From an uncultured Candidatus Entotheonella sp. (lineage in GTDB: Bacteria > Tectomicrobia > Entotheonellia > Entotheonellales > Entotheonellaceae), in contig OX639990.1 of the NCBI GenBank assembly GCA_951828535.1, positions 1,041,300-1,105,299 of the forward strand: a DNA stretch of 64,000 nt, written 5' to 3'. This document shows, piece after piece, positions 1-64,000 of the stretch; the stretch's first letter is position 1; the number at the start of each line of letters is the position of its first letter. The translations under genes were made by a program, and so were the position numbers. The notes beneath the pieces are model-generated. The model worked only from the letters and a program-made list of their open reading frames with translations, was not told where the DNA came from and ran no database searches.

Positions 1-16664: not shown

Positions 16665-16693
16665 AATATACTGAGGCCCTGTCCCTTTGTCAA
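16665..16693 (-). promoter_or_regulatory. Sigma-70-type promoter of the DUF151 gene
   Basis: On the minus strand, TTGACA (16693-16688), a 17-base spacer, then TATATT (16670-16665). The -35 is perfect, the -10 matches five of six, and the spacing is ideal. It points at the gene starting at 16576. Confidence 0.75.
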
Positions 16694-16701
16694 GCAAGGC
16701 T

Positions 16702-16851
16702 TCAATAGGACAGAGGATAACTGATGGCTTGTTGTGCCAAACTCAAAATGTGCCCTTGGGCGGCCAGAGCGTGCAGTCGCATGTCCCGTGAATCCATAGC
16801 ATTCATCAAAGTCGCTGGACGAACGCCCAGTTCGGGCGGCGCTTCCTCCAT
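16702..16851 (-). CDS. Unrecognised 49-residue open frame
   Basis: Part of the gap of about 470 bases between the DUF151 gene and secA. One minus-strand frame is open for about 60 codons; from ATG 16851 it gives 49 residues beginning MEEAPPELGV and ending AISYPLSY, with a protein-like composition. There is no good ribosome site and no family was recognised. It ends just before the DUF151 promoter. It may be a small gene, the tail of a decayed gene, or chance. Apart from this and the two promoters, nothing else was seen in the gap. Confidence 0.22.
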   Translation of the reverse strand: MEEAPPELGVRPATLMNAMDSRDMRLHALAAQGHILSLAQQAISYPLSY

Positions 16852-16991
16852 CAGCACGGAAAACGACTTACACGCACCGCGCTGACCAGCACGACCGCGT
16901 GTGCCAATTTTCGGTCACGTAAATCAGCCGGTCACCAAGATTTCCCTCACCCAATCATAACCTGTCGTGATACCGGCGCAATCGGTGTATC

Positions 16992-17000
16992 TGCTATACT
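16992..17000 (+). promoter_or_regulatory. Extended -10 promoter of secA
   Basis: TGC followed by TATACT at 16995-17000 makes an extended -10 element 45 bases before the secA start. No clear -35 is present at the expected distance, as is common for extended -10 promoters. Confidence 0.45.
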
Positions 17001-17045
17001 CGTCATACGTCCAATGAAAATCCACTCTGGCAATAGGATGCGACC

Positions 17046-19691
17046 ATGTTAGAGACGGTATTACACAAAGTTTTTGGCAGCAAAAACGAGCGGGAACTGA
17101 AACGGCTGCAGCCCAGAGTAGAGCAAATCAACCAACACGAGTCATCTCTCTCCAACTTGACACTCGACGACCTGCGTGGACGCACCAATACCTTCCGGGA
17201 ACAGTTGGCCAATGGAGCCCCCCTCGACAGCTTGCTTCCCGGAGCCTTTGCCGTCGTGCGGGAAGTCTCCAAACGTCTGCTCAACATGCGTCATTTTGAC
17301 GTGCAACTCCTCGGGGGCATGGTGCTGCACGAAGGCAGCATCGCGGAGATGAAAACGGGGGAAGGCAAAACCCTGGTCGCAACGCTGCCGGTGTACCTCA
17401 ACAGCCTCATTGGCCAAGGGGTGCATGTCGTGACGGTCAATGATTACCTCGCGCGGCGAGACGCCGAATGGATGGGGCCATTGTACCAAGCCCTTGGGCT
17501 CTCCGTCGGCATCATTCAACATGACATGGACGACAAGGCGCGCCACAACGCTTACCGAGCGGATGTTACCTACGGCACCAACAATGAGTTTGGCTTCGAT
17601 TATCTGCGCGACAACATGAAGTTCAGCCAGAGCGAATTTGTCCAGAGATCGTTGCACTACGCCATCGTTGATGAAGTGGACAGCATTCTTATTGACGAGG
17701 CCCGCACCCCGCTGATCATTTCCGGCCCTACCGAGGAATCCACCGACAAATACTATCGCATCGACCGCATTATCCCTCGTTTGAAGCAAGATCCCCATTA
17801 CACGCTCGACGAAAAGACGCGCTCAGTGGCTCTGACCGAGGAAGGCGTGGCAACCGCGGAACAACTCCTAGGCGTCGACAATCTCTACGACCCCGGCAAT
17901 ATCGAAGCCCTGCACCATGTGAACCAAGCCCTCAAAGCACACATCCTGTTCAAGCGCGACGTCGATTACGTCGTCAAGGATGGCGAGGTCATTATCGTTG
18001 ACGAGTTTACCGGACGGCTCATGCCCGGGCGGCGCTACAGCGACGGGCTGCACCAAGCCTTGGAAGCCAAGGAACGTCAGAAGGTCGCTAATGAAAACCA
18101 GACCCTCGCCTCCATTACCTTCCAGAACTATTTCCGTATGTACAACAAATTGGCCGGCATGACGGGGACGGCCGATACCGAAGCCGTCGAGTTTCACACG
18201 ATCTACAAACTGGACGTGGCCGTCATACCGACGAATTGCGAACTGGTTCGGCTTGAGTACCCGGATGTCATCTACCGCACCGAGGCGGAGAAACTTCAGG
18301 CCGTCAGCGAAGAAATCCAAGCGCTCCACAACAAGGGACAACCTGTCCTGGTGGGAACCATTTCCATCGAAAAGTCGGAAGCGTTGAGCACCCATCTCAA
18401 ACGTCGCGGCATTTCGCACAATGTTCTCAACGCCAAGAACCATGAGCGAGAGGCGGAGATTGTGGCTCAGGCTGGGCGTAAGGGCGCCGTGACCCTTTCT
18501 ACCAATATGGCCGGGCGCGGTACCGACATTTTATTGGGCGGCAACCCCGAATTTCTGGCCCGCCAAGCCTGCAAGCTCGGGATCAACGATTCGGAGTACC
18601 CGGCTCAGCTCACCAAAATGCGTTCGCAGTGCGCCACGGAGCATAAGGAAGTGGTTGCCTGTGGGGGGCTCCACATTCTGGGCACCGAACGCCATGAGGC
18701 CCGCCGTATTGACAACCAGCTTCGCGGGCGTTCGGGGCGTCAAGGCGACCCGGGATCTTCTCGCTTTTACCTGTCGTTGGAGGATGATCTGCTCCGGATT
18801 TTCGGTTCGGAACGCATATCTGGCGTAATGGCGAAGTTGGGTATGGAGGCAGGCGAACCCATTGAACACCGCATGATCACCCGAGCCATTGAAAACGCCC
18901 AGCGCAAGGTCGAAGCCCACAATTTCGACATCCGCAAGCATCTTCTGGAATACGATGACGTGATGACCAAACAACGTGAGGTCATCTACAACCAGCGCCG
19001 CGAAGTGCTGGAAACGGACGACATCCACGCCCTGGTCGTTGAGATGTCCGGCGAGGTGCTGCAGGACATTTTCGACACCCATGTCGACCCTGAAGCTTAT
19101 GCCGATGATTGGGATATTCCGGGTCTTGTGGATGCTGTACGCCAGCGCTATGGGTTGCAAATGCCTTTGACGCCGGCGAGCCTCGCAGACTTCGGGCGTG
19201 CAGAGCTTCTCGAACACCTTCGCGAACATCTGGAAGCCAGTTACGAGGCCAAACTAACGGAAGCGGGCACGGAGCCGTTTAGAGCTCTGGAGCGCTTCAT
19301 CGTCCTGCAGGTCATCGACAAGCATTGGAAAGACCATTTGCTGGCCATGGACCACTTGAAGGAAGGCATTGGCTTGCGAGGTTACGCGCAGAAAAATCCT
19401 TTGAATGAGTACAAGCGTGAAGCATTTGAAATGTTTGTCGACATGACGGACCGCATCAAGAATGATGTGGTTGAATATCTATTCAAGGTTGAATTGGCGA
19501 GCGCTGAGGGCGTGCCGGTCGCTCACCAGCGGCCCCATACCCCGCGAAACGTCGAACATCGCGGCGCACTGGGCGGCGGTGGCGAAACCGCCGTAGCAAA
19601 AACCGTACGGCGCCAAGGCGAAAAGGTGGGACGGAATTCCGCCTGTCCGTGCGGCAGTGGAAAGAAGTACAAAAGGTGTTGCGGCAGTTGA
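17046..19691 (+). CDS. secA: Preprotein translocase ATPase SecA
   Basis: Motor that pushes unfolded proteins through SecYEG. The 881-residue protein has the DEAD-type motor: Walker [11 protein letters not shown], Walker [21 protein letters not shown], and the second motor domain with [10 protein letters not shown] and [11 protein letters not shown]. The C-terminal zinc-binding tail [14 protein letters not shown], which binds SecB and phospholipid in known SecA proteins, is complete. Full length, ATG start at 17046. It stands alone on the plus strand and converges with the methyltransferase gene 16 bases downstream. Confidence 0.98.
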
Positions 19692-19707
19692 GGCTTGATC
19701 CCGCTTC

Positions 19708-20346
19708 TTACTTGTTGTTACTCACGTACACCACTTTCCACAGATCGATCTTGTTCAGCGAATACATTTGTTGGACGCTCAACCCCGCATAGTGCACCAG
19801 ATACTCCAAAGCCAGGTCGGAACGCCAACCGATTTTTTGGCACAATGGGGAGAGCCATTTTTCGACCCGCGCAATAAGTTTATTCTGACTTTGGAAATGG
19901 TTGATGATCACAATCTTCCCGCCAGGCTTGCTCACCCGTTTGATCTCCGCAATGACCTGAATCGGATCGGGAACCACGCTAATCACAAAAGCAGCGATGA
20001 CGACGTCAAAGGCGTCATCCGCAAACGCCAGTTGTCCGGCATCCATCTCCAGCAGCGTGACATGATCCAAGCCCTCCTGCCGTATCTTCTTCTGAGCTTC
20101 TCGCAACATACTGTTGGAGAGGTCGACCCCGGTGACCTGCACATGCCGAGGATACAGAGGCAGCGACAGGCCGGTGCCAACACCCAGGTCCAGCACGCGC
20201 TGCCCTTCCTGCAGAGATAACGACCGGATGACGTGCTGTTGGCGTGGGTAAAACCACCGCTTGAAGATGAAGTCGTATATTCGCGAATAGGACGCGTAGA
20301 TTTTCTTGATTCTGGACGTTTCCATTCCCTGTTCGGTATAGTCCAC
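19708..20346 (-). CDS. SAM-dependent methyltransferase, PmtA-like
   Basis: Class I methyltransferase of 212 residues. The SAM-binding motif I reads VLDLGVGTGLSLPLYP, followed by VTGVDLSNSML; later segments are LEMDAGQLAFADDAFDVV and VSKPGGKIVIINHF. The GVGTGLSLPLYP form and the leading YSRIYDFIF resemble the Rhodobacter/Sinorhizobium phosphatidylethanolamine N-methyltransferase PmtA, which makes phosphatidylcholine. Ubiquinone/menaquinone-type methyltransferases are the main alternative. It is tail-to-tail with secA. The methyltransferase call is firm; the substrate is inference. Confidence 0.7.
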   Translation of the reverse strand: MDYTEQGMETSRIKKIYASYSRIYDFIFKRWFYPRQQHVIRSLSLQEGQRVLDLGVGTGLSLPLYPRHVQVTGVDLSNSMLREAQKKIRQEGLDHVTLLEMDAGQLAFADDAFDVVIAAFVISVVPDPIQVIAEIKRVSKPGGKIVIINHFQSQNKLIARVEKWLSPLCQKIGWRSDLALEYLVHYAGLSVQQMYSLNKIDLWKVVYVSNNK

Positions 20347-20373
20347 TAAATTCGTCCCTTCCTTAACGAATGA

Positions 20374-20693
20374 TCACATACAACAACGTTGCCGAGTCTG
20401 CGCCTTGCGCTCCTCTCCCCCGATGCATTCGGCAATGCTGAAACAGAATCGGCCCCGCTCGCAGGCCTCTTCATCTGCTTCGGTCAACCACCCATGGCCA
20501 TGACATACAATAGGCATCGCACAAGACGTGAGTCGTTTGTGTGCAATACCATCAAGGTTAACGCCGATACGTTCGCGCTCCTCCTGAAACGTACACCGCA
20601 AGGCCTCGGTAACAATCTCCGTAGTCCGTCGACCGCCGACTCGTTATAAGCCGTGAAGCCATCGTCCTCCAACTGGTTCGGCAACACCTTCAA
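20374..20693 (-). pseudogene. Possible frameshifted small gene
   Basis: In the gap of about 450 bases between the PmtA-like gene and dapB. One frame gives YLTLKVLPNQLEDDGFTAYN from about 20708; a second gives TTEIVTEALRCTFQEERERIG and runs to a stop at 20374. Joined by a single shift near 20625-20640, they make a protein-like chain of about 110 residues. The first part loosely recalls HicB-like small domains, but no firm match was made. No start with a good ribosome site was found. It may be a decayed gene or a sequencing error. Confidence 0.25.
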
Positions 20694-20800
20694 GGTCAGG
20701 TATGGACGCCGTCACACGCACGCTGCTTCACGCTGCTTGATGTAATGAACAACGGGGCATTTATGCGCGACTTGGAATCAACCGTTTCCAGAGAAGCATG

Positions 20801-21604
20801 TCAGGAGGGACGCAGGAGATCATCCATCCCATAAAGGCCGGGGCTCTGCCGGACAATCCATCCCGCAGCCCGCACCGCGCCGCGGGCAAACGTATCCCGA
20901 CTCTGAGAACGGTGTATCAGCTCAATTCGCTCGCCGATGCCGCCGAACAGTACGGTGTGTTCGCCAACAATGTCACCGGCCCGCACGGCCTGAATGCCAA
21001 TCGCTAAATCAGGTCGCTGCCCCACCCTGCCCTGTCGTCCATACACCGCCACATCGTCCAAGTTTGTGCCAAGCGCCTCGGCAACGATGGACGCCATCCG
21101 AAGCGCCGTGCCGCTAGGCGCGTCAACTTTCGTTCGATGGTGGGCTTCGAGAATCTCGATGTCGTAGTCAGACCCCAGCAGAGTCACCAGTTGTCGTAGA
21201 GCCTGATACATTACGTGCACACCAACGCTCATGTTGGGCGCCAAGAAACAGGGCACCCTTCGGCTCAGTTGTTGAATTTCGTCGTGTTGAACAGCCGTAA
21301 AACCTGTCGTGCCAATGACCATGGCCTTACCAAGGTCGCTCGCCATTTTCAGATAGGCCACCCCGGCTTCCGGCACCGAAAAGTCAATCACCACGTCCGC
21401 CTGAGCCAATGCCGACACGGCATCGCCGGTGACCTGTACACCGACAGCACCGCCCCCTACAACTTCCCCGACATCACGGCCCACGGCCGGATGCTGCGGG
21501 CGTGTCACAGCGCCAGCGAGGGTGAACTGCGCGTCAGCTTGCGTCATGGCGATCACCCGCTGCCCCATCCTTCCGGCTGCTCCTGTGACAACGACCCGTA
21601 TCAA
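20801..21604 (-). CDS. dapB: 4-hydroxy-tetrahydrodipicolinate reductase
   Basis: Reduces the dihydrodipicolinate precursor in the diaminopimelate/lysine pathway using NAD(P)H. The 267-residue protein has the nucleotide-binding start VVVTGAAGRMGQRVI. The family signature is EILEAHHRTKVDAPSGTAL, with the catalytic His and Lys, and IGTTGF marks the substrate loop. Length is typical. It follows ftsK and a small lipoprotein gene on the same strand. Other lysine genes (dapA, lysA, dapF) are not in the window. Confidence 0.96.
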   Translation of the reverse strand: MIRVVVTGAAGRMGQRVIAMTQADAQFTLAGAVTRPQHPAVGRDVGEVVGGGAVGVQVTGDAVSALAQADVVIDFSVPEAGVAYLKMASDLGKAMVIGTTGFTAVQHDEIQQLSRRVPCFLAPNMSVGVHVMYQALRQLVTLLGSDYDIEILEAHHRTKVDAPSGTALRMASIVAEALGTNLDDVAVYGRQGRVGQRPDLAIGIQAVRAGDIVGEHTVLFGGIGERIELIHRSQSRDTFARGAVRAAGWIVRQSPGLYGMDDLLRPS

Positions 21605-21658
21605 CGATTCATCCTCCTATGCGTTCCCGTTGACACCCTTCGCCCGCCGACCCTTCCC

Positions 21659-21820
21659 TCATGCTGTCCAGCTAACAACCAGTTGGGCAGTGTCCTGTTT
21701 AAGCGGTATCGGGGGCTTCTTGCGCCCACAGCCGGTGGTCATCGCGAATACGAGCAGGCTGAACCACACGGCACCGCAAATCCAAAAGGCCCGCCAATTG
21801 CCGCCTGGCTTCGTGATCAC
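21659..21820 (-). CDS. Small LptM-like lipoprotein
   Basis: A 53-residue open frame with GTG start at 21820 and GGAG nine bases upstream. The translation has a hydrophobic export segment (about residues 12-27) ending in the lipobox MTTGC, with the lipidated Cys at position 31. GRKKPPIPL follows, then a short C-terminal tail. The form C-G-x-K-x-P-x-x-P resembles the small LptM/YifL lipoproteins found beside dapF or lysA; here it lies between ftsK and dapB, another lysine-pathway gene. It starts 25 bases after the ftsK stop. Role in outer-membrane LptD assembly is family knowledge only. Confidence 0.65.
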   Translation of the reverse strand: MITKPGGNWRAFWICGAVWFSLLVFAMTTGCGRKKPPIPLKQDTAQLVVSWTA

Positions 21821-21844
21821 CCGACATTCTCCGAGGCCTTGCGC

Positions 21845-24664
21845 TCACACCTCATCATACGTATCCCGCATCAACACTTCCCGCGGCTTTACGCCATCCG
21901 CCGGACCCACGACGCCTTCTTTCTCCATCACCTCGATCATGCGCGCCGCACGGTTGTAACCAACCCGCAAGCGCCGCTGCAGCATGGAAATAGACGCCTG
22001 TCCGGTACGCGCCACAAGCGCAACGGCCTCGTCGTATTTTTCGTCGTATTCGCTGTCCTCGTCATCCGTCGGCTCGTTGATGGGCTCCAGAAAGCTATCG
22101 TTGTAGTTCGGCTGTTCAATCGCCTTCCACGCCTCCACCAAGCGCGCGATCTCCTCCTCCGACACGTACGCGCCGTGTACGCGCTGCGGCTTGGACGTCC
22201 CCGGCGCGAGGAAGAGCATATCGCCCCGCCCCAAAAGCGTTTCCGCGCCATTGGCGTCAAGGATCGTACGAGAGTCGATTTTGGACGTGACCTGGAACGA
22301 CAGACGGGCGGGAAAATTGGCTTTGATGACGCCCGTCAGCACGTCGACCGATGGGCGCTGCGTGGCAACAATGAGGTGAATACCCGCAGCCCGCGCCATC
22401 TGGGCGATGCGCATCAACGAGTCCTCAACCTCACGTGACGAAACCATCATCAGGTCGGAGAGCTCGTCAACCACTACAACAAGATAGGGCAACGGCTCGG
22501 CCGGTGGCGCTTGGTTCTCGGCGTCCGCCCCATTGCTTTCGATACGGGCGTGTTCATCCCTGATCCTCTGATTATATTGCGCAATACTGCGGACGCCTCT
22601 GGCGGCCAGAAGCTGGTAGCGTCTTTCCATTTCCGCGACCACACGCCGCAGCGCCACGGCGGCTTTCTTGGAATCGGTGACAACCGGTACGAGCAGATGC
22701 GGAATGCCGTCGTAGATCGAAAATTCCAACATTTTGGGATCAATCATGATCAGTTTGACCTCGGCCGGCGTCACCCGAAACAGCAGACTGCAAATCACGC
22801 TGTTGAGTCCGACACTCTTACCGGAACCAGTGGCCCCTGCGACCAGTAGATGGGGAATAAGCGCAAGGTCTGTGATGACCGGTTGACCCAGGATGTCTTT
22901 ACCCAAAACAACGTTCAGCTTTGACGATGAGCCTTGAAACTCCTCGGTGTCCACCAGACTCCGCAACGCTATCGTTTCCCGCCGTAAATTGGGAACCTCG
23001 ATGCCCACCACAGCTTTGCCGGGAACCGGTGCCACGATCCGAACACTGAGAGCCCGCATCACGAGAGCCAAATCGTCCTGTAAATTTGCAATTTTATTTA
23101 CCTTGACGCCGGCAGCGGGAGCAAACTCGTACATCGTAATCACCGGGCCCGGTGAAACCTGGACGACTTCCCCCTCAACGCCAAATTCCCGCAGCTTCTG
23201 TTCGAGGAAACGCGCCTGCTGCATGAGTTCCTCTTCACTTTGACCCTCCTCGGTATTTAACGGGGCTTCTAGCAAATCCAGTGAGGGCAGTTGGGGCTGC
23301 TGAAACGGCGTCACGTGCTTGACAGGAAGCGGTTGCAATATGGAAACCTGCGGCGCGGGAGCTTCTGAAGAAGCCCCTTGCCCCTCAATCGGCTCAGCGG
23401 CGTTGCCTTCGGGCACAGGCCGTTCGGCAAGACTCACTTCCTCCCGGTCGATTTCTTCGGGAATCGGTTCGCGCGGAAGGGCCTCGACGATCCGCGGAGG
23501 TTCCGCCGCTCGCTTGGCACGAAACGACGGCCGTTTGGCGGCTTGCGATGCACGGGCTTCCGAAGGGGCCAACTCGTCCGTACTCGGGCCAACAACGTTA
23601 TCTTCAGTCACATGCGGTTCGACTAGAGGCACTTCCGCCTCATCGTTTTTTTCAGGGACCTCTTGGTGTGCGGGCTTTTGGATGCTCCGCTGAAGTTCCA
23701 TTACATACTTTGCACGGAACGACGGCAATATGGGGATTTTCGATGGACGGTGTTCGGAAGAAGCCGCCGGTTTCTTGCCCAATTCAGCAGTGCTACTTTT
23801 GGACGCAGACGGCTCGACGCGGGGTGTTTCCTCCGGGTCACTTTTTTCAGAAATCGTTTCGCGTGTGGGCACTTGGTGGGACTGCTGAGACTTCCTCGCA
23901 CGCTGCTCAAGGAACGATGGTGGATTGCGAATTATTGATGGGCGGCTTTCCGCAGGAGTCGCCTGCTCCAAATTCGGTTCGGCGACGCTGGTTTCTGTTG
24001 TAAGCCGTCTGACGCGAGGCACTGTCATCGGGTTACTTTCTTCAGAAATCGTTTCGTCAGTATATACACCTCGGTCATCGTCGTCTTGGAACGAATCGTC
24101 AGGCTTACGATGCTCTTTCGTCAATCTGACAAGGGCAATCACATGCTTGATTCCCTTGAGCAAAGACAGCCGCGCGCAACTCAATAGAACGCACAGCACA
24201 GACAACCCTGCCACGGCATAAGTGCCCGGCAACTTGAGATAGGGGACTAGAAATTCGGCCAGCCATTGACCACTCGCCCCGCCCGCCAACAATCCGGCTT
24301 TGAAAAATGGGTCGTCAATCCAATACAAATGCGCCAACGTGCTGAGAGCCACAATCAGCAGAAGGCCGCGCCATGCCGCCCCTACGATAGGTCTTAGGCG
24401 GGCACGCATCAGGCAGATCGCCCCCAATGCCGTGCAGGCAATGAAGACAAACACCGTGCTCCCGAACAACTGCAATCCCCAATCGGCAAAAAAAGCACCG
24501 ACTCGCCCGCCAAGATTATGGACGTCAATCAGCTCTCGGCTCGTGTAGTGATTCCAGGCCGGATCGTCCTGCGAATAAGAGCCGACGCTCAGAAGAACAA
24601 AGGTCATGCTTACCAGAATGAGAAAACCCATCAACTGACTCATGCGCCTGGTCATAACAAGCAT
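21845..24664 (-). CDS. ftsK: DNA translocase FtsK with a repeated linker
   Basis: Septal DNA pump that clears and aligns chromosome ends for XerCD. From ATG 24664 (GAGGAG about 10 bases upstream) the protein is 939 residues. An N-terminal membrane part has about four helices (residues 10-170). A long Pro/Glu/Ser-rich linker (about 200-465) follows, then the RecA-like motor with Walker A GATGSGKSVGLN and Walker B LVVVVDELSDLMM. The C-terminal gamma winged helix is present (VALVARTGQASISMLQRRLR), which reads KOPS-type polarity sites. The linker is four degenerate copies of a 65-residue unit. The upstream in-frame TTG at 24694 is less likely. It works with the XerD-type recombinase seen at 10-11 kb. 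Confidence 0.95.
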   Translation of the reverse strand: MLVMTRRMSQLMGFLILVSMTFVLLSVGSYSQDDPAWNHYTSRELIDVHNLGGRVGAFFADWGLQLFGSTVFVFIACTALGAICLMRARLRPIVGAAWRGLLLIVALSTLAHLYWIDDPFFKAGLLAGGASGQWLAEFLVPYLKLPGTYAVAGLSVLCVLLSCARLSLLKGIKHVIALVRLTKEHRKPDDSFQDDDDRGVYTDETISEESNPMTVPRVRRLTTETSVAEPNLEQATPAESRPSIIRNPPSFLEQRARKSQQSHQVPTRETISEKSDPEETPRVEPSASKSSTAELGKKPAASSEHRPSKIPILPSFRAKYVMELQRSIQKPAHQEVPEKNDEAEVPLVEPHVTEDNVVGPSTDELAPSEARASQAAKRPSFRAKRAAEPPRIVEALPREPIPEEIDREEVSLAERPVPEGNAAEPIEGQGASSEAPAPQVSILQPLPVKHVTPFQQPQLPSLDLLEAPLNTEEGQSEEELMQQARFLEQKLREFGVEGEVVQVSPGPVITMYEFAPAAGVKVNKIANLQDDLALVMRALSVRIVAPVPGKAVVGIEVPNLRRETIALRSLVDTEEFQGSSSKLNVVLGKDILGQPVITDLALIPHLLVAGATGSGKSVGLNSVICSLLFRVTPAEVKLIMIDPKMLEFSIYDGIPHLLVPVVTDSKKAAVALRRVVAEMERRYQLLAARGVRSIAQYNQRIRDEHARIESNGADAENQAPPAEPLPYLVVVVDELSDLMMVSSREVEDSLMRIAQMARAAGIHLIVATQRPSVDVLTGVIKANFPARLSFQVTSKIDSRTILDANGAETLLGRGDMLFLAPGTSKPQRVHGAYVSEEEIARLVEAWKAIEQPNYNDSFLEPINEPTDDEDSEYDEKYDEAVALVARTGQASISMLQRRLRVGYNRAARMIEVMEKEGVVGPADGVKPREVLMRDTYDEV
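23276..24055 (-). repeat. Four degenerate 65-codon repeats in the ftsK linker
   Basis: Within ftsK, four tandem units of about 195 bases encode residues 204-268, 269-334, 335-399 and 400-463 (from ATG 24664). Each begins with an acidic start such as ETISEES, ETISEKS, EVPEKND or PIPEEID. A V-E-P or V-R-R stretch comes about 14 residues in, a PSEA- or SSEA-like segment near 35-40, and in copies 1-3 a PSF segment near 45-50, followed by basic residues. Divergence between copies suggests an old duplication. Confidence 0.7.
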
Positions 24665-24753
24665 ATACTTGATGCTCCTCACCCTAGGAATCAATAACCA
24701 CTATCACACGACTTGAACATAACATATTTCCAACCACCCCACCTTCTCTTTCT

Positions 24754-24782
24754 TTGACTTGATCTTTCGGACAAGCTAGCAT
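24754..24782 (+). promoter_or_regulatory. Sigma-70-type promoter of the DUF151-PDZ gene
   Basis: TTGACT at 24754-24759, 17-base spacer, TAGCAT at 24777-24782, about 100 bases before the ATG at 24883. Five and four matches to consensus respectively. It lies in the divergent gap with ftsK. Confidence 0.55.
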
Positions 24783-24882
24783 GCAAACATAGAAAACGAG
24801 GTAATTTAGTTTCTGGGTTGTCGTACACCTGTCGTGTCAAGGTGCCTTGCACTGTGCCTTTAATTCTCCTGGAGAAAACGTT

Positions 24883-25677
24883 ATGAAACGATGTAGCCTC
24901 GTTTTTTTGATAAGCCTATTGATGATCAGCTTTGGCAACCTCGGACACGCCGACGACGCAGTCGAAATGAAGGTGAGAGGCGTCACGATGGACCCCGAAA
25001 GGCATTCCCCTATCGTCATCCTAGAGGACAGTCAGGGGCACGAGGCATTTCCGATTTGGATCGGCCTGCCCGAGGCGCGTGCCATTGCCTTGGAGCTTGA
25101 GGGGGTGGACACGCCCCGGCCGCTGACCCACGCACTCCTCAACAATATACTAGTCAATTTGAAAATTGGCGTGCGACGCATCTTCGTCAATGACCTTCGG
25201 AACAACACCTATTTCGCCAAGATTGATTTGCAGCGCGGTTCCGAAACAATAACCATCGATGCCCGACCCAGCGACGCCATCGCGCTCGCCATCCGTACAA
25301 AGGCGCCAATATTCGTTGCCCGCAAGGTGTTGGATGCCACGCGTACCGTCATCCTCGCCGGACCGAAGACGCCGGAGCATTCCGCCAAGATGTGCGGCAT
25401 TATTGTTCAAGACCTTACCCCACAACTCGCCCGCATCTTCAACCTGACCACGACGGACGGGGTTTTGGTGGCCTCCGCCCAGCCGGAGCGTCATGCCGAG
25501 GGTCATGACGTGCGCCGTGGAGACGTGATTACGGAGGCGGATGGAACGAAGATCAACACCGTTCAGGACTTTCAAAGCCTCTGCCAGAACAAGGCGGCGG
25601 GTGAAGAAGTCGTTTTGCATGTAACCAGAGACCAGCGGCCCGTCGAACTGAAATTGTCCCTGTCATCTCTCGACTAG
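24883..25677 (+). CDS. Exported DUF151 nuclease-family protein fused to a PDZ domain
   Basis: 264-residue product from ATG 24883, with GGAG eight bases upstream. A signal peptide (MKRCSLVFLISLLMISF, cleavage near GHADDA) predicts export to the periplasm. The DUF151 core follows: EMKVRGVTMDP, AFPIWIGLPEARAIALELE, TPRPLTHALL and IDARPSDAIALAIR. The C-terminal part (about 170-264) is a PDZ-like domain (IIVQDLTPQLARIFNL, VRRGDVITEADGTKI, VVLHVTRDQRP). DUF151 proteins are usually cytosolic or organellar single-domain proteins. The paralogue at 16094 lacks both the leader and PDZ. It is followed 11 bases later by thiE. Nuclease activity and role are not readable; a periplasmic nucleic-acid or stress role is speculation. 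Confidence 0.82.
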   Translation: MKRCSLVFLISLLMISFGNLGHADDAVEMKVRGVTMDPERHSPIVILEDSQGHEAFPIWIGLPEARAIALELEGVDTPRPLTHALLNNILVNLKIGVRRIFVNDLRNNTYFAKIDLQRGSETITIDARPSDAIALAIRTKAPIFVARKVLDATRTVILAGPKTPEHSAKMCGIIVQDLTPQLARIFNLTTTDGVLVASAQPERHAEGHDVRRGDVITEADGTKINTVQDFQSLCQNKAAGEEVVLHVTRDQRPVELKLSLSSLD

Positions 25678-25688
25678 GAGGGTAGCGC

Positions 25689-26342
25689 ATGCGGCCTTTC
25701 AGCGAATGCACCCTCTATCTCATAACCGATCGCGCCCTGTCTCGCGGTCGCTCCACGGTTGACGTCGTCCGGGCAGCCTTGGCAGGTGGTGTGGATGTCG
25801 TTCAACTCCGAGACAAGGAAGCCGAGGTGACTACGATAATTGAGGAAGGCATGCGCGTTCATGAACTAACGGCGCGTTACCAGGTACCGCTTATCGTTAA
25901 TGATCGCGTCGACATTGCTTTGGCTATCGAAGCGGAGGGTGCCCACGTAGGACAGACGGATCTGCCCGCCCACATGGCCAGAAAGCTGCTGCCGACGCCA
26001 AATCTACTTGGTGTCTCCACGTCTTCGGTCGACATGGCACGCCGCGCTCAGCAGCAACAGGCTGATTACGTTGGATTCGGCCCCATCTATCAGACAGCCA
26101 CGAAAGAGACGGCAGCCTCGCCCCGCGGCACCGAGATGATGCACGATACCCTCGAAGCAATTGACATCCCGCTCGTCGCCTTGGGAGGAATATCCGATCG
26201 CAACATATCGGAAGTCGTCGCGGCCGGCGCTGACCATGTAGCGGTCTGCTCCGAAATCGTAAGCGCCAGGGACGTCGAAAGAGCCACTGCCACCCTCAAA
26301 GAGATGATGCTACAGGCTCAGGCGAAACGTCGCGCCCGGTAA
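25689..26342 (+). CDS. thiE: Thiamine phosphate synthase
   Basis: TIM-barrel enzyme joining the thiazole and pyrimidine halves of thiamine. The 217-residue protein has the family segments VVQLRDKE, PLIVNDRVDIAL, GAHVGQTDLP, YVGFGPIYQTATK and VALGGISDRN, covering the pyrophosphate- and phosphate-binding loops. It is 11 bases downstream of the DUF151-PDZ gene and probably co-transcribed. It ends 17 bases from the convergent lgt stop. No other thi genes or a THI riboswitch were seen. Confidence 0.94.
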   Translation: MRPFSECTLYLITDRALSRGRSTVDVVRAALAGGVDVVQLRDKEAEVTTIIEEGMRVHELTARYQVPLIVNDRVDIALAIEAEGAHVGQTDLPAHMARKLLPTPNLLGVSTSSVDMARRAQQQQADYVGFGPIYQTATKETAASPRGTEMMHDTLEAIDIPLVALGGISDRNISEVVAAGADHVAVCSEIVSARDVERATATLKEMMLQAQAKRRAR

Positions 26343-26359
26343 CCGGCCGCTCAGCCAAG

Positions 26360-27160
26360 CTACGAAGCAGCGACGCGATGATCTCGCGGCCGCAGCAGAT
26401 ACACTCCGACCACGATCATCACGAGGCTCACCACATGCGGCAAGCGTAGGGGGCCGAGATAAAGATCATCGGCCCGAAAGAGGGACGTGAACGACCGCAC
26501 GCAGGCGTAGTAAATCAGATATATCCCCGCCAACCCGCCCTCAGGCAGGCGAGATTTGCGCAGGCTCCACAGCAGCACGAAACCGATCAGGTTCAAAACC
26601 AACTCGTACAGCATGACCGGATGCAGTGGCACTTGGCCAAACTCTCGTCCAGCCATGCTCGTAGGCGGAAACACCACGCCCATCCATTCGGGGAAATGCT
26701 GAAGCCAGCCCGGCAATTGCGATGAACGCAACGGGTAGCCGTGCGCGTCGCCGTTCATGAAATTGCCGAAGCGGCCCAGGGCGTGCCCCAGAATCAGCAC
26801 CGGAACGGCCATGTCCCACAACGTTCGCACAGAGATGCCGCTTGAACGAGCGTATAGCCACAAGCCGATCATGCCACCAATAATGCCGCCGTGGATTGCC
26901 ATGCCACCTTCCCAAATGGCGAATATCTTCAGAGGGTTGGCGCTGTAATGTCCCCACTTGAAAATCACGTAATACAGGCGCCCGCCTAAGAACCCGGCCA
27001 CAAAGGCGTAAAAGGCCGCGTCCACGATGCGCTCCGGCGACAGGCCGCGCCGTTTGGCCTCCAGACGCAGCAAGACGATGCCGACCAACAGGGCAATTAC
27101 GTACATCAGGCCGTAATACCGCACCACAAACGGCCCTATGCGAAATACCTCTGGATACAC
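26360..27160 (-). CDS. lgt: Prolipoprotein diacylglyceryl transferase
   Basis: Inner-membrane enzyme that adds diacylglycerol to the lipobox Cys of prolipoproteins. The product is about 266 residues with at least six hydrophobic helices. It has the Lgt signature HALGRFGNFMNGDAHG (catalytic Arg, Asn and acidic residue) and the N-terminal RYYGLMY with the conserved Tyr. GTG 27160 is chosen because GGAG lies 8 bases upstream; a TTG at 27190 would add ten residues. It follows miaA by 43 bases. Substrates in this window include the small lipoprotein at 21659. Confidence 0.95.
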   Translation of the reverse strand: MYPEVFRIGPFVVRYYGLMYVIALLVGIVLLRLEAKRRGLSPERIVDAAFYAFVAGFLGGRLYYVIFKWGHYSANPLKIFAIWEGGMAIHGGIIGGMIGLWLYARSSGISVRTLWDMAVPVLILGHALGRFGNFMNGDAHGYPLRSSQLPGWLQHFPEWMGVVFPPTSMAGREFGQVPLHPVMLYELVLNLIGFVLLWSLRKSRLPEGGLAGIYLIYYACVRSFTSLFRADDLYLGPLRLPHVVSLVMIVVGVYLLRPRDHRVAAS

Positions 27161-27203
27161 GTAGATCTCCAGGTGTCGAGCGCACCCCAAGAACCCACGG
27201 GCG

Positions 27204-28160
27204 TCACATGCTGCGCGCCTCTACTTGCGAGTCCATCCCAATACATAACGTTTTGACGGTGTCCGTCACCACAGTGCCTTCATTCACGCGGGTGAGATTG
27301 TACCAGGACAAGTCTGGAAACTTGGCAAACCACGTCAACTGCCGTTTGGCAAAACGCCGCGTCGCTTGTTTGATGGCATCGACAGCTTCCTGCCACTCCA
27401 TTCGGCCCGCCAGATGGCCCAGTAATTCCCGGTAGCCAAGACTATTCATCGCTGCGCACGTCTCCGTATAGCCGCACGCAATCAGCCTCTCGATTTCCGC
27501 TAGCCAACCCGCCGCGAGCATGGCGTCCGTTCGTTCCTCGATACGGGCATAGAGCTCGGCACGGTCGCGCGTCAAAGCAATCCCCACATACGGATACAAC
27601 GGCTTGTGCATCTGATGGCGGGAACAGTGTTCAGAAAACGGTACGCCAGTCAGGTAGGTCACCTCCAGGGCTCTCACAACACGCACGCGGTCTTTCACAT
27701 GGCAGGTTGCCGCCGCGGTCGGGTCGGCCCGCTGCAACAAGGTGTGCAACGCGGCGTTTCCGTGACGGTCTGCGTAGGCACACAACTCAGCCCGCAGGAG
27801 CGCATTCGCCGGCGGAACCGGCATGAGGCCGTAAAGCAATGCCTGCAGGTACAACCCACTACCTGCAACAAGCACTGCGCGCCGTCCGCGTCCTCTGATG
27901 TCATCGAGGGCTTGCCGCGCAAGGTCGGCGCACTTGGCCGCGTTGCCTGATTGGTCGGGCAGGAGCACATCGAGTAGATGATGAGGCACTTCAGCCTGTT
28001 GGGAGGGAGTAGGTTTCGCGGTGCCGATGTCCAAATGGCGGTACATCTGTCGCGAATCGATATTGACGATCTCGGCATGGATTGCGCGAGCAAGGCGCAA
28101 AGAAAGGGCAGTCTTTCCCACCGCAGTGGGTCCGACAATGACGACCAACGGGTTGATCAC
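27204..28160 (-). CDS. miaA: tRNA dimethylallyltransferase
   Basis: Transfers a dimethylallyl group to A37 of tRNAs reading UNN codons. The 318-residue protein has the P-loop VGPTAVGKTALS, then NIDSRQMYRHLDIGTAKP, HHLLDVL and GSGLYLQALLYGL. Near the C-terminus it has QATRRFAKRQLTWFAKF, the tRNA- and diphosphate-binding features of MiaA. Length is standard. It lies downstream of ihfB, in the same direction as cmk-rpsA-ihfB. Confidence 0.96.
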   Translation of the reverse strand: MINPLVVIVGPTAVGKTALSLRLARAIHAEIVNIDSRQMYRHLDIGTAKPTPSQQAEVPHHLLDVLLPDQSGNAAKCADLARQALDDIRGRGRRAVLVAGSGLYLQALLYGLMPVPPANALLRAELCAYADRHGNAALHTLLQRADPTAAATCHVKDRVRVVRALEVTYLTGVPFSEHCSRHQMHKPLYPYVGIALTRDRAELYARIEERTDAMLAAGWLAEIERLIACGYTETCAAMNSLGYRELLGHLAGRMEWQEAVDAIKQATRRFAKRQLTWFAKFPDLSWYNLTRVNEGTVVTDTVKTLCIGMDSQVEARSM

Positions 28161-28318
28161 CTGGAGACCATTCCTGCAACAAAAGCAACAGCCCTGACTG
28201 ACCAGATACCAAGCGGCCGATCATCCAATGCATGCGGCCGTCAGTGTCTATGTGTGGGTGTATGGGTCAGGAACGAATTTTGCAACATTGCGGCACAAAA
28301 CGAGAGTGGGATATAAAG

Positions 28319-28594
28319 CTATCTGTCTACGACTTCCCGAAGTTCCTTCCCGGCCTTAAAAAAGGGCACCTTCTTGGAGGGGATTTGGACCGTGTCGCCG
28401 GTTTTGGGATTGCGCCCTTCCCGGGCGTTGCGGCTACGGGTCCGGAAACTGCCGAAGCCTCGCAACTCGACTTTGTCGCCCTCTTTCAAGGCGTCAGTAA
28501 TACATGCGAACAGAATGTTGACGATGGTTTCGGTTTGCTTCTTGGTAAGGTGAATTTTGTCGGCAACTCTTCCAGCAAGCTCTGCTTTTGTCAT
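28319..28594 (-). CDS. ihfB: Integration host factor beta / HU-family protein
   Basis: Small DNA-bending protein. ATG 28594 gives 91 residues with an HU/IHF dimer core: MTKAELAGRVADK, VELRGFGSFRTRSR, and the minor-groove arm GRNPKTGDTVQIP, whose Pro intercalates. The end is VPFFKAGKELREVV. The cmk-rpsA-ihfB order argues for IHF beta rather than HU. A nine-residue in-frame extension upstream is unlikely. It lies 229 bases beyond rpsA; no promoter was confidently found in that gap. Confidence 0.9.
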   Translation of the reverse strand: MTKAELAGRVADKIHLTKKQTETIVNILFACITDALKEGDKVELRGFGSFRTRSRNAREGRNPKTGDTVQIPSKKVPFFKAGKELREVVDR

Positions 28595-28823
28595 GTATCC
28601 AGCCTCACCGAAGGAAAACACTTAATGGAGGACGCGTTTCCCGTCTACGCTTTACCATCGCTACGCCTGTCATGCCTCGCCACAATGGACAAAGAGGCCC
28701 ACTTCAACCCAGCGCATGAAAACCACAGGGGCTGACAGTGTTTTTCCTTGTACCGGTCTTGTTCAGGTCGGGTTCGGAGCTTTGTGATACGAGGTCTTCG
28801 CTGTGGGCAGAAAGATTAAGTTC

Positions 28824-30662
28824 TTAGCCTTCCTGTTCCTGCTGCTCTTGCTGTTCTCTCATGGCATCCGCCAAAGCGGATTGCAGACCCGACATTGACT
28901 CCGAAATGACATCGTCCATTACCGGGCCTTCGACGGGCAGATTCTCGTTATCCGGCTCTTCCTGGCGCTCAACTTCCTCCGTCATGGCACGAATGCTGAG
29001 ACCAATTTTGCGCGTTGCAACTTCAATTTTGATGATCTTGGTGTCGAGCTCCTGTCCCACGGAGACGACCTCCTCGGGATCCGTGACCTTGCCTTGGCCG
29101 AGCTCGGACAGATGAATAAGGCCCTCCACACCATCCTCGAGTTCCGCGAACGCCCCGAAATTGGTTATCTTGACGATCTTCACCTGCACTTCCTGTCCAA
29201 CCTGATATTTCGTTTCAACCAGCGTCCAGGGGTCGGGTTCCATCTGCTTCAGGCCAAGAGACAAGCGTTCGTTTTCTTTGTCAACATTAAGCACCACGGC
29301 GCAAACGCGCTGGCCCTTCTTGAGGATTTCAGACGGGTGCTTGACCCGCTGGGTCCACGACATGTCGGAGATGTGGATCAAGCCGTCAATGCCCTCTTCC
29401 AACGCGATGAACGCCCCGAAATCCGTCAGGTTCCGCACCTTGCCTTCAATCTCACCACCCACGGGATAACGCTCGTCCACCGTCGTCCATGGATTCGGCT
29501 CGATCTGCTTCATACCCAAGGAGATGCGTTTCCTTTCCTTGTCAACACTCAAAACGACAGCCTCAATCATATCGCCGATATTGACGATCTTTGAGGGGTG
29601 CCGTGTGCGTCGCGCCCACGACATCTGCGAGACGTGAACGAGCCCTTCTATGCCCTCTTCCAGTTCAATGAAAGCGCCGTAATCCGTAATACTGACAACC
29701 TTGCCGGACACCCTGGATTCCTCGGGATATTTCTCGGCAACGCTCGTCCAAGGATCGGGCGTCGTCTGTTTGAGACCAAGCGATACGCGTTCATGTTCCT
29801 GGTCGAATTTGAGGACCATAACGGTCACGTTGTCGCCAATGGCAAACAGTTCGGAGGGATGACTGACGCGGCCCCAAGACATGTCGGTGATGTGGAGCAA
29901 TCCATCAATGCCGCCGAGGTCGATAAAGGCGCCGTACTCGGTGATGTTCTTGACCACGCCTTCAACAGTCTGGCCCTCGGCCAATGAGGCCAGCGTTTTC
30001 TCCTTGGCCTGTTGCCGCTCCTCTTCGAGCAGGACGCGGCGCGATAGGACGATGTTGCCACGGCGTTTGTTCAGCTTGATAATACGCATCTGCAGCTTCT
30101 CGCCAATGAGCTTGTCGAGGTTGCGAACCGGCCGCAGGTCAATCTGCGACCCGGGCAGAAACGCCTTGAGGCCGATGTCAACCGTCAAACCGCCCTTGAT
30201 GCGCGCGATAACCACGCCCTCGACGACCTCGTCCCGGTCGTAGCGCTGGCTGATCTCGTCCCAGACTTTGATGCGGTTCGCCTTTTCCTTGGACAGGACG
30301 ACCTGGCCTTCGCTGTCTTCCTTCTCTTCAAGCAGAACGTCCAATTCTTCGCCAACCTGAAGCTGGCTTCCATGGTCGGGGAATTCGTCCAGATCAATTG
30401 TCCCTTCGGACTTGTAGCCGACATCTATCAACACGGTGTCCCGTCCGATGTGCACCACACGCCCACGGACAATCTCGCCTTCCTGGATATGCTTGAGACT
30501 TTCCTCATAGAGCTTTTCCAGTTCCTCGCTGCTGCTGACGTCCGTCTCAACAACCGCAGATTCACTGGCCTCTAGCACAGGCGCCACCTCTGGTGCTTCC
30601 TGCTCCACCGCCTCTGGTGCTTCCTGCTCTATGGCCTCAACTTGCCCCGGTTTGTCAGTCAT
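28824..30662 (-). CDS. rpsA: 30S ribosomal protein S1
   Basis: mRNA-binding ribosomal protein. From ATG 30662 (GGAGG upstream) it has 612 residues and six S1 repeats: EIVRGRVVHIGRD, EVVEGVVIARIKGG, QTVEGVVKNITEYGAFIDLG, SRVSGKVVSITDYGAFIELE, GEIEGKVRNLTDFGAFIALE and QEVQVKIVKITNFGAFAELE. The first two are divergent, as in E. coli S1, and bind the ribosome. An N-terminal extension of about 55 acidic residues, rich in Glu-Ala-Pro and partly repeated (IEQEAPE, VEQEAPE), precedes repeat 1 and is longer than in E. coli. It is preceded by cmk and followed by ihfB, the classical order. Confidence 0.96.
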   Translation of the reverse strand: MTDKPGQVEAIEQEAPEAVEQEAPEVAPVLEASESAVVETDVSSSEELEKLYEESLKHIQEGEIVRGRVVHIGRDTVLIDVGYKSEGTIDLDEFPDHGSQLQVGEELDVLLEEKEDSEGQVVLSKEKANRIKVWDEISQRYDRDEVVEGVVIARIKGGLTVDIGLKAFLPGSQIDLRPVRNLDKLIGEKLQMRIIKLNKRRGNIVLSRRVLLEEERQQAKEKTLASLAEGQTVEGVVKNITEYGAFIDLGGIDGLLHITDMSWGRVSHPSELFAIGDNVTVMVLKFDQEHERVSLGLKQTTPDPWTSVAEKYPEESRVSGKVVSITDYGAFIELEEGIEGLVHVSQMSWARRTRHPSKIVNIGDMIEAVVLSVDKERKRISLGMKQIEPNPWTTVDERYPVGGEIEGKVRNLTDFGAFIALEEGIDGLIHISDMSWTQRVKHPSEILKKGQRVCAVVLNVDKENERLSLGLKQMEPDPWTLVETKYQVGQEVQVKIVKITNFGAFAELEDGVEGLIHLSELGQGKVTDPEEVVSVGQELDTKIIKIEVATRKIGLSIRAMTEEVERQEEPDNENLPVEGPVMDDVISESMSGLQSALADAMREQQEQQEQEG

Positions 30663-30750
30663 GGGAATTCCAGCCTCCAGATTAACTACGGACTGCAACG
30701 CTGAGACGACGTGACCTTGCCACACTCAGGGCCAAGGCGCGCAGGCAGGC

Positions 30751-31449
30751 TCAAACGTTACCCCGCAGGATGTTGTGTTGCGTCTCTGATACCATAGTCT
30801 GCACGACAGCGTCAATAGAGAAATCCGCCGTATCAATAACGTGCGCATCTGCCGCCGGGACCAACGGCGCGAGGGCACGGGTGCGGTCCTGCTCATCGCG
30901 TTCGGCAATGGCCTGCCTGACTTCTTCAAACGTGCCGCCGTAGCCCGCCTGCCGCATTTCCTGCCACCGCCGTCGGGCTCTGACATCGAGCGAGGCGTCC
31001 AGGAAAAACTTCACGTCGGCGTCCGGAAATACGACCGTGCCAATGTCTCGTCCCTCCATGACCAGACTCCCGTGACAGCGCAGGCGGCGCAACTGCGCCG
31101 TGACCGTCTGGCGCACCGCACGCAGGGTGGCAACCGCCGAGGCAGCTTTGCCCACGGCCTCCCCGGCCAACGCCTCTGAGATATCTCGTCCGTGCACCCA
31201 AACGGCGGATTGCCCAGGACAAAGTACGATGTCGATCATGGTTTCCGCCACAAGCGCAGCGATACGGTCGCCGTCTCGCGGGGACATGTCGTGCGACTCC
31301 ACGAGCCAGCCGACGGCACGATACATGGCCCCCGATTGCGCGTAGTGGAAACCGAGCGCTTGAGCCAACATTTTGGCAGCCACACTCTTGCCGACCCCGG
31401 AGGGGCCGTCGATAGCCACGACTATTGGCTCAGAGGGCTCGCCCGCCAT
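30751..31449 (-). CDS. cmk: Cytidylate kinase
   Basis: Phosphorylates CMP and dCMP. From ATG 31449 the 232-residue protein has the P-loop VAIDGPSGVGKSVAAKML, the CMP-binding segment YAQSGAMYRAVGWL, and MEGRDIGTVVFPDADVKFFL. Typical length. ATG 31449 is preferred over the upstream reading to 31497, which would run into the divergent glutaredoxin gene's leader. First gene of the cmk-rpsA-ihfB cluster. Confidence 0.96.
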   Translation of the reverse strand: MAGEPSEPIVVAIDGPSGVGKSVAAKMLAQALGFHYAQSGAMYRAVGWLVESHDMSPRDGDRIAALVAETMIDIVLCPGQSAVWVHGRDISEALAGEAVGKAASAVATLRAVRQTVTAQLRRLRCHGSLVMEGRDIGTVVFPDADVKFFLDASLDVRARRRWQEMRQAGYGGTFEEVRQAIAERDEQDRTRALAPLVPAADAHVIDTADFSIDAVVQTMVSETQHNILRGNV

Positions 31450-31610
31450 CAGATGCCTTTCCAAAGGGAATACGGATACTGGAACGCTGCGAATCAATGA
31501 CGGAATACCGGGGTTGCGCTACGTCTTGTTACCGAGTTTGCATGCTGATACGCTGCTCTGTCGTCTGGCGCAATAGAGTAACCCCTCACAACGCCATCGC
31601 CGGCTGTGAG

Positions 31611-31913
31611 ATGAGACGGATGGCCGAAATCGTTCCCCCGACAGTCGAGATATTGGGCAAGCCCGATTGCCACCTCTGCCACGAAGCAAAAGCACTTCTG
31701 CAAGCGCTTCGGGCCAGCTATTCGTTTTCCCTGCGCGAAGTGGATATCACCAAGCGGGCGGACCTGCTGGCCCGTTACCAGGAAGAGATTCCCGTCGTTT
31801 TCATCAACGGTCGCAAAGCCTTCAAGTATCGCGTCGATCCGAAACAGTTCATCCGCGCACTGCACCGGGCTCAGCCGCGACGTTGGCGCCTGCCTTGGAC
31901 ACGGGAATCGTGA
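31611..31913 (+). CDS. Glutaredoxin-like thioredoxin-fold protein
   Basis: About 100 residues (ATG 31611; ATG 31620 also possible). It has the thioredoxin-fold start VEILGKPDCHLCHEAKALL with CxxC as C-H-L-C, then LREVDITKRADLLARY and the cis-Pro strand EIPVVFINGRKAF. This matches the DUF836/glutaredoxin-2-like small proteins. It is probably a thiol-disulfide exchange protein. It diverges from cmk and converges with ribF, whose stop lies 14 bases beyond its own. No obvious partner. Confidence 0.8.
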   Translation: MRRMAEIVPPTVEILGKPDCHLCHEAKALLQALRASYSFSLREVDITKRADLLARYQEEIPVVFINGRKAFKYRVDPKQFIRALHRAQPRRWRLPWTRES

Positions 31914-31927
31914 CCCGCAAAACGGCT

Positions 31928-32854
31928 CTATCCAGCGTGGATGCGTCGTGCCTGCTGGACGTCACAGGCAATTTGTGCCACCAGTTCATCGACTGAGGCA
32001 AACTTTCGCTCATCACGGACTCGCGCAACAAAGGCCACGCCTAGTTGGGCATCGTACAGGTCACCCTCGAAGTCAAGCAGATGCACCTCCACACTGAGGG
32101 ATTCGTTGCCAAACGTTGGATTGTTTCCCACGTTTGCAACGCCGGGATAGTGCCGGCCCTTCCACTCCACACGCACGGCGTACACGCCCACACGGGGCAC
32201 GAGCTCGTGATCGATGCGGACGTTTGCGGTGGGGAAGCCAAGCTTGGCGCCGCGGTGGAAACCCTCCACAACCGAACCGGCCAAGACGTAATTCCGGCCG
32301 AGCAGACGGGCGGCCTCTTCGACCTGCCCCTTTTGCAGCAAGGCGCGGATCGTGGAGCTACTCACCACCGTGTCCCCCAGCTTGACCGCCGGGATGACCG
32401 TGACCTCGTATCCATGCGCCGCGGCCTGTTGCTGGAGCAGCGACACGTTGCCGGCCCGACAATGGCCAAAGCGGAAATCGTATCCCACCACAAGCTCATG
32501 AACACCGATGCGTTCCTGCAACACGTCGCGGATGAAGGCAAGGGGTTTCTGGCGGGCAAATTGTTCCGTAAAGGGAATCCACAGACCTACCCTGACGCCC
32601 AAGGCACCAATCAGGCTGCGCTTCTGGGCGTTGGTGGTCAGAACCAGCGGCGCCCTCTCGGGGGCAAGCACTTTTAACGGATGACAATCAAACGTGAACA
32701 CCATGGGGGTACCGCCGATCTCGTCCGCTCGGCTCACCACGTGCCTGAAAATTTTCTGGTGGCCAAGATGCACGCCGTCGAAGTTGCCGAGAGCGAGAAC
32801 AGGCTTGGGATATGAAGTCGGTTCGATAGCAGCAAGGCTCTCGTGGATCCGCAT
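31928..32854 (-). CDS. ribF: Bifunctional riboflavin kinase/FAD synthetase
   Basis: Makes FMN and FAD. From ATG 32854 the protein has 308 residues. The N-terminal nucleotidyltransferase has LALGNFDGVHLGHQ, FTFDCHPLKVL, VGYDFRFGHCRAG and SSSTIRALL. The C-terminal flavokinase has RGAKLGFPTANV, YAVRVEWKG and NVGNNPTFG. Full length. FAD/FMN supply suits the many flavoenzymes in the window. The longer reading to 33043 has no ribosome site. Confidence 0.96.
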   Translation of the reverse strand: MRIHESLAAIEPTSYPKPVLALGNFDGVHLGHQKIFRHVVSRADEIGGTPMVFTFDCHPLKVLAPERAPLVLTTNAQKRSLIGALGVRVGLWIPFTEQFARQKPLAFIRDVLQERIGVHELVVGYDFRFGHCRAGNVSLLQQQAAAHGYEVTVIPAVKLGDTVVSSSTIRALLQKGQVEEAARLLGRNYVLAGSVVEGFHRGAKLGFPTANVRIDHELVPRVGVYAVRVEWKGRHYPGVANVGNNPTFGNESLSVEVHLLDFEGDLYDAQLGVAFVARVRDERKFASVDELVAQIACDVQQARRIHAG

Positions 32855-32981
32855 TGAGGTATTCCGCTGGTTTCTAATGTGCGTGAAGGTGGGCCGCAAT
32901 CGACTTGTGATGTGGGAAACTATACCATAACTCGCTTTCTCGACTCCCCCTATGGATACCGGAAGCAAGGGCAGAATGCGC

Positions 32982-33010
32982 TTGACAGAACCCGTTCTCC
33001 TCTGCAAAAC
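32982..33010 (+). promoter_or_regulatory. Candidate promoter of the TolC-like gene
   Basis: TTGACA at 32982-32987, 17-base spacer, CAAAAC at 33005-33010. The -35 is perfect but the -10 is poor. It lies in the 376-base gap between ribF and the TolC-like gene; nothing else was recognised in that gap. Confidence 0.3.
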
Positions 33011-33230
33011 TCCGGACCTCTGCTGGGTTGGATGCCAAGGCACACCTTTACGATCGCCACACCACCTGTCGCCAATTTACCAACAGTCATCCGAACATCC
33101 GTCAGCGTCACTACCCGGCTATGCTTTGGTTGCAGGAAGAAGTTGCGCGCCGGCCTGCACCAGAGGGGCCGTTGAACGGTTCGTTGCCGGAGTGCCTACG
33201 GGCGAGGGCGGCAACGACGAAAGGGGGTTA

Positions 33231-34841
33231 ATGAGCATGCAACGCGGTAGCCGCATGCACGCATCGGGATCGGTATTCGCTGCTGTCCGGCCATTGCTCG
33301 CGTTGATCGTCGCTGCCTGTCTTAGCCATGCCGGATGGCTCGCCCCCCCGGCGCAGGCGCAGCAACGCGAAATGGAACTTTCCCTGCGCGAGGCCACGGC
33401 CTTTGCCCTGCAAGGCAATCTGAACATTCAAATCGCCGGCCTGGAACCCCGCATCCGGGAGGCGCAGGTCGCTGCCGAGGAAGGGATATTCGATATCCAG
33501 TTGCACGCTTCGGCCACCGTGTCAGACTCCCGCCTCCTTTCCACCTCGCCCTTCTTCCGCGAGTTGGTTGGCGACGGCTCCGTTGCCCAAGACAACACGC
33601 AAGAGCAATCCATCGGCTTCGGGTTGTCGCGCCTCAATCATTGGGGTGGCACGTATGGCGTGGAACTTTCTGAGATACGCCTGGAGTCCACTCGGCGCGC
33701 ACCGGACACGGCGGAGGATTCGCCCATCGCATCCAACACATACAATACCGCCGAGCTTCAACTCAAAGTCACCCAACCCCTCCTGAAGAACTTCGGCTCG
33801 CAGGTCACCAACAACCGCATTGTCATCGCACAAAACAACCTCTCCATGTCCCAGGAAGATTTCCGCCTGCAAATCACCGACGTAACCGCTCAGGTCCAAG
33901 AGGCCTACTGGGACCTTGTGTTTCGCCGTCAGGATCTGGAGGTCCGACGCCAGCAACGGGCACTGGCAGAGCAACTTCTGGATCAGATTCGCAAGCAGGT
34001 AGCCGTCGGCACGCTGGCGCCCATCGAGGTGCTGCAGGCCGAAACGGAAATTGCCCGCGTCGAAGAACGCATCCTCGTTGCCGAAAACACGCTGCGGACG
34101 ACGGAAGACCGACTCAAACGCATCATGAACCTCAGCCTGCTCGGCGAGTACGCGGACGTCGTGTTGTTGCCCGTTGACACCCCGTCCTACGATGCCCGCA
34201 CCATCAACCAGGAAGAACAGATTCGTCAGGCCCTGGAGCAACGCGTCGACCTCATGCAGGAGAAGCTGATGCTGGAAAACCAGCGCGTCACGCTCATCTT
34301 CAGCGAGAATCAGGCCCTGCCCACCCTCGACCTGGAAACCAGTCTGCGCGTCAACGGCGTCAGCAAGAACTTCGATGACCACCTCGGCGAGTTCGATCCA
34401 GGCAAGCGGTATCGCTGGGACATCAGCCTGCAATTCAGCCGGCCGTTGGGCAATCGACAGGCCAAAAATCGCATCACGCAATCCCGCCTGGCCATCCGCC
34501 AGCAGATGCTGCGTATCAAGAACCTGGAAGAAGAGATTATCCGGCAGGTTCGCGCCGCTACACGTGACGTGATGACCCATGCCCAGCGGGTGCGAGCCTC
34601 GCGCGTGTCGAGCCAGCTGGCGCAAAAGCAGCTCGAGGCCGAGGAGAAGAAGCTGCAAGTCGGTCTGTCAACCGTGTTCACGGTGCTGGATTTCCAGGGG
34701 GATTTGAGCGTCGAGCGCTCGAAGGAAATCAACGCCCTGACCGACTACCTGCAAGCCCTCATCCGCCTCGAAGCAGCCAAGAACACGCTCCTGAGTTCCT
34801 ACAACATCACCCTGCAACCGGACGGCCCGCGCTTGCAATGA
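33231..34841 (+). CDS. TolC-family outer-membrane efflux protein
   Basis: Outer-membrane channel of tripartite efflux or type I secretion systems. From ATG 33231 (AAGGGGG upstream) the product has about 536 residues with a signal peptide ending in AQAQQ near residue 45. Two outer-membrane-efflux halves follow: LSLREATAFALQGNLNIQIA; a helical segment with AQVQEAYWDLVFRRQDLEV; QVAVGTLAPIEVLQAETEIA; then KNRITQSRLAIRQQML and QVGLSTVFTVLDFQGDL in the second half. No inner-membrane pump or adaptor gene is adjacent. Substrate unknown. Confidence 0.88.
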   Translation: MSMQRGSRMHASGSVFAAVRPLLALIVAACLSHAGWLAPPAQAQQREMELSLREATAFALQGNLNIQIAGLEPRIREAQVAAEEGIFDIQLHASATVSDSRLLSTSPFFRELVGDGSVAQDNTQEQSIGFGLSRLNHWGGTYGVELSEIRLESTRRAPDTAEDSPIASNTYNTAELQLKVTQPLLKNFGSQVTNNRIVIAQNNLSMSQEDFRLQITDVTAQVQEAYWDLVFRRQDLEVRRQQRALAEQLLDQIRKQVAVGTLAPIEVLQAETEIARVEERILVAENTLRTTEDRLKRIMNLSLLGEYADVVLLPVDTPSYDARTINQEEQIRQALEQRVDLMQEKLMLENQRVTLIFSENQALPTLDLETSLRVNGVSKNFDDHLGEFDPGKRYRWDISLQFSRPLGNRQAKNRITQSRLAIRQQMLRIKNLEEEIIRQVRAATRDVMTHAQRVRASRVSSQLAQKQLEAEEKKLQVGLSTVFTVLDFQGDLSVERSKEINALTDYLQALIRLEAAKNTLLSSYNITLQPDGPRLQ

Positions 34842-34867
34842 CGCGCGCGGACCGGTAAAGGCACATC

Positions 34868-35308
34868 ATGCGGATTTTGGGTCTGGACGTTGGCGACCGT
34901 CGCATCGGTGTCGCGGTAAGCGACGAGCTGGCCCTTTTCGCTCAGGGCCTGTTCGTGCTCGAACGGCGCAGCCTCGCTGTCGACACAGCTGCTTTGCGGG
35001 AGGTGATGAGCGAATACGACGTCACCCGGATTGTCGTAGGCATGCCTCGCAACATGAACGGCTCGTATGGCCCACAGGCGGAAAAAACGGCGTCCTTCAT
35101 CGACCGCCTCGAACAGTCCTGCGGCCTGCCCTGTATTGCCTGGGATGAACGACTCACCACACAGCAGGCCGAGCGCGTGCTGATCGCCGCCAACCAGCGG
35201 CGCAGCAAACGCAAGGCCGTGCGGGATAAGCTCGCCGCGCAGCTTATCCTGCAAAGCTATCTCGATCACCAGCGCCTGACCGCCAAGACTCCACCCACCC
35301 AAGCGTGA
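34868..35308 (+). CDS. ruvX: Holliday junction resolvase-like RuvX/YqgF
   Basis: 146-residue RNase H-fold protein of the YqgF family, linked to pre-16S rRNA processing and/or recombination. Motifs: MRILGLDVGDRRIGVAVSD (first catalytic Asp), IVVGMPRNMNGSYGPQA, and WDERLTTQQAE with the second acidic site. Length is normal. It is preceded by the TolC-like gene (26 bases) and overlaps mltG by four bases (GTGA), so translational coupling is likely. Confidence 0.92.
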   Translation: MRILGLDVGDRRIGVAVSDELALFAQGLFVLERRSLAVDTAALREVMSEYDVTRIVVGMPRNMNGSYGPQAEKTASFIDRLEQSCGLPCIAWDERLTTQQAERVLIAANQRRSKRKAVRDKLAAQLILQSYLDHQRLTAKTPPTQA

Positions 35309-36339
35309 GGGACATCCCCGTGCCACGCGCCCGCCGCTGTGCCAGACAATGCCTGTCCATTCTGACTTTATCCGCGTTTCTTGGCCTCCTCGGCCTTGTG
35401 GGCACTTGGATTCTCGTCCACCAGCCGGTCGCCATCGAAGCAAGAGAACAGATCATCCAGGTAAGCCGGGGCGCGGGTCTGCGGCAGATCGCCAGTCAGC
35501 TGCATGAGGCCGGTTTGATCCGCCATCCGCTACCGTTCGTCCTGTATGCCAAGGCCAAGCGCCTGGCGCCGCGCCTGCAGGCCGGGGAATATGTGCTGAG
35601 CGCCAGCATGTCCCCGGCCGAAATCCTCGACCTCCTGTACCGCGGCAAGGTCATGCATCATGCCCTGACCATTCCCGAAGGCGCGACGCTGCGCCACATT
35701 GCGGCATTGGTGGCGGGCAAGGGCATAGGCAGCGAGCAGCGCGTGCTGGAACTTGGCTCCGACCCTGCTTTCATAGAATCCCTCGGTCTCACCGTGCCGT
35801 CTCTTGAAGGGTATTTGTTTCCAGATACGTATCACGTGACGCGGGACATGGACGAAGCGGACCTGTTAACACTCATGGTGCGTACGTTTGACAGAAATTA
35901 CGTCCCGCAAATCGTCGCCAAGGCGGAAGGCCTGGGGCTGACGCAGCATGCCGTCGTGACGCTTGCATCGTTGATCGAAAAAGAAGCCCAACTTGATTCG
36001 GAGCGCGAGATCATCGCCGCTGTTTTCCACAACCGGTTGCAACTCGGCATGCGCCTACAATGTGATTCCACAGTGATTTATGCGCTGGGCGAGGCTTTTC
36101 AAGGCAACCTGAGAAAGGCCGATTTACGGATCGACTCGCCGTACAACACCTACCGTTACGCCGGATTGCCACCCGGTCCCATCGCCAATCCCGGTGCACG
36201 CTCGATCGCCGCGGCGGTGGCGCCGGCCGCCGTGAAGTATCTGTATTTTGTGGCAACCAGGGAAAACGGCGCGCATCATTTTTCAAAGACGCTGAAAGAG
36301 CACAACCGAGCCGTGCGCAAGTACCAACTCAACCGTTAG
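35305..36339 (+). CDS. mltG: Endolytic murein transglycosylase MltG
   Basis: Cuts nascent peptidoglycan strands at the inner membrane. The 344-residue product starts with GTG 35305, overlapping ruvX. It has one N-terminal membrane helix (about residues 15-33), a LysM-like region (IIQVSRGAGLRQIASQL), and the YceG domain: EGYLFPDTYHV, catalytic Glu in LASLIEKEAQLDSER, VFHNRLQLGMRLQCDSTVIYALG, and SPYNTYRYAGLPPGPIANPG. The stop overlaps the convergent lptF stop by four bases. Confidence 0.95.
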   Translation: MRDIPVPRARRCARQCLSILTLSAFLGLLGLVGTWILVHQPVAIEAREQIIQVSRGAGLRQIASQLHEAGLIRHPLPFVLYAKAKRLAPRLQAGEYVLSASMSPAEILDLLYRGKVMHHALTIPEGATLRHIAALVAGKGIGSEQRVLELGSDPAFIESLGLTVPSLEGYLFPDTYHVTRDMDEADLLTLMVRTFDRNYVPQIVAKAEGLGLTQHAVVTLASLIEKEAQLDSEREIIAAVFHNRLQLGMRLQCDSTVIYALGEAFQGNLRKADLRIDSPYNTYRYAGLPPGPIANPGARSIAAAVAPAAVKYLYFVATRENGAHHFSKTLKEHNRAVRKYQLNR

Positions 36340-37493
36340 ACCCCTTCCCTGTCGCCATTGTCGAACACGGCACGGCCTGCCCACCCGATGCGCAGCGAAC
36401 CGTGCACGTGGCGGCGCAGAAGCAATGCCGTGAGCCCAACCATGCACAGGTTGGGCAGCCAAGCCGCGAACATAGGCGACAGCCTGCTATCCTCGCCCAG
36501 CGCGTCACTGGCGCTGAGCAGGATGTAGTACACGAAAATACCGGCGATGCTGAGCAGATACCCCGCCGAGCGGCCTGAACGGGTCTGGGTAGCGCCCAGC
36601 GCCGGGCCGAGACCTGCGAAAATGATGCACGCAAAGGGCAGCGCAAAAAGCTTGTGCCAGAACAGCCGGAGGGCTCTGGCATCTTCACCGAGCGCCTCTC
36701 GACGGGAGATTTCCGCCCGCAGTTGGTGGGGGAACAATTCGCGCACGCCGGCAGAGCCGGCCGACTGGCGCGCCAGTCGAGTATCCAGGTCGAGCACAAC
36801 GTCGTACTGCCCGAAGTGCACCAGATGATAGCGCGCGTCCGCCGGCACGAAGCGATGGATGATGCCCTTGCTGAGCCGCAAGACGACTTGCAGCGCCTCC
36901 GGCTGGACGAGCAATTCACCCTGTTTTGCCGTAATCACCTGCGTGACTTGGGAACGATTGTCAGCCACGAAAATCCCCTCGAACCGTTCCGCCTGGGGAT
37001 GGGTACGCTCGACATAGAACACCAATCCCTTGAATGCGTCATTGAACGCCTGCGGCCTTAGATGATAGTAAGCTCGGTCCCGCGCAATATCGAAAACGAG
37101 CCGTTGCAGTCCCTGAAAGCCCCACGGCGATACGTACATGAGGGCAAACGCCGACAGGGCGTAGGCCAGCACGGCAATCGTGAAAAAGGGCATCAACAGG
37201 CGATAAACGCTAATCCCCGCGGCGCGCAGAACCACGAGCTCGTTGTCGGCTGACATACGGTGGAGGGTCAGTGTGCAGCCCATCAGGAAACCGATGGGCA
37301 GCGTCAGGCCGCTAACGGTGGGCAGGGTGTAGCAGAGCAGTCTCGACGACATGCCAACGTCGAGTCGATTTTGCAGCACGAGACTCGTCATCCACAGGAG
37401 CTTGTCGAGGAAGAAGACCCCGGTTGCCACTCCGAGGGCGACCAATGTCAGGGGAACAAGTTCCCGGATGATGTGGCGGTCAATGATGCGCAC
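36336..37493 (-). CDS. lptF: LPS export permease LptF/LptG
   Basis: Inner-membrane subunit of the LptB2FG lipopolysaccharide transporter. The 385-residue product (GTG start) begins with MRIIDRHIIRELVPLTLVAL. It has six hydrophobic helices, three on each side of a periplasmic beta-jellyroll region (about residues 125-265), and family segments LPIGFLMGCTLTLHRMSADNE and LFWHKLFALPFACIIFAGLG. LptF is favoured over LptG by the N-terminus, but the pair is hard to separate. No partner gene is adjacent. It is tail-to-tail with mltG and diverges from birA. Confidence 0.88.
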   Translation of the reverse strand: MRIIDRHIIRELVPLTLVALGVATGVFFLDKLLWMTSLVLQNRLDVGMSSRLLCYTLPTVSGLTLPIGFLMGCTLTLHRMSADNELVVLRAAGISVYRLLMPFFTIAVLAYALSAFALMYVSPWGFQGLQRLVFDIARDRAYYHLRPQAFNDAFKGLVFYVERTHPQAERFEGIFVADNRSQVTQVITAKQGELLVQPEALQVVLRLSKGIIHRFVPADARYHLVHFGQYDVVLDLDTRLARQSAGSAGVRELFPHQLRAEISRREALGEDARALRLFWHKLFALPFACIIFAGLGPALGATQTRSGRSAGYLLSIAGIFVYYILLSASDALGEDSRLSPMFAAWLPNLCMVGLTALLLRRHVHGSLRIGWAGRAVFDNGDREGV

Positions 37494-37591
37494 GGCGACC
37501 GAGCCCCTTTCGTGACCGCCCGGCGGGTCTGGCTGGCGGGCGTGACCAGGATGGTTGCAAACCCAAGTCGTAAGAATTACGGATACAACTT

Positions 37592-38416
37592 ATGGATGAT
37601 TCTACGCGCCGCGAGCAACCTGCGATACCCGACCCACTTGAGGCCGATGGCCTGCATCGGCTGCTCACGACCAAGACGTTGGGCCGGACTATCCATATCA
37701 AGGCCCAGACGACCTCGACCAACGACATCGCGAAGCAACTGGCGCGGGATGGGGCGTCAGAAGGCACCGTGGTCCTGGCCGAGCAACAGCACCAGGGACG
37801 GGGGCGCCAAGGGCGCAGCTTTGCCTCGCCACCGGGCGTGGGAATATACATGTCCCTATTGTTGCGGCCCCAGATTGAGCTCAACCGTCTGCCGCAGTTG
37901 ACCCTGATAGCTGCGGTGGCGACGGCGGAGGCGATCGCTGAGGTGAGTACGCTGTCTGTCGAATTGAAATGGCCGAACGACGTAATGATTCACAACAAGA
38001 AGGCGGGTGGCATCCTGACCGAAAGCGTTTTCCAGGCCAACCTGTCGCCCGTGGCTATCGTTGGCATCGGCATCAATATCAACACCGCCCTTGGGCAATT
38101 CCCAGCCGAGTTGCGACCCCAGGTTACCTCTCTGGCCCTGGAAGCCGGGCGTTTCGTGTCCCGTCCGCGGCTCATCGCCGCCATCTTGGGCCGCCTCGAA
38201 CCGCTCTATCACGCCTTTCAGCAGCAGGGCCTCGCGCCCATCTTACCGCGTTGGCTGCACTACGGACGCATTGCCGGCAAAGCCGTCCGCTGTAGCACGG
38301 AACGCGGCATTGAAGAGGGTGTCGTATTGGGCCTGGATGAAGATGGGGCCTTGCTGATACGCGGCCGTGACGACTCGCGCCTGCGGGTCGTCTCAGGCGA
38401 GGTGGTGTTTCTGTGA
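37592..38416 (+). CDS. birA: Biotin-[acetyl-CoA-carboxylase] ligase
   Basis: Activates biotin to biotinyl-AMP and attaches it to the carrier protein. The 274-residue protein has the ligase motifs AEQQHQGRGRQGRSFASPPG (biotinyl-AMP loop), SVELKWPNDVMIHNKKAGGIL and VGIGININT, then a C-terminal SH3-like domain (EEGVVLGLDEDGALLIRG). There is no N-terminal winged helix, so it is a group I enzyme without the repressor function of E. coli BirA. It diverges from lptF by 98 bases. Confidence 0.95.
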   Translation: MDDSTRREQPAIPDPLEADGLHRLLTTKTLGRTIHIKAQTTSTNDIAKQLARDGASEGTVVLAEQQHQGRGRQGRSFASPPGVGIYMSLLLRPQIELNRLPQLTLIAAVATAEAIAEVSTLSVELKWPNDVMIHNKKAGGILTESVFQANLSPVAIVGIGININTALGQFPAELRPQVTSLALEAGRFVSRPRLIAAILGRLEPLYHAFQQQGLAPILPRWLHYGRIAGKAVRCSTERGIEEGVVLGLDEDGALLIRGRDDSRLRVVSGEVVFL

Positions 38417-38432
38417 ACGCCGAGTGCGCTTC

Positions 38433-38461
38433 TTGACACCATCACATCGCGCAAGTATGCT
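38433..38461 (+). promoter_or_regulatory. Promoter of the tRNA-Ala/tRNA-Val pair
   Basis: Perfect TTGACA at 38433-38438, 17-base spacer, TATGCT at 38456-38461, 47 bases before the first tRNA. A strong stable-RNA-type promoter is expected here, which supports the call. Confidence 0.7.
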
Positions 38462-38508
38462 CTGAGGCCCCCAGCACAACAGGCGCGGCGCGATTGCCGC
38501 GGCCTTGT

Positions 38509-38581
38509 GGGCGGTTAGCTCAGTTGGGAGAGCGCTGCCTTCGCAAGGCAGAGGTCGGGAGTTCGAATCTCCTACCGTCCA
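38509..38581 (+). tRNA. tRNA-Ala (CGC anticodon)
   Basis: 73-base cloverleaf. Acceptor arms GGGCGGT (38509-38515) and ACCGTCC with discriminator A at 38581. The third pair is G3-U70, the alanine identity signal. The D arm is GCTC...GAGC, the anticodon stem CTGCC/GGCAG with loop TTCGCAA, anticodon CGC at 38542-38544, and the T arm GGTTCGAATC-like. CCA is not encoded. Reads GCG codons. Confidence 0.93.
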
Positions 38582-38639
38582 TTGCGGTTTCCAGACCGCC
38601 GGAGAAATGGCCATCCGGCCCATTTCTCGCCAGCACGAC

Positions 38640-38711
38640 GGGCGATTAGCTCAGCGGGAGAGCACTGCCTTCACACGGCAGGGGTCACTGGTTCAAATCC
38701 AGTATCGCCCA
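38640..38711 (+). tRNA. tRNA-Val (CAC anticodon)
   Basis: 72-base cloverleaf. Acceptor arms GGGCGAT and ATCGCCC with discriminator A at 38711; anticodon stem CTGCC/GGCAG, loop TTCACAC, anticodon CAC at 38672-38674; T loop TTCAAAT. CCA is not encoded. Reads GTG codons. It lies 58 bases after the tRNA-Ala gene and is probably co-transcribed. Confidence 0.93.
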
Positions 38712-38737
38712 TTCCCTCCTCTTCACATCCCTTACTC

Positions 38738-40399
38738 TTATCCGTTGCGTGTCACCCATTGCCCATAAATTGGGAACTGGCTGCATACGGCCTCGATGTA
38801 GGCCGGGACGCCGTCCGCATTCGCTGCCAGCGCACGCTGCAAGGCGCCCGCAACGGCACCCGGCTCCGTCACCCGCTCGGTGTGCAACCCAAACTCCCGG
38901 AGGGCCTTCGACAGGTCGATCTCGTCGGGACCGAGCACCCGGTGGGTATAGGGATCATGACCCTCGCCCCAGAAACCCGGCCCGTATCCGGCAAAGCCGC
39001 CATTGCTGATGTGCACGACCGTGACCCCCAGCTTTTCCCGCACCGGCACTTCCAAATTGCCCATCATGTAGCCAAGACCCGCCTCACCCGTGACGGCAAC
39101 CGCGCTCCGCCCCGGATGCGCCTTCTTGGCCGCAACCACTGCGGCCAGGCTGTATCCCAACGAGGACACGTTGCCCCAGCCCAGGAAGCCCCTCGGAATG
39201 AGCGTATCGTACACCGTGCTGAGCTGGTCGCGGGTGTTGCCGGACTCGTGCGTGACGAACGACTTGTGCGGGTCCAAAACCTTCATGAGCTCGCTATATA
39301 CACGGTAGGGGTTGATCGGCGCGTCATCGGAAGCCATCGCCTCCCGGTAGGATGCCAGTGCGCTGTCGCGGGACGCTTTGACCTCCGCCGCCACACCGCC
39401 GGGGGCGCAACCCTTTCCGTCAGACTGCGCCGTCAACTCCTCGGCCAGCGCCTGCAGGGAGAAACGGGCGTCGCCGATCAGGGCGTGCGCGGTCGGGAAC
39501 ACCTTGTTGACGTCCAACTCGCTGACGTTGCAGGAGATGATGGTTTTCTTCGCCGCATTGGGGATGGCGTGACTGAAGCGCCCTGGCGACAGGCTGGAGC
39601 CAACGGCGAGAATCAAATCGCTCTTCTTCAGATATTCGGTCACCTGATCGCCACGCACCCCGACAAACAAGGGGTGGTTTTCGGGAAACACCCCCTTGGC
39701 CTTGAGCGTCATGATCACCGGCACGTTGGCCAATTCGACGAACGTCTTGAGCTCGGCGGCCGCATCGGCATAGATGACCCCCTCGCCGGCATAGAGCAGC
39801 GGGCTTTCCGCTTTCATCAGCAACTCGACGGCCAGCTTCACGTCAGCCGGATCGGGCAGCGCCTTCCATCCCTTTATCGGCGTGTAAGGGTCGGCGGTTT
39901 CGTCGTACTGACCGGTTGCCTCGGGCACGGCCAGAATGACAGGCCCCGGGCGTCCGGTGCGTAGCATGGTGAACGCCCGACGCATGAACTCGGGCACGCG
40001 CTCCGGCTTGTCGATGTAGCCATACCATTTGGACACCGACTTGAGGCTGGCGGTGAGGTCGAAGTGGGAATTCTCGGTGCTGCCGATCGGCACGCCGTCG
40101 GTGATGCACAGCATTGGCGAGTTGTCCTCGTAAGCCTGCGCCAGCCCCGCATAGGCCACCTGCAGCCCGGCAGCGTTCACGCCGCCCTGCACCGTGGCAA
40201 CGCCGATCTGTTTGCCGCCGGTGATGCGGGAGAATGCGTCCGCCACGGCGATGGCATAACGGTCATCCCGCATCATGAGCATCGGCACATTCTCGCGCCC
40301 GAGCGCGTTGTTGACCCTGCAGACGGGGAAGGTGGAGACCCACTCCACGCCCTCCTGCTTGAGAATTCGTGCAATTCCGGTTGCGACGTCGGTAGTCAA
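38738..40399 (-). CDS. Thiamine-diphosphate enzyme, acetolactate-synthase-like, with altered motifs
   Basis: 553-residue protein with the three-domain layout of the acetolactate synthase/benzoylformate decarboxylase family: PYR domain with VQGGVNAAGLQVAYAGLAQA, a central domain (VPVIMTLKAKGVFPENHPL), and a C-terminal PP domain. The two cofactor sites are unusual. Where the catalytic Glu is normally found (R-H-E) the sequence is RDDRYA, with D46. The GDG...NN metal motif reads GEAG (438-441) with a later ISNGGF, so Asp becomes Glu. Carboligase or decarboxylase activity is uncertain. It faces away from the VOC gene across a 235-base gap. No small regulatory subunit or ilvC is nearby, so branched-chain synthesis is unlikely. 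Confidence 0.8.
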   Translation of the reverse strand: MTTDVATGIARILKQEGVEWVSTFPVCRVNNALGRENVPMLMMRDDRYAIAVADAFSRITGGKQIGVATVQGGVNAAGLQVAYAGLAQAYEDNSPMLCITDGVPIGSTENSHFDLTASLKSVSKWYGYIDKPERVPEFMRRAFTMLRTGRPGPVILAVPEATGQYDETADPYTPIKGWKALPDPADVKLAVELLMKAESPLLYAGEGVIYADAAAELKTFVELANVPVIMTLKAKGVFPENHPLFVGVRGDQVTEYLKKSDLILAVGSSLSPGRFSHAIPNAAKKTIISCNVSELDVNKVFPTAHALIGDARFSLQALAEELTAQSDGKGCAPGGVAAEVKASRDSALASYREAMASDDAPINPYRVYSELMKVLDPHKSFVTHESGNTRDQLSTVYDTLIPRGFLGWGNVSSLGYSLAAVVAAKKAHPGRSAVAVTGEAGLGYMMGNLEVPVREKLGVTVVHISNGGFAGYGPGFWGEGHDPYTHRVLGPDEIDLSKALREFGLHTERVTEPGAVAGALQRALAANADGVPAYIEAVCSQFPIYGQWVTRNG

Positions 40400-40552
40400 G
40401 GCAGTGTCCTTTTATGGTGGGGGGTTGCAAGCTTTCGTGAGGGCGCGGGGTCCGCACCGCGGCGGCTGACGAGCGGCGCATCACTATAAGTCACAAACCG
40501 GCGGCGGTCCATCTACAGCGGCAGTAGTGGCGGTCGCAAGCGTCGTTCCCTT

Positions 40553-40582
40553 TTGACCTGCAGTGAGGAATGGGCATAGAAT
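40553..40582 (+). promoter_or_regulatory. Promoter of the VOC gene
   Basis: TTGACC at 40553-40558, 18-base spacer, TAGAAT at 40577-40582, 52 bases before the start at 40635. Five of six matches in each hexamer. Confidence 0.6.
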
Positions 40583-40634
40583 CTGCCTCCGTCCAACCTC
40601 TTCCAACTCAACATGCCAAGAAGGAGAACCCATC

Positions 40635-41063
40635 ATGAGCGGCGCAGAGATTCTTTTCGACCACTTACACATCATCTGCGAGGAGCCGGAATCCGCCGCC
40701 GCGTGGTACGCCGACATGCTGGGGGGCACGGTCACCCGCCGCAGCGAAGTACGGGGCGCGCCCCAGATCGCGGTGCAGTTCAACGGCGCCACCATTCTGG
40801 TCCGCGGCCGGCGCCCCGGGGAGCAACCGGCGAAGCGCCCGCCCCTGCAATCGTTTGAGAATTTCGTCAGCCACGACCAATGGGGCACTGATCACTTCGG
40901 CTTCAAGGTCGCCGGGGACCTGACCGAGTTCTGCAACGCCATCCGGGAAAAAGGCGGCAAATTTGCCGTGGAGCCCTACGAATTCGCGCCGGGTACGCAC
41001 ATCGCCTACCTCGCCGGCCCTGACGGTGTGAGCATCGAACTCGTCGAGGCCAAAGCCCAATAA
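40635..41063 (+). CDS. VOC (glyoxalase/dioxygenase) family protein
   Basis: 142-residue vicinal-oxygen-chelate protein. Two beta-alpha-beta modules: FDHLHIICEEPESAAAWYADMLGG, then DQWGTDHFGFKVAGDLTEFC, ending AYLAGPDGVSIELVE. Candidate metal ligands are His in FDHLHI, His in TDHFGF and Glu in SIELVE. ATG 40635 has AAGGAG upstream. Members act as glyoxalases, dioxygenases, epimerases or resistance proteins; which applies here cannot be told. It is the first plus-strand gene of the accessory region. Confidence 0.85.
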   Translation: MSGAEILFDHLHIICEEPESAAAWYADMLGGTVTRRSEVRGAPQIAVQFNGATILVRGRRPGEQPAKRPPLQSFENFVSHDQWGTDHFGFKVAGDLTEFCNAIREKGGKFAVEPYEFAPGTHIAYLAGPDGVSIELVEAKAQ

Positions 41064-41243
41064 AAGCCGTCACGCATCTGCTGCTGGCAGTGAGTGGGGT
41101 TGGGCGTACCGCGGCGGCCTTTTTCCGCCATTGTGGGCAGGAAAGCTGATCCATCGCGTCTACTGACCTTTTCAAAACGGCAACGGGCGTTGAAACCTGT
41201 CTTCGACGCAAGTGTGAAATCAGTCGATAGAGGAGATTGCAGC

Positions 41244-41441
41244 ATGACCGAAGACCACGATGCACTCCAACATGAGGCCGAGCGAGCCGGGCTTACCCAA
41301 CTCACAGAGGCGCATTGGGCGCAGTTCGCCAAAGCCAAGGCGTCGGCTGAGCAGTTGATACGTGGTATTCCCCGCCATTTGCACATGTACGATGAACCGG
41401 CCCATATATTCCAGGCGGAGCGGAGGCGTGAGCATGACTGA
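41244..41441 (+). CDS. Small AtzG/GatC-like amidase partner
   Basis: 65-residue protein starting at ATG 41244 with GGAG upstream. It has an N-terminal acidic helix, a second helix (WAQFAKAKASAEQLI), and a C-terminal DEPAHIFQAERR tail. This layout, ending in an E-P-A-x-x-F motif, resembles AtzG/DUF4089 and GatC-like small subunits that wrap around amidase-signature enzymes. Its last eight bases overlap the amidase start, so coupled translation and a complex are likely. GatCAB itself is unlikely because no gatB is present. Confidence 0.6.
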   Translation: MTEDHDALQHEAERAGLTQLTEAHWAQFAKAKASAEQLIRGIPRHLHMYDEPAHIFQAERRREHD

Positions 41442-42828
41442 ACTCGCCTATCTCACCTTGGCACAAGCCTCGGCACGCATCCGCAGTAAGGAACTGTCAC
41501 CCGTTGACTACACCCAGGCCCTGTTGCGCCACATCGACACCCATGACGCCAAGTTCAACGCCTTTTTACGTCAAACACCAGAAATAGCCCTGCAACAAGC
41601 CAGACAGGCTGAGGCCGACATTCAGGCCGGCAACTGGCGCGGCCCCTTGCATGGCATTCCATACGGACTGAAGGACATCATCGACGTCGAAGGGATACCA
41701 ACGACGGGTCATTCCAAAATTCTGGCTGACAATCTGGCGCGGACAGATGCCTTTGTCACAAGTCGGTTGCGGGCCGCCGGGGCCGTGTTGTTGGGCAAGC
41801 TGTCAACGCACGAGTTTGCCCTTGGCGGGCCGTCCTTTGATCTGCCCTGGCCCCCCGCACGGAATGCGTGGAATCGGGACTATTTCCCTGGCGGATCATC
41901 GAGTGGCTCCGGCGTGGCCCTGGCTGCCGGGTTTGTCCCTGCCGCCTTGGGGACCGACACAGGCGGCTCGGTGCGCAACCCGGCCTCCATGTGCGGCATT
42001 GTCGGGATGAAAGCAACCTATGGGCGCGTCAGCCGCCGTGGCGTTCTCCCCTTGTCGTATTCCCTGGATCATATTGGCCCCATGACCCGGACGGTCACGG
42101 ACAATGCGCTGCTACTGGGTGTCATTGCCGGTCATGACCCTCAGGACCCGGGCAGCAGCCGCGACGCGGTGCCGGATTTCACCGCCGACCTGGATAAAGG
42201 CGTCAGCGGGCTCAAAGTCGGGGTCATCCGACGCTTCTACAACACCGATTTCGAAGCCGATGCGGAGATGGCCCAGAGCATCGAGGACGCCGTGCGGATT
42301 CTGGCCGGACAGGGGGCGGAGATACAAGAGATCGATCCGGGTCCACTCTTCGATTATACCTCGGTAAACCGGGTGATTCTGTTATCGGAAGCCTATGCGA
42401 TCCACGAAAAATGGCTGCAGGAACGGCCGGCGGATTATGGCGACCTGACCCGCGAGCGACTTCTGCCAGGCGCCTTTTTTCGTGCCGTTGATTACGTGCA
42501 CGCCCTACGCCAACGGGAGGTGCTCAGACATCAGTTCAATGCCTGTATGGCATCCATCGATGTGGCCATTACGGCCTCAAGCATGGATCCGGCCTGTCCG
42601 ATCGAGGATGCCGAGTTGTGCGAAAAACAATACGGACGGCAAGCACGAGCACCCTTCAATGTCACCGGGTCCCCGGCCCTCGCCGTTCCCACTGGCTTCG
42701 CCTCAACGGGCCTGCCGCTCTCCATGCAGATTATCGGCAAGCCTGGCGATGAAACGACCGTGTACCGTGTCGCCCGCGCCTACGAACGCGCGACGGAGTG
42801 GATATCCAGACATCCTGCTCTCGGGTGA
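41434..42828 (+). CDS. Amidase-signature family hydrolase
   Basis: 464-residue Ser-Ser-Lys amidase. The catalytic Lys is in GIPYGLKDIIDVEG; the Gly/Ser signature is FPGGSSSGSGVALAAGFVP, and the second Ser lies in LGTDTGGSVRNPA. ATG 41434 has GGAGG eight bases upstream and overlaps the small upstream gene. AtzE-type, GatA-type and aryl-amidase enzymes share these motifs; the small partner points to the AtzE/AtzG type, but no cyanuric-acid genes are present. The substrate is unknown. Confidence 0.88.
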   Translation: MTELAYLTLAQASARIRSKELSPVDYTQALLRHIDTHDAKFNAFLRQTPEIALQQARQAEADIQAGNWRGPLHGIPYGLKDIIDVEGIPTTGHSKILADNLARTDAFVTSRLRAAGAVLLGKLSTHEFALGGPSFDLPWPPARNAWNRDYFPGGSSSGSGVALAAGFVPAALGTDTGGSVRNPASMCGIVGMKATYGRVSRRGVLPLSYSLDHIGPMTRTVTDNALLLGVIAGHDPQDPGSSRDAVPDFTADLDKGVSGLKVGVIRRFYNTDFEADAEMAQSIEDAVRILAGQGAEIQEIDPGPLFDYTSVNRVILLSEAYAIHEKWLQERPADYGDLTRERLLPGAFFRAVDYVHALRQREVLRHQFNACMASIDVAITASSMDPACPIEDAELCEKQYGRQARAPFNVTGSPALAVPTGFASTGLPLSMQIIGKPGDETTVYRVARAYERATEWISRHPALG

Positions 42829-42952
42829 GACTGAGGCGGACAACCGCCTGAAATCGTTGACGGTGCCCTGCAAACCGGCCAAGATTGGCACCCGAGAACG
42901 CTCGAGACCTTTGATAATCGCGCTGCAAACCACAAGGAAGGAGACCCGTTCC

Positions 42953-43999
42953 ATGCCAACCCAAATGTCGGACCAGAGGTCCTATGTATATGCCGGCTTG
43001 GCCGGTGAAACCACGCCGGGCCGGGTTGTTCAATCCGGCCTGTATCGCAAAGCCGCGGGCGATAGTGAGTGGGAAACCCTGAGTCACGGCCTGCCCGAGG
43101 CGCCGGCGATTCGGGCCATCGCCGTTCACCCGCAGCAGCCTGAAATCGTGTACGTGGGTACGCACGAAGGCCCCTACCGCAGCACGGACCACGGCGACCA
43201 CTGGGAGAAAGTCAACGTGCCGGATCACGGCCTGCCCGTCTGGTCGCTGCTTTTTCATCCGCACGACGCCGATCTGATGTACGCCGGATACGAGAACTGC
43301 GAGATTTACCGCAGCGAGAACGGTGGCGATACCTGGCAGTCGGTACCGGTCAGCGTTCGCTTCCCGGAAATCACCATGGCACCGGGCGCCAACCCGGCCA
43401 AGCGAGTCCTGATGCTCGCCGGCAGCGTGGCCAACCCCGACGTGCTGTACGGCGCCATCGAAGTCGGCGGCATGATTCGCAGCACGGACAGCGGCGAGCA
43501 CTGGGAAAACCTCAGCCACGGCCAGTACCTGAATGACGACTCGGTGGACACCCACGGGGTTCTGGTCAGTCGCCTGCGCCCCGGAACCGTCTATAGCATC
43601 ACCCGCGCCGGCATGTTCCACAGCCCGGACCACGGCGACCACTGGCAGCACGTGCAACTTGAACCCCTCAACGCCAAGGGGCAAATCTACTGCCGCGACA
43701 TCCGCGAAGTGCCGGGCGATCCCAAAACCATCTGGGTGGCCGCCGGGGCTGATTTCCGCAGCGATGTCGGCGTCCTGTTCCGCAGCACCAACGGCGGCAT
43801 GACCTGGAAACGTGTGGACATGGGCCTGCAGCCCAGCCATACGATGTTTACCCTGGCGATTGATGAACGGCACCCCAGCCGGATGTATTGCGCCACCAAT
43901 GGCGGCGAAGTGTTCGGCAGCGCGGATAGCGGCGAGACGTGGGAGCACCACCCGCTGCCGCCAGACGCGACGCAGATCTACGCTTTGGCCTGCGGCTGA
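42953..43999 (+). CDS. Asp-box (BNR) beta-propeller protein
   Basis: 348-residue protein from ATG 42953 (AAGGAAGGAG upstream). Six Asp-box repeats of the S-x-D-x-G-x-x-W type are visible: STDHGDHWEKV, SENGGDTWQSV, STDSGEHWENL, SPDHGDHWQHV, STNGGMTWKRV and SADSGETWEHH. They suggest a six- or seven-blade propeller like sialidase/VPS10-type or YCF48-type proteins. No signal peptide is evident, so it is probably cytosolic. Sialidase catalytic residues were not found; a binding role is more likely. A copy of its 3' end recurs about 1.1 kb downstream. Confidence 0.8.
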   Translation: MPTQMSDQRSYVYAGLAGETTPGRVVQSGLYRKAAGDSEWETLSHGLPEAPAIRAIAVHPQQPEIVYVGTHEGPYRSTDHGDHWEKVNVPDHGLPVWSLLFHPHDADLMYAGYENCEIYRSENGGDTWQSVPVSVRFPEITMAPGANPAKRVLMLAGSVANPDVLYGAIEVGGMIRSTDSGEHWENLSHGQYLNDDSVDTHGVLVSRLRPGTVYSITRAGMFHSPDHGDHWQHVQLEPLNAKGQIYCRDIREVPGDPKTIWVAAGADFRSDVGVLFRSTNGGMTWKRVDMGLQPSHTMFTLAIDERHPSRMYCATNGGEVFGSADSGETWEHHPLPPDATQIYALACG

Positions 44000-44137
44000 C
44001 GGGGCGTGTACGGTAGGCCAGGGTTTCAGGCCCTTTCTTCAGTAACCGCTTCAGTTCCCGTGTCAGGGCCGTCAAGCAACGCATGCATATCGGCAGAGAC
44101 CTTGTTACAGATCAGGAGAACCTGAAGAAACGAACGC

Positions 44138-45031
44138 ATGCTTGAAATCAGAGAGGCAACCTTTGCCGGAACGTTTCCCTTTGCGCCCCACTATATGGAT
44201 CTGGAATCCTTTCAGATGCACTACGTGGATGTGGGTGAAGGAGATCCGCTTGTCCTGTTGCACGGCGATCCGACCTGGGGCTATCTCTATCGGCACTTTC
44301 TCCCGCCCCTCGCCACACGCGCCCGGTGCATTGTTCCCGATCACATGGGCATGGGCAAATCCGGCGTGCCCGCAGTCCCGTATCCGTACCGACTCCGGAA
44401 TCACATTGACAATCTCGAAGCGTTCATCTTGAGGCTGGAACTACGTGATATCACCTTGGCCGTCCATGATTGGGGAGGGCCAGTCGGTCTGGGCTTCGCT
44501 ATCCGACATCCCAGCCGCCTGAAACGGCTGATCCTAATGAATACGTGGGCGTTCGCGCGGTGGCCGGGGGGACCGTTGCCACGGCTGGTAGAACTCATTC
44601 GCTCGCCCCGGGGGGAAGCCTTTATCATGGGCAAGAATGGCTATGTGCAACCCGCGTTGGTGGGAACGACCGCCCATTCGAACCACCTCACGGAGACCGT
44701 CCTGGATGCCTATTTGGCCCCATTCCGCACGCCAGAATCCAGGCTCGCGCTGCTGTGTTGGTCACGCGATATTCCCGTTACAACAGGTGACGCATCCTAC
44801 GCGGAGATGCAACAGATCGAGAACGGGTTGACACAGTTCAGGCATCTCCCAGTGCTTCTGGTGTGGGGTATGCAGGATCCAGTGCTCCCCCCTACGGTGT
44901 TGCGCGTGTGGCAACAGCTTTATCCCCATGCAACAACGCATGAAATTGAGGAGGCAAGTCATTTCCTTCAAGAGGGCGCACCGGAACGTATCGTCCAAGC
45001 CGTTGAGCAGTTTCTGGAGGTGGGCGCGTAG
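44138..45031 (+). CDS. Alpha/beta hydrolase, haloalkane-dehalogenase-like
   Basis: 297-residue alpha/beta hydrolase. The oxyanion region is LLHGDPTWGYLYRHFLPPL. The nucleophile elbow is VHDWGG, with Asp rather than Ser, which fits dehalogenases and epoxide hydrolases; the Trp next to it could stabilise halide. The acid is in VWGMQDPVLP and the base His in EASHFLQEGAPE. The usual Asn or Glu before PTW is Asp here. Its substrate is inference. It is flanked by the Asp-box gene and the relic of that gene's 3' end. Confidence 0.82.
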   Translation: MLEIREATFAGTFPFAPHYMDLESFQMHYVDVGEGDPLVLLHGDPTWGYLYRHFLPPLATRARCIVPDHMGMGKSGVPAVPYPYRLRNHIDNLEAFILRLELRDITLAVHDWGGPVGLGFAIRHPSRLKRLILMNTWAFARWPGGPLPRLVELIRSPRGEAFIMGKNGYVQPALVGTTAHSNHLTETVLDAYLAPFRTPESRLALLCWSRDIPVTTGDASYAEMQQIENGLTQFRHLPVLLVWGMQDPVLPPTVLRVWQQLYPHATTHEIEEASHFLQEGAPERIVQAVEQFLEVGA

Positions 45032-45059
45032 GTTGATGGGCCAACGCCTGCCTGAATAC

Positions 45060-45148
45060 GGATAGCGGCGAGATGTGGGAACCGCACCCGTCAGCCGCAA
45101 GGTGCAGCGCAGATCTACGCTTTGGCTTGTGGTTGACGGGGCGTAACG
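45060..45148 (+). pseudogene. Relic copy of the Asp-box gene's 3' end
   Basis: About 90 bases closely match 43924-44013, the last codons, stop and following bases of the Asp-box protein gene. Both read GATAGCGGCGAGA, later CAGATCTACGCTTTGGC, and TTGACGGGGCGT or its counterpart. Small substitutions and a length change put the copy out of frame, so it is not expressed. It lies after the hydrolase gene and just before the methyltransferase. Confidence 0.72.
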
Positions 45149-45170
45149 GTAACGGAGAAGGAAAAACTTA

Positions 45171-45932
45171 GTGAATGATTTTTATGACCAGCTTTCTCCG
45201 TTCTACCATTTGATCTACAACGATTGGGAAGCGGACATCGCCCAGCAGGCGAAGTGTCTGAGCGAAATCATCTATGGCCAGTGGGGTAAGAGCGTCAGAT
45301 CGGTCCTTGATGTTTCATGCGGCATTGGCACACAGAGCATCGGATTGGCAACGCTTGGCTTCCGGGTGACGGGCTCGGACCTGTCACCTGAAGCCGCGGA
45401 GCGAGCCAGAGGAGAAGCAGCGTCTCGTCATCTCAACGTGTCATTTTCTGTCTGCGATATGCGACAGGTTGGCGCGCATCATGGCGAAGGCTTCGATACC
45501 GTCCTGTCCGGGGACAACTCCGTTCCCCACCTCCTTTGTGACGAAGACATACTGCTCGCCCTCCGAGGAATGCATGCCTGCCTTCGGCCCGGTGGCGGCT
45601 GCGTCATTACCATCCGCGATTACGATAAAGAGGAACGCGGTAAGGGCATCGTGAAGCCCTATGGAATCCGTGAAGAAGGTGGTAAGCGCTATTTGATCTG
45701 GCAAGTCTGGGATTTCGAAGGGGAGCAGTACGTACTGTCCATGTATTTCATTGAGGACAACGCGGAGTCTGAAACGGCCAAGACCCGCGTCATGCGCTCC
45801 AGGTACTACGCCATTAGCCCAGGCCATCTGCTGGCGTTGATGGAGCAAGCGGGTTTTGAAAGTGTTAAGCGGCTGGATGGAGTTTTCTTTCAGCCAGTGT
45901 TGGTTGGGACCAAAATCCGACACGGTGCCTAA
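45171..45932 (+). CDS. SAM-dependent methyltransferase, glycine/sarcosine-type-like
   Basis: 253-residue class I methyltransferase with GTG start at 45171. N-terminus DFYDQLSPFYHLIYNDWEAD, motif I VLDVSCGIGTQSIGLATLG, then VTGSDLSPEAAERAR, and later LRPGGGCVITIRDYDKEERG. The opening and the D-V-S-C-G-I-G-T-Q motif recall glycine/sarcosine N-methyltransferases that make betaine. Other small-molecule methyltransferases remain possible. It directly follows the duplicated 3' end of the Asp-box gene. Confidence 0.75.
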   Translation: MNDFYDQLSPFYHLIYNDWEADIAQQAKCLSEIIYGQWGKSVRSVLDVSCGIGTQSIGLATLGFRVTGSDLSPEAAERARGEAASRHLNVSFSVCDMRQVGAHHGEGFDTVLSGDNSVPHLLCDEDILLALRGMHACLRPGGGCVITIRDYDKEERGKGIVKPYGIREEGGKRYLIWQVWDFEGEQYVLSMYFIEDNAESETAKTRVMRSRYYAISPGHLLALMEQAGFESVKRLDGVFFQPVLVGTKIRHGA

Positions 45933-46060
45933 GCTGACTGGCCATAGCGCACATTCGATGGCTATTTCCAGTTCGCGTAAACCGTAAGCACCGATGGAGG
46001 AATAAAGTGAACAGCCCGAATACTGATGTCACAGGACGATCTCGACCTATCGTGTGTTAG

Positions 46061-46089
46061 TTGACGGTTGCTTATGGACTTCCTACACT
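46061..46089 (+). promoter_or_regulatory. Candidate promoter in the gap before the PaiB-like gene
   Basis: TTGACG at 46061-46066, 17-base spacer, TACACT at 46084-46089. It lies about 395 bases before the start at 46484. The gap of about 550 bases from 45933 otherwise holds two short open frames with good ribosome sites (GTG 46007 to 46060; ATG 46155 to 46262) that match nothing known. Confidence 0.35.
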
Positions 46090-46483
46090 CAGCCACACGT
46101 ATGATGATTATGGGTAATAGCCGTGTCCAGGGCTGATAGAAAAGGAGCCCACTGATGTATGTCAGGATTCCCTCCGTTCAATTCTCTTTTTGCCCCATGC
46201 GTCCTTTGGCCATCCTTACGACCACACCGCCTGCGTCCTTGCCCTTACCCCGACGACGATAGTTCTACACCTAAACCCCCGTTTCATGTTTTACCAGATT
46301 CAAACAGGCTGGGGCGGCGTTCTGTCAACAAGCACGCCCGCGGCGCCTGTGGTTCAGCACACGGTGCCCAAGCTGTCTCGTTCTCTTTTCTTTCGAAAGC
46401 CCGAGCGTACCGTGCGCTCTTGGGTATCGGTACAACGCGACCGTTTCTACATCTTTCCAGGTTTCCGTCAGGAGGTAAGGGAC

Positions 46484-47122
46484 ATGTATACGCCAGAAAG
46501 CTTCAATGTTTCCGACCTGCAAACCATGCATGCAGACATGGAGCGGTGGAACTTTGCAACACTCATCACGCCTGAAACAGAGGGCGGATTGCAAGTCACG
46601 CATCTCCCTCTGTTGCTCAAACGTGACGCCGGTCGACTTGGCATGCTGGCCGGCCACATGGCAAAAGCCAACGCGCACTGGAGAGCGTTCAACGCGTCTC
46701 GAGAAAGCCTGGCTATCTTCCATGGTCCTCACGCCTACATTTCTCCACAGTGGTATAGCAGCGATGAAGCCGTTCCCACGTGGAACTACGTGGTGGTACA
46801 CGCTTTCGGCATGCCGCGCGTTCTACAGGGGACCGAAAGCATGGAGGCCCATTTGAGGCGACTTATCCATTATCATGAAGGAACGGGTCCAGAATCCTGG
46901 CGTCCTGAGAAACTCTCGCAAGAAACTTTTGCTGCGCTGATGCAGGCAATTGTATGTTTCGAAATGCCCATCTCACGGATTGAGGGGAAGGCGAAACTCG
47001 GACAGAATCGATCACGGAATGATATTCTGGGTTTCATACAGGGTCTGCAAGCGACGGACAGAGCGGCCAACCATGAACTGGCCAAGATTGCGCAGAACCG
47101 TGCCCTTGAGACATCTGAATAA
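46484..47122 (+). CDS. PaiB-family FMN-binding protein
   Basis: 212-residue split-barrel flavin-type protein. ATG 46484 follows GGAGG by 8 bases. Motifs of the PaiB/COG2808 family: FATLITPETEGGLQVTHLPLLL, LGMLAGHMAKANAHWRAF, FHGPHAYISPQWY and VPTWNYVVVHAFG, with the conserved His-Pro-Ala-like and Tyr-Trp-type cluster. Bacillus PaiB affects sporulation and protease genes; in other bacteria the role is unknown. A longer in-frame reading to 46190 lacks a ribosome site. Confidence 0.85.
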   Translation: MYTPESFNVSDLQTMHADMERWNFATLITPETEGGLQVTHLPLLLKRDAGRLGMLAGHMAKANAHWRAFNASRESLAIFHGPHAYISPQWYSSDEAVPTWNYVVVHAFGMPRVLQGTESMEAHLRRLIHYHEGTGPESWRPEKLSQETFAALMQAIVCFEMPISRIEGKAKLGQNRSRNDILGFIQGLQATDRAANHELAKIAQNRALETSE

Positions 47123-47353
47123 GGGTTCTTGCGCGGATTCGTCAAGACCTGTGCCCCTGCACCACGCATCAAGAGACCGCGGGGAACGGGTGCGGCGCTG
47201 GGCACGGGTAAAGGTCGTTTGCATTGGCACATTGAGTCTCCTGGTTAATCATGTACAGTAGGGCCGTAAAGACGTTGCGCAGTATGGCCAGTCTAAAGCA
47301 GTGAAGACAAAGTCACGGACACGCCTCCGCGTGAACCGGGGAGCGAACAGAAC

Positions 47354-48151
47354 GTGTACTCGGTCGGCTACGATGCTGCCACGACGGACTTCTTCCATCA
47401 TCGCCGTGCGGCCAGTCATGCCGCGTTTTTCCTCCCCCATGTGCGGCCCGGCATGACCCTATTGGACTGTGGTTGTGGTCCGGGGACCATCACGTTTGAT
47501 TTTGCCGCCCTTGTCGCACCGGCTGAAGTGGTGGGCGTCGACATTGAGCCAAGCCAGCTCCGGTTTGCCCAAACACAGGCAGCGGATCGAGAGAATTCGA
47601 ACATCCATTTTTCGGTCGCGGACCTCTACGCCCTGCCCTTCTCCGACAACGTGTTCGACGCCGTCTTTCTGCACGGTGTGTTGGAGCACATGCAGACCCC
47701 GGTAGCGGCCCTCGGAGAGGTTTGCCGGGTGCTCAAGCACGGTGGCATTGTCGGCGCGCGCCATGCCGACTTCGGTGGCTTCCTCCTTGAACCCGCCGAA
47801 CCGCCCCTGGATCGGTTTGTGCCGCTCTTCGAGCGGTTAATGGTCCACAACGGCGGCGATCCCATGGCGGGGAGGCACCAACTCCGCTGGTTACGAGAAG
47901 CGGGATTCGATCAGCTTGTCGTGTCTGCGTCCTATGATTGCTGGACAAGCACGCCTGAGGAGACAAGACGGAATGCTTGCTTTCTCGCCGAGTTGGTCGG
48001 CACATCAGCATTTGCCTCACAGTTGATCGAAGCAGGACTTGCAGACAGCGCCGCGCTCGCGCGGATGAGTGAAGGCTTTATCGCGTGGGGCGAGCATTCC
48101 CATGCGTTTGCCGCCGAGGCGTGGGGTGAAGCCGTGGCGTGGAAGACCTGA
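47354..48151 (+). CDS. SAM-dependent methyltransferase, UbiE/Coq5-like fold
   Basis: 265-residue class I methyltransferase (GTG start). Motif I is LLDCGCGPGTITFDFA, then VVGVDIEPSQLRFAQ, then VADLYALPFSDNVFDAVFLHGVLEHM, and CRVLKHGGIVGARHAD. The PFSDNVFDAV and LEHM segments are common to small-molecule and quinone methyltransferases. It ends 53 bases before the LLM oxidoreductase gene and may be co-transcribed with it. The substrate cannot be told. Confidence 0.78.
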   Translation: MYSVGYDAATTDFFHHRRAASHAAFFLPHVRPGMTLLDCGCGPGTITFDFAALVAPAEVVGVDIEPSQLRFAQTQAADRENSNIHFSVADLYALPFSDNVFDAVFLHGVLEHMQTPVAALGEVCRVLKHGGIVGARHADFGGFLLEPAEPPLDRFVPLFERLMVHNGGDPMAGRHQLRWLREAGFDQLVVSASYDCWTSTPEETRRNACFLAELVGTSAFASQLIEAGLADSAALARMSEGFIAWGEHSHAFAAEAWGEAVAWKT

Positions 48152-48204
48152 CGCAGACCCACACACCCCGGAGGCTCGTGCGGCACACGAAACAGGAGAA
48201 TCAC

Positions 48205-49278
48205 GTGCAGTTCGGTTGGTTGACCCTATCGCTTTCGCCGTCACCGGAAGAGGATGCCACACGCATTGATCAGCAGCTTGCCCAGGCTTGCTACGCCGAA
48301 GCAGCAGGTTTCGATGACGTGTGGCTCACCGAGCATTACTTTACGGGCGAAAGCGTCTACAACGATCCGCTCATCTTTGCCTCGGCGCTGGCCATGCGCA
48401 CCACGCGGGTGCGAATCGGCTTCGCGGTGCTCCAGATGGCGCTGCACCATCCCGTTCGCCTGGCCGTGCAGCTTTCCCTGCTCGACAATCTGAGCAAGGG
48501 CCGCCTGGATGTCGGCGTCGGGCGCGGCACAATTTACAACGAATACGAGTTTGTGGGCTACGGCCTGCGCAGCGATGACAGCCGACCGCGCATGGAAGAA
48601 GCGATTGACGTCCTGACACGCGCATGGACGGAAGCGCCCTGTTCCTACGACGGAACCTATTACCAGTTCCACCTGCCCGAGCTCCGCCCGCGGCCCTTCC
48701 AACGCCCCTACCCACCGCTCTGGCGCAGCGTTGTGTCGCCAACCTCGTTCACCGAATGCGGGCGTCTTGGGGTGCCGATTCTGGCGTCTCGCTTGTCGCT
48801 GGAGCACATTGCGAAGCGCTGGAAGCTGTACAAGGAGGGGTTGGAAGAAGGCGGGCACGGTCCTGAGACGAGGCGGAACCGGCTGCAACAGGCCGCAGTT
48901 TGGCGCAACGTGTACGTCGCCGACAGCGATGCCCAGGCCGAGGATGAACTCGCCGCGGTGCTGGGCCAGAGCCGCAACCACATGATGCACGTCCGCTCCG
49001 CCTACAACCCGGACGACTTCCAGGTGGACCCCGCGATGCTCAATCCGTGGTCGAATCCGGCCGTGCCAAACGACGACGCCCTGCGCCACGTGCTTGAAAC
49101 GGGTTCGGTGTACGGCGCCCCGGCTCGCGTACGAGAGCAGCTCGCCGCCCTGCGCGACGCCGGTGCTCGGCACATGTTATGTCAAATGAATTTCGGCGAC
49201 ATGGAGCATGACCGGGTCATGGCGTCGATGCGCCTTTTCGGCGAGAAGGTCATCCCGGCGTTGCGTTCCACGGCATGA
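48205..49278 (+). CDS. LLM-class flavin-dependent oxidoreductase
   Basis: 357-residue luciferase-like TIM-barrel protein. GTG 48205 with AGGAG upstream is preferred; the in-frame ATG at 48139 overlaps the methyltransferase. Motifs: FGWLTLSLSP, GFDDVWLTEHYF, RIGFAVLQMALHHPVRLAVQLSLLDNLS, and GRLDVGVGRGTIYNEYEFVG. These fit the bacterial-luciferase-like monooxygenase group that uses FMNH2 or F420. No flavin reductase gene is next to it. It precedes the LarA-like gene. Confidence 0.85.
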   Translation: MQFGWLTLSLSPSPEEDATRIDQQLAQACYAEAAGFDDVWLTEHYFTGESVYNDPLIFASALAMRTTRVRIGFAVLQMALHHPVRLAVQLSLLDNLSKGRLDVGVGRGTIYNEYEFVGYGLRSDDSRPRMEEAIDVLTRAWTEAPCSYDGTYYQFHLPELRPRPFQRPYPPLWRSVVSPTSFTECGRLGVPILASRLSLEHIAKRWKLYKEGLEEGGHGPETRRNRLQQAAVWRNVYVADSDAQAEDELAAVLGQSRNHMMHVRSAYNPDDFQVDPAMLNPWSNPAVPNDDALRHVLETGSVYGAPARVREQLAALRDAGARHMLCQMNFGDMEHDRVMASMRLFGEKVIPALRSTA

Positions 49279-49353
49279 CGCGGCGCCACGTCAACCATCG
49301 TCCTCAATTCCGGGAGTAAATCCCGCCCTTGAAACTCCGAGAGAGGTGATCCC

Positions 49354-50625
49354 ATGCAACTGACTGGTGTTCCACGCGCATCCACGTTCCCCCGCATGCT
49401 GCGGGTCAAACAGCAATTCGGGGGCCCCCAACTCCCCGACGTGGCCGGCTCCGTTCAGGAAACCCTTTCCAACTTGGAACTGCCCGTGAAGCCGGGCCAA
49501 TCCGTCGCCCTGACGGTCGGCAGCCGAGGCGTCGTGAATATCGACACCGTCGTGCGGGCGACGGTCAAATATCTGCAGTCGCTGGGCGCCGAGCCGTTCA
49601 TCATTCCCGCCATGGGCAGCCACGGTGGCGGCACCGCCGAGGGACAAGCCGCGGTTCTGGCGCATTACGGCGTCACCGAGGGGAGCATGGGCTGCCCCGT
49701 CAAATCGACGATGGACGTGGTGCAGATTGGCGAGGTTCTCGGCCTGCCGATCTGGCTGGACAGTTACGCTGCCGAGGCGGATTGGATCGGCGTGATCAAC
49801 CGGGTAAAGCCGCACACCGGCTTTACGGGCGAGATCGGCTCGGGAATGTTCAAGATGATGACCATCGGCATGGGCAAGCACCGCGGCGCGGTGCAGGCGC
49901 ATCGCGCCAACATCCGGCTGGGCTATGAAACCATGATTACCGAGCTGGGCCGCGAGATGCTGAAATGCGCCCGCATCGCCTTCGGGCTCGGGGTCGTCGA
50001 GAACGGCTACGACGAGACCGCGCTTACCCGCGCCTTCCTGCCGGGCGATCTCGAGGCGGGAGAGCGGGAATTACTGCGCCAGGCCAAGGCATGGATGGCC
50101 AAGCTGCCGTTCGATCCCATCGACCTGCTGATCGTTGACGAGATGGGCAAGGACATTTCCGGTTCGGGGATGGATACCAACGTCATCGGCCGGCATACGA
50201 CGTTCTTCGAGCGCCCGTTCACCAATCCGAAAATCACCTTCATCGCGGTGTGCGGCCTGACGTCGAACAGCTACGGCAACGCCACCGGCATCGGCAACGC
50301 CGACTTCACCACGCGCCAACTGGCGGATGCGGTCAACTGGGAACCCACCTACATCAACAACCTGACCGCCTGCTCGCCGGGCGGCGGCAAGCTGCCACCG
50401 GTCCTGGACACGGCGCAGGATGCCATCGGCGTGGCGCTGGCCTGCCTCGGCCTGGACCGTATCGAGGATGCCCGCGTCGTGCGCATCAAGAGTACCCTGC
50501 ACCTGACCGAGGTGGACGTATCGGAAGCCTTCCTGTCGGAAATGTCAAAGCGGGACGACCTGATGCCGGCCGGCGAGGCGGAACCACTGGCTTTCGCGGC
50601 GGACGGCAGCCTGTTGCCGTTCTGA
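49354..50625 (+). CDS. LarA/DUF2088-like protein
   Basis: 423-residue protein starting at ATG 49354 (GAGAGG upstream). It resembles the LarA N-terminal-domain family (DUF2088; nickel-dependent lactate racemase relatives): GQSVALTVGSRGVVNIDTVV, FIIPAMGSHGGGTAEGQAAVL, GVINRVKPHTGFTGEIGSG and MTIGMGKHRGAVQAHR. Several His and Lys residues in these segments could be cofactor ligands, but the LarB/LarC/LarE maturation genes are not nearby. It may act on a hydroxy acid; this is inference. Confidence 0.62.
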   Translation: MQLTGVPRASTFPRMLRVKQQFGGPQLPDVAGSVQETLSNLELPVKPGQSVALTVGSRGVVNIDTVVRATVKYLQSLGAEPFIIPAMGSHGGGTAEGQAAVLAHYGVTEGSMGCPVKSTMDVVQIGEVLGLPIWLDSYAAEADWIGVINRVKPHTGFTGEIGSGMFKMMTIGMGKHRGAVQAHRANIRLGYETMITELGREMLKCARIAFGLGVVENGYDETALTRAFLPGDLEAGERELLRQAKAWMAKLPFDPIDLLIVDEMGKDISGSGMDTNVIGRHTTFFERPFTNPKITFIAVCGLTSNSYGNATGIGNADFTTRQLADAVNWEPTYINNLTACSPGGGKLPPVLDTAQDAIGVALACLGLDRIEDARVVRIKSTLHLTEVDVSEAFLSEMSKRDDLMPAGEAEPLAFAADGSLLPF

Positions 50626-50716
50626 GGATGTGTTCCCTTGGGACAGTCGACTTCGTCATGGTCTCATAACGACTTTACGGACAACACCACGGAAGGTGGC
50701 AGGTCAAAAACCCCAC

Positions 50717-53689
50717 TCACCAAGCGAGCGGTCGCTGCCATGCAGCCTTCAACTCGTCAATGCGGCTGGCAATGACGACCTCTCCCCCCAGGCCCGTGAT
50801 CGTAAACTCGGGGCCGCCGTGCACCGAACCGATTTCGCCGCAGGAGCCGGCCGGCATCATGTCCCGGAACGCCGCGCCGTGGGCGGCCGGCACGGTCACC
50901 GCGAAGCGGCTGGCCGTTTCCGAAAACAGCAGGGTGTCGTCACGGGTCACGGCGGCGGCGCGCGGCATGGCGCGTAAATCGAGGTGCATACCCAGGCCGC
51001 CCGCAAAGGCCATCTCGGCGGCGGCCACGGCAAACCCGCCGTCCGAGCAGTCGTGGCAAGCGTTGATCAAGCCGCGCTGCGTGGCGTCGGCCAGCGCGTC
51101 GTAGAGGGTACGGGCGCGTTGCGTGTCAACGCGCGGCACGCGGTTACCGACGGCGCCGTGCATGGCGTAGTACTCCGAACCTCCCAGTTCGTCCCGTGTC
51201 TCCCCTACCGCGAACACCAAATCCCCCGCTTGCTTGGCGTCCATCGTCACGGCCCGCCGCACGTCCGGCATACGGGCGATGACGGAGAACAGCAGCGTCG
51301 GCGGCACGGAGATTTTGACGTCGCCGACATGGTAGTCGTTCTTCATGCTGTCCTTGCCAGAAATGCACGGCACCCCGTACGCCGTGCAGCAGTCATAGAG
51401 CGCTTGATTGGCGCGCACCAACTGCGCCAGCTTGTAAGGGCCATCCGGCGTGCCGGGGCTGAGCACCGGGTCGGGCCAGCAGAAATTGTCCAGGCCGGCG
51501 ATGTGGCCAAGCCGACCGCCCACGGCAATGACGTTTCGGATGGCTTCATCAATCGCATTGGCGGCCATGTGATAGGTGTCGATATCGCTGTAGCGCGGGC
51601 AGATGCCGTTAGCCACGATCACCCCTTCCATCGAGTCCGGCAGCGGACGCAGGACAGCGGCGTCACTGGGACCGTCATTTTGCGCGCCGACCAGCGGCTT
51701 GACGACGCTAGTGCCCTGCACCTCGTGATCGTACTGGCGGATGACCCATTCCTTGCTGCAGATATTGAGGCGGCCCAGTAGTTGCAGCAGCGACGCCGTC
51801 AGATCGGCGGGACAGGCAAACGCCGGCTCGTTAAAGCGGGGAGGCTGCCAGCGGGCCGGGAGGCGCATTTCCGGCAGGCCGTCATGCAGAAACGCCATTT
51901 CCAGCAGGGCAACGGTATCGCCAGCGTAGCGCACGTGAAACAAACCCGTGTCGGTGAACGTGCCCAGAACCGTCGCTTCCACCTCGCGTCGCGTCGACAG
52001 CGCCAGAAAGGCTTCGAGCTGCTCCGGCGGCACGGCGAGGGTCATGCGTTCCTGGGATTCCGAAACCAGTATCTCCCAAGGGTCGAGGCCCGGATACTTC
52101 AGCGGCGCGCGCTCCAGATCCAGCTCGCAGCCGTTGCTGAATTGGGCCATCTCACCCACCGAGGACGACAAGCCGCCGGCGCCATTATCGGTGATGCAGC
52201 GATACAACTGCCGGTCGCGCGCTTCGAGCAGCATATCGAACATGTTCTTCTGCGTAATGGCGTCGCCGATCTGCACGGCTGAGGCCGGGGACGCCTCGTC
52301 CAACTCGACGGATGAAAACGTCGCGCCGTGGATGCCGTCCTTGCCGATGCGGCCGCCGACCATCACCACGTAATCCCCGGCGCGGGCCGTCTTGAGGTGC
52401 GCCGGCTCGCCGCCGATGCGGGCCGGCATGAGCCCACCGGTTCCACAGAAGACCAGGGGTTTGCCGGAATAGCGCTCGTCGAAAACCACCGCGCCGTTGA
52501 CGTCGGGGATGCCGCTCTGATTGGCGCCGTCCTTGATACCGCGGTGCACGCCCTCAAAGATGCGCTTGGGATGCAGCAAGCGCCCTGGCAAGGGCTGTGA
52601 ATAGTCGGGGGGCGCGAAGCACAGGACATCCGTGTTGAACAGCAGTCTGCAGCCCATGCCCGTGCCAAACGGGTCTCGGTTGACGCCCAGAATCCCGGTA
52701 ATCGCCCCGCCATACGGGTCCAGGGCGGACGGCGTGTTGTGCGTCTCCACCTTCATCGCCAAGTTCCATTCTTCGTTGAACGCGATGACCCCGGCATTGT
52801 CATGGAACACCGAACGCAGCCAATCAACCCGCCGGCCGATCTCCTCGGTGGCACGCACAATGTAACTCTTGAACAGGCTGCGGATGGTGGTGGACGTCCC
52901 GTGCTCGTCCTGATAGTCGATCGTGCTCTGGAAAATTTTGTGCTTGCAGTGCTCCGACCAGGTTTGCGCCAGTGTTTCGAACTCGACGTCCGTGGGCGCA
53001 GGACCCAGCCCGTAGGCTTGCCGGCGGGCACAGCGTTGCGGATCATGAAAGTACGCCTGAATGGCCTTCATCTCGGCCAGATTCAGAGCCAGCAACCCCT
53101 CCTGACTGAGGCGCAGCAGAGCGTCGTCACTGATATCCAGCGCCACGGAGGCGACGCGCGGCGGGTGGTCGGCGCCGGCAATCGGCGGCGGCAAGAATGC
53201 TTCAGGGCCGTCCCGCCAATCCGCTGCTGCGGTGATGCGCCACTGCTGAACGAGGGGATTGGCGAGAAAATCCCGTACGGCGAGTTCGACATCGTCGCGT
53301 TGCAGGTCACCGTCAAACAGGTAGAGCGACGAGGTATAAACCTCACCCTCAAGGGGGCGGGCGAGCATCTCCTCCAGAGCCCGCGATGCCGTGCGGCCTA
53401 CGTTGTCCGTCACCCCGGGCAGCATGGCGACCTGCACGATCCACCGGCACGGAATAGAGGGCCGCTGGTCCCAGCGCGATTCCTCGACCACGGCGTCCGT
53501 GAAGAGTGCTCGTCGGGCGGGTTCCAACTCTTCGACGGAACGCGGCGATCGGATGGTATACAGGGCCGCCGTGCTCACGTGTTCAACGGCAACATGGGCA
53601 TCCTCCCGCAGGCTGCGCAACAGAGTCTCACCGCGCACGTCCCGCATCTGCGGACGCGGACTGACAACCAGAATCGTCACGTTCTGCAC
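50717..53689 (-). CDS. purL: FGAM synthase: PurS-like domain fused to PurL
   Basis: Synthetase part of phosphoribosylformylglycinamidine synthase (purine step 4). The 990-residue GTG-start protein begins with a region of about 170 residues with a PurS-like fold (WIVQVAMLPGVTDNVGRTAS, VYTSSLYLFDG). Two PurM-like halves follow: TWSEHCKHKIF, KVETHNTPSALDPYGGAITG and DNGAGGLSSSVGEMA in the first; YHMAANAIDEAIRN, SGKDSMKND and CHDCSDGGFAVAAAEMA in the second. It ends without a glutaminase domain, so a separate PurQ must supply ammonia; none is in the window. It lies downstream of pyrG in the minus-strand run. Confidence 0.93.
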   Translation of the reverse strand: MQNVTILVVSPRPQMRDVRGETLLRSLREDAHVAVEHVSTAALYTIRSPRSVEELEPARRALFTDAVVEESRWDQRPSIPCRWIVQVAMLPGVTDNVGRTASRALEEMLARPLEGEVYTSSLYLFDGDLQRDDVELAVRDFLANPLVQQWRITAAADWRDGPEAFLPPPIAGADHPPRVASVALDISDDALLRLSQEGLLALNLAEMKAIQAYFHDPQRCARRQAYGLGPAPTDVEFETLAQTWSEHCKHKIFQSTIDYQDEHGTSTTIRSLFKSYIVRATEEIGRRVDWLRSVFHDNAGVIAFNEEWNLAMKVETHNTPSALDPYGGAITGILGVNRDPFGTGMGCRLLFNTDVLCFAPPDYSQPLPGRLLHPKRIFEGVHRGIKDGANQSGIPDVNGAVVFDERYSGKPLVFCGTGGLMPARIGGEPAHLKTARAGDYVVMVGGRIGKDGIHGATFSSVELDEASPASAVQIGDAITQKNMFDMLLEARDRQLYRCITDNGAGGLSSSVGEMAQFSNGCELDLERAPLKYPGLDPWEILVSESQERMTLAVPPEQLEAFLALSTRREVEATVLGTFTDTGLFHVRYAGDTVALLEMAFLHDGLPEMRLPARWQPPRFNEPAFACPADLTASLLQLLGRLNICSKEWVIRQYDHEVQGTSVVKPLVGAQNDGPSDAAVLRPLPDSMEGVIVANGICPRYSDIDTYHMAANAIDEAIRNVIAVGGRLGHIAGLDNFCWPDPVLSPGTPDGPYKLAQLVRANQALYDCCTAYGVPCISGKDSMKNDYHVGDVKISVPPTLLFSVIARMPDVRRAVTMDAKQAGDLVFAVGETRDELGGSEYYAMHGAVGNRVPRVDTQRARTLYDALADATQRGLINACHDCSDGGFAVAAAEMAFAGGLGMHLDLRAMPRAAAVTRDDTLLFSETASRFAVTVPAAHGAAFRDMMPAGSCGEIGSVHGGPEFTITGLGGEVVIASRIDELKAAWQRPLAW

Positions 53690-53742
53690 GGGTTACCTCG
53701 CAGCGCGTTCCTATGAAAACATCCCTCACCAGGCCCCCATAC

Positions 53743-53865
53743 TGTCATTCCGTCGCAAGCCGGAATCCAGCGACCTTGGCCAGCTGAGGATTCGCCCCGG
53801 CTCCCCACTGAACTGGATGTCGGAGCCTGCCCCGTACTTGATACGGGGTCAAGCCCGGCATGACG
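53743..53865. repeat. Intergenic REP-like element with inverted ends
   Basis: About 123 bases between purL and pyrG. It opens with TGTCATTCCGTC and closes with CCGGCATGACG, whose reverse complement CGTCATGCCGG resembles the opening. Inside, CCCCGTACTTGATACGGGG (53830-53848) is a near-perfect palindrome. This is the form of dispersed extragenic palindromic repeats. No second copy was seen in the window. Confidence 0.5.
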
Positions 53866-53894
53866 CTTCGGAGATTGAACGGGGACCATGGTTA

Positions 53895-55610
53895 TTACGA
53901 CGGGTTTTGATGCTTCTTCGCTGCCTGCACAAAGGCCAGGAAGAGCGGGTGTGGGCGCAGGGGCCGGGAGAGCAATTCGGGGTGAAATTGGGTGGCGACG
54001 AAGAACGGGTGGGCTGGGTAATCGAGAATTTGCATAACACTCTGATCCAGGGTCATACCGCAGAAGACGACGCCGGATTTCTCAAAGGCCGCCTTGTAGT
54101 CGTTGTTGAGCTCGTAGCGGTGCCGGAACCGCTCATGTACCATGTCGCGGCCGTACATGGCCTGCACCCGACTGCCCGGCAGCAGTGCGACGTCATGGCC
54201 CCCCAGACGCTGCGTGCCGCCAAGGTCGCGGATTTGTTGCTGCTCCGGCAACAGGCAGATCAACGGCTCCTGGGTGTGGGGATCGAACTCGGTGCTGGTG
54301 GCCTTTTCCACGCCGCACACCGAGCGCGCAAATTCGATGGCCGCCAACTGGAAGCCAAGACATAGGCCCAGGTACGGCACCTGGCGCTCACGGGCGTAGC
54401 GAATGCAGCGAATCATGCCCTCCGTACCGCGCACCCCATAGCCGCCGGGCACCAGGATACCGTGCACGTCGTTCAGGTTCTCCTTCAGCACCGCCGGCGA
54501 GGCGTTGTCGAATTCCGTGGTGTCCAAGAACCGCACGTCAATCTGCACGCCCTCGTCGGGTTCCGTGTGCTCCAGGGCGTTGGTGATACTGAGGTACGAA
54601 TCCTTCATGGTGGAATACTTGCCGGTCATGGCGATCGTAAGCGGCGGATTCTTGCGGCGGGCATGGCGCAAGAACGACACAAAGGGCACCTGTTTCTCGC
54701 CCTCGGCAGGGTACGGCATATTCAATCGCAGCCTGCTGATGGCCGTTTCTGCAAGATGCTGTTCTTGGAAGAGGGCTGGCAACGTATACACGCTTTCCGT
54801 GTCGGGACTGCTGATGACGTGATCGATGGGCACGTTGCAGTGCAAGCTGATTTTCTCGCGGACTTTGCGCTGCAGATCATGCTTGGACCGGCACACGATG
54901 ATGTCCGGCTGCACGCCCATCTCCAGCAACTTCTTGATGCTGTGCTGGGTCGGCTTGCTCTTCTGCTCGCCGGTGGCCTCCGACCACGGCACCATGGTGA
55001 CGTGGATGTACATGACGTTGTCGCGCCCTTCGTCACGGATCAACTCGCGCGCAGCTTCGATGAAGTGCACATTCTCGATGTCACCAACGGTGCCGCCGAT
55101 CTCCACCAAGACCATGTCGTAAGGCCCTTCCTGGGCTTTCTGACGCATGAGATATTTAATCTCGCCGGTAACGTGCGGCACGATCTGCACGTCCCGGCCA
55201 AGGTACTCGCCGCGCCGCTCCTTGGCCAGGATACGGGCGTATATTTTGCCGGAGGTCATGTAGTTGTTGCGGTTCAGGGTGGTGTCGAGGAAACGCTCGT
55301 AGGTGCCGAGGTCGAGGTCGCACTCGGTGCCGTCATCCAGCACAAAGGTTTCACCATGGCGATAGGGATTGAGGGTGCCGGCATCGACGTTGAGATAGCC
55401 GTCGATTTTCATGGTGGTAACACTGAAGCCCAGCTGTTGCAGCAGGTGCGACAACGAAGCGGTGCACACGCCCTTGCCGACACCGGACATGACCCCACCC
55501 GTGACGACGATGAACTTGGTGCGGCCAACACGGTAATGCGGCGGGAAAAAATCGAGAGATTCCGAGTCGTCCGAGCGGGCGCTGATTTCCTCGCGTTCAA
55601 AGTCGTTCAT
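53895..55610 (-). CDS. pyrG: CTP synthase
   Basis: Converts UTP to CTP using glutamine. The 571-residue protein has a synthetase half starting KFIVVTGGVMSGVGKGV, with DGYLNVDAGTLNPYRHGE. The C-terminal glutaminase has LVPGGYGVRG, the nucleophile Cys in LGLCLGFQLAAIE, and THFHPE-like QFHPELLSRP. It carries about 29 extra N-terminal residues, acidic (FEREEISARSDDSESLDFFP), before the usual start. No internal ATG replaces the start at 55610. It lies between purN and purL on the minus strand. Confidence 0.96.
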   Translation of the reverse strand: MNDFEREEISARSDDSESLDFFPPHYRVGRTKFIVVTGGVMSGVGKGVCTASLSHLLQQLGFSVTTMKIDGYLNVDAGTLNPYRHGETFVLDDGTECDLDLGTYERFLDTTLNRNNYMTSGKIYARILAKERRGEYLGRDVQIVPHVTGEIKYLMRQKAQEGPYDMVLVEIGGTVGDIENVHFIEAARELIRDEGRDNVMYIHVTMVPWSEATGEQKSKPTQHSIKKLLEMGVQPDIIVCRSKHDLQRKVREKISLHCNVPIDHVISSPDTESVYTLPALFQEQHLAETAISRLRLNMPYPAEGEKQVPFVSFLRHARRKNPPLTIAMTGKYSTMKDSYLSITNALEHTEPDEGVQIDVRFLDTTEFDNASPAVLKENLNDVHGILVPGGYGVRGTEGMIRCIRYARERQVPYLGLCLGFQLAAIEFARSVCGVEKATSTEFDPHTQEPLICLLPEQQQIRDLGGTQRLGGHDVALLPGSRVQAMYGRDMVHERFRHRYELNNDYKAAFEKSGVVFCGMTLDQSVMQILDYPAHPFFVATQFHPELLSRPLRPHPLFLAFVQAAKKHQNPS

Positions 55611-55743
55611 GAGAACTTCCTCGTCCAGAATGAGGGCTGCCGGATGCCATCACAGGAGCCGCAAAGCTCGTTTATTGCAACTTGCATTTACGGTCTTCAT
55701 AGTGACATTCGACCATCGGGACTTCAAGAAAAAAATGTCGGGT

Positions 55744-56367
55744 TCAACCCCCGGCCGGCAGGATGCGTACGCGCTGCCCTTCCAAGCGCAACCGGTCATC
55801 AGCGAATAGTTGAATAGCTCGCGGATAAGCCTCGCACTCGGCGGCAAAGACGCGCGCAGCCAGAGATTGCACCGTGTCATCGTCGAGCACCGGCACGGCC
55901 GTCTGCAAAATAATCGGGCCGCGATCGTACCGGGATTCGGCGAAATGGACCGTGCAACCACTCACCTTCACCCCCGAATCGAGCACCGCCTGGTGCACCC
56001 GGTCGCCGTAGAACCCCTTCCCTCCAAACGCCGGCAGCAGGGCAGGATGGATATTCATCACCCGTCCGTCCAGTTCCGGCGGCGGCTGGTAGAGCGACAA
56101 AAAACCCGCCAACACCACCAGGCCGACATCGTACGGCACCAGCGCTGCATTGATCGCCGCGTTAAAGGATTCCAGGTCCGGATAATCCCGCCGCGACACC
56201 GCCACAGCGTCCAGGCCGTGCGCCTTGGCTCGCACCAGACCGTACGCCTCCGGCTTGCTGCTGATAACCAAGGCAATACCGGCGCGCAGGCGACCCGCGG
56301 CGATCTCCTGCTGGAGATTGTCCAGACTTCGACCTGTTCCGGAGAGCAACACCGCGATTCGAAGCAT
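55744..56367 (-). CDS. purN: Phosphoribosylglycinamide formyltransferase
   Basis: Transfers a formyl group from 10-formyl-THF to GAR in purine synthesis (step 3). The 207-residue protein has RIAVLLSGTGRSLDNL, the catalytic Asn and His in MNIHPALLPAFGGKGFYGD, GCTVHFAESRYDRGPII with the Asp, and a C-terminal RAIQLF. The GKGFYGD loop is typical. It is next to the histidine-phosphatase gene (41 bases) and upstream of pyrG. Confidence 0.93.
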   Translation of the reverse strand: MLRIAVLLSGTGRSLDNLQQEIAAGRLRAGIALVISSKPEAYGLVRAKAHGLDAVAVSRRDYPDLESFNAAINAALVPYDVGLVVLAGFLSLYQPPPELDGRVMNIHPALLPAFGGKGFYGDRVHQAVLDSGVKVSGCTVHFAESRYDRGPIILQTAVPVLDDDTVQSLAARVFAAECEAYPRAIQLFADDRLRLEGQRVRILPAGG

Positions 56368-56408
56368 GTTCCCCTACCCGCTTCGGACGCCGCCAGGTTG
56401 GAAATCCA

Positions 56409-57032
56409 TCAGGAAGGCGAAACCATATGGGACGTGTCATTGAACCGCACAGCACGCCAGCGGTCGCCGCAGACGGAAACCGTGTGAATGCCGCAATTGT
56501 GGGATTCGAAGGTCCGCCTGCCCGTGCAGTCGAGTCCTTGGGCACGCAATCCCAACACCGTGCAGACGCCGCTGTGCGTCACCAGCACCAACGGGCCCGC
56601 TGGCGTTGCGACGAGAATCTCATCCACGGCCTGAACGGCACGGGCGTAGAACTGCCGCCACGTTTCGGCCCCGGCCGGGGCCACGTCATAGGGATTGTCG
56701 CGCCGCGCCGCATACACGTCCGGGTGACGCTGCCGAATCTCCTGCGACGACAGACCTTGCCAAACGCCGAAGTTGATTTCGCGCAGGTCGACGTTTTGGA
56801 TAACCTGCAGCCCGATGGCCAGGCTGACCAGGTGGGCTGTCTCGGAAGCACGTTGCAAGTCGCTGCTGTAAAGAGCGGCAGCGCCCAGGCGGGCCAAGCG
56901 CAGGCCAGCCAAGCGGGCCTGCGCCCTTCCCGTGGCGTTGAGAGGCGGATCAAGATGGCCCTGAATGCGTCTCGATTGATTCCAGTCGGTAAGCCCGTGC
57001 CGCATCACGTACAGGAGACGCTCACAGGGCAT
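56409..57032 (-). CDS. Histidine phosphatase (phosphoglycerate-mutase-like)
   Basis: 207-residue RHG-family protein. The active site is LLYVMRHGLTDWNQSRRIQG, with the later LYSSDLQRASETA and LVTHSGVC, whose second His completes the centre; the acidic residue is in DLREINFGVWQG. The family includes phosphoglycerate mutase-like and CobC/alpha-ribazole phosphatases. Which substrate applies is unknown. ATG 57032 lies just inside a four-base overlap region with the cysS stop at 57035, so coupling is likely; GTG 57038 is another start. Confidence 0.85.
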   Translation of the reverse strand: MPCERLLYVMRHGLTDWNQSRRIQGHLDPPLNATGRAQARLAGLRLARLGAAALYSSDLQRASETAHLVSLAIGLQVIQNVDLREINFGVWQGLSSQEIRQRHPDVYAARRDNPYDVAPAGAETWRQFYARAVQAVDEILVATPAGPLVLVTHSGVCTVLGLRAQGLDCTGRRTFESHNCGIHTVSVCGDRWRAVRFNDTSHMVSPS

Positions 57033-57034
57033 GC

Positions 57035-58426
57035 TCACATCCGTTTGAGTCGAGGGCCATGAGGGGTGTCTTCGATGACGTAACCGCGTTCCCGAATGGC
57101 GTCGCGCAGCGCATCCGCACGGTCAAAATCGCGGTTTCTGCGCGCCTCCTGGCGTTGCGCCAATAACGCTTCAACATCCGCGTCGTGCGCGGCGGCGTCA
57201 ACGTCGAGGATGCCGAGAACGCTGTCGAAATGGTGCATCAGGTCTTGCACCGTTCCGGCATCGGCCGAACTGAGTCGGCCATCGTCCCGGATGCGATTGA
57301 CGTCACGCACCAGCTGGAAAATGGCGCCCAAGGCGCCCGAGATGTTGAGGTCGTCGTCGAGAGACCTTTCGAAGCTTTCCCGCGTCTGCTGTAACAGAGG
57401 CCGCACGTCGGCCCCGCTGCCGTCTGCCGACGGCAAGTTGTCCATGAAGTCGAGCAGCCGTTGCACCCCGGTTTCGGCACCGTGCAGGTTGTCCAGCGTA
57501 AAATTCATCGGCTGCCGATAGTGCGTGGCCAGCAAGGCGTAGCGAATGCCCTTGGATTTGAAGCCCTGGTCGAGCAGGTCGCGCAGGGTGAAAAAGTTGC
57601 CCAGGGATTTGGACATCTTCATGTTGTCGACCAGCAGATGCCGGCAATGCAGCCAGTAATTCACGAAGGTTTCGCCGGTGGCGGCCTCGGACTGTGCGAT
57701 CTCGTTTTCGTGGTGGGGGAAAATGTTGTCCTCGCCGCCCGTGTGAATATCGAAGTGCGTGCCGAGGTATGTCATCGACATGGCCGAGCACTCGATGTGC
57801 CAGCCGGGCCGTCCCTTGCCCAGTTCGGTCTCCCAGAATACGTCGCCATCCTCCGGGGTCCAGGCTTTCCACAGGGCGAAGTCGCGCACGTCGTCCTTGG
57901 CATATTCATCGCGGTCCACCCTGCCGCTGGCGCCAATCTGCAGGGTTTCAGCGTCGAGATGGGCGAGCTTGCCGTAGCTTGGGAAGCGGTCGAGACGAAA
58001 ATAAATGGAGCCTTCCACGTCATACGTATAGCCGCGATTCTGAAGTTGCTGAATCATGGCGACCATGTCGGGGATGTGGTCCGTGGCGGCGGGATAGACT
58101 TCGGCGGACTCGATGTTTAACGTTCGGAGGTCTTCAAAAAAAGCCCTTTTATGGATGGCGGTGAAATCCCGCAGGGCCATCTCGGCGCGCCGCGAATCAC
58201 GAATCGTCTTGTCATCGACGTCGGTCAGATTCATTACCTGCTTCATGTCGTAGCCGCGGTACTTGAGATATCTGCGCAAGAGATCCTCGAACACGTAGGC
58301 GCGGTAGTTGCCGATGTGAGGGCTGTTGTATACCGTAGGGCCGCAGGTATACATCCTGACTTTCCCCGGTTCGAGCGGCCGAAAGTCGTCTTTTTCCCTG
58401 GTCAGGGTATTGTAAAACCGCAGCAT
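57035..58426 (-). CDS. cysS: Cysteinyl-tRNA synthetase
   Basis: Charges tRNA-Cys. From ATG 58426 the protein has 463 residues. Class I signatures: CGPTVYNSPHIGN (HIGH variant, with the zinc Cys), RPGWHIECSAM and HHENEIAQSEA for the other zinc ligands, and NMKMSKSLGNF for KMSKS. The C-terminal anticodon region is normal. First gene of a minus-strand run with the histidine phosphatase, purN, pyrG and purL. Confidence 0.97.
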   Translation of the reverse strand: MLRFYNTLTREKDDFRPLEPGKVRMYTCGPTVYNSPHIGNYRAYVFEDLLRRYLKYRGYDMKQVMNLTDVDDKTIRDSRRAEMALRDFTAIHKRAFFEDLRTLNIESAEVYPAATDHIPDMVAMIQQLQNRGYTYDVEGSIYFRLDRFPSYGKLAHLDAETLQIGASGRVDRDEYAKDDVRDFALWKAWTPEDGDVFWETELGKGRPGWHIECSAMSMTYLGTHFDIHTGGEDNIFPHHENEIAQSEAATGETFVNYWLHCRHLLVDNMKMSKSLGNFFTLRDLLDQGFKSKGIRYALLATHYRQPMNFTLDNLHGAETGVQRLLDFMDNLPSADGSGADVRPLLQQTRESFERSLDDDLNISGALGAIFQLVRDVNRIRDDGRLSSADAGTVQDLMHHFDSVLGILDVDAAAHDADVEALLAQRQEARRNRDFDRADALRDAIRERGYVIEDTPHGPRLKRM

Positions 58427-58648
58427 AAGTTGGCCGAACTTTCTGCAAAGGAGGAATCGAAACAAGCAAGAGAGGTCTTTGATAGTGGAGCGATTTTAGT
58501 TGCGCGCCGCAGGGGTTGTCAACTGCCGCGGGGCACCGTGACGGGTGCAACCGTGTAGCACCGTCAAGCCCATTGTGGCAGAATGGCGTCGCCAACCAAC
58601 CTCTACGATTCCCTCATGATTTGGCAATCCGTTTTCAGGAGGAGAGCG

Positions 58649-59515
58649 ATGCAGCTCGGTGTCATTTTCCCTCAGACCGAAATCGGCGCCGACCCGACAG
58701 GGGTGCGCGATTTCGCCCAGGCCGCTGAAGAATTAGGCTACGCCCACTTGATCGTCTTCGACCATGTGCTGGGCGCCGACACCACGCATTACAAAAATTG
58801 GGGAGGCGCCTACGCGCGGGGCGACATGTTTCACGAGCCCTTCGTGCTTTACGGCTACCTTGCCGCCTTGACCCAGAAGCTGGAACTGGTGACGGCGGTC
58901 ATCATTCTGGGGCAGCGGCAGACGGCGCTAGTCGCCAAACAGGCGGCGGCCGTGGACGTGCTCAGTGGCGGGCGGTTGCGTTTGGGTGTGGGCATCGGCT
59001 GGAACGCCGTGGAATACGAGGCCCTGAACGAGAATTTTCACGACCGCGGCAAACGCAGCGAGGAACAAATCGCGGTGCTGCGGGCGCTGTGGACGCAGGA
59101 GGTCGTCGACTTCCACGGCCGCTGGCACACCATCACGCACGCCGGCATTAATCCCCTGCCCGTACAGCGGCCCATTCCCCTGTGGCTGGGTGGGCGTGTA
59201 GAGGCCGTGGTCGAGCGGGTCGGGCGGCTGGCGGACGGTTGGTTTCCGCAATTTGCGCCGGACGATGCCGGACGCGCCACCATCGAACGGATGCACGGTT
59301 ATGCCCGCGCCGCCGGGCGCGACCCTTCGGCGATCGGCATCGAGGGGCGCATCAGCCTTGCCGAAAGCGGCCCGGACGCCTGGGGCCGGTTGGCTGAAGC
59401 CTGGCGCGGTCTTGGTGCGACGCACCTCTCACTGAACACCATGCGGGCCGGCCTGTCCACGCCGGACGCCCATATCACCGCCATCAGGCAGTTTCGCGAG
59501 GCCATGAACGGATAA
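58649..59515 (+). CDS. LLM-class flavin oxidoreductase, F420-type-like
   Basis: 288-residue luciferase-like barrel (ATG 58649, GGAGGAG upstream). Segments: MQLGVIFPQTEIGADP, ELGYAHLIVFDHVLGAD, LVTAVIILGQRQTALVAKQAAAVD and GRLRLGVGIGWNAVEYEAL, as in F420-dependent LLM oxidoreductases; FMN-dependent members share them. An in-frame ATG at 58583 has no ribosome site. First gene of a plus-strand run with the exported hydrolase and the isomerase-like gene, 22 bases before the next. Confidence 0.85.
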   Translation: MQLGVIFPQTEIGADPTGVRDFAQAAEELGYAHLIVFDHVLGADTTHYKNWGGAYARGDMFHEPFVLYGYLAALTQKLELVTAVIILGQRQTALVAKQAAAVDVLSGGRLRLGVGIGWNAVEYEALNENFHDRGKRSEEQIAVLRALWTQEVVDFHGRWHTITHAGINPLPVQRPIPLWLGGRVEAVVERVGRLADGWFPQFAPDDAGRATIERMHGYARAAGRDPSAIGIEGRISLAESGPDAWGRLAEAWRGLGATHLSLNTMRAGLSTPDAHITAIRQFREAMNG

Positions 59516-59537
59516 ACCACGGAAAGGAACTCACCGC

Positions 59538-60419
59538 ATGAAAACGACCCGACTGACGCTCACCAGCCTTCTAGTCGCTCTGTTTGTGACCTTCGGCGCC
59601 GTTTGGACCTTGGCCCAGGATGCGGAGCGCGACATCGAACGCATCGCCGGGGAGGTGTACCGATTTCGTAACAGGGCTCATTATTCGGTCTTTGCGGTTA
59701 CCCCCGAGGGGATTATCGCCACGGATCCCATCAATGCCGAGGCGGCCGCGTGGTTGAAGGCGGCTTTGCAGCGGCGATTCAATCAGCCTGTCAAGTACCT
59801 CATCTATAGCCACGAGCATCCCGATCACATCTCCGGCGGCGAGGTGTTCGCCGACACGGCCACCGTGGTGGCGCACGAACGGGCCAAGGCCAAGATCGTG
59901 GGCGAGCAGCGCCGCACGGCCACGCCGCATCTCACCTTCACCGACCGCATGAGCATCGAATTGGGCGGCACGACCGTGGAACTCTCCTACATGGGCCGGA
60001 ACCACTCGGACAACTCAATCGTCATGCGGTTTCCGAAGGAGCGCGTCCTCTTCGCCGTCGACTTCATCCCGGTCGAGGCGGTGGCGTTCCGTGACTTCCA
60101 CGACGCCTACATCGAGGAATGGATGGATTCTCTGGAGCGCGTCGAGCGCCTGGATTTCGACATCCTGGTGCCGGGGCATGGCCGGGTGGGAACACGAGAC
60201 CACGTGCGGCAGTTTCGGGCGTACATGCAGGACCTGTATCGGGAGGTGCTGAAGCATGTCAGGGCGGGCCTGTCGCTGGAAGAAATGCAGCAAACGATCC
60301 GGCTGCCCAGGTACCAGAAGTGGTTCGGATACCACTCGGACAACCCGCGCCTCAACTGGTTTCCGATGAACATCGCCGGGATGTATCGTTATATCCAAAA
60401 CCACCGCCGCCCCAATTGA
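59538..60419 (+). CDS. Exported metallo-beta-lactamase-fold hydrolase
   Basis: 293-residue protein with signal peptide MKTTRLTLTSLLVALFVTF, cleavage near LAQDA. The metal motif is YSHEHPDHISGGEVF (HxHxDH); other ligands are plausibly in GRNHSDNS, LFAVDFIP and VPGHGRVG. This is the SoxH/lactamase-like MBL superfamily. A periplasmic hydrolase of a small ester, lactone or thioester is likely, not necessarily a beta-lactamase. It is clustered with the LLM oxidoreductase and the isomerase-like protein. Confidence 0.85.
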   Translation: MKTTRLTLTSLLVALFVTFGAVWTLAQDAERDIERIAGEVYRFRNRAHYSVFAVTPEGIIATDPINAEAAAWLKAALQRRFNQPVKYLIYSHEHPDHISGGEVFADTATVVAHERAKAKIVGEQRRTATPHLTFTDRMSIELGGTTVELSYMGRNHSDNSIVMRFPKERVLFAVDFIPVEAVAFRDFHDAYIEEWMDSLERVERLDFDILVPGHGRVGTRDHVRQFRAYMQDLYREVLKHVRAGLSLEEMQQTIRLPRYQKWFGYHSDNPRLNWFPMNIAGMYRYIQNHRRPN

Positions 60420-60443
60420 CGGGGGTTTAGGGAGGCCGTCAGG

Positions 60444-61220
60444 ATGCCGCGTTTTTCCGCCAACATCGGTTTCATGTTCAACGAAGTGCCGTTTGTAGAC
60501 CGCTACGCCGCGGCGGCGCAGGCCGGCTTTCCCGGCATCGAATGTCCGTTTCCCTACGAGGTTCCGCCGGACGAACTGGCACAACTTTTGCCGCGCCACG
60601 GTGTCGAGCAGGTCCTCTGCAACCTGCCGCCTGACGGCATGGCGGCCATCCCCGGACAGGAGGAAGCGTTCGCCGCCGGTCTGGAACGGGCCTTGACCTA
60701 CGCCCGAGCTTTGGACTGCCCGCGCCTGCATGCCATGGCCGGCGCACCGCCCGCGGAGATGGACCGCTCGGACTGCGAGGCCGTCTACGTGCGAAACCTG
60801 AGATGGGCGGCAGAAACCTTGCAGCCTCACGGCGTTCACTTGCTGATCGAGCCGATCAACACCACCGGCATGCCCGGGTATTTTCTGCACACCGCAGCGC
60901 AAGCGCGCCGCATCATGGACCAGGTGGGCCACGACAACCTGTTCCTGCAACTCGACCTCTACCACTGCCAGATCATGACGGGCAACCTGTCCGAAACCAT
61001 CAAGACACACCTTGAGGTGATCGGCCACTTCCAGATCGCCGGCCATCCCGGCCGTCACGAACCCGACATCGGCGAGATCAATTACCCGTATCTCTTCGAT
61101 TTGATCGACGACCTTGGATACACGGGCTGGATCGGCTGTGAATACCGGCCGCGCGGCGACACCGTGGCGGGACTAGGCTGGCTGCGCCCCTTTCTCGACG
61201 GGACGGCTGGCGAAGGGTGA
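60444..61220 (+). CDS. Hydroxypyruvate-isomerase-like TIM-barrel protein
   Basis: 258-residue xylose-isomerase-like barrel. It resembles hydroxypyruvate isomerase (Hyi) and OtnI: RFSANIGFMFNEVPFVDRYAAA, GFPGIECPFPYE, LLIEPINTTGMPGYF (metal Glu), FLQLDLYHCQIMTGNL (Asp, His), and a late GCEYRPRG Glu. Metal ligands of the family appear complete. It converts 3-carbon or 4-carbon 2-oxo sugar acids in known members. It is followed by a terminator and the convergent rhodanese gene. Confidence 0.85.
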   Translation: MPRFSANIGFMFNEVPFVDRYAAAAQAGFPGIECPFPYEVPPDELAQLLPRHGVEQVLCNLPPDGMAAIPGQEEAFAAGLERALTYARALDCPRLHAMAGAPPAEMDRSDCEAVYVRNLRWAAETLQPHGVHLLIEPINTTGMPGYFLHTAAQARRIMDQVGHDNLFLQLDLYHCQIMTGNLSETIKTHLEVIGHFQIAGHPGRHEPDIGEINYPYLFDLIDDLGYTGWIGCEYRPRGDTVAGLGWLRPFLDGTAGEG

Positions 61221-61234
61221 AGTGAGCAACAAAA

Positions 61235-61265
61235 GGCGGCGGGATTACCTTGAATCCCCGCCGCC
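61235..61265. terminator. Bidirectional terminator hairpin
   Basis: GGCGGCGGGATT and AATCCCCGCCGCC form a long GC stem with a 6-base loop and one bulge, between two convergent genes. On the minus strand it is followed by TTTTGTT, giving a factor-independent terminator for the rhodanese gene. The plus-strand side lacks a long T-run. Confidence 0.75.
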
Positions 61266-61282
61266 GGACTAACCTTCAGTTT

Positions 61283-62131
61283 TCACACGTCCTTGTCTAT
61301 CGGTACTCCTACCAAATTGCCCCATTCCGTCCACGAGCCATCATAGTTGCGGATGTTGGGATAGCCTAACAGATAGGTGAGCACAAACCACGTATGGCTC
61401 GAACGTTCACCAATACGGCAATACGCGATGACATCGCCATCCGGCGCGAGACCCGCCCGGCCCTCATACAGGTCTTTGAGCTCATCCGCACTTTTGAACG
61501 TGCCGTCTGCGGCAACCGCTTGCCCCCAAGGGATATTCGCGGCGCCAGGAATATGCCCACCGCGCAGCGCACCTTCCTGGGGATAATCCGCCATATGGGT
61601 GAGTTCGCCGCTATACTCCGCTGGTGAACGCACGTCAATCAGGGCTTTGCTGGCGCTCATGTGGTCCACCACTTCCGGACGGAAGGCGCGGATGCTGAGG
61701 TCCGGCCCGGTAGCGGTATAGCTGACGGCAGGATAATGCGGTCGTTCGGTATTGAACTCGCGACCCTCGTCAATCCATTTTTGCCGACCCCCGTTCATAA
61801 TGCGGCAATCGGCGTGACCGTACATCTTGAAGACCCACAGGGCGTAGCAGGCCCACCAATTGTTTCTGTCCCCGTAAAATACAATCGTGTGGCTATTGCC
61901 GATACCCTTACTACCGATGAGACTCCCAAATGCCTCTTTATTGACGTAATCGCGCACCACTTGGTCCTGCAACTCGTTCTGCCAATCCACTTTCACGGCG
62001 CCCGGGATGTGCCCGGTTTCATACAGCAGGATGTCCTCATCGGACTCGACAATGCGCACGGATGGGTCATTGCGGTGCTCGGCAACCCATTCGGTACTCA
62101 CCAACACTTCTGGATGAACATACTCGGCCAT
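61283..62131 (-). CDS. Two-domain sulfurtransferase (rhodanese)
   Basis: 282-residue tandem rhodanese. The N-terminal inactive domain is [13 protein letters not shown], then [20 protein letters not shown]. The C-terminal active domain is [11 protein letters not shown], with catalytic Cys in [18 protein letters not shown]. The C-R-I-G-E-R loop matches thiosulfate sulfurtransferases. Other rhodaneses act in sulfur trafficking or cyanide detoxification. ATG 62131 is preferred over the upstream in-frame start at 62173. Confidence 0.9.
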
Positions 62132-62304
62132 AAGAGGTGCCTCCGCGCTCAAAGAAACGGTCAGGAGGACCAAACCACATCCTCCGCTACCTGCCCTACC
62201 CTAAGCCATTCGTCAGGACCGCATCAGCGTAACGGCCAGAACCCGAAACCCATCTTGAAACGGACAATCAACGGCAGGCAATGGGCCTATGAGTCTGGCG
62301 CTTT

Positions 62305-63855
62305 TTATGGTTCCTGACGAATGAAGTCGGCTATACGCTCTCCGATCATCATGGTGGTCACATTGGTGTTGGCCCGGATACAGTCGGGCATGATGGAGGC
62401 ATCAACGACTCTGAGGTTTTCGAGCCCGTGCACCTTGCCATATTGATCCACCACGGCCATGGGGTCTGACGCCGGCCCCATCTTACAGGTCCCGGAGATG
62501 TGCTGACCTGTGGTGACCTCCCGCAGCAGATAGGCATCCAGGGTCTCGTCAGTCGCGAGTTCAGCATCCGTGGGCTCGATGCGTTCGGCAATGATGTCCT
62601 GAAACGCCTCGTGCTCGGCGAGCTTCGCCGCTCGCCGAACCATTTCGCGCATGCGTCGCCGGTCGAACTCGTCCTCGAGATAGCGGTAGTCCAAGGATGG
62701 CTGAACGCTGGGATCGGTGGATTGGAGGCGCAATTCTCCCGAACTCATGGCCAAGTCGAGGACACCCAGCATCCGAATACCCAAGGGCAGCATACGCCCG
62801 CCGCCGCGGTTGACCCGCTCGGTGGCAAATGACTGCATAAAGATCATCAGGTCGTTGCGCAGGTCGGAGCCTTCCGCCGTCCACCGCAGCGCCATCTGGA
62901 TTCTGGGGGCAAATCCGTCCAGGGCGTGCGACGCCTTGGTACGCCAGGTGACGTAGATGATGGGGTGATCGCGTAAATTCTGGCCGACGCCAGGCAGAGG
63001 TTGCACTACTGAGATACCCAAGTCGCGCAATTGGTCTGCTGGACCTACGCCGGACAGCAACAGGACATGAGGTGATCCGATGGCACCGGAGCTGAGAATA
63101 ATTTCTTCTCCCTCGACGACAAACGTCTGCCCACCACTCTCCACTTCCACCGCAACGGCCTTCTTGCCATCAAAGATGATGCGGTGCACCGTGCAATTGG
63201 GCCTGATGGTCAGATTCAACCGATGTCGGCCCATATTTAGGTAGCCTAGGGCAGTGCTCCAACGAATCCCATTGGGGTTGTTGCAAGGCACCGGGCCGAT
63301 GCCGGTGGCATCGGGATCGTTGTGGTCCGGACTGTCCGGGAACCCTGCGGCTCTGCACGCATTGTAGAATGCTCTCTGGTCTGTCAGCCACTCGTCCGGC
63401 TGAAAGCGCCGCGCCATGATCGGTCCATCAGAGCCATGGAAGTCGTCCCCGCCGAAATCCATGTCCGTCTCGATGGTACGGAAATACGGCATCAGGTTCT
63501 GAAAACGCCACAGGTCATTGCCCATGGCAGCCCAGGCGTCGTAATCCTCAGGAACGCCACGGAGAAAAACCTGGCCGTTGATCGCACTCGAACCACCCGT
63601 AACTTTACCCCGCGGCACCAACATCTCCTCTGACATGTCCGTCGCCTTGCCAACAAACTGCCAGTTGTGATCGCTTACCATGATGTCTGTGGCGGTGGAG
63701 AAGCCAAACTTGACCTCATCCGGCAAGCGTTCAAAGTCGGGATAATCGGGCCCAGCTTCGAGCAGCAAAACCGACCGCTGGGGGTCCTCACTGAGGCGCG
63801 TTGCAACGATGGCGCCGGCTGATCCTGCTCCTAACACAATGTGATCGTACTTCAT
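62305..63855 (-). CDS. GMC-family FAD oxidoreductase
   Basis: 516-residue flavoenzyme with ATG 63855 and GGAGGA upstream. The FAD-binding GAGSAGAIVATRLSED is followed by GGSSAINGQVFLRG (GMC signature 1), LSSGAIGSPHVLLLSGVGPA (signature 2), and HISGTCKMG with the catalytic His near the C-terminus. Relatives are choline, alcohol and polyethylene-glycol dehydrogenases and glucose/methanol oxidases. It sits about 170 bases upstream of the rhodanese gene. A longer reading to 63996 exists but lacks a site. The substrate is unknown; no choline-related genes are nearby. Confidence 0.92.
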   Translation of the reverse strand: MKYDHIVLGAGSAGAIVATRLSEDPQRSVLLLEAGPDYPDFERLPDEVKFGFSTATDIMVSDHNWQFVGKATDMSEEMLVPRGKVTGGSSAINGQVFLRGVPEDYDAWAAMGNDLWRFQNLMPYFRTIETDMDFGGDDFHGSDGPIMARRFQPDEWLTDQRAFYNACRAAGFPDSPDHNDPDATGIGPVPCNNPNGIRWSTALGYLNMGRHRLNLTIRPNCTVHRIIFDGKKAVAVEVESGGQTFVVEGEEIILSSGAIGSPHVLLLSGVGPADQLRDLGISVVQPLPGVGQNLRDHPIIYVTWRTKASHALDGFAPRIQMALRWTAEGSDLRNDLMIFMQSFATERVNRGGGRMLPLGIRMLGVLDLAMSSGELRLQSTDPSVQPSLDYRYLEDEFDRRRMREMVRRAAKLAEHEAFQDIIAERIEPTDAELATDETLDAYLLREVTTGQHISGTCKMGPASDPMAVVDQYGKVHGLENLRVVDASIMPDCIRANTNVTTMMIGERIADFIRQEP

Positions 63856-64000
63856 CAGACGGTCCTCCGGAAAGTTTTTGCCGTAACGACTCGCCATGGA
63901 TAATATAGATGACCTCAACCCATTGGATCTGCGTATTGAGTTAAAGCGTTTTGTCTCACGTGGAAAGCCACGCAACCTGTCCCACATGACCAACAAAACC

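Follow-up and report, generated by a model that had tools for sequence, protein, structure and literature searches.

Proteins of the DUF151 family occur in bacteria, archaea and plants and owe their 'bifunctional nuclease' label to evidence from plants. We know of no settled function for a bacterial member and, to our knowledge, the family has been studied only inside cells and chloroplasts. The closest described systems are the single-domain DUF151/BFN proteins TM0160 (1VJL/1SJ5) and Rv1829/Cor of M. tuberculosis, which have been reported to dimerise, the pockets of BFN dimers lying at the interface; in the putative triad of TM0160, Asp115 and His58 of one monomer are complemented by Thr57 of the other (PMC7249048). 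Plant BBD and plastid UVR-DUF151 proteins, which are nuclear, cytoplasmic or plastid, carry HCR and UVR modules, and HtrA/DegP/DegQ proteases combine export and a PDZ1-type domain with a trypsin-like protease domain.

The gene considered here lies in a stretch of 64,000 nucleotides (hereafter, the window) from an uncultured Candidatus Entotheonella sp., a bacterium of the sponge-symbiont type. Its product shares with TM0160 and Rv1829/Cor the BFN fold (Foldseek match of the domain to TM0160, 1sj5/1vjl: E 7e-14, TM 0.86 by target length, rmsd 1.6), the Thr/His/Asp of the putative triad and the DxRPSD motif; however, those proteins have neither a signal peptide nor a PDZ domain, and carry Asp at position 84, where the window protein has Ala. 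Like the plant and plastid proteins, it joins a DUF151 core to a protein-interaction module, but Pfam recognised only BFN and PDZ domains in it, with neither HCR nor UVR, and the architecture is thus not that of BBD. With the HtrA-type proteases it has in common the PDZ1-type domain and export, whereas the place of the trypsin-like protease domain, of which Pfam found no trace in the window protein, is taken by BFN.

Table 1. Features of the BFN-PDZ gene and of the second BFN gene in the window; residues are numbered from the start of the encoded protein
Feature	Position in window	Strand	Remarks
BFN-PDZ gene	24883..25677	+	264 aa + stop; relatives 94% and 77% identical
Shine-Dalgarno-like GGAGA	24871..24875	+	7 nt before ATG; read from sequence
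Sec-type signal peptide, residues 1-23, MKRCSLVFLISLLMISFGNLGHA followed by DD	24883..24951	+	predicted cleavage between GHA and DD, likely after Ala23
BFN/DUF151 core, residues 28-155	24964..25347	+	Pfam PF02577 + Foldseek
Thr82-His83, matching Thr57-His58 in the proposed TM0160 triad	25126..25131	+	alignment to 1sj5/1vjl; retained
Ala84, codon GCA	25132..25134	+	Asp in 89/91 BFN domains; relative L034 has GAT
D126-A-R-P-S-D131 motif; Asp131 equivalent to TM0160 Asp115 of the proposed triad	25258..25275	+	retained
Linker, residues ~155-166	25345..25380	+	pLDDT below 50 at 159-165
HtrA/DegP PDZ1-type domain, residues 163-260	25369..25662	+	conserved G172, RGD 212-214
Cytosolic-type BFN paralogue, 160 aa	16094..16576	-	no signal, no PDZ; C-terminal KPEDFGKL tail

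The open reading frame is a real gene (Table 1), and domain profiles, synteny and dN/dS rule out a chance reading frame or a wrong start. The nearest named genome, that of a Candidatus Entotheonella and assembled independently, carries an ortholog that is 94% identical and stands in the same ftsK / thiE / lgt / miaA surroundings. The dN/dS ratio is 0.16 against this ortholog and 0.155 against the 77%-identical relative (L034), and the gene is therefore under purifying selection, with BFN (0.09-0.10 against the two relatives, 0.10 between congeners) more constrained than PDZ (0.18-0.20, and 0.20 between congeners). An operon with thiE was considered and is not supported: in the window, a gap of 11 nt (25678-25688) follows the stop codon before thiE begins, but the two genes are about 690 nt apart in the sister genome (L066 8714-9401), and no thiE was recognised beside the other fusions when their neighbours were read by eye.

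The signal peptide proposed in the preliminary description is borne out by hydropathy, by the cleavage site and by the presence of the same segment in all complete fusions. The hydrophobic core reaches a hydropathy of 2.86 over 11 residues, and residues 3-17 form a helix in the structure model. Among the sampled proteins, an export-signal-like N-terminal segment was found in 16/16 complete fusions versus 1/74 PDZ-less BFN proteins, an association between PDZ and export with a Fisher p of 8e-17 when relatedness is ignored (91 distinct BFN proteins), and the further fusions recovered by phylum-wide searches all have an export-like N-terminus. Judged from sequence and fold, a location of the window protein outside the cytoplasm is well supported, because the profile and fold searches pass and the same arrangement of domains turns up in several phyla, always behind an export signal; the protein is probably periplasmic. 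That the hydrophobic stretch might instead be no export signal and the protein cytosolic is very improbable: the signal was judged by hydropathy and by reading of the G-H-A cleavage site, which leaves some room for this reading, but the N-terminus combines a charged n-region and a hydrophobic core with a GHA-D site, and such a segment accompanies every complete fusion while nearly all PDZ-less copies lack it. The sole PDZ-less BFN protein sampled with a clear signal peptide, L026 (G069), ends shortly past the BFN core.

The full DUF151/BFN core described previously is complete by profile (Pfam BFN_dom, PF02577, residues 45-154; E 2e-37, 127.9 bits versus a curated cut-off of 27) and by fold, but one of its near-invariant residues, Asp84, has been changed to Ala. 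Accordingly, where the preliminary description had raised a loss of catalytic-type residues, the alignment gives a divided answer: all three residues of the putative TM0160 triad have been kept, and the adjacent near-invariant Asp is lost. The triad was mapped by alignment to 1sj5/1vjl after subtraction from the chain numbering of 12 residues, which we take to be a tag, whereupon all three residue types match. D126, R128, S130 and D131 are invariant in 91/91 BFN domains, and position 84 is Asp in 74/74 PDZ-less domains, in which Thr82 and His83 are less conserved (67/74 each). The prevalence of Asp after the Thr-His pair (89/91) is a conservation found in this comparison and not a published membership criterion; the window protein departs from it, yet its membership by the BFN profile stands. 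The comparison indicates that the loss of Asp84 is real and recent, because Ala, encoded by GCA, occurs both in the window and in the congener, which was assembled independently, whereas the 77%-identical relative keeps Asp, and that, among the samples, it is confined to exported fusions. In one exported fusion from another phylum, L146 (G403), position 84 is His.

Ala84 puts the activity of the window BFN domain in doubt, and the nuclease label is unproven here. Should the protein nevertheless be a true periplasmic DNase/RNase, BFN would degrade incoming or leaked nucleic acid, and PDZ would merely anchor it to the envelope. The DNase and RNase activity of plant DUF151 proteins in vitro (PMC7249048), the presence of the proposed TM0160 triad residues and the low dN/dS in BFN all speak for such an enzyme. 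However, the plant activity is cofactor-independent and was measured on MBP fusions, active-site mutants were not found in the same paper (PMC7249048), and the literature searched yielded no nuclease assay of a bacterial BFN protein. Moreover, none of the 74 PDZ-less BFN domains departs from Asp at position 84, where the window protein has Ala and one other fusion has His, and the ligands of PDZ domains are proteins rather than nucleic acids. We therefore regard a periplasmic nuclease as unlikely, and the nuclease part of the preliminary description is not well supported, given that in the literature consulted only plant BBD proteins have been shown to have the activity (PMC7249048), and that Asp84 has been lost in the window genus.

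The assignment of the C-terminal domain to PDZ, by contrast, has held up in both profile and fold searches. Residues 191-260 match Pfam PDZ_2 (PF13180; E 1e-12, 48.6 bits versus a cut-off of 27) and residues 163-233 match PDZ_1 (PF12812; E 2e-7, 31.4 bits versus 28), the best partial NCBIfam match is to the PDZ1 part of DegP (TIGR02037 positions 236-328, E 3e-14), and Foldseek returned, after TM0160, the PDZ structures of DegQ, DegP, MamP and HtrA. The glycine of the carboxylate-binding loop (G172) and the GD turn (G213, D214) are invariant in 16 fusions. The AlphaFold2 model drew on 16 sequences from the window and the loci and reaches a mean pLDDT of 77; it shows BFN with two strand-helix repeats followed by PDZ, in an arrangement that is uncertain at a pTM of 0.51. 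Two cysteines, Cys171 and Cys232 (codons 25393-25395 and 25576-25578), are found only in the three Entotheonella-clade fusions, the former immediately ahead of the conserved glycine of PDZ, the latter in a helix predicted at 227-235; a disulfide between them across the PDZ groove is possible. In the BFN domain, cysteine is absent from all 17 fusions and present in 21/74 (28%) of the others (p 0.01).

The architecture extends well beyond this genus. A search for DUF151 together with PDZ, of the kind suggested in the preliminary description, was performed with a profile of nine fusions against 386 sampled genomes and recovered full-length BFN-PDZ proteins in 16 of them. The fusions span at least eight phyla, and with G367 and G101 there may be a ninth. 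Phylum-wide searches found the fusion in 2/5 for the window's own phylum, near-universally around G141 (15/18), G074 (5/5) and G077 (3/3), and in 1/1 each around G052, G018, G036 and G035. This distribution, with 16/386 genomes and whole small phyla, rules out a gene fusion or assembly join restricted to one genome. In G080 and G222, BFN genes that seemed to encode very long fusions were set aside, as what lies upstream resembles coding sequence read out of frame and not a real fusion. Whether the fusion arose once was addressed with a tree of 132 columns, most forks of which are without resolution; it requires five changes, and its well-supported branches force at least two. No full-length fusion was found in plasmid records. 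Collectively, these observations suggest that exported BFN-PDZ proteins represent an overlooked cell-envelope branch of the DUF151 family. A literature search, outside which most subscription journals fell, found no paper on DUF151 combined with PDZ; database curators may already show the pairing.

In the interpretation that we favour, with a probability of roughly 0.6, the window gene product is an exported, probably periplasmic and dimeric DUF151/BFN member, the HtrA-type PDZ of which docks the BFN pocket on envelope proteins. Once the protein had been exported by Sec and cleaved, its BFN domains would dimerise and form shared pockets, each protomer carrying its PDZ on a short flexible linker; PDZ would bind C-terminal or exposed hydrophobic or unfolded peptides of envelope proteins and thereby dock the pocket at chosen protein partners. 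Taking all BFN-PDZ fusions together, we give a hydrolase or nuclease function of the pocket somewhat less than even odds. In the window genus, a role in the quality control of envelope proteins, by binding or as an adaptor, appears at least as likely as a hydrolase or nuclease function, because Asp84 has been lost while purifying selection continues. The periplasmic quality-control role put forward in the preliminary description can reasonably be drawn from the HtrA-type PDZ, although the gene neighbourhood lends it no support: read by eye, the surroundings of the fusions hold no conserved pointer to proteolysis or nucleic-acid metabolism.

A more specific alternative is that the protein has no catalytic activity and acts together with HtrA proteases as an adaptor or inhibitor, handing over or protecting clients. 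The window PDZ is closest to PDZ1 of DegP/DegQ, the same genome encodes HtrA proteases (five strong matches to serine proteases of the HtrA type, Trypsin_2), Asp84 has been lost from a gene that remains under purifying selection, and in plastids, DUF151-UVR proteins are found enriched together with ClpC1 (PMC8889267). Yet most genomes show no linkage of the fusion to htrA or other protease genes, and the other invariant polar residues of BFN, unneeded in a dead scaffold, have been kept, so that we consider this alternative rather unlikely. Besides the plastid evidence, a published list of the ClpC1 interactome of mycobacteria includes the BFN protein MSMEG_3645 (PMC10433963), and Rv1829 has been linked by genomic context to an envelope operon (PMC3317503); the ClpC1 associations may tie the family to proteolysis, but they concern other branches and may reflect substrates. 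More speculative still, and in our estimation quite improbable, is a reading in which exported BFN-PDZ proteins would constitute a separate, widespread envelope quality-control class, with DUF151 serving as a client- or protease-handling pocket rather than a nuclease, the window genus having a pocket devoid of the Asp and a PDZ groove that may hold a lineage-specific, redox-sensitive Cys171/Cys232 pair.

The own genome contains only two BFN genes, and the second, at 16094-16576, is, as originally proposed, a cytosolic-type copy of the same family, with a BFN match and without a signal or PDZ. At the C-terminus of most PDZ-less BFN proteins stands a conserved tail of the W-L-E-N-L-K-P-E-D-F-G-K type (WLENLKPEDFGKYKM-like); the PxDF tail was found in 45/74 of them and in 0/17 fusions, and some PDZ-less proteins end, by eye, in a UVR-like helix. 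Different C-terminal modules are thus mounted on one BFN core, and PDZ would therefore be the module used outside the cytoplasm. The KPEDFGK tail may be an uncharacterised docking motif, and in cytosolic relatives this tail or the UVR helix might do the same docking job as PDZ. The exported PDZ class versus the tail/UVR class provides a clean comparative set, in which Ala84 is a natural variant at an otherwise invariant Asp, and together they make the role of the BFN pocket directly testable. In G035, the BFN gene near secA (L070 6300-10717) is a fusion, whereas the one near secA in the window (16094-19691) is the cytosolic copy.
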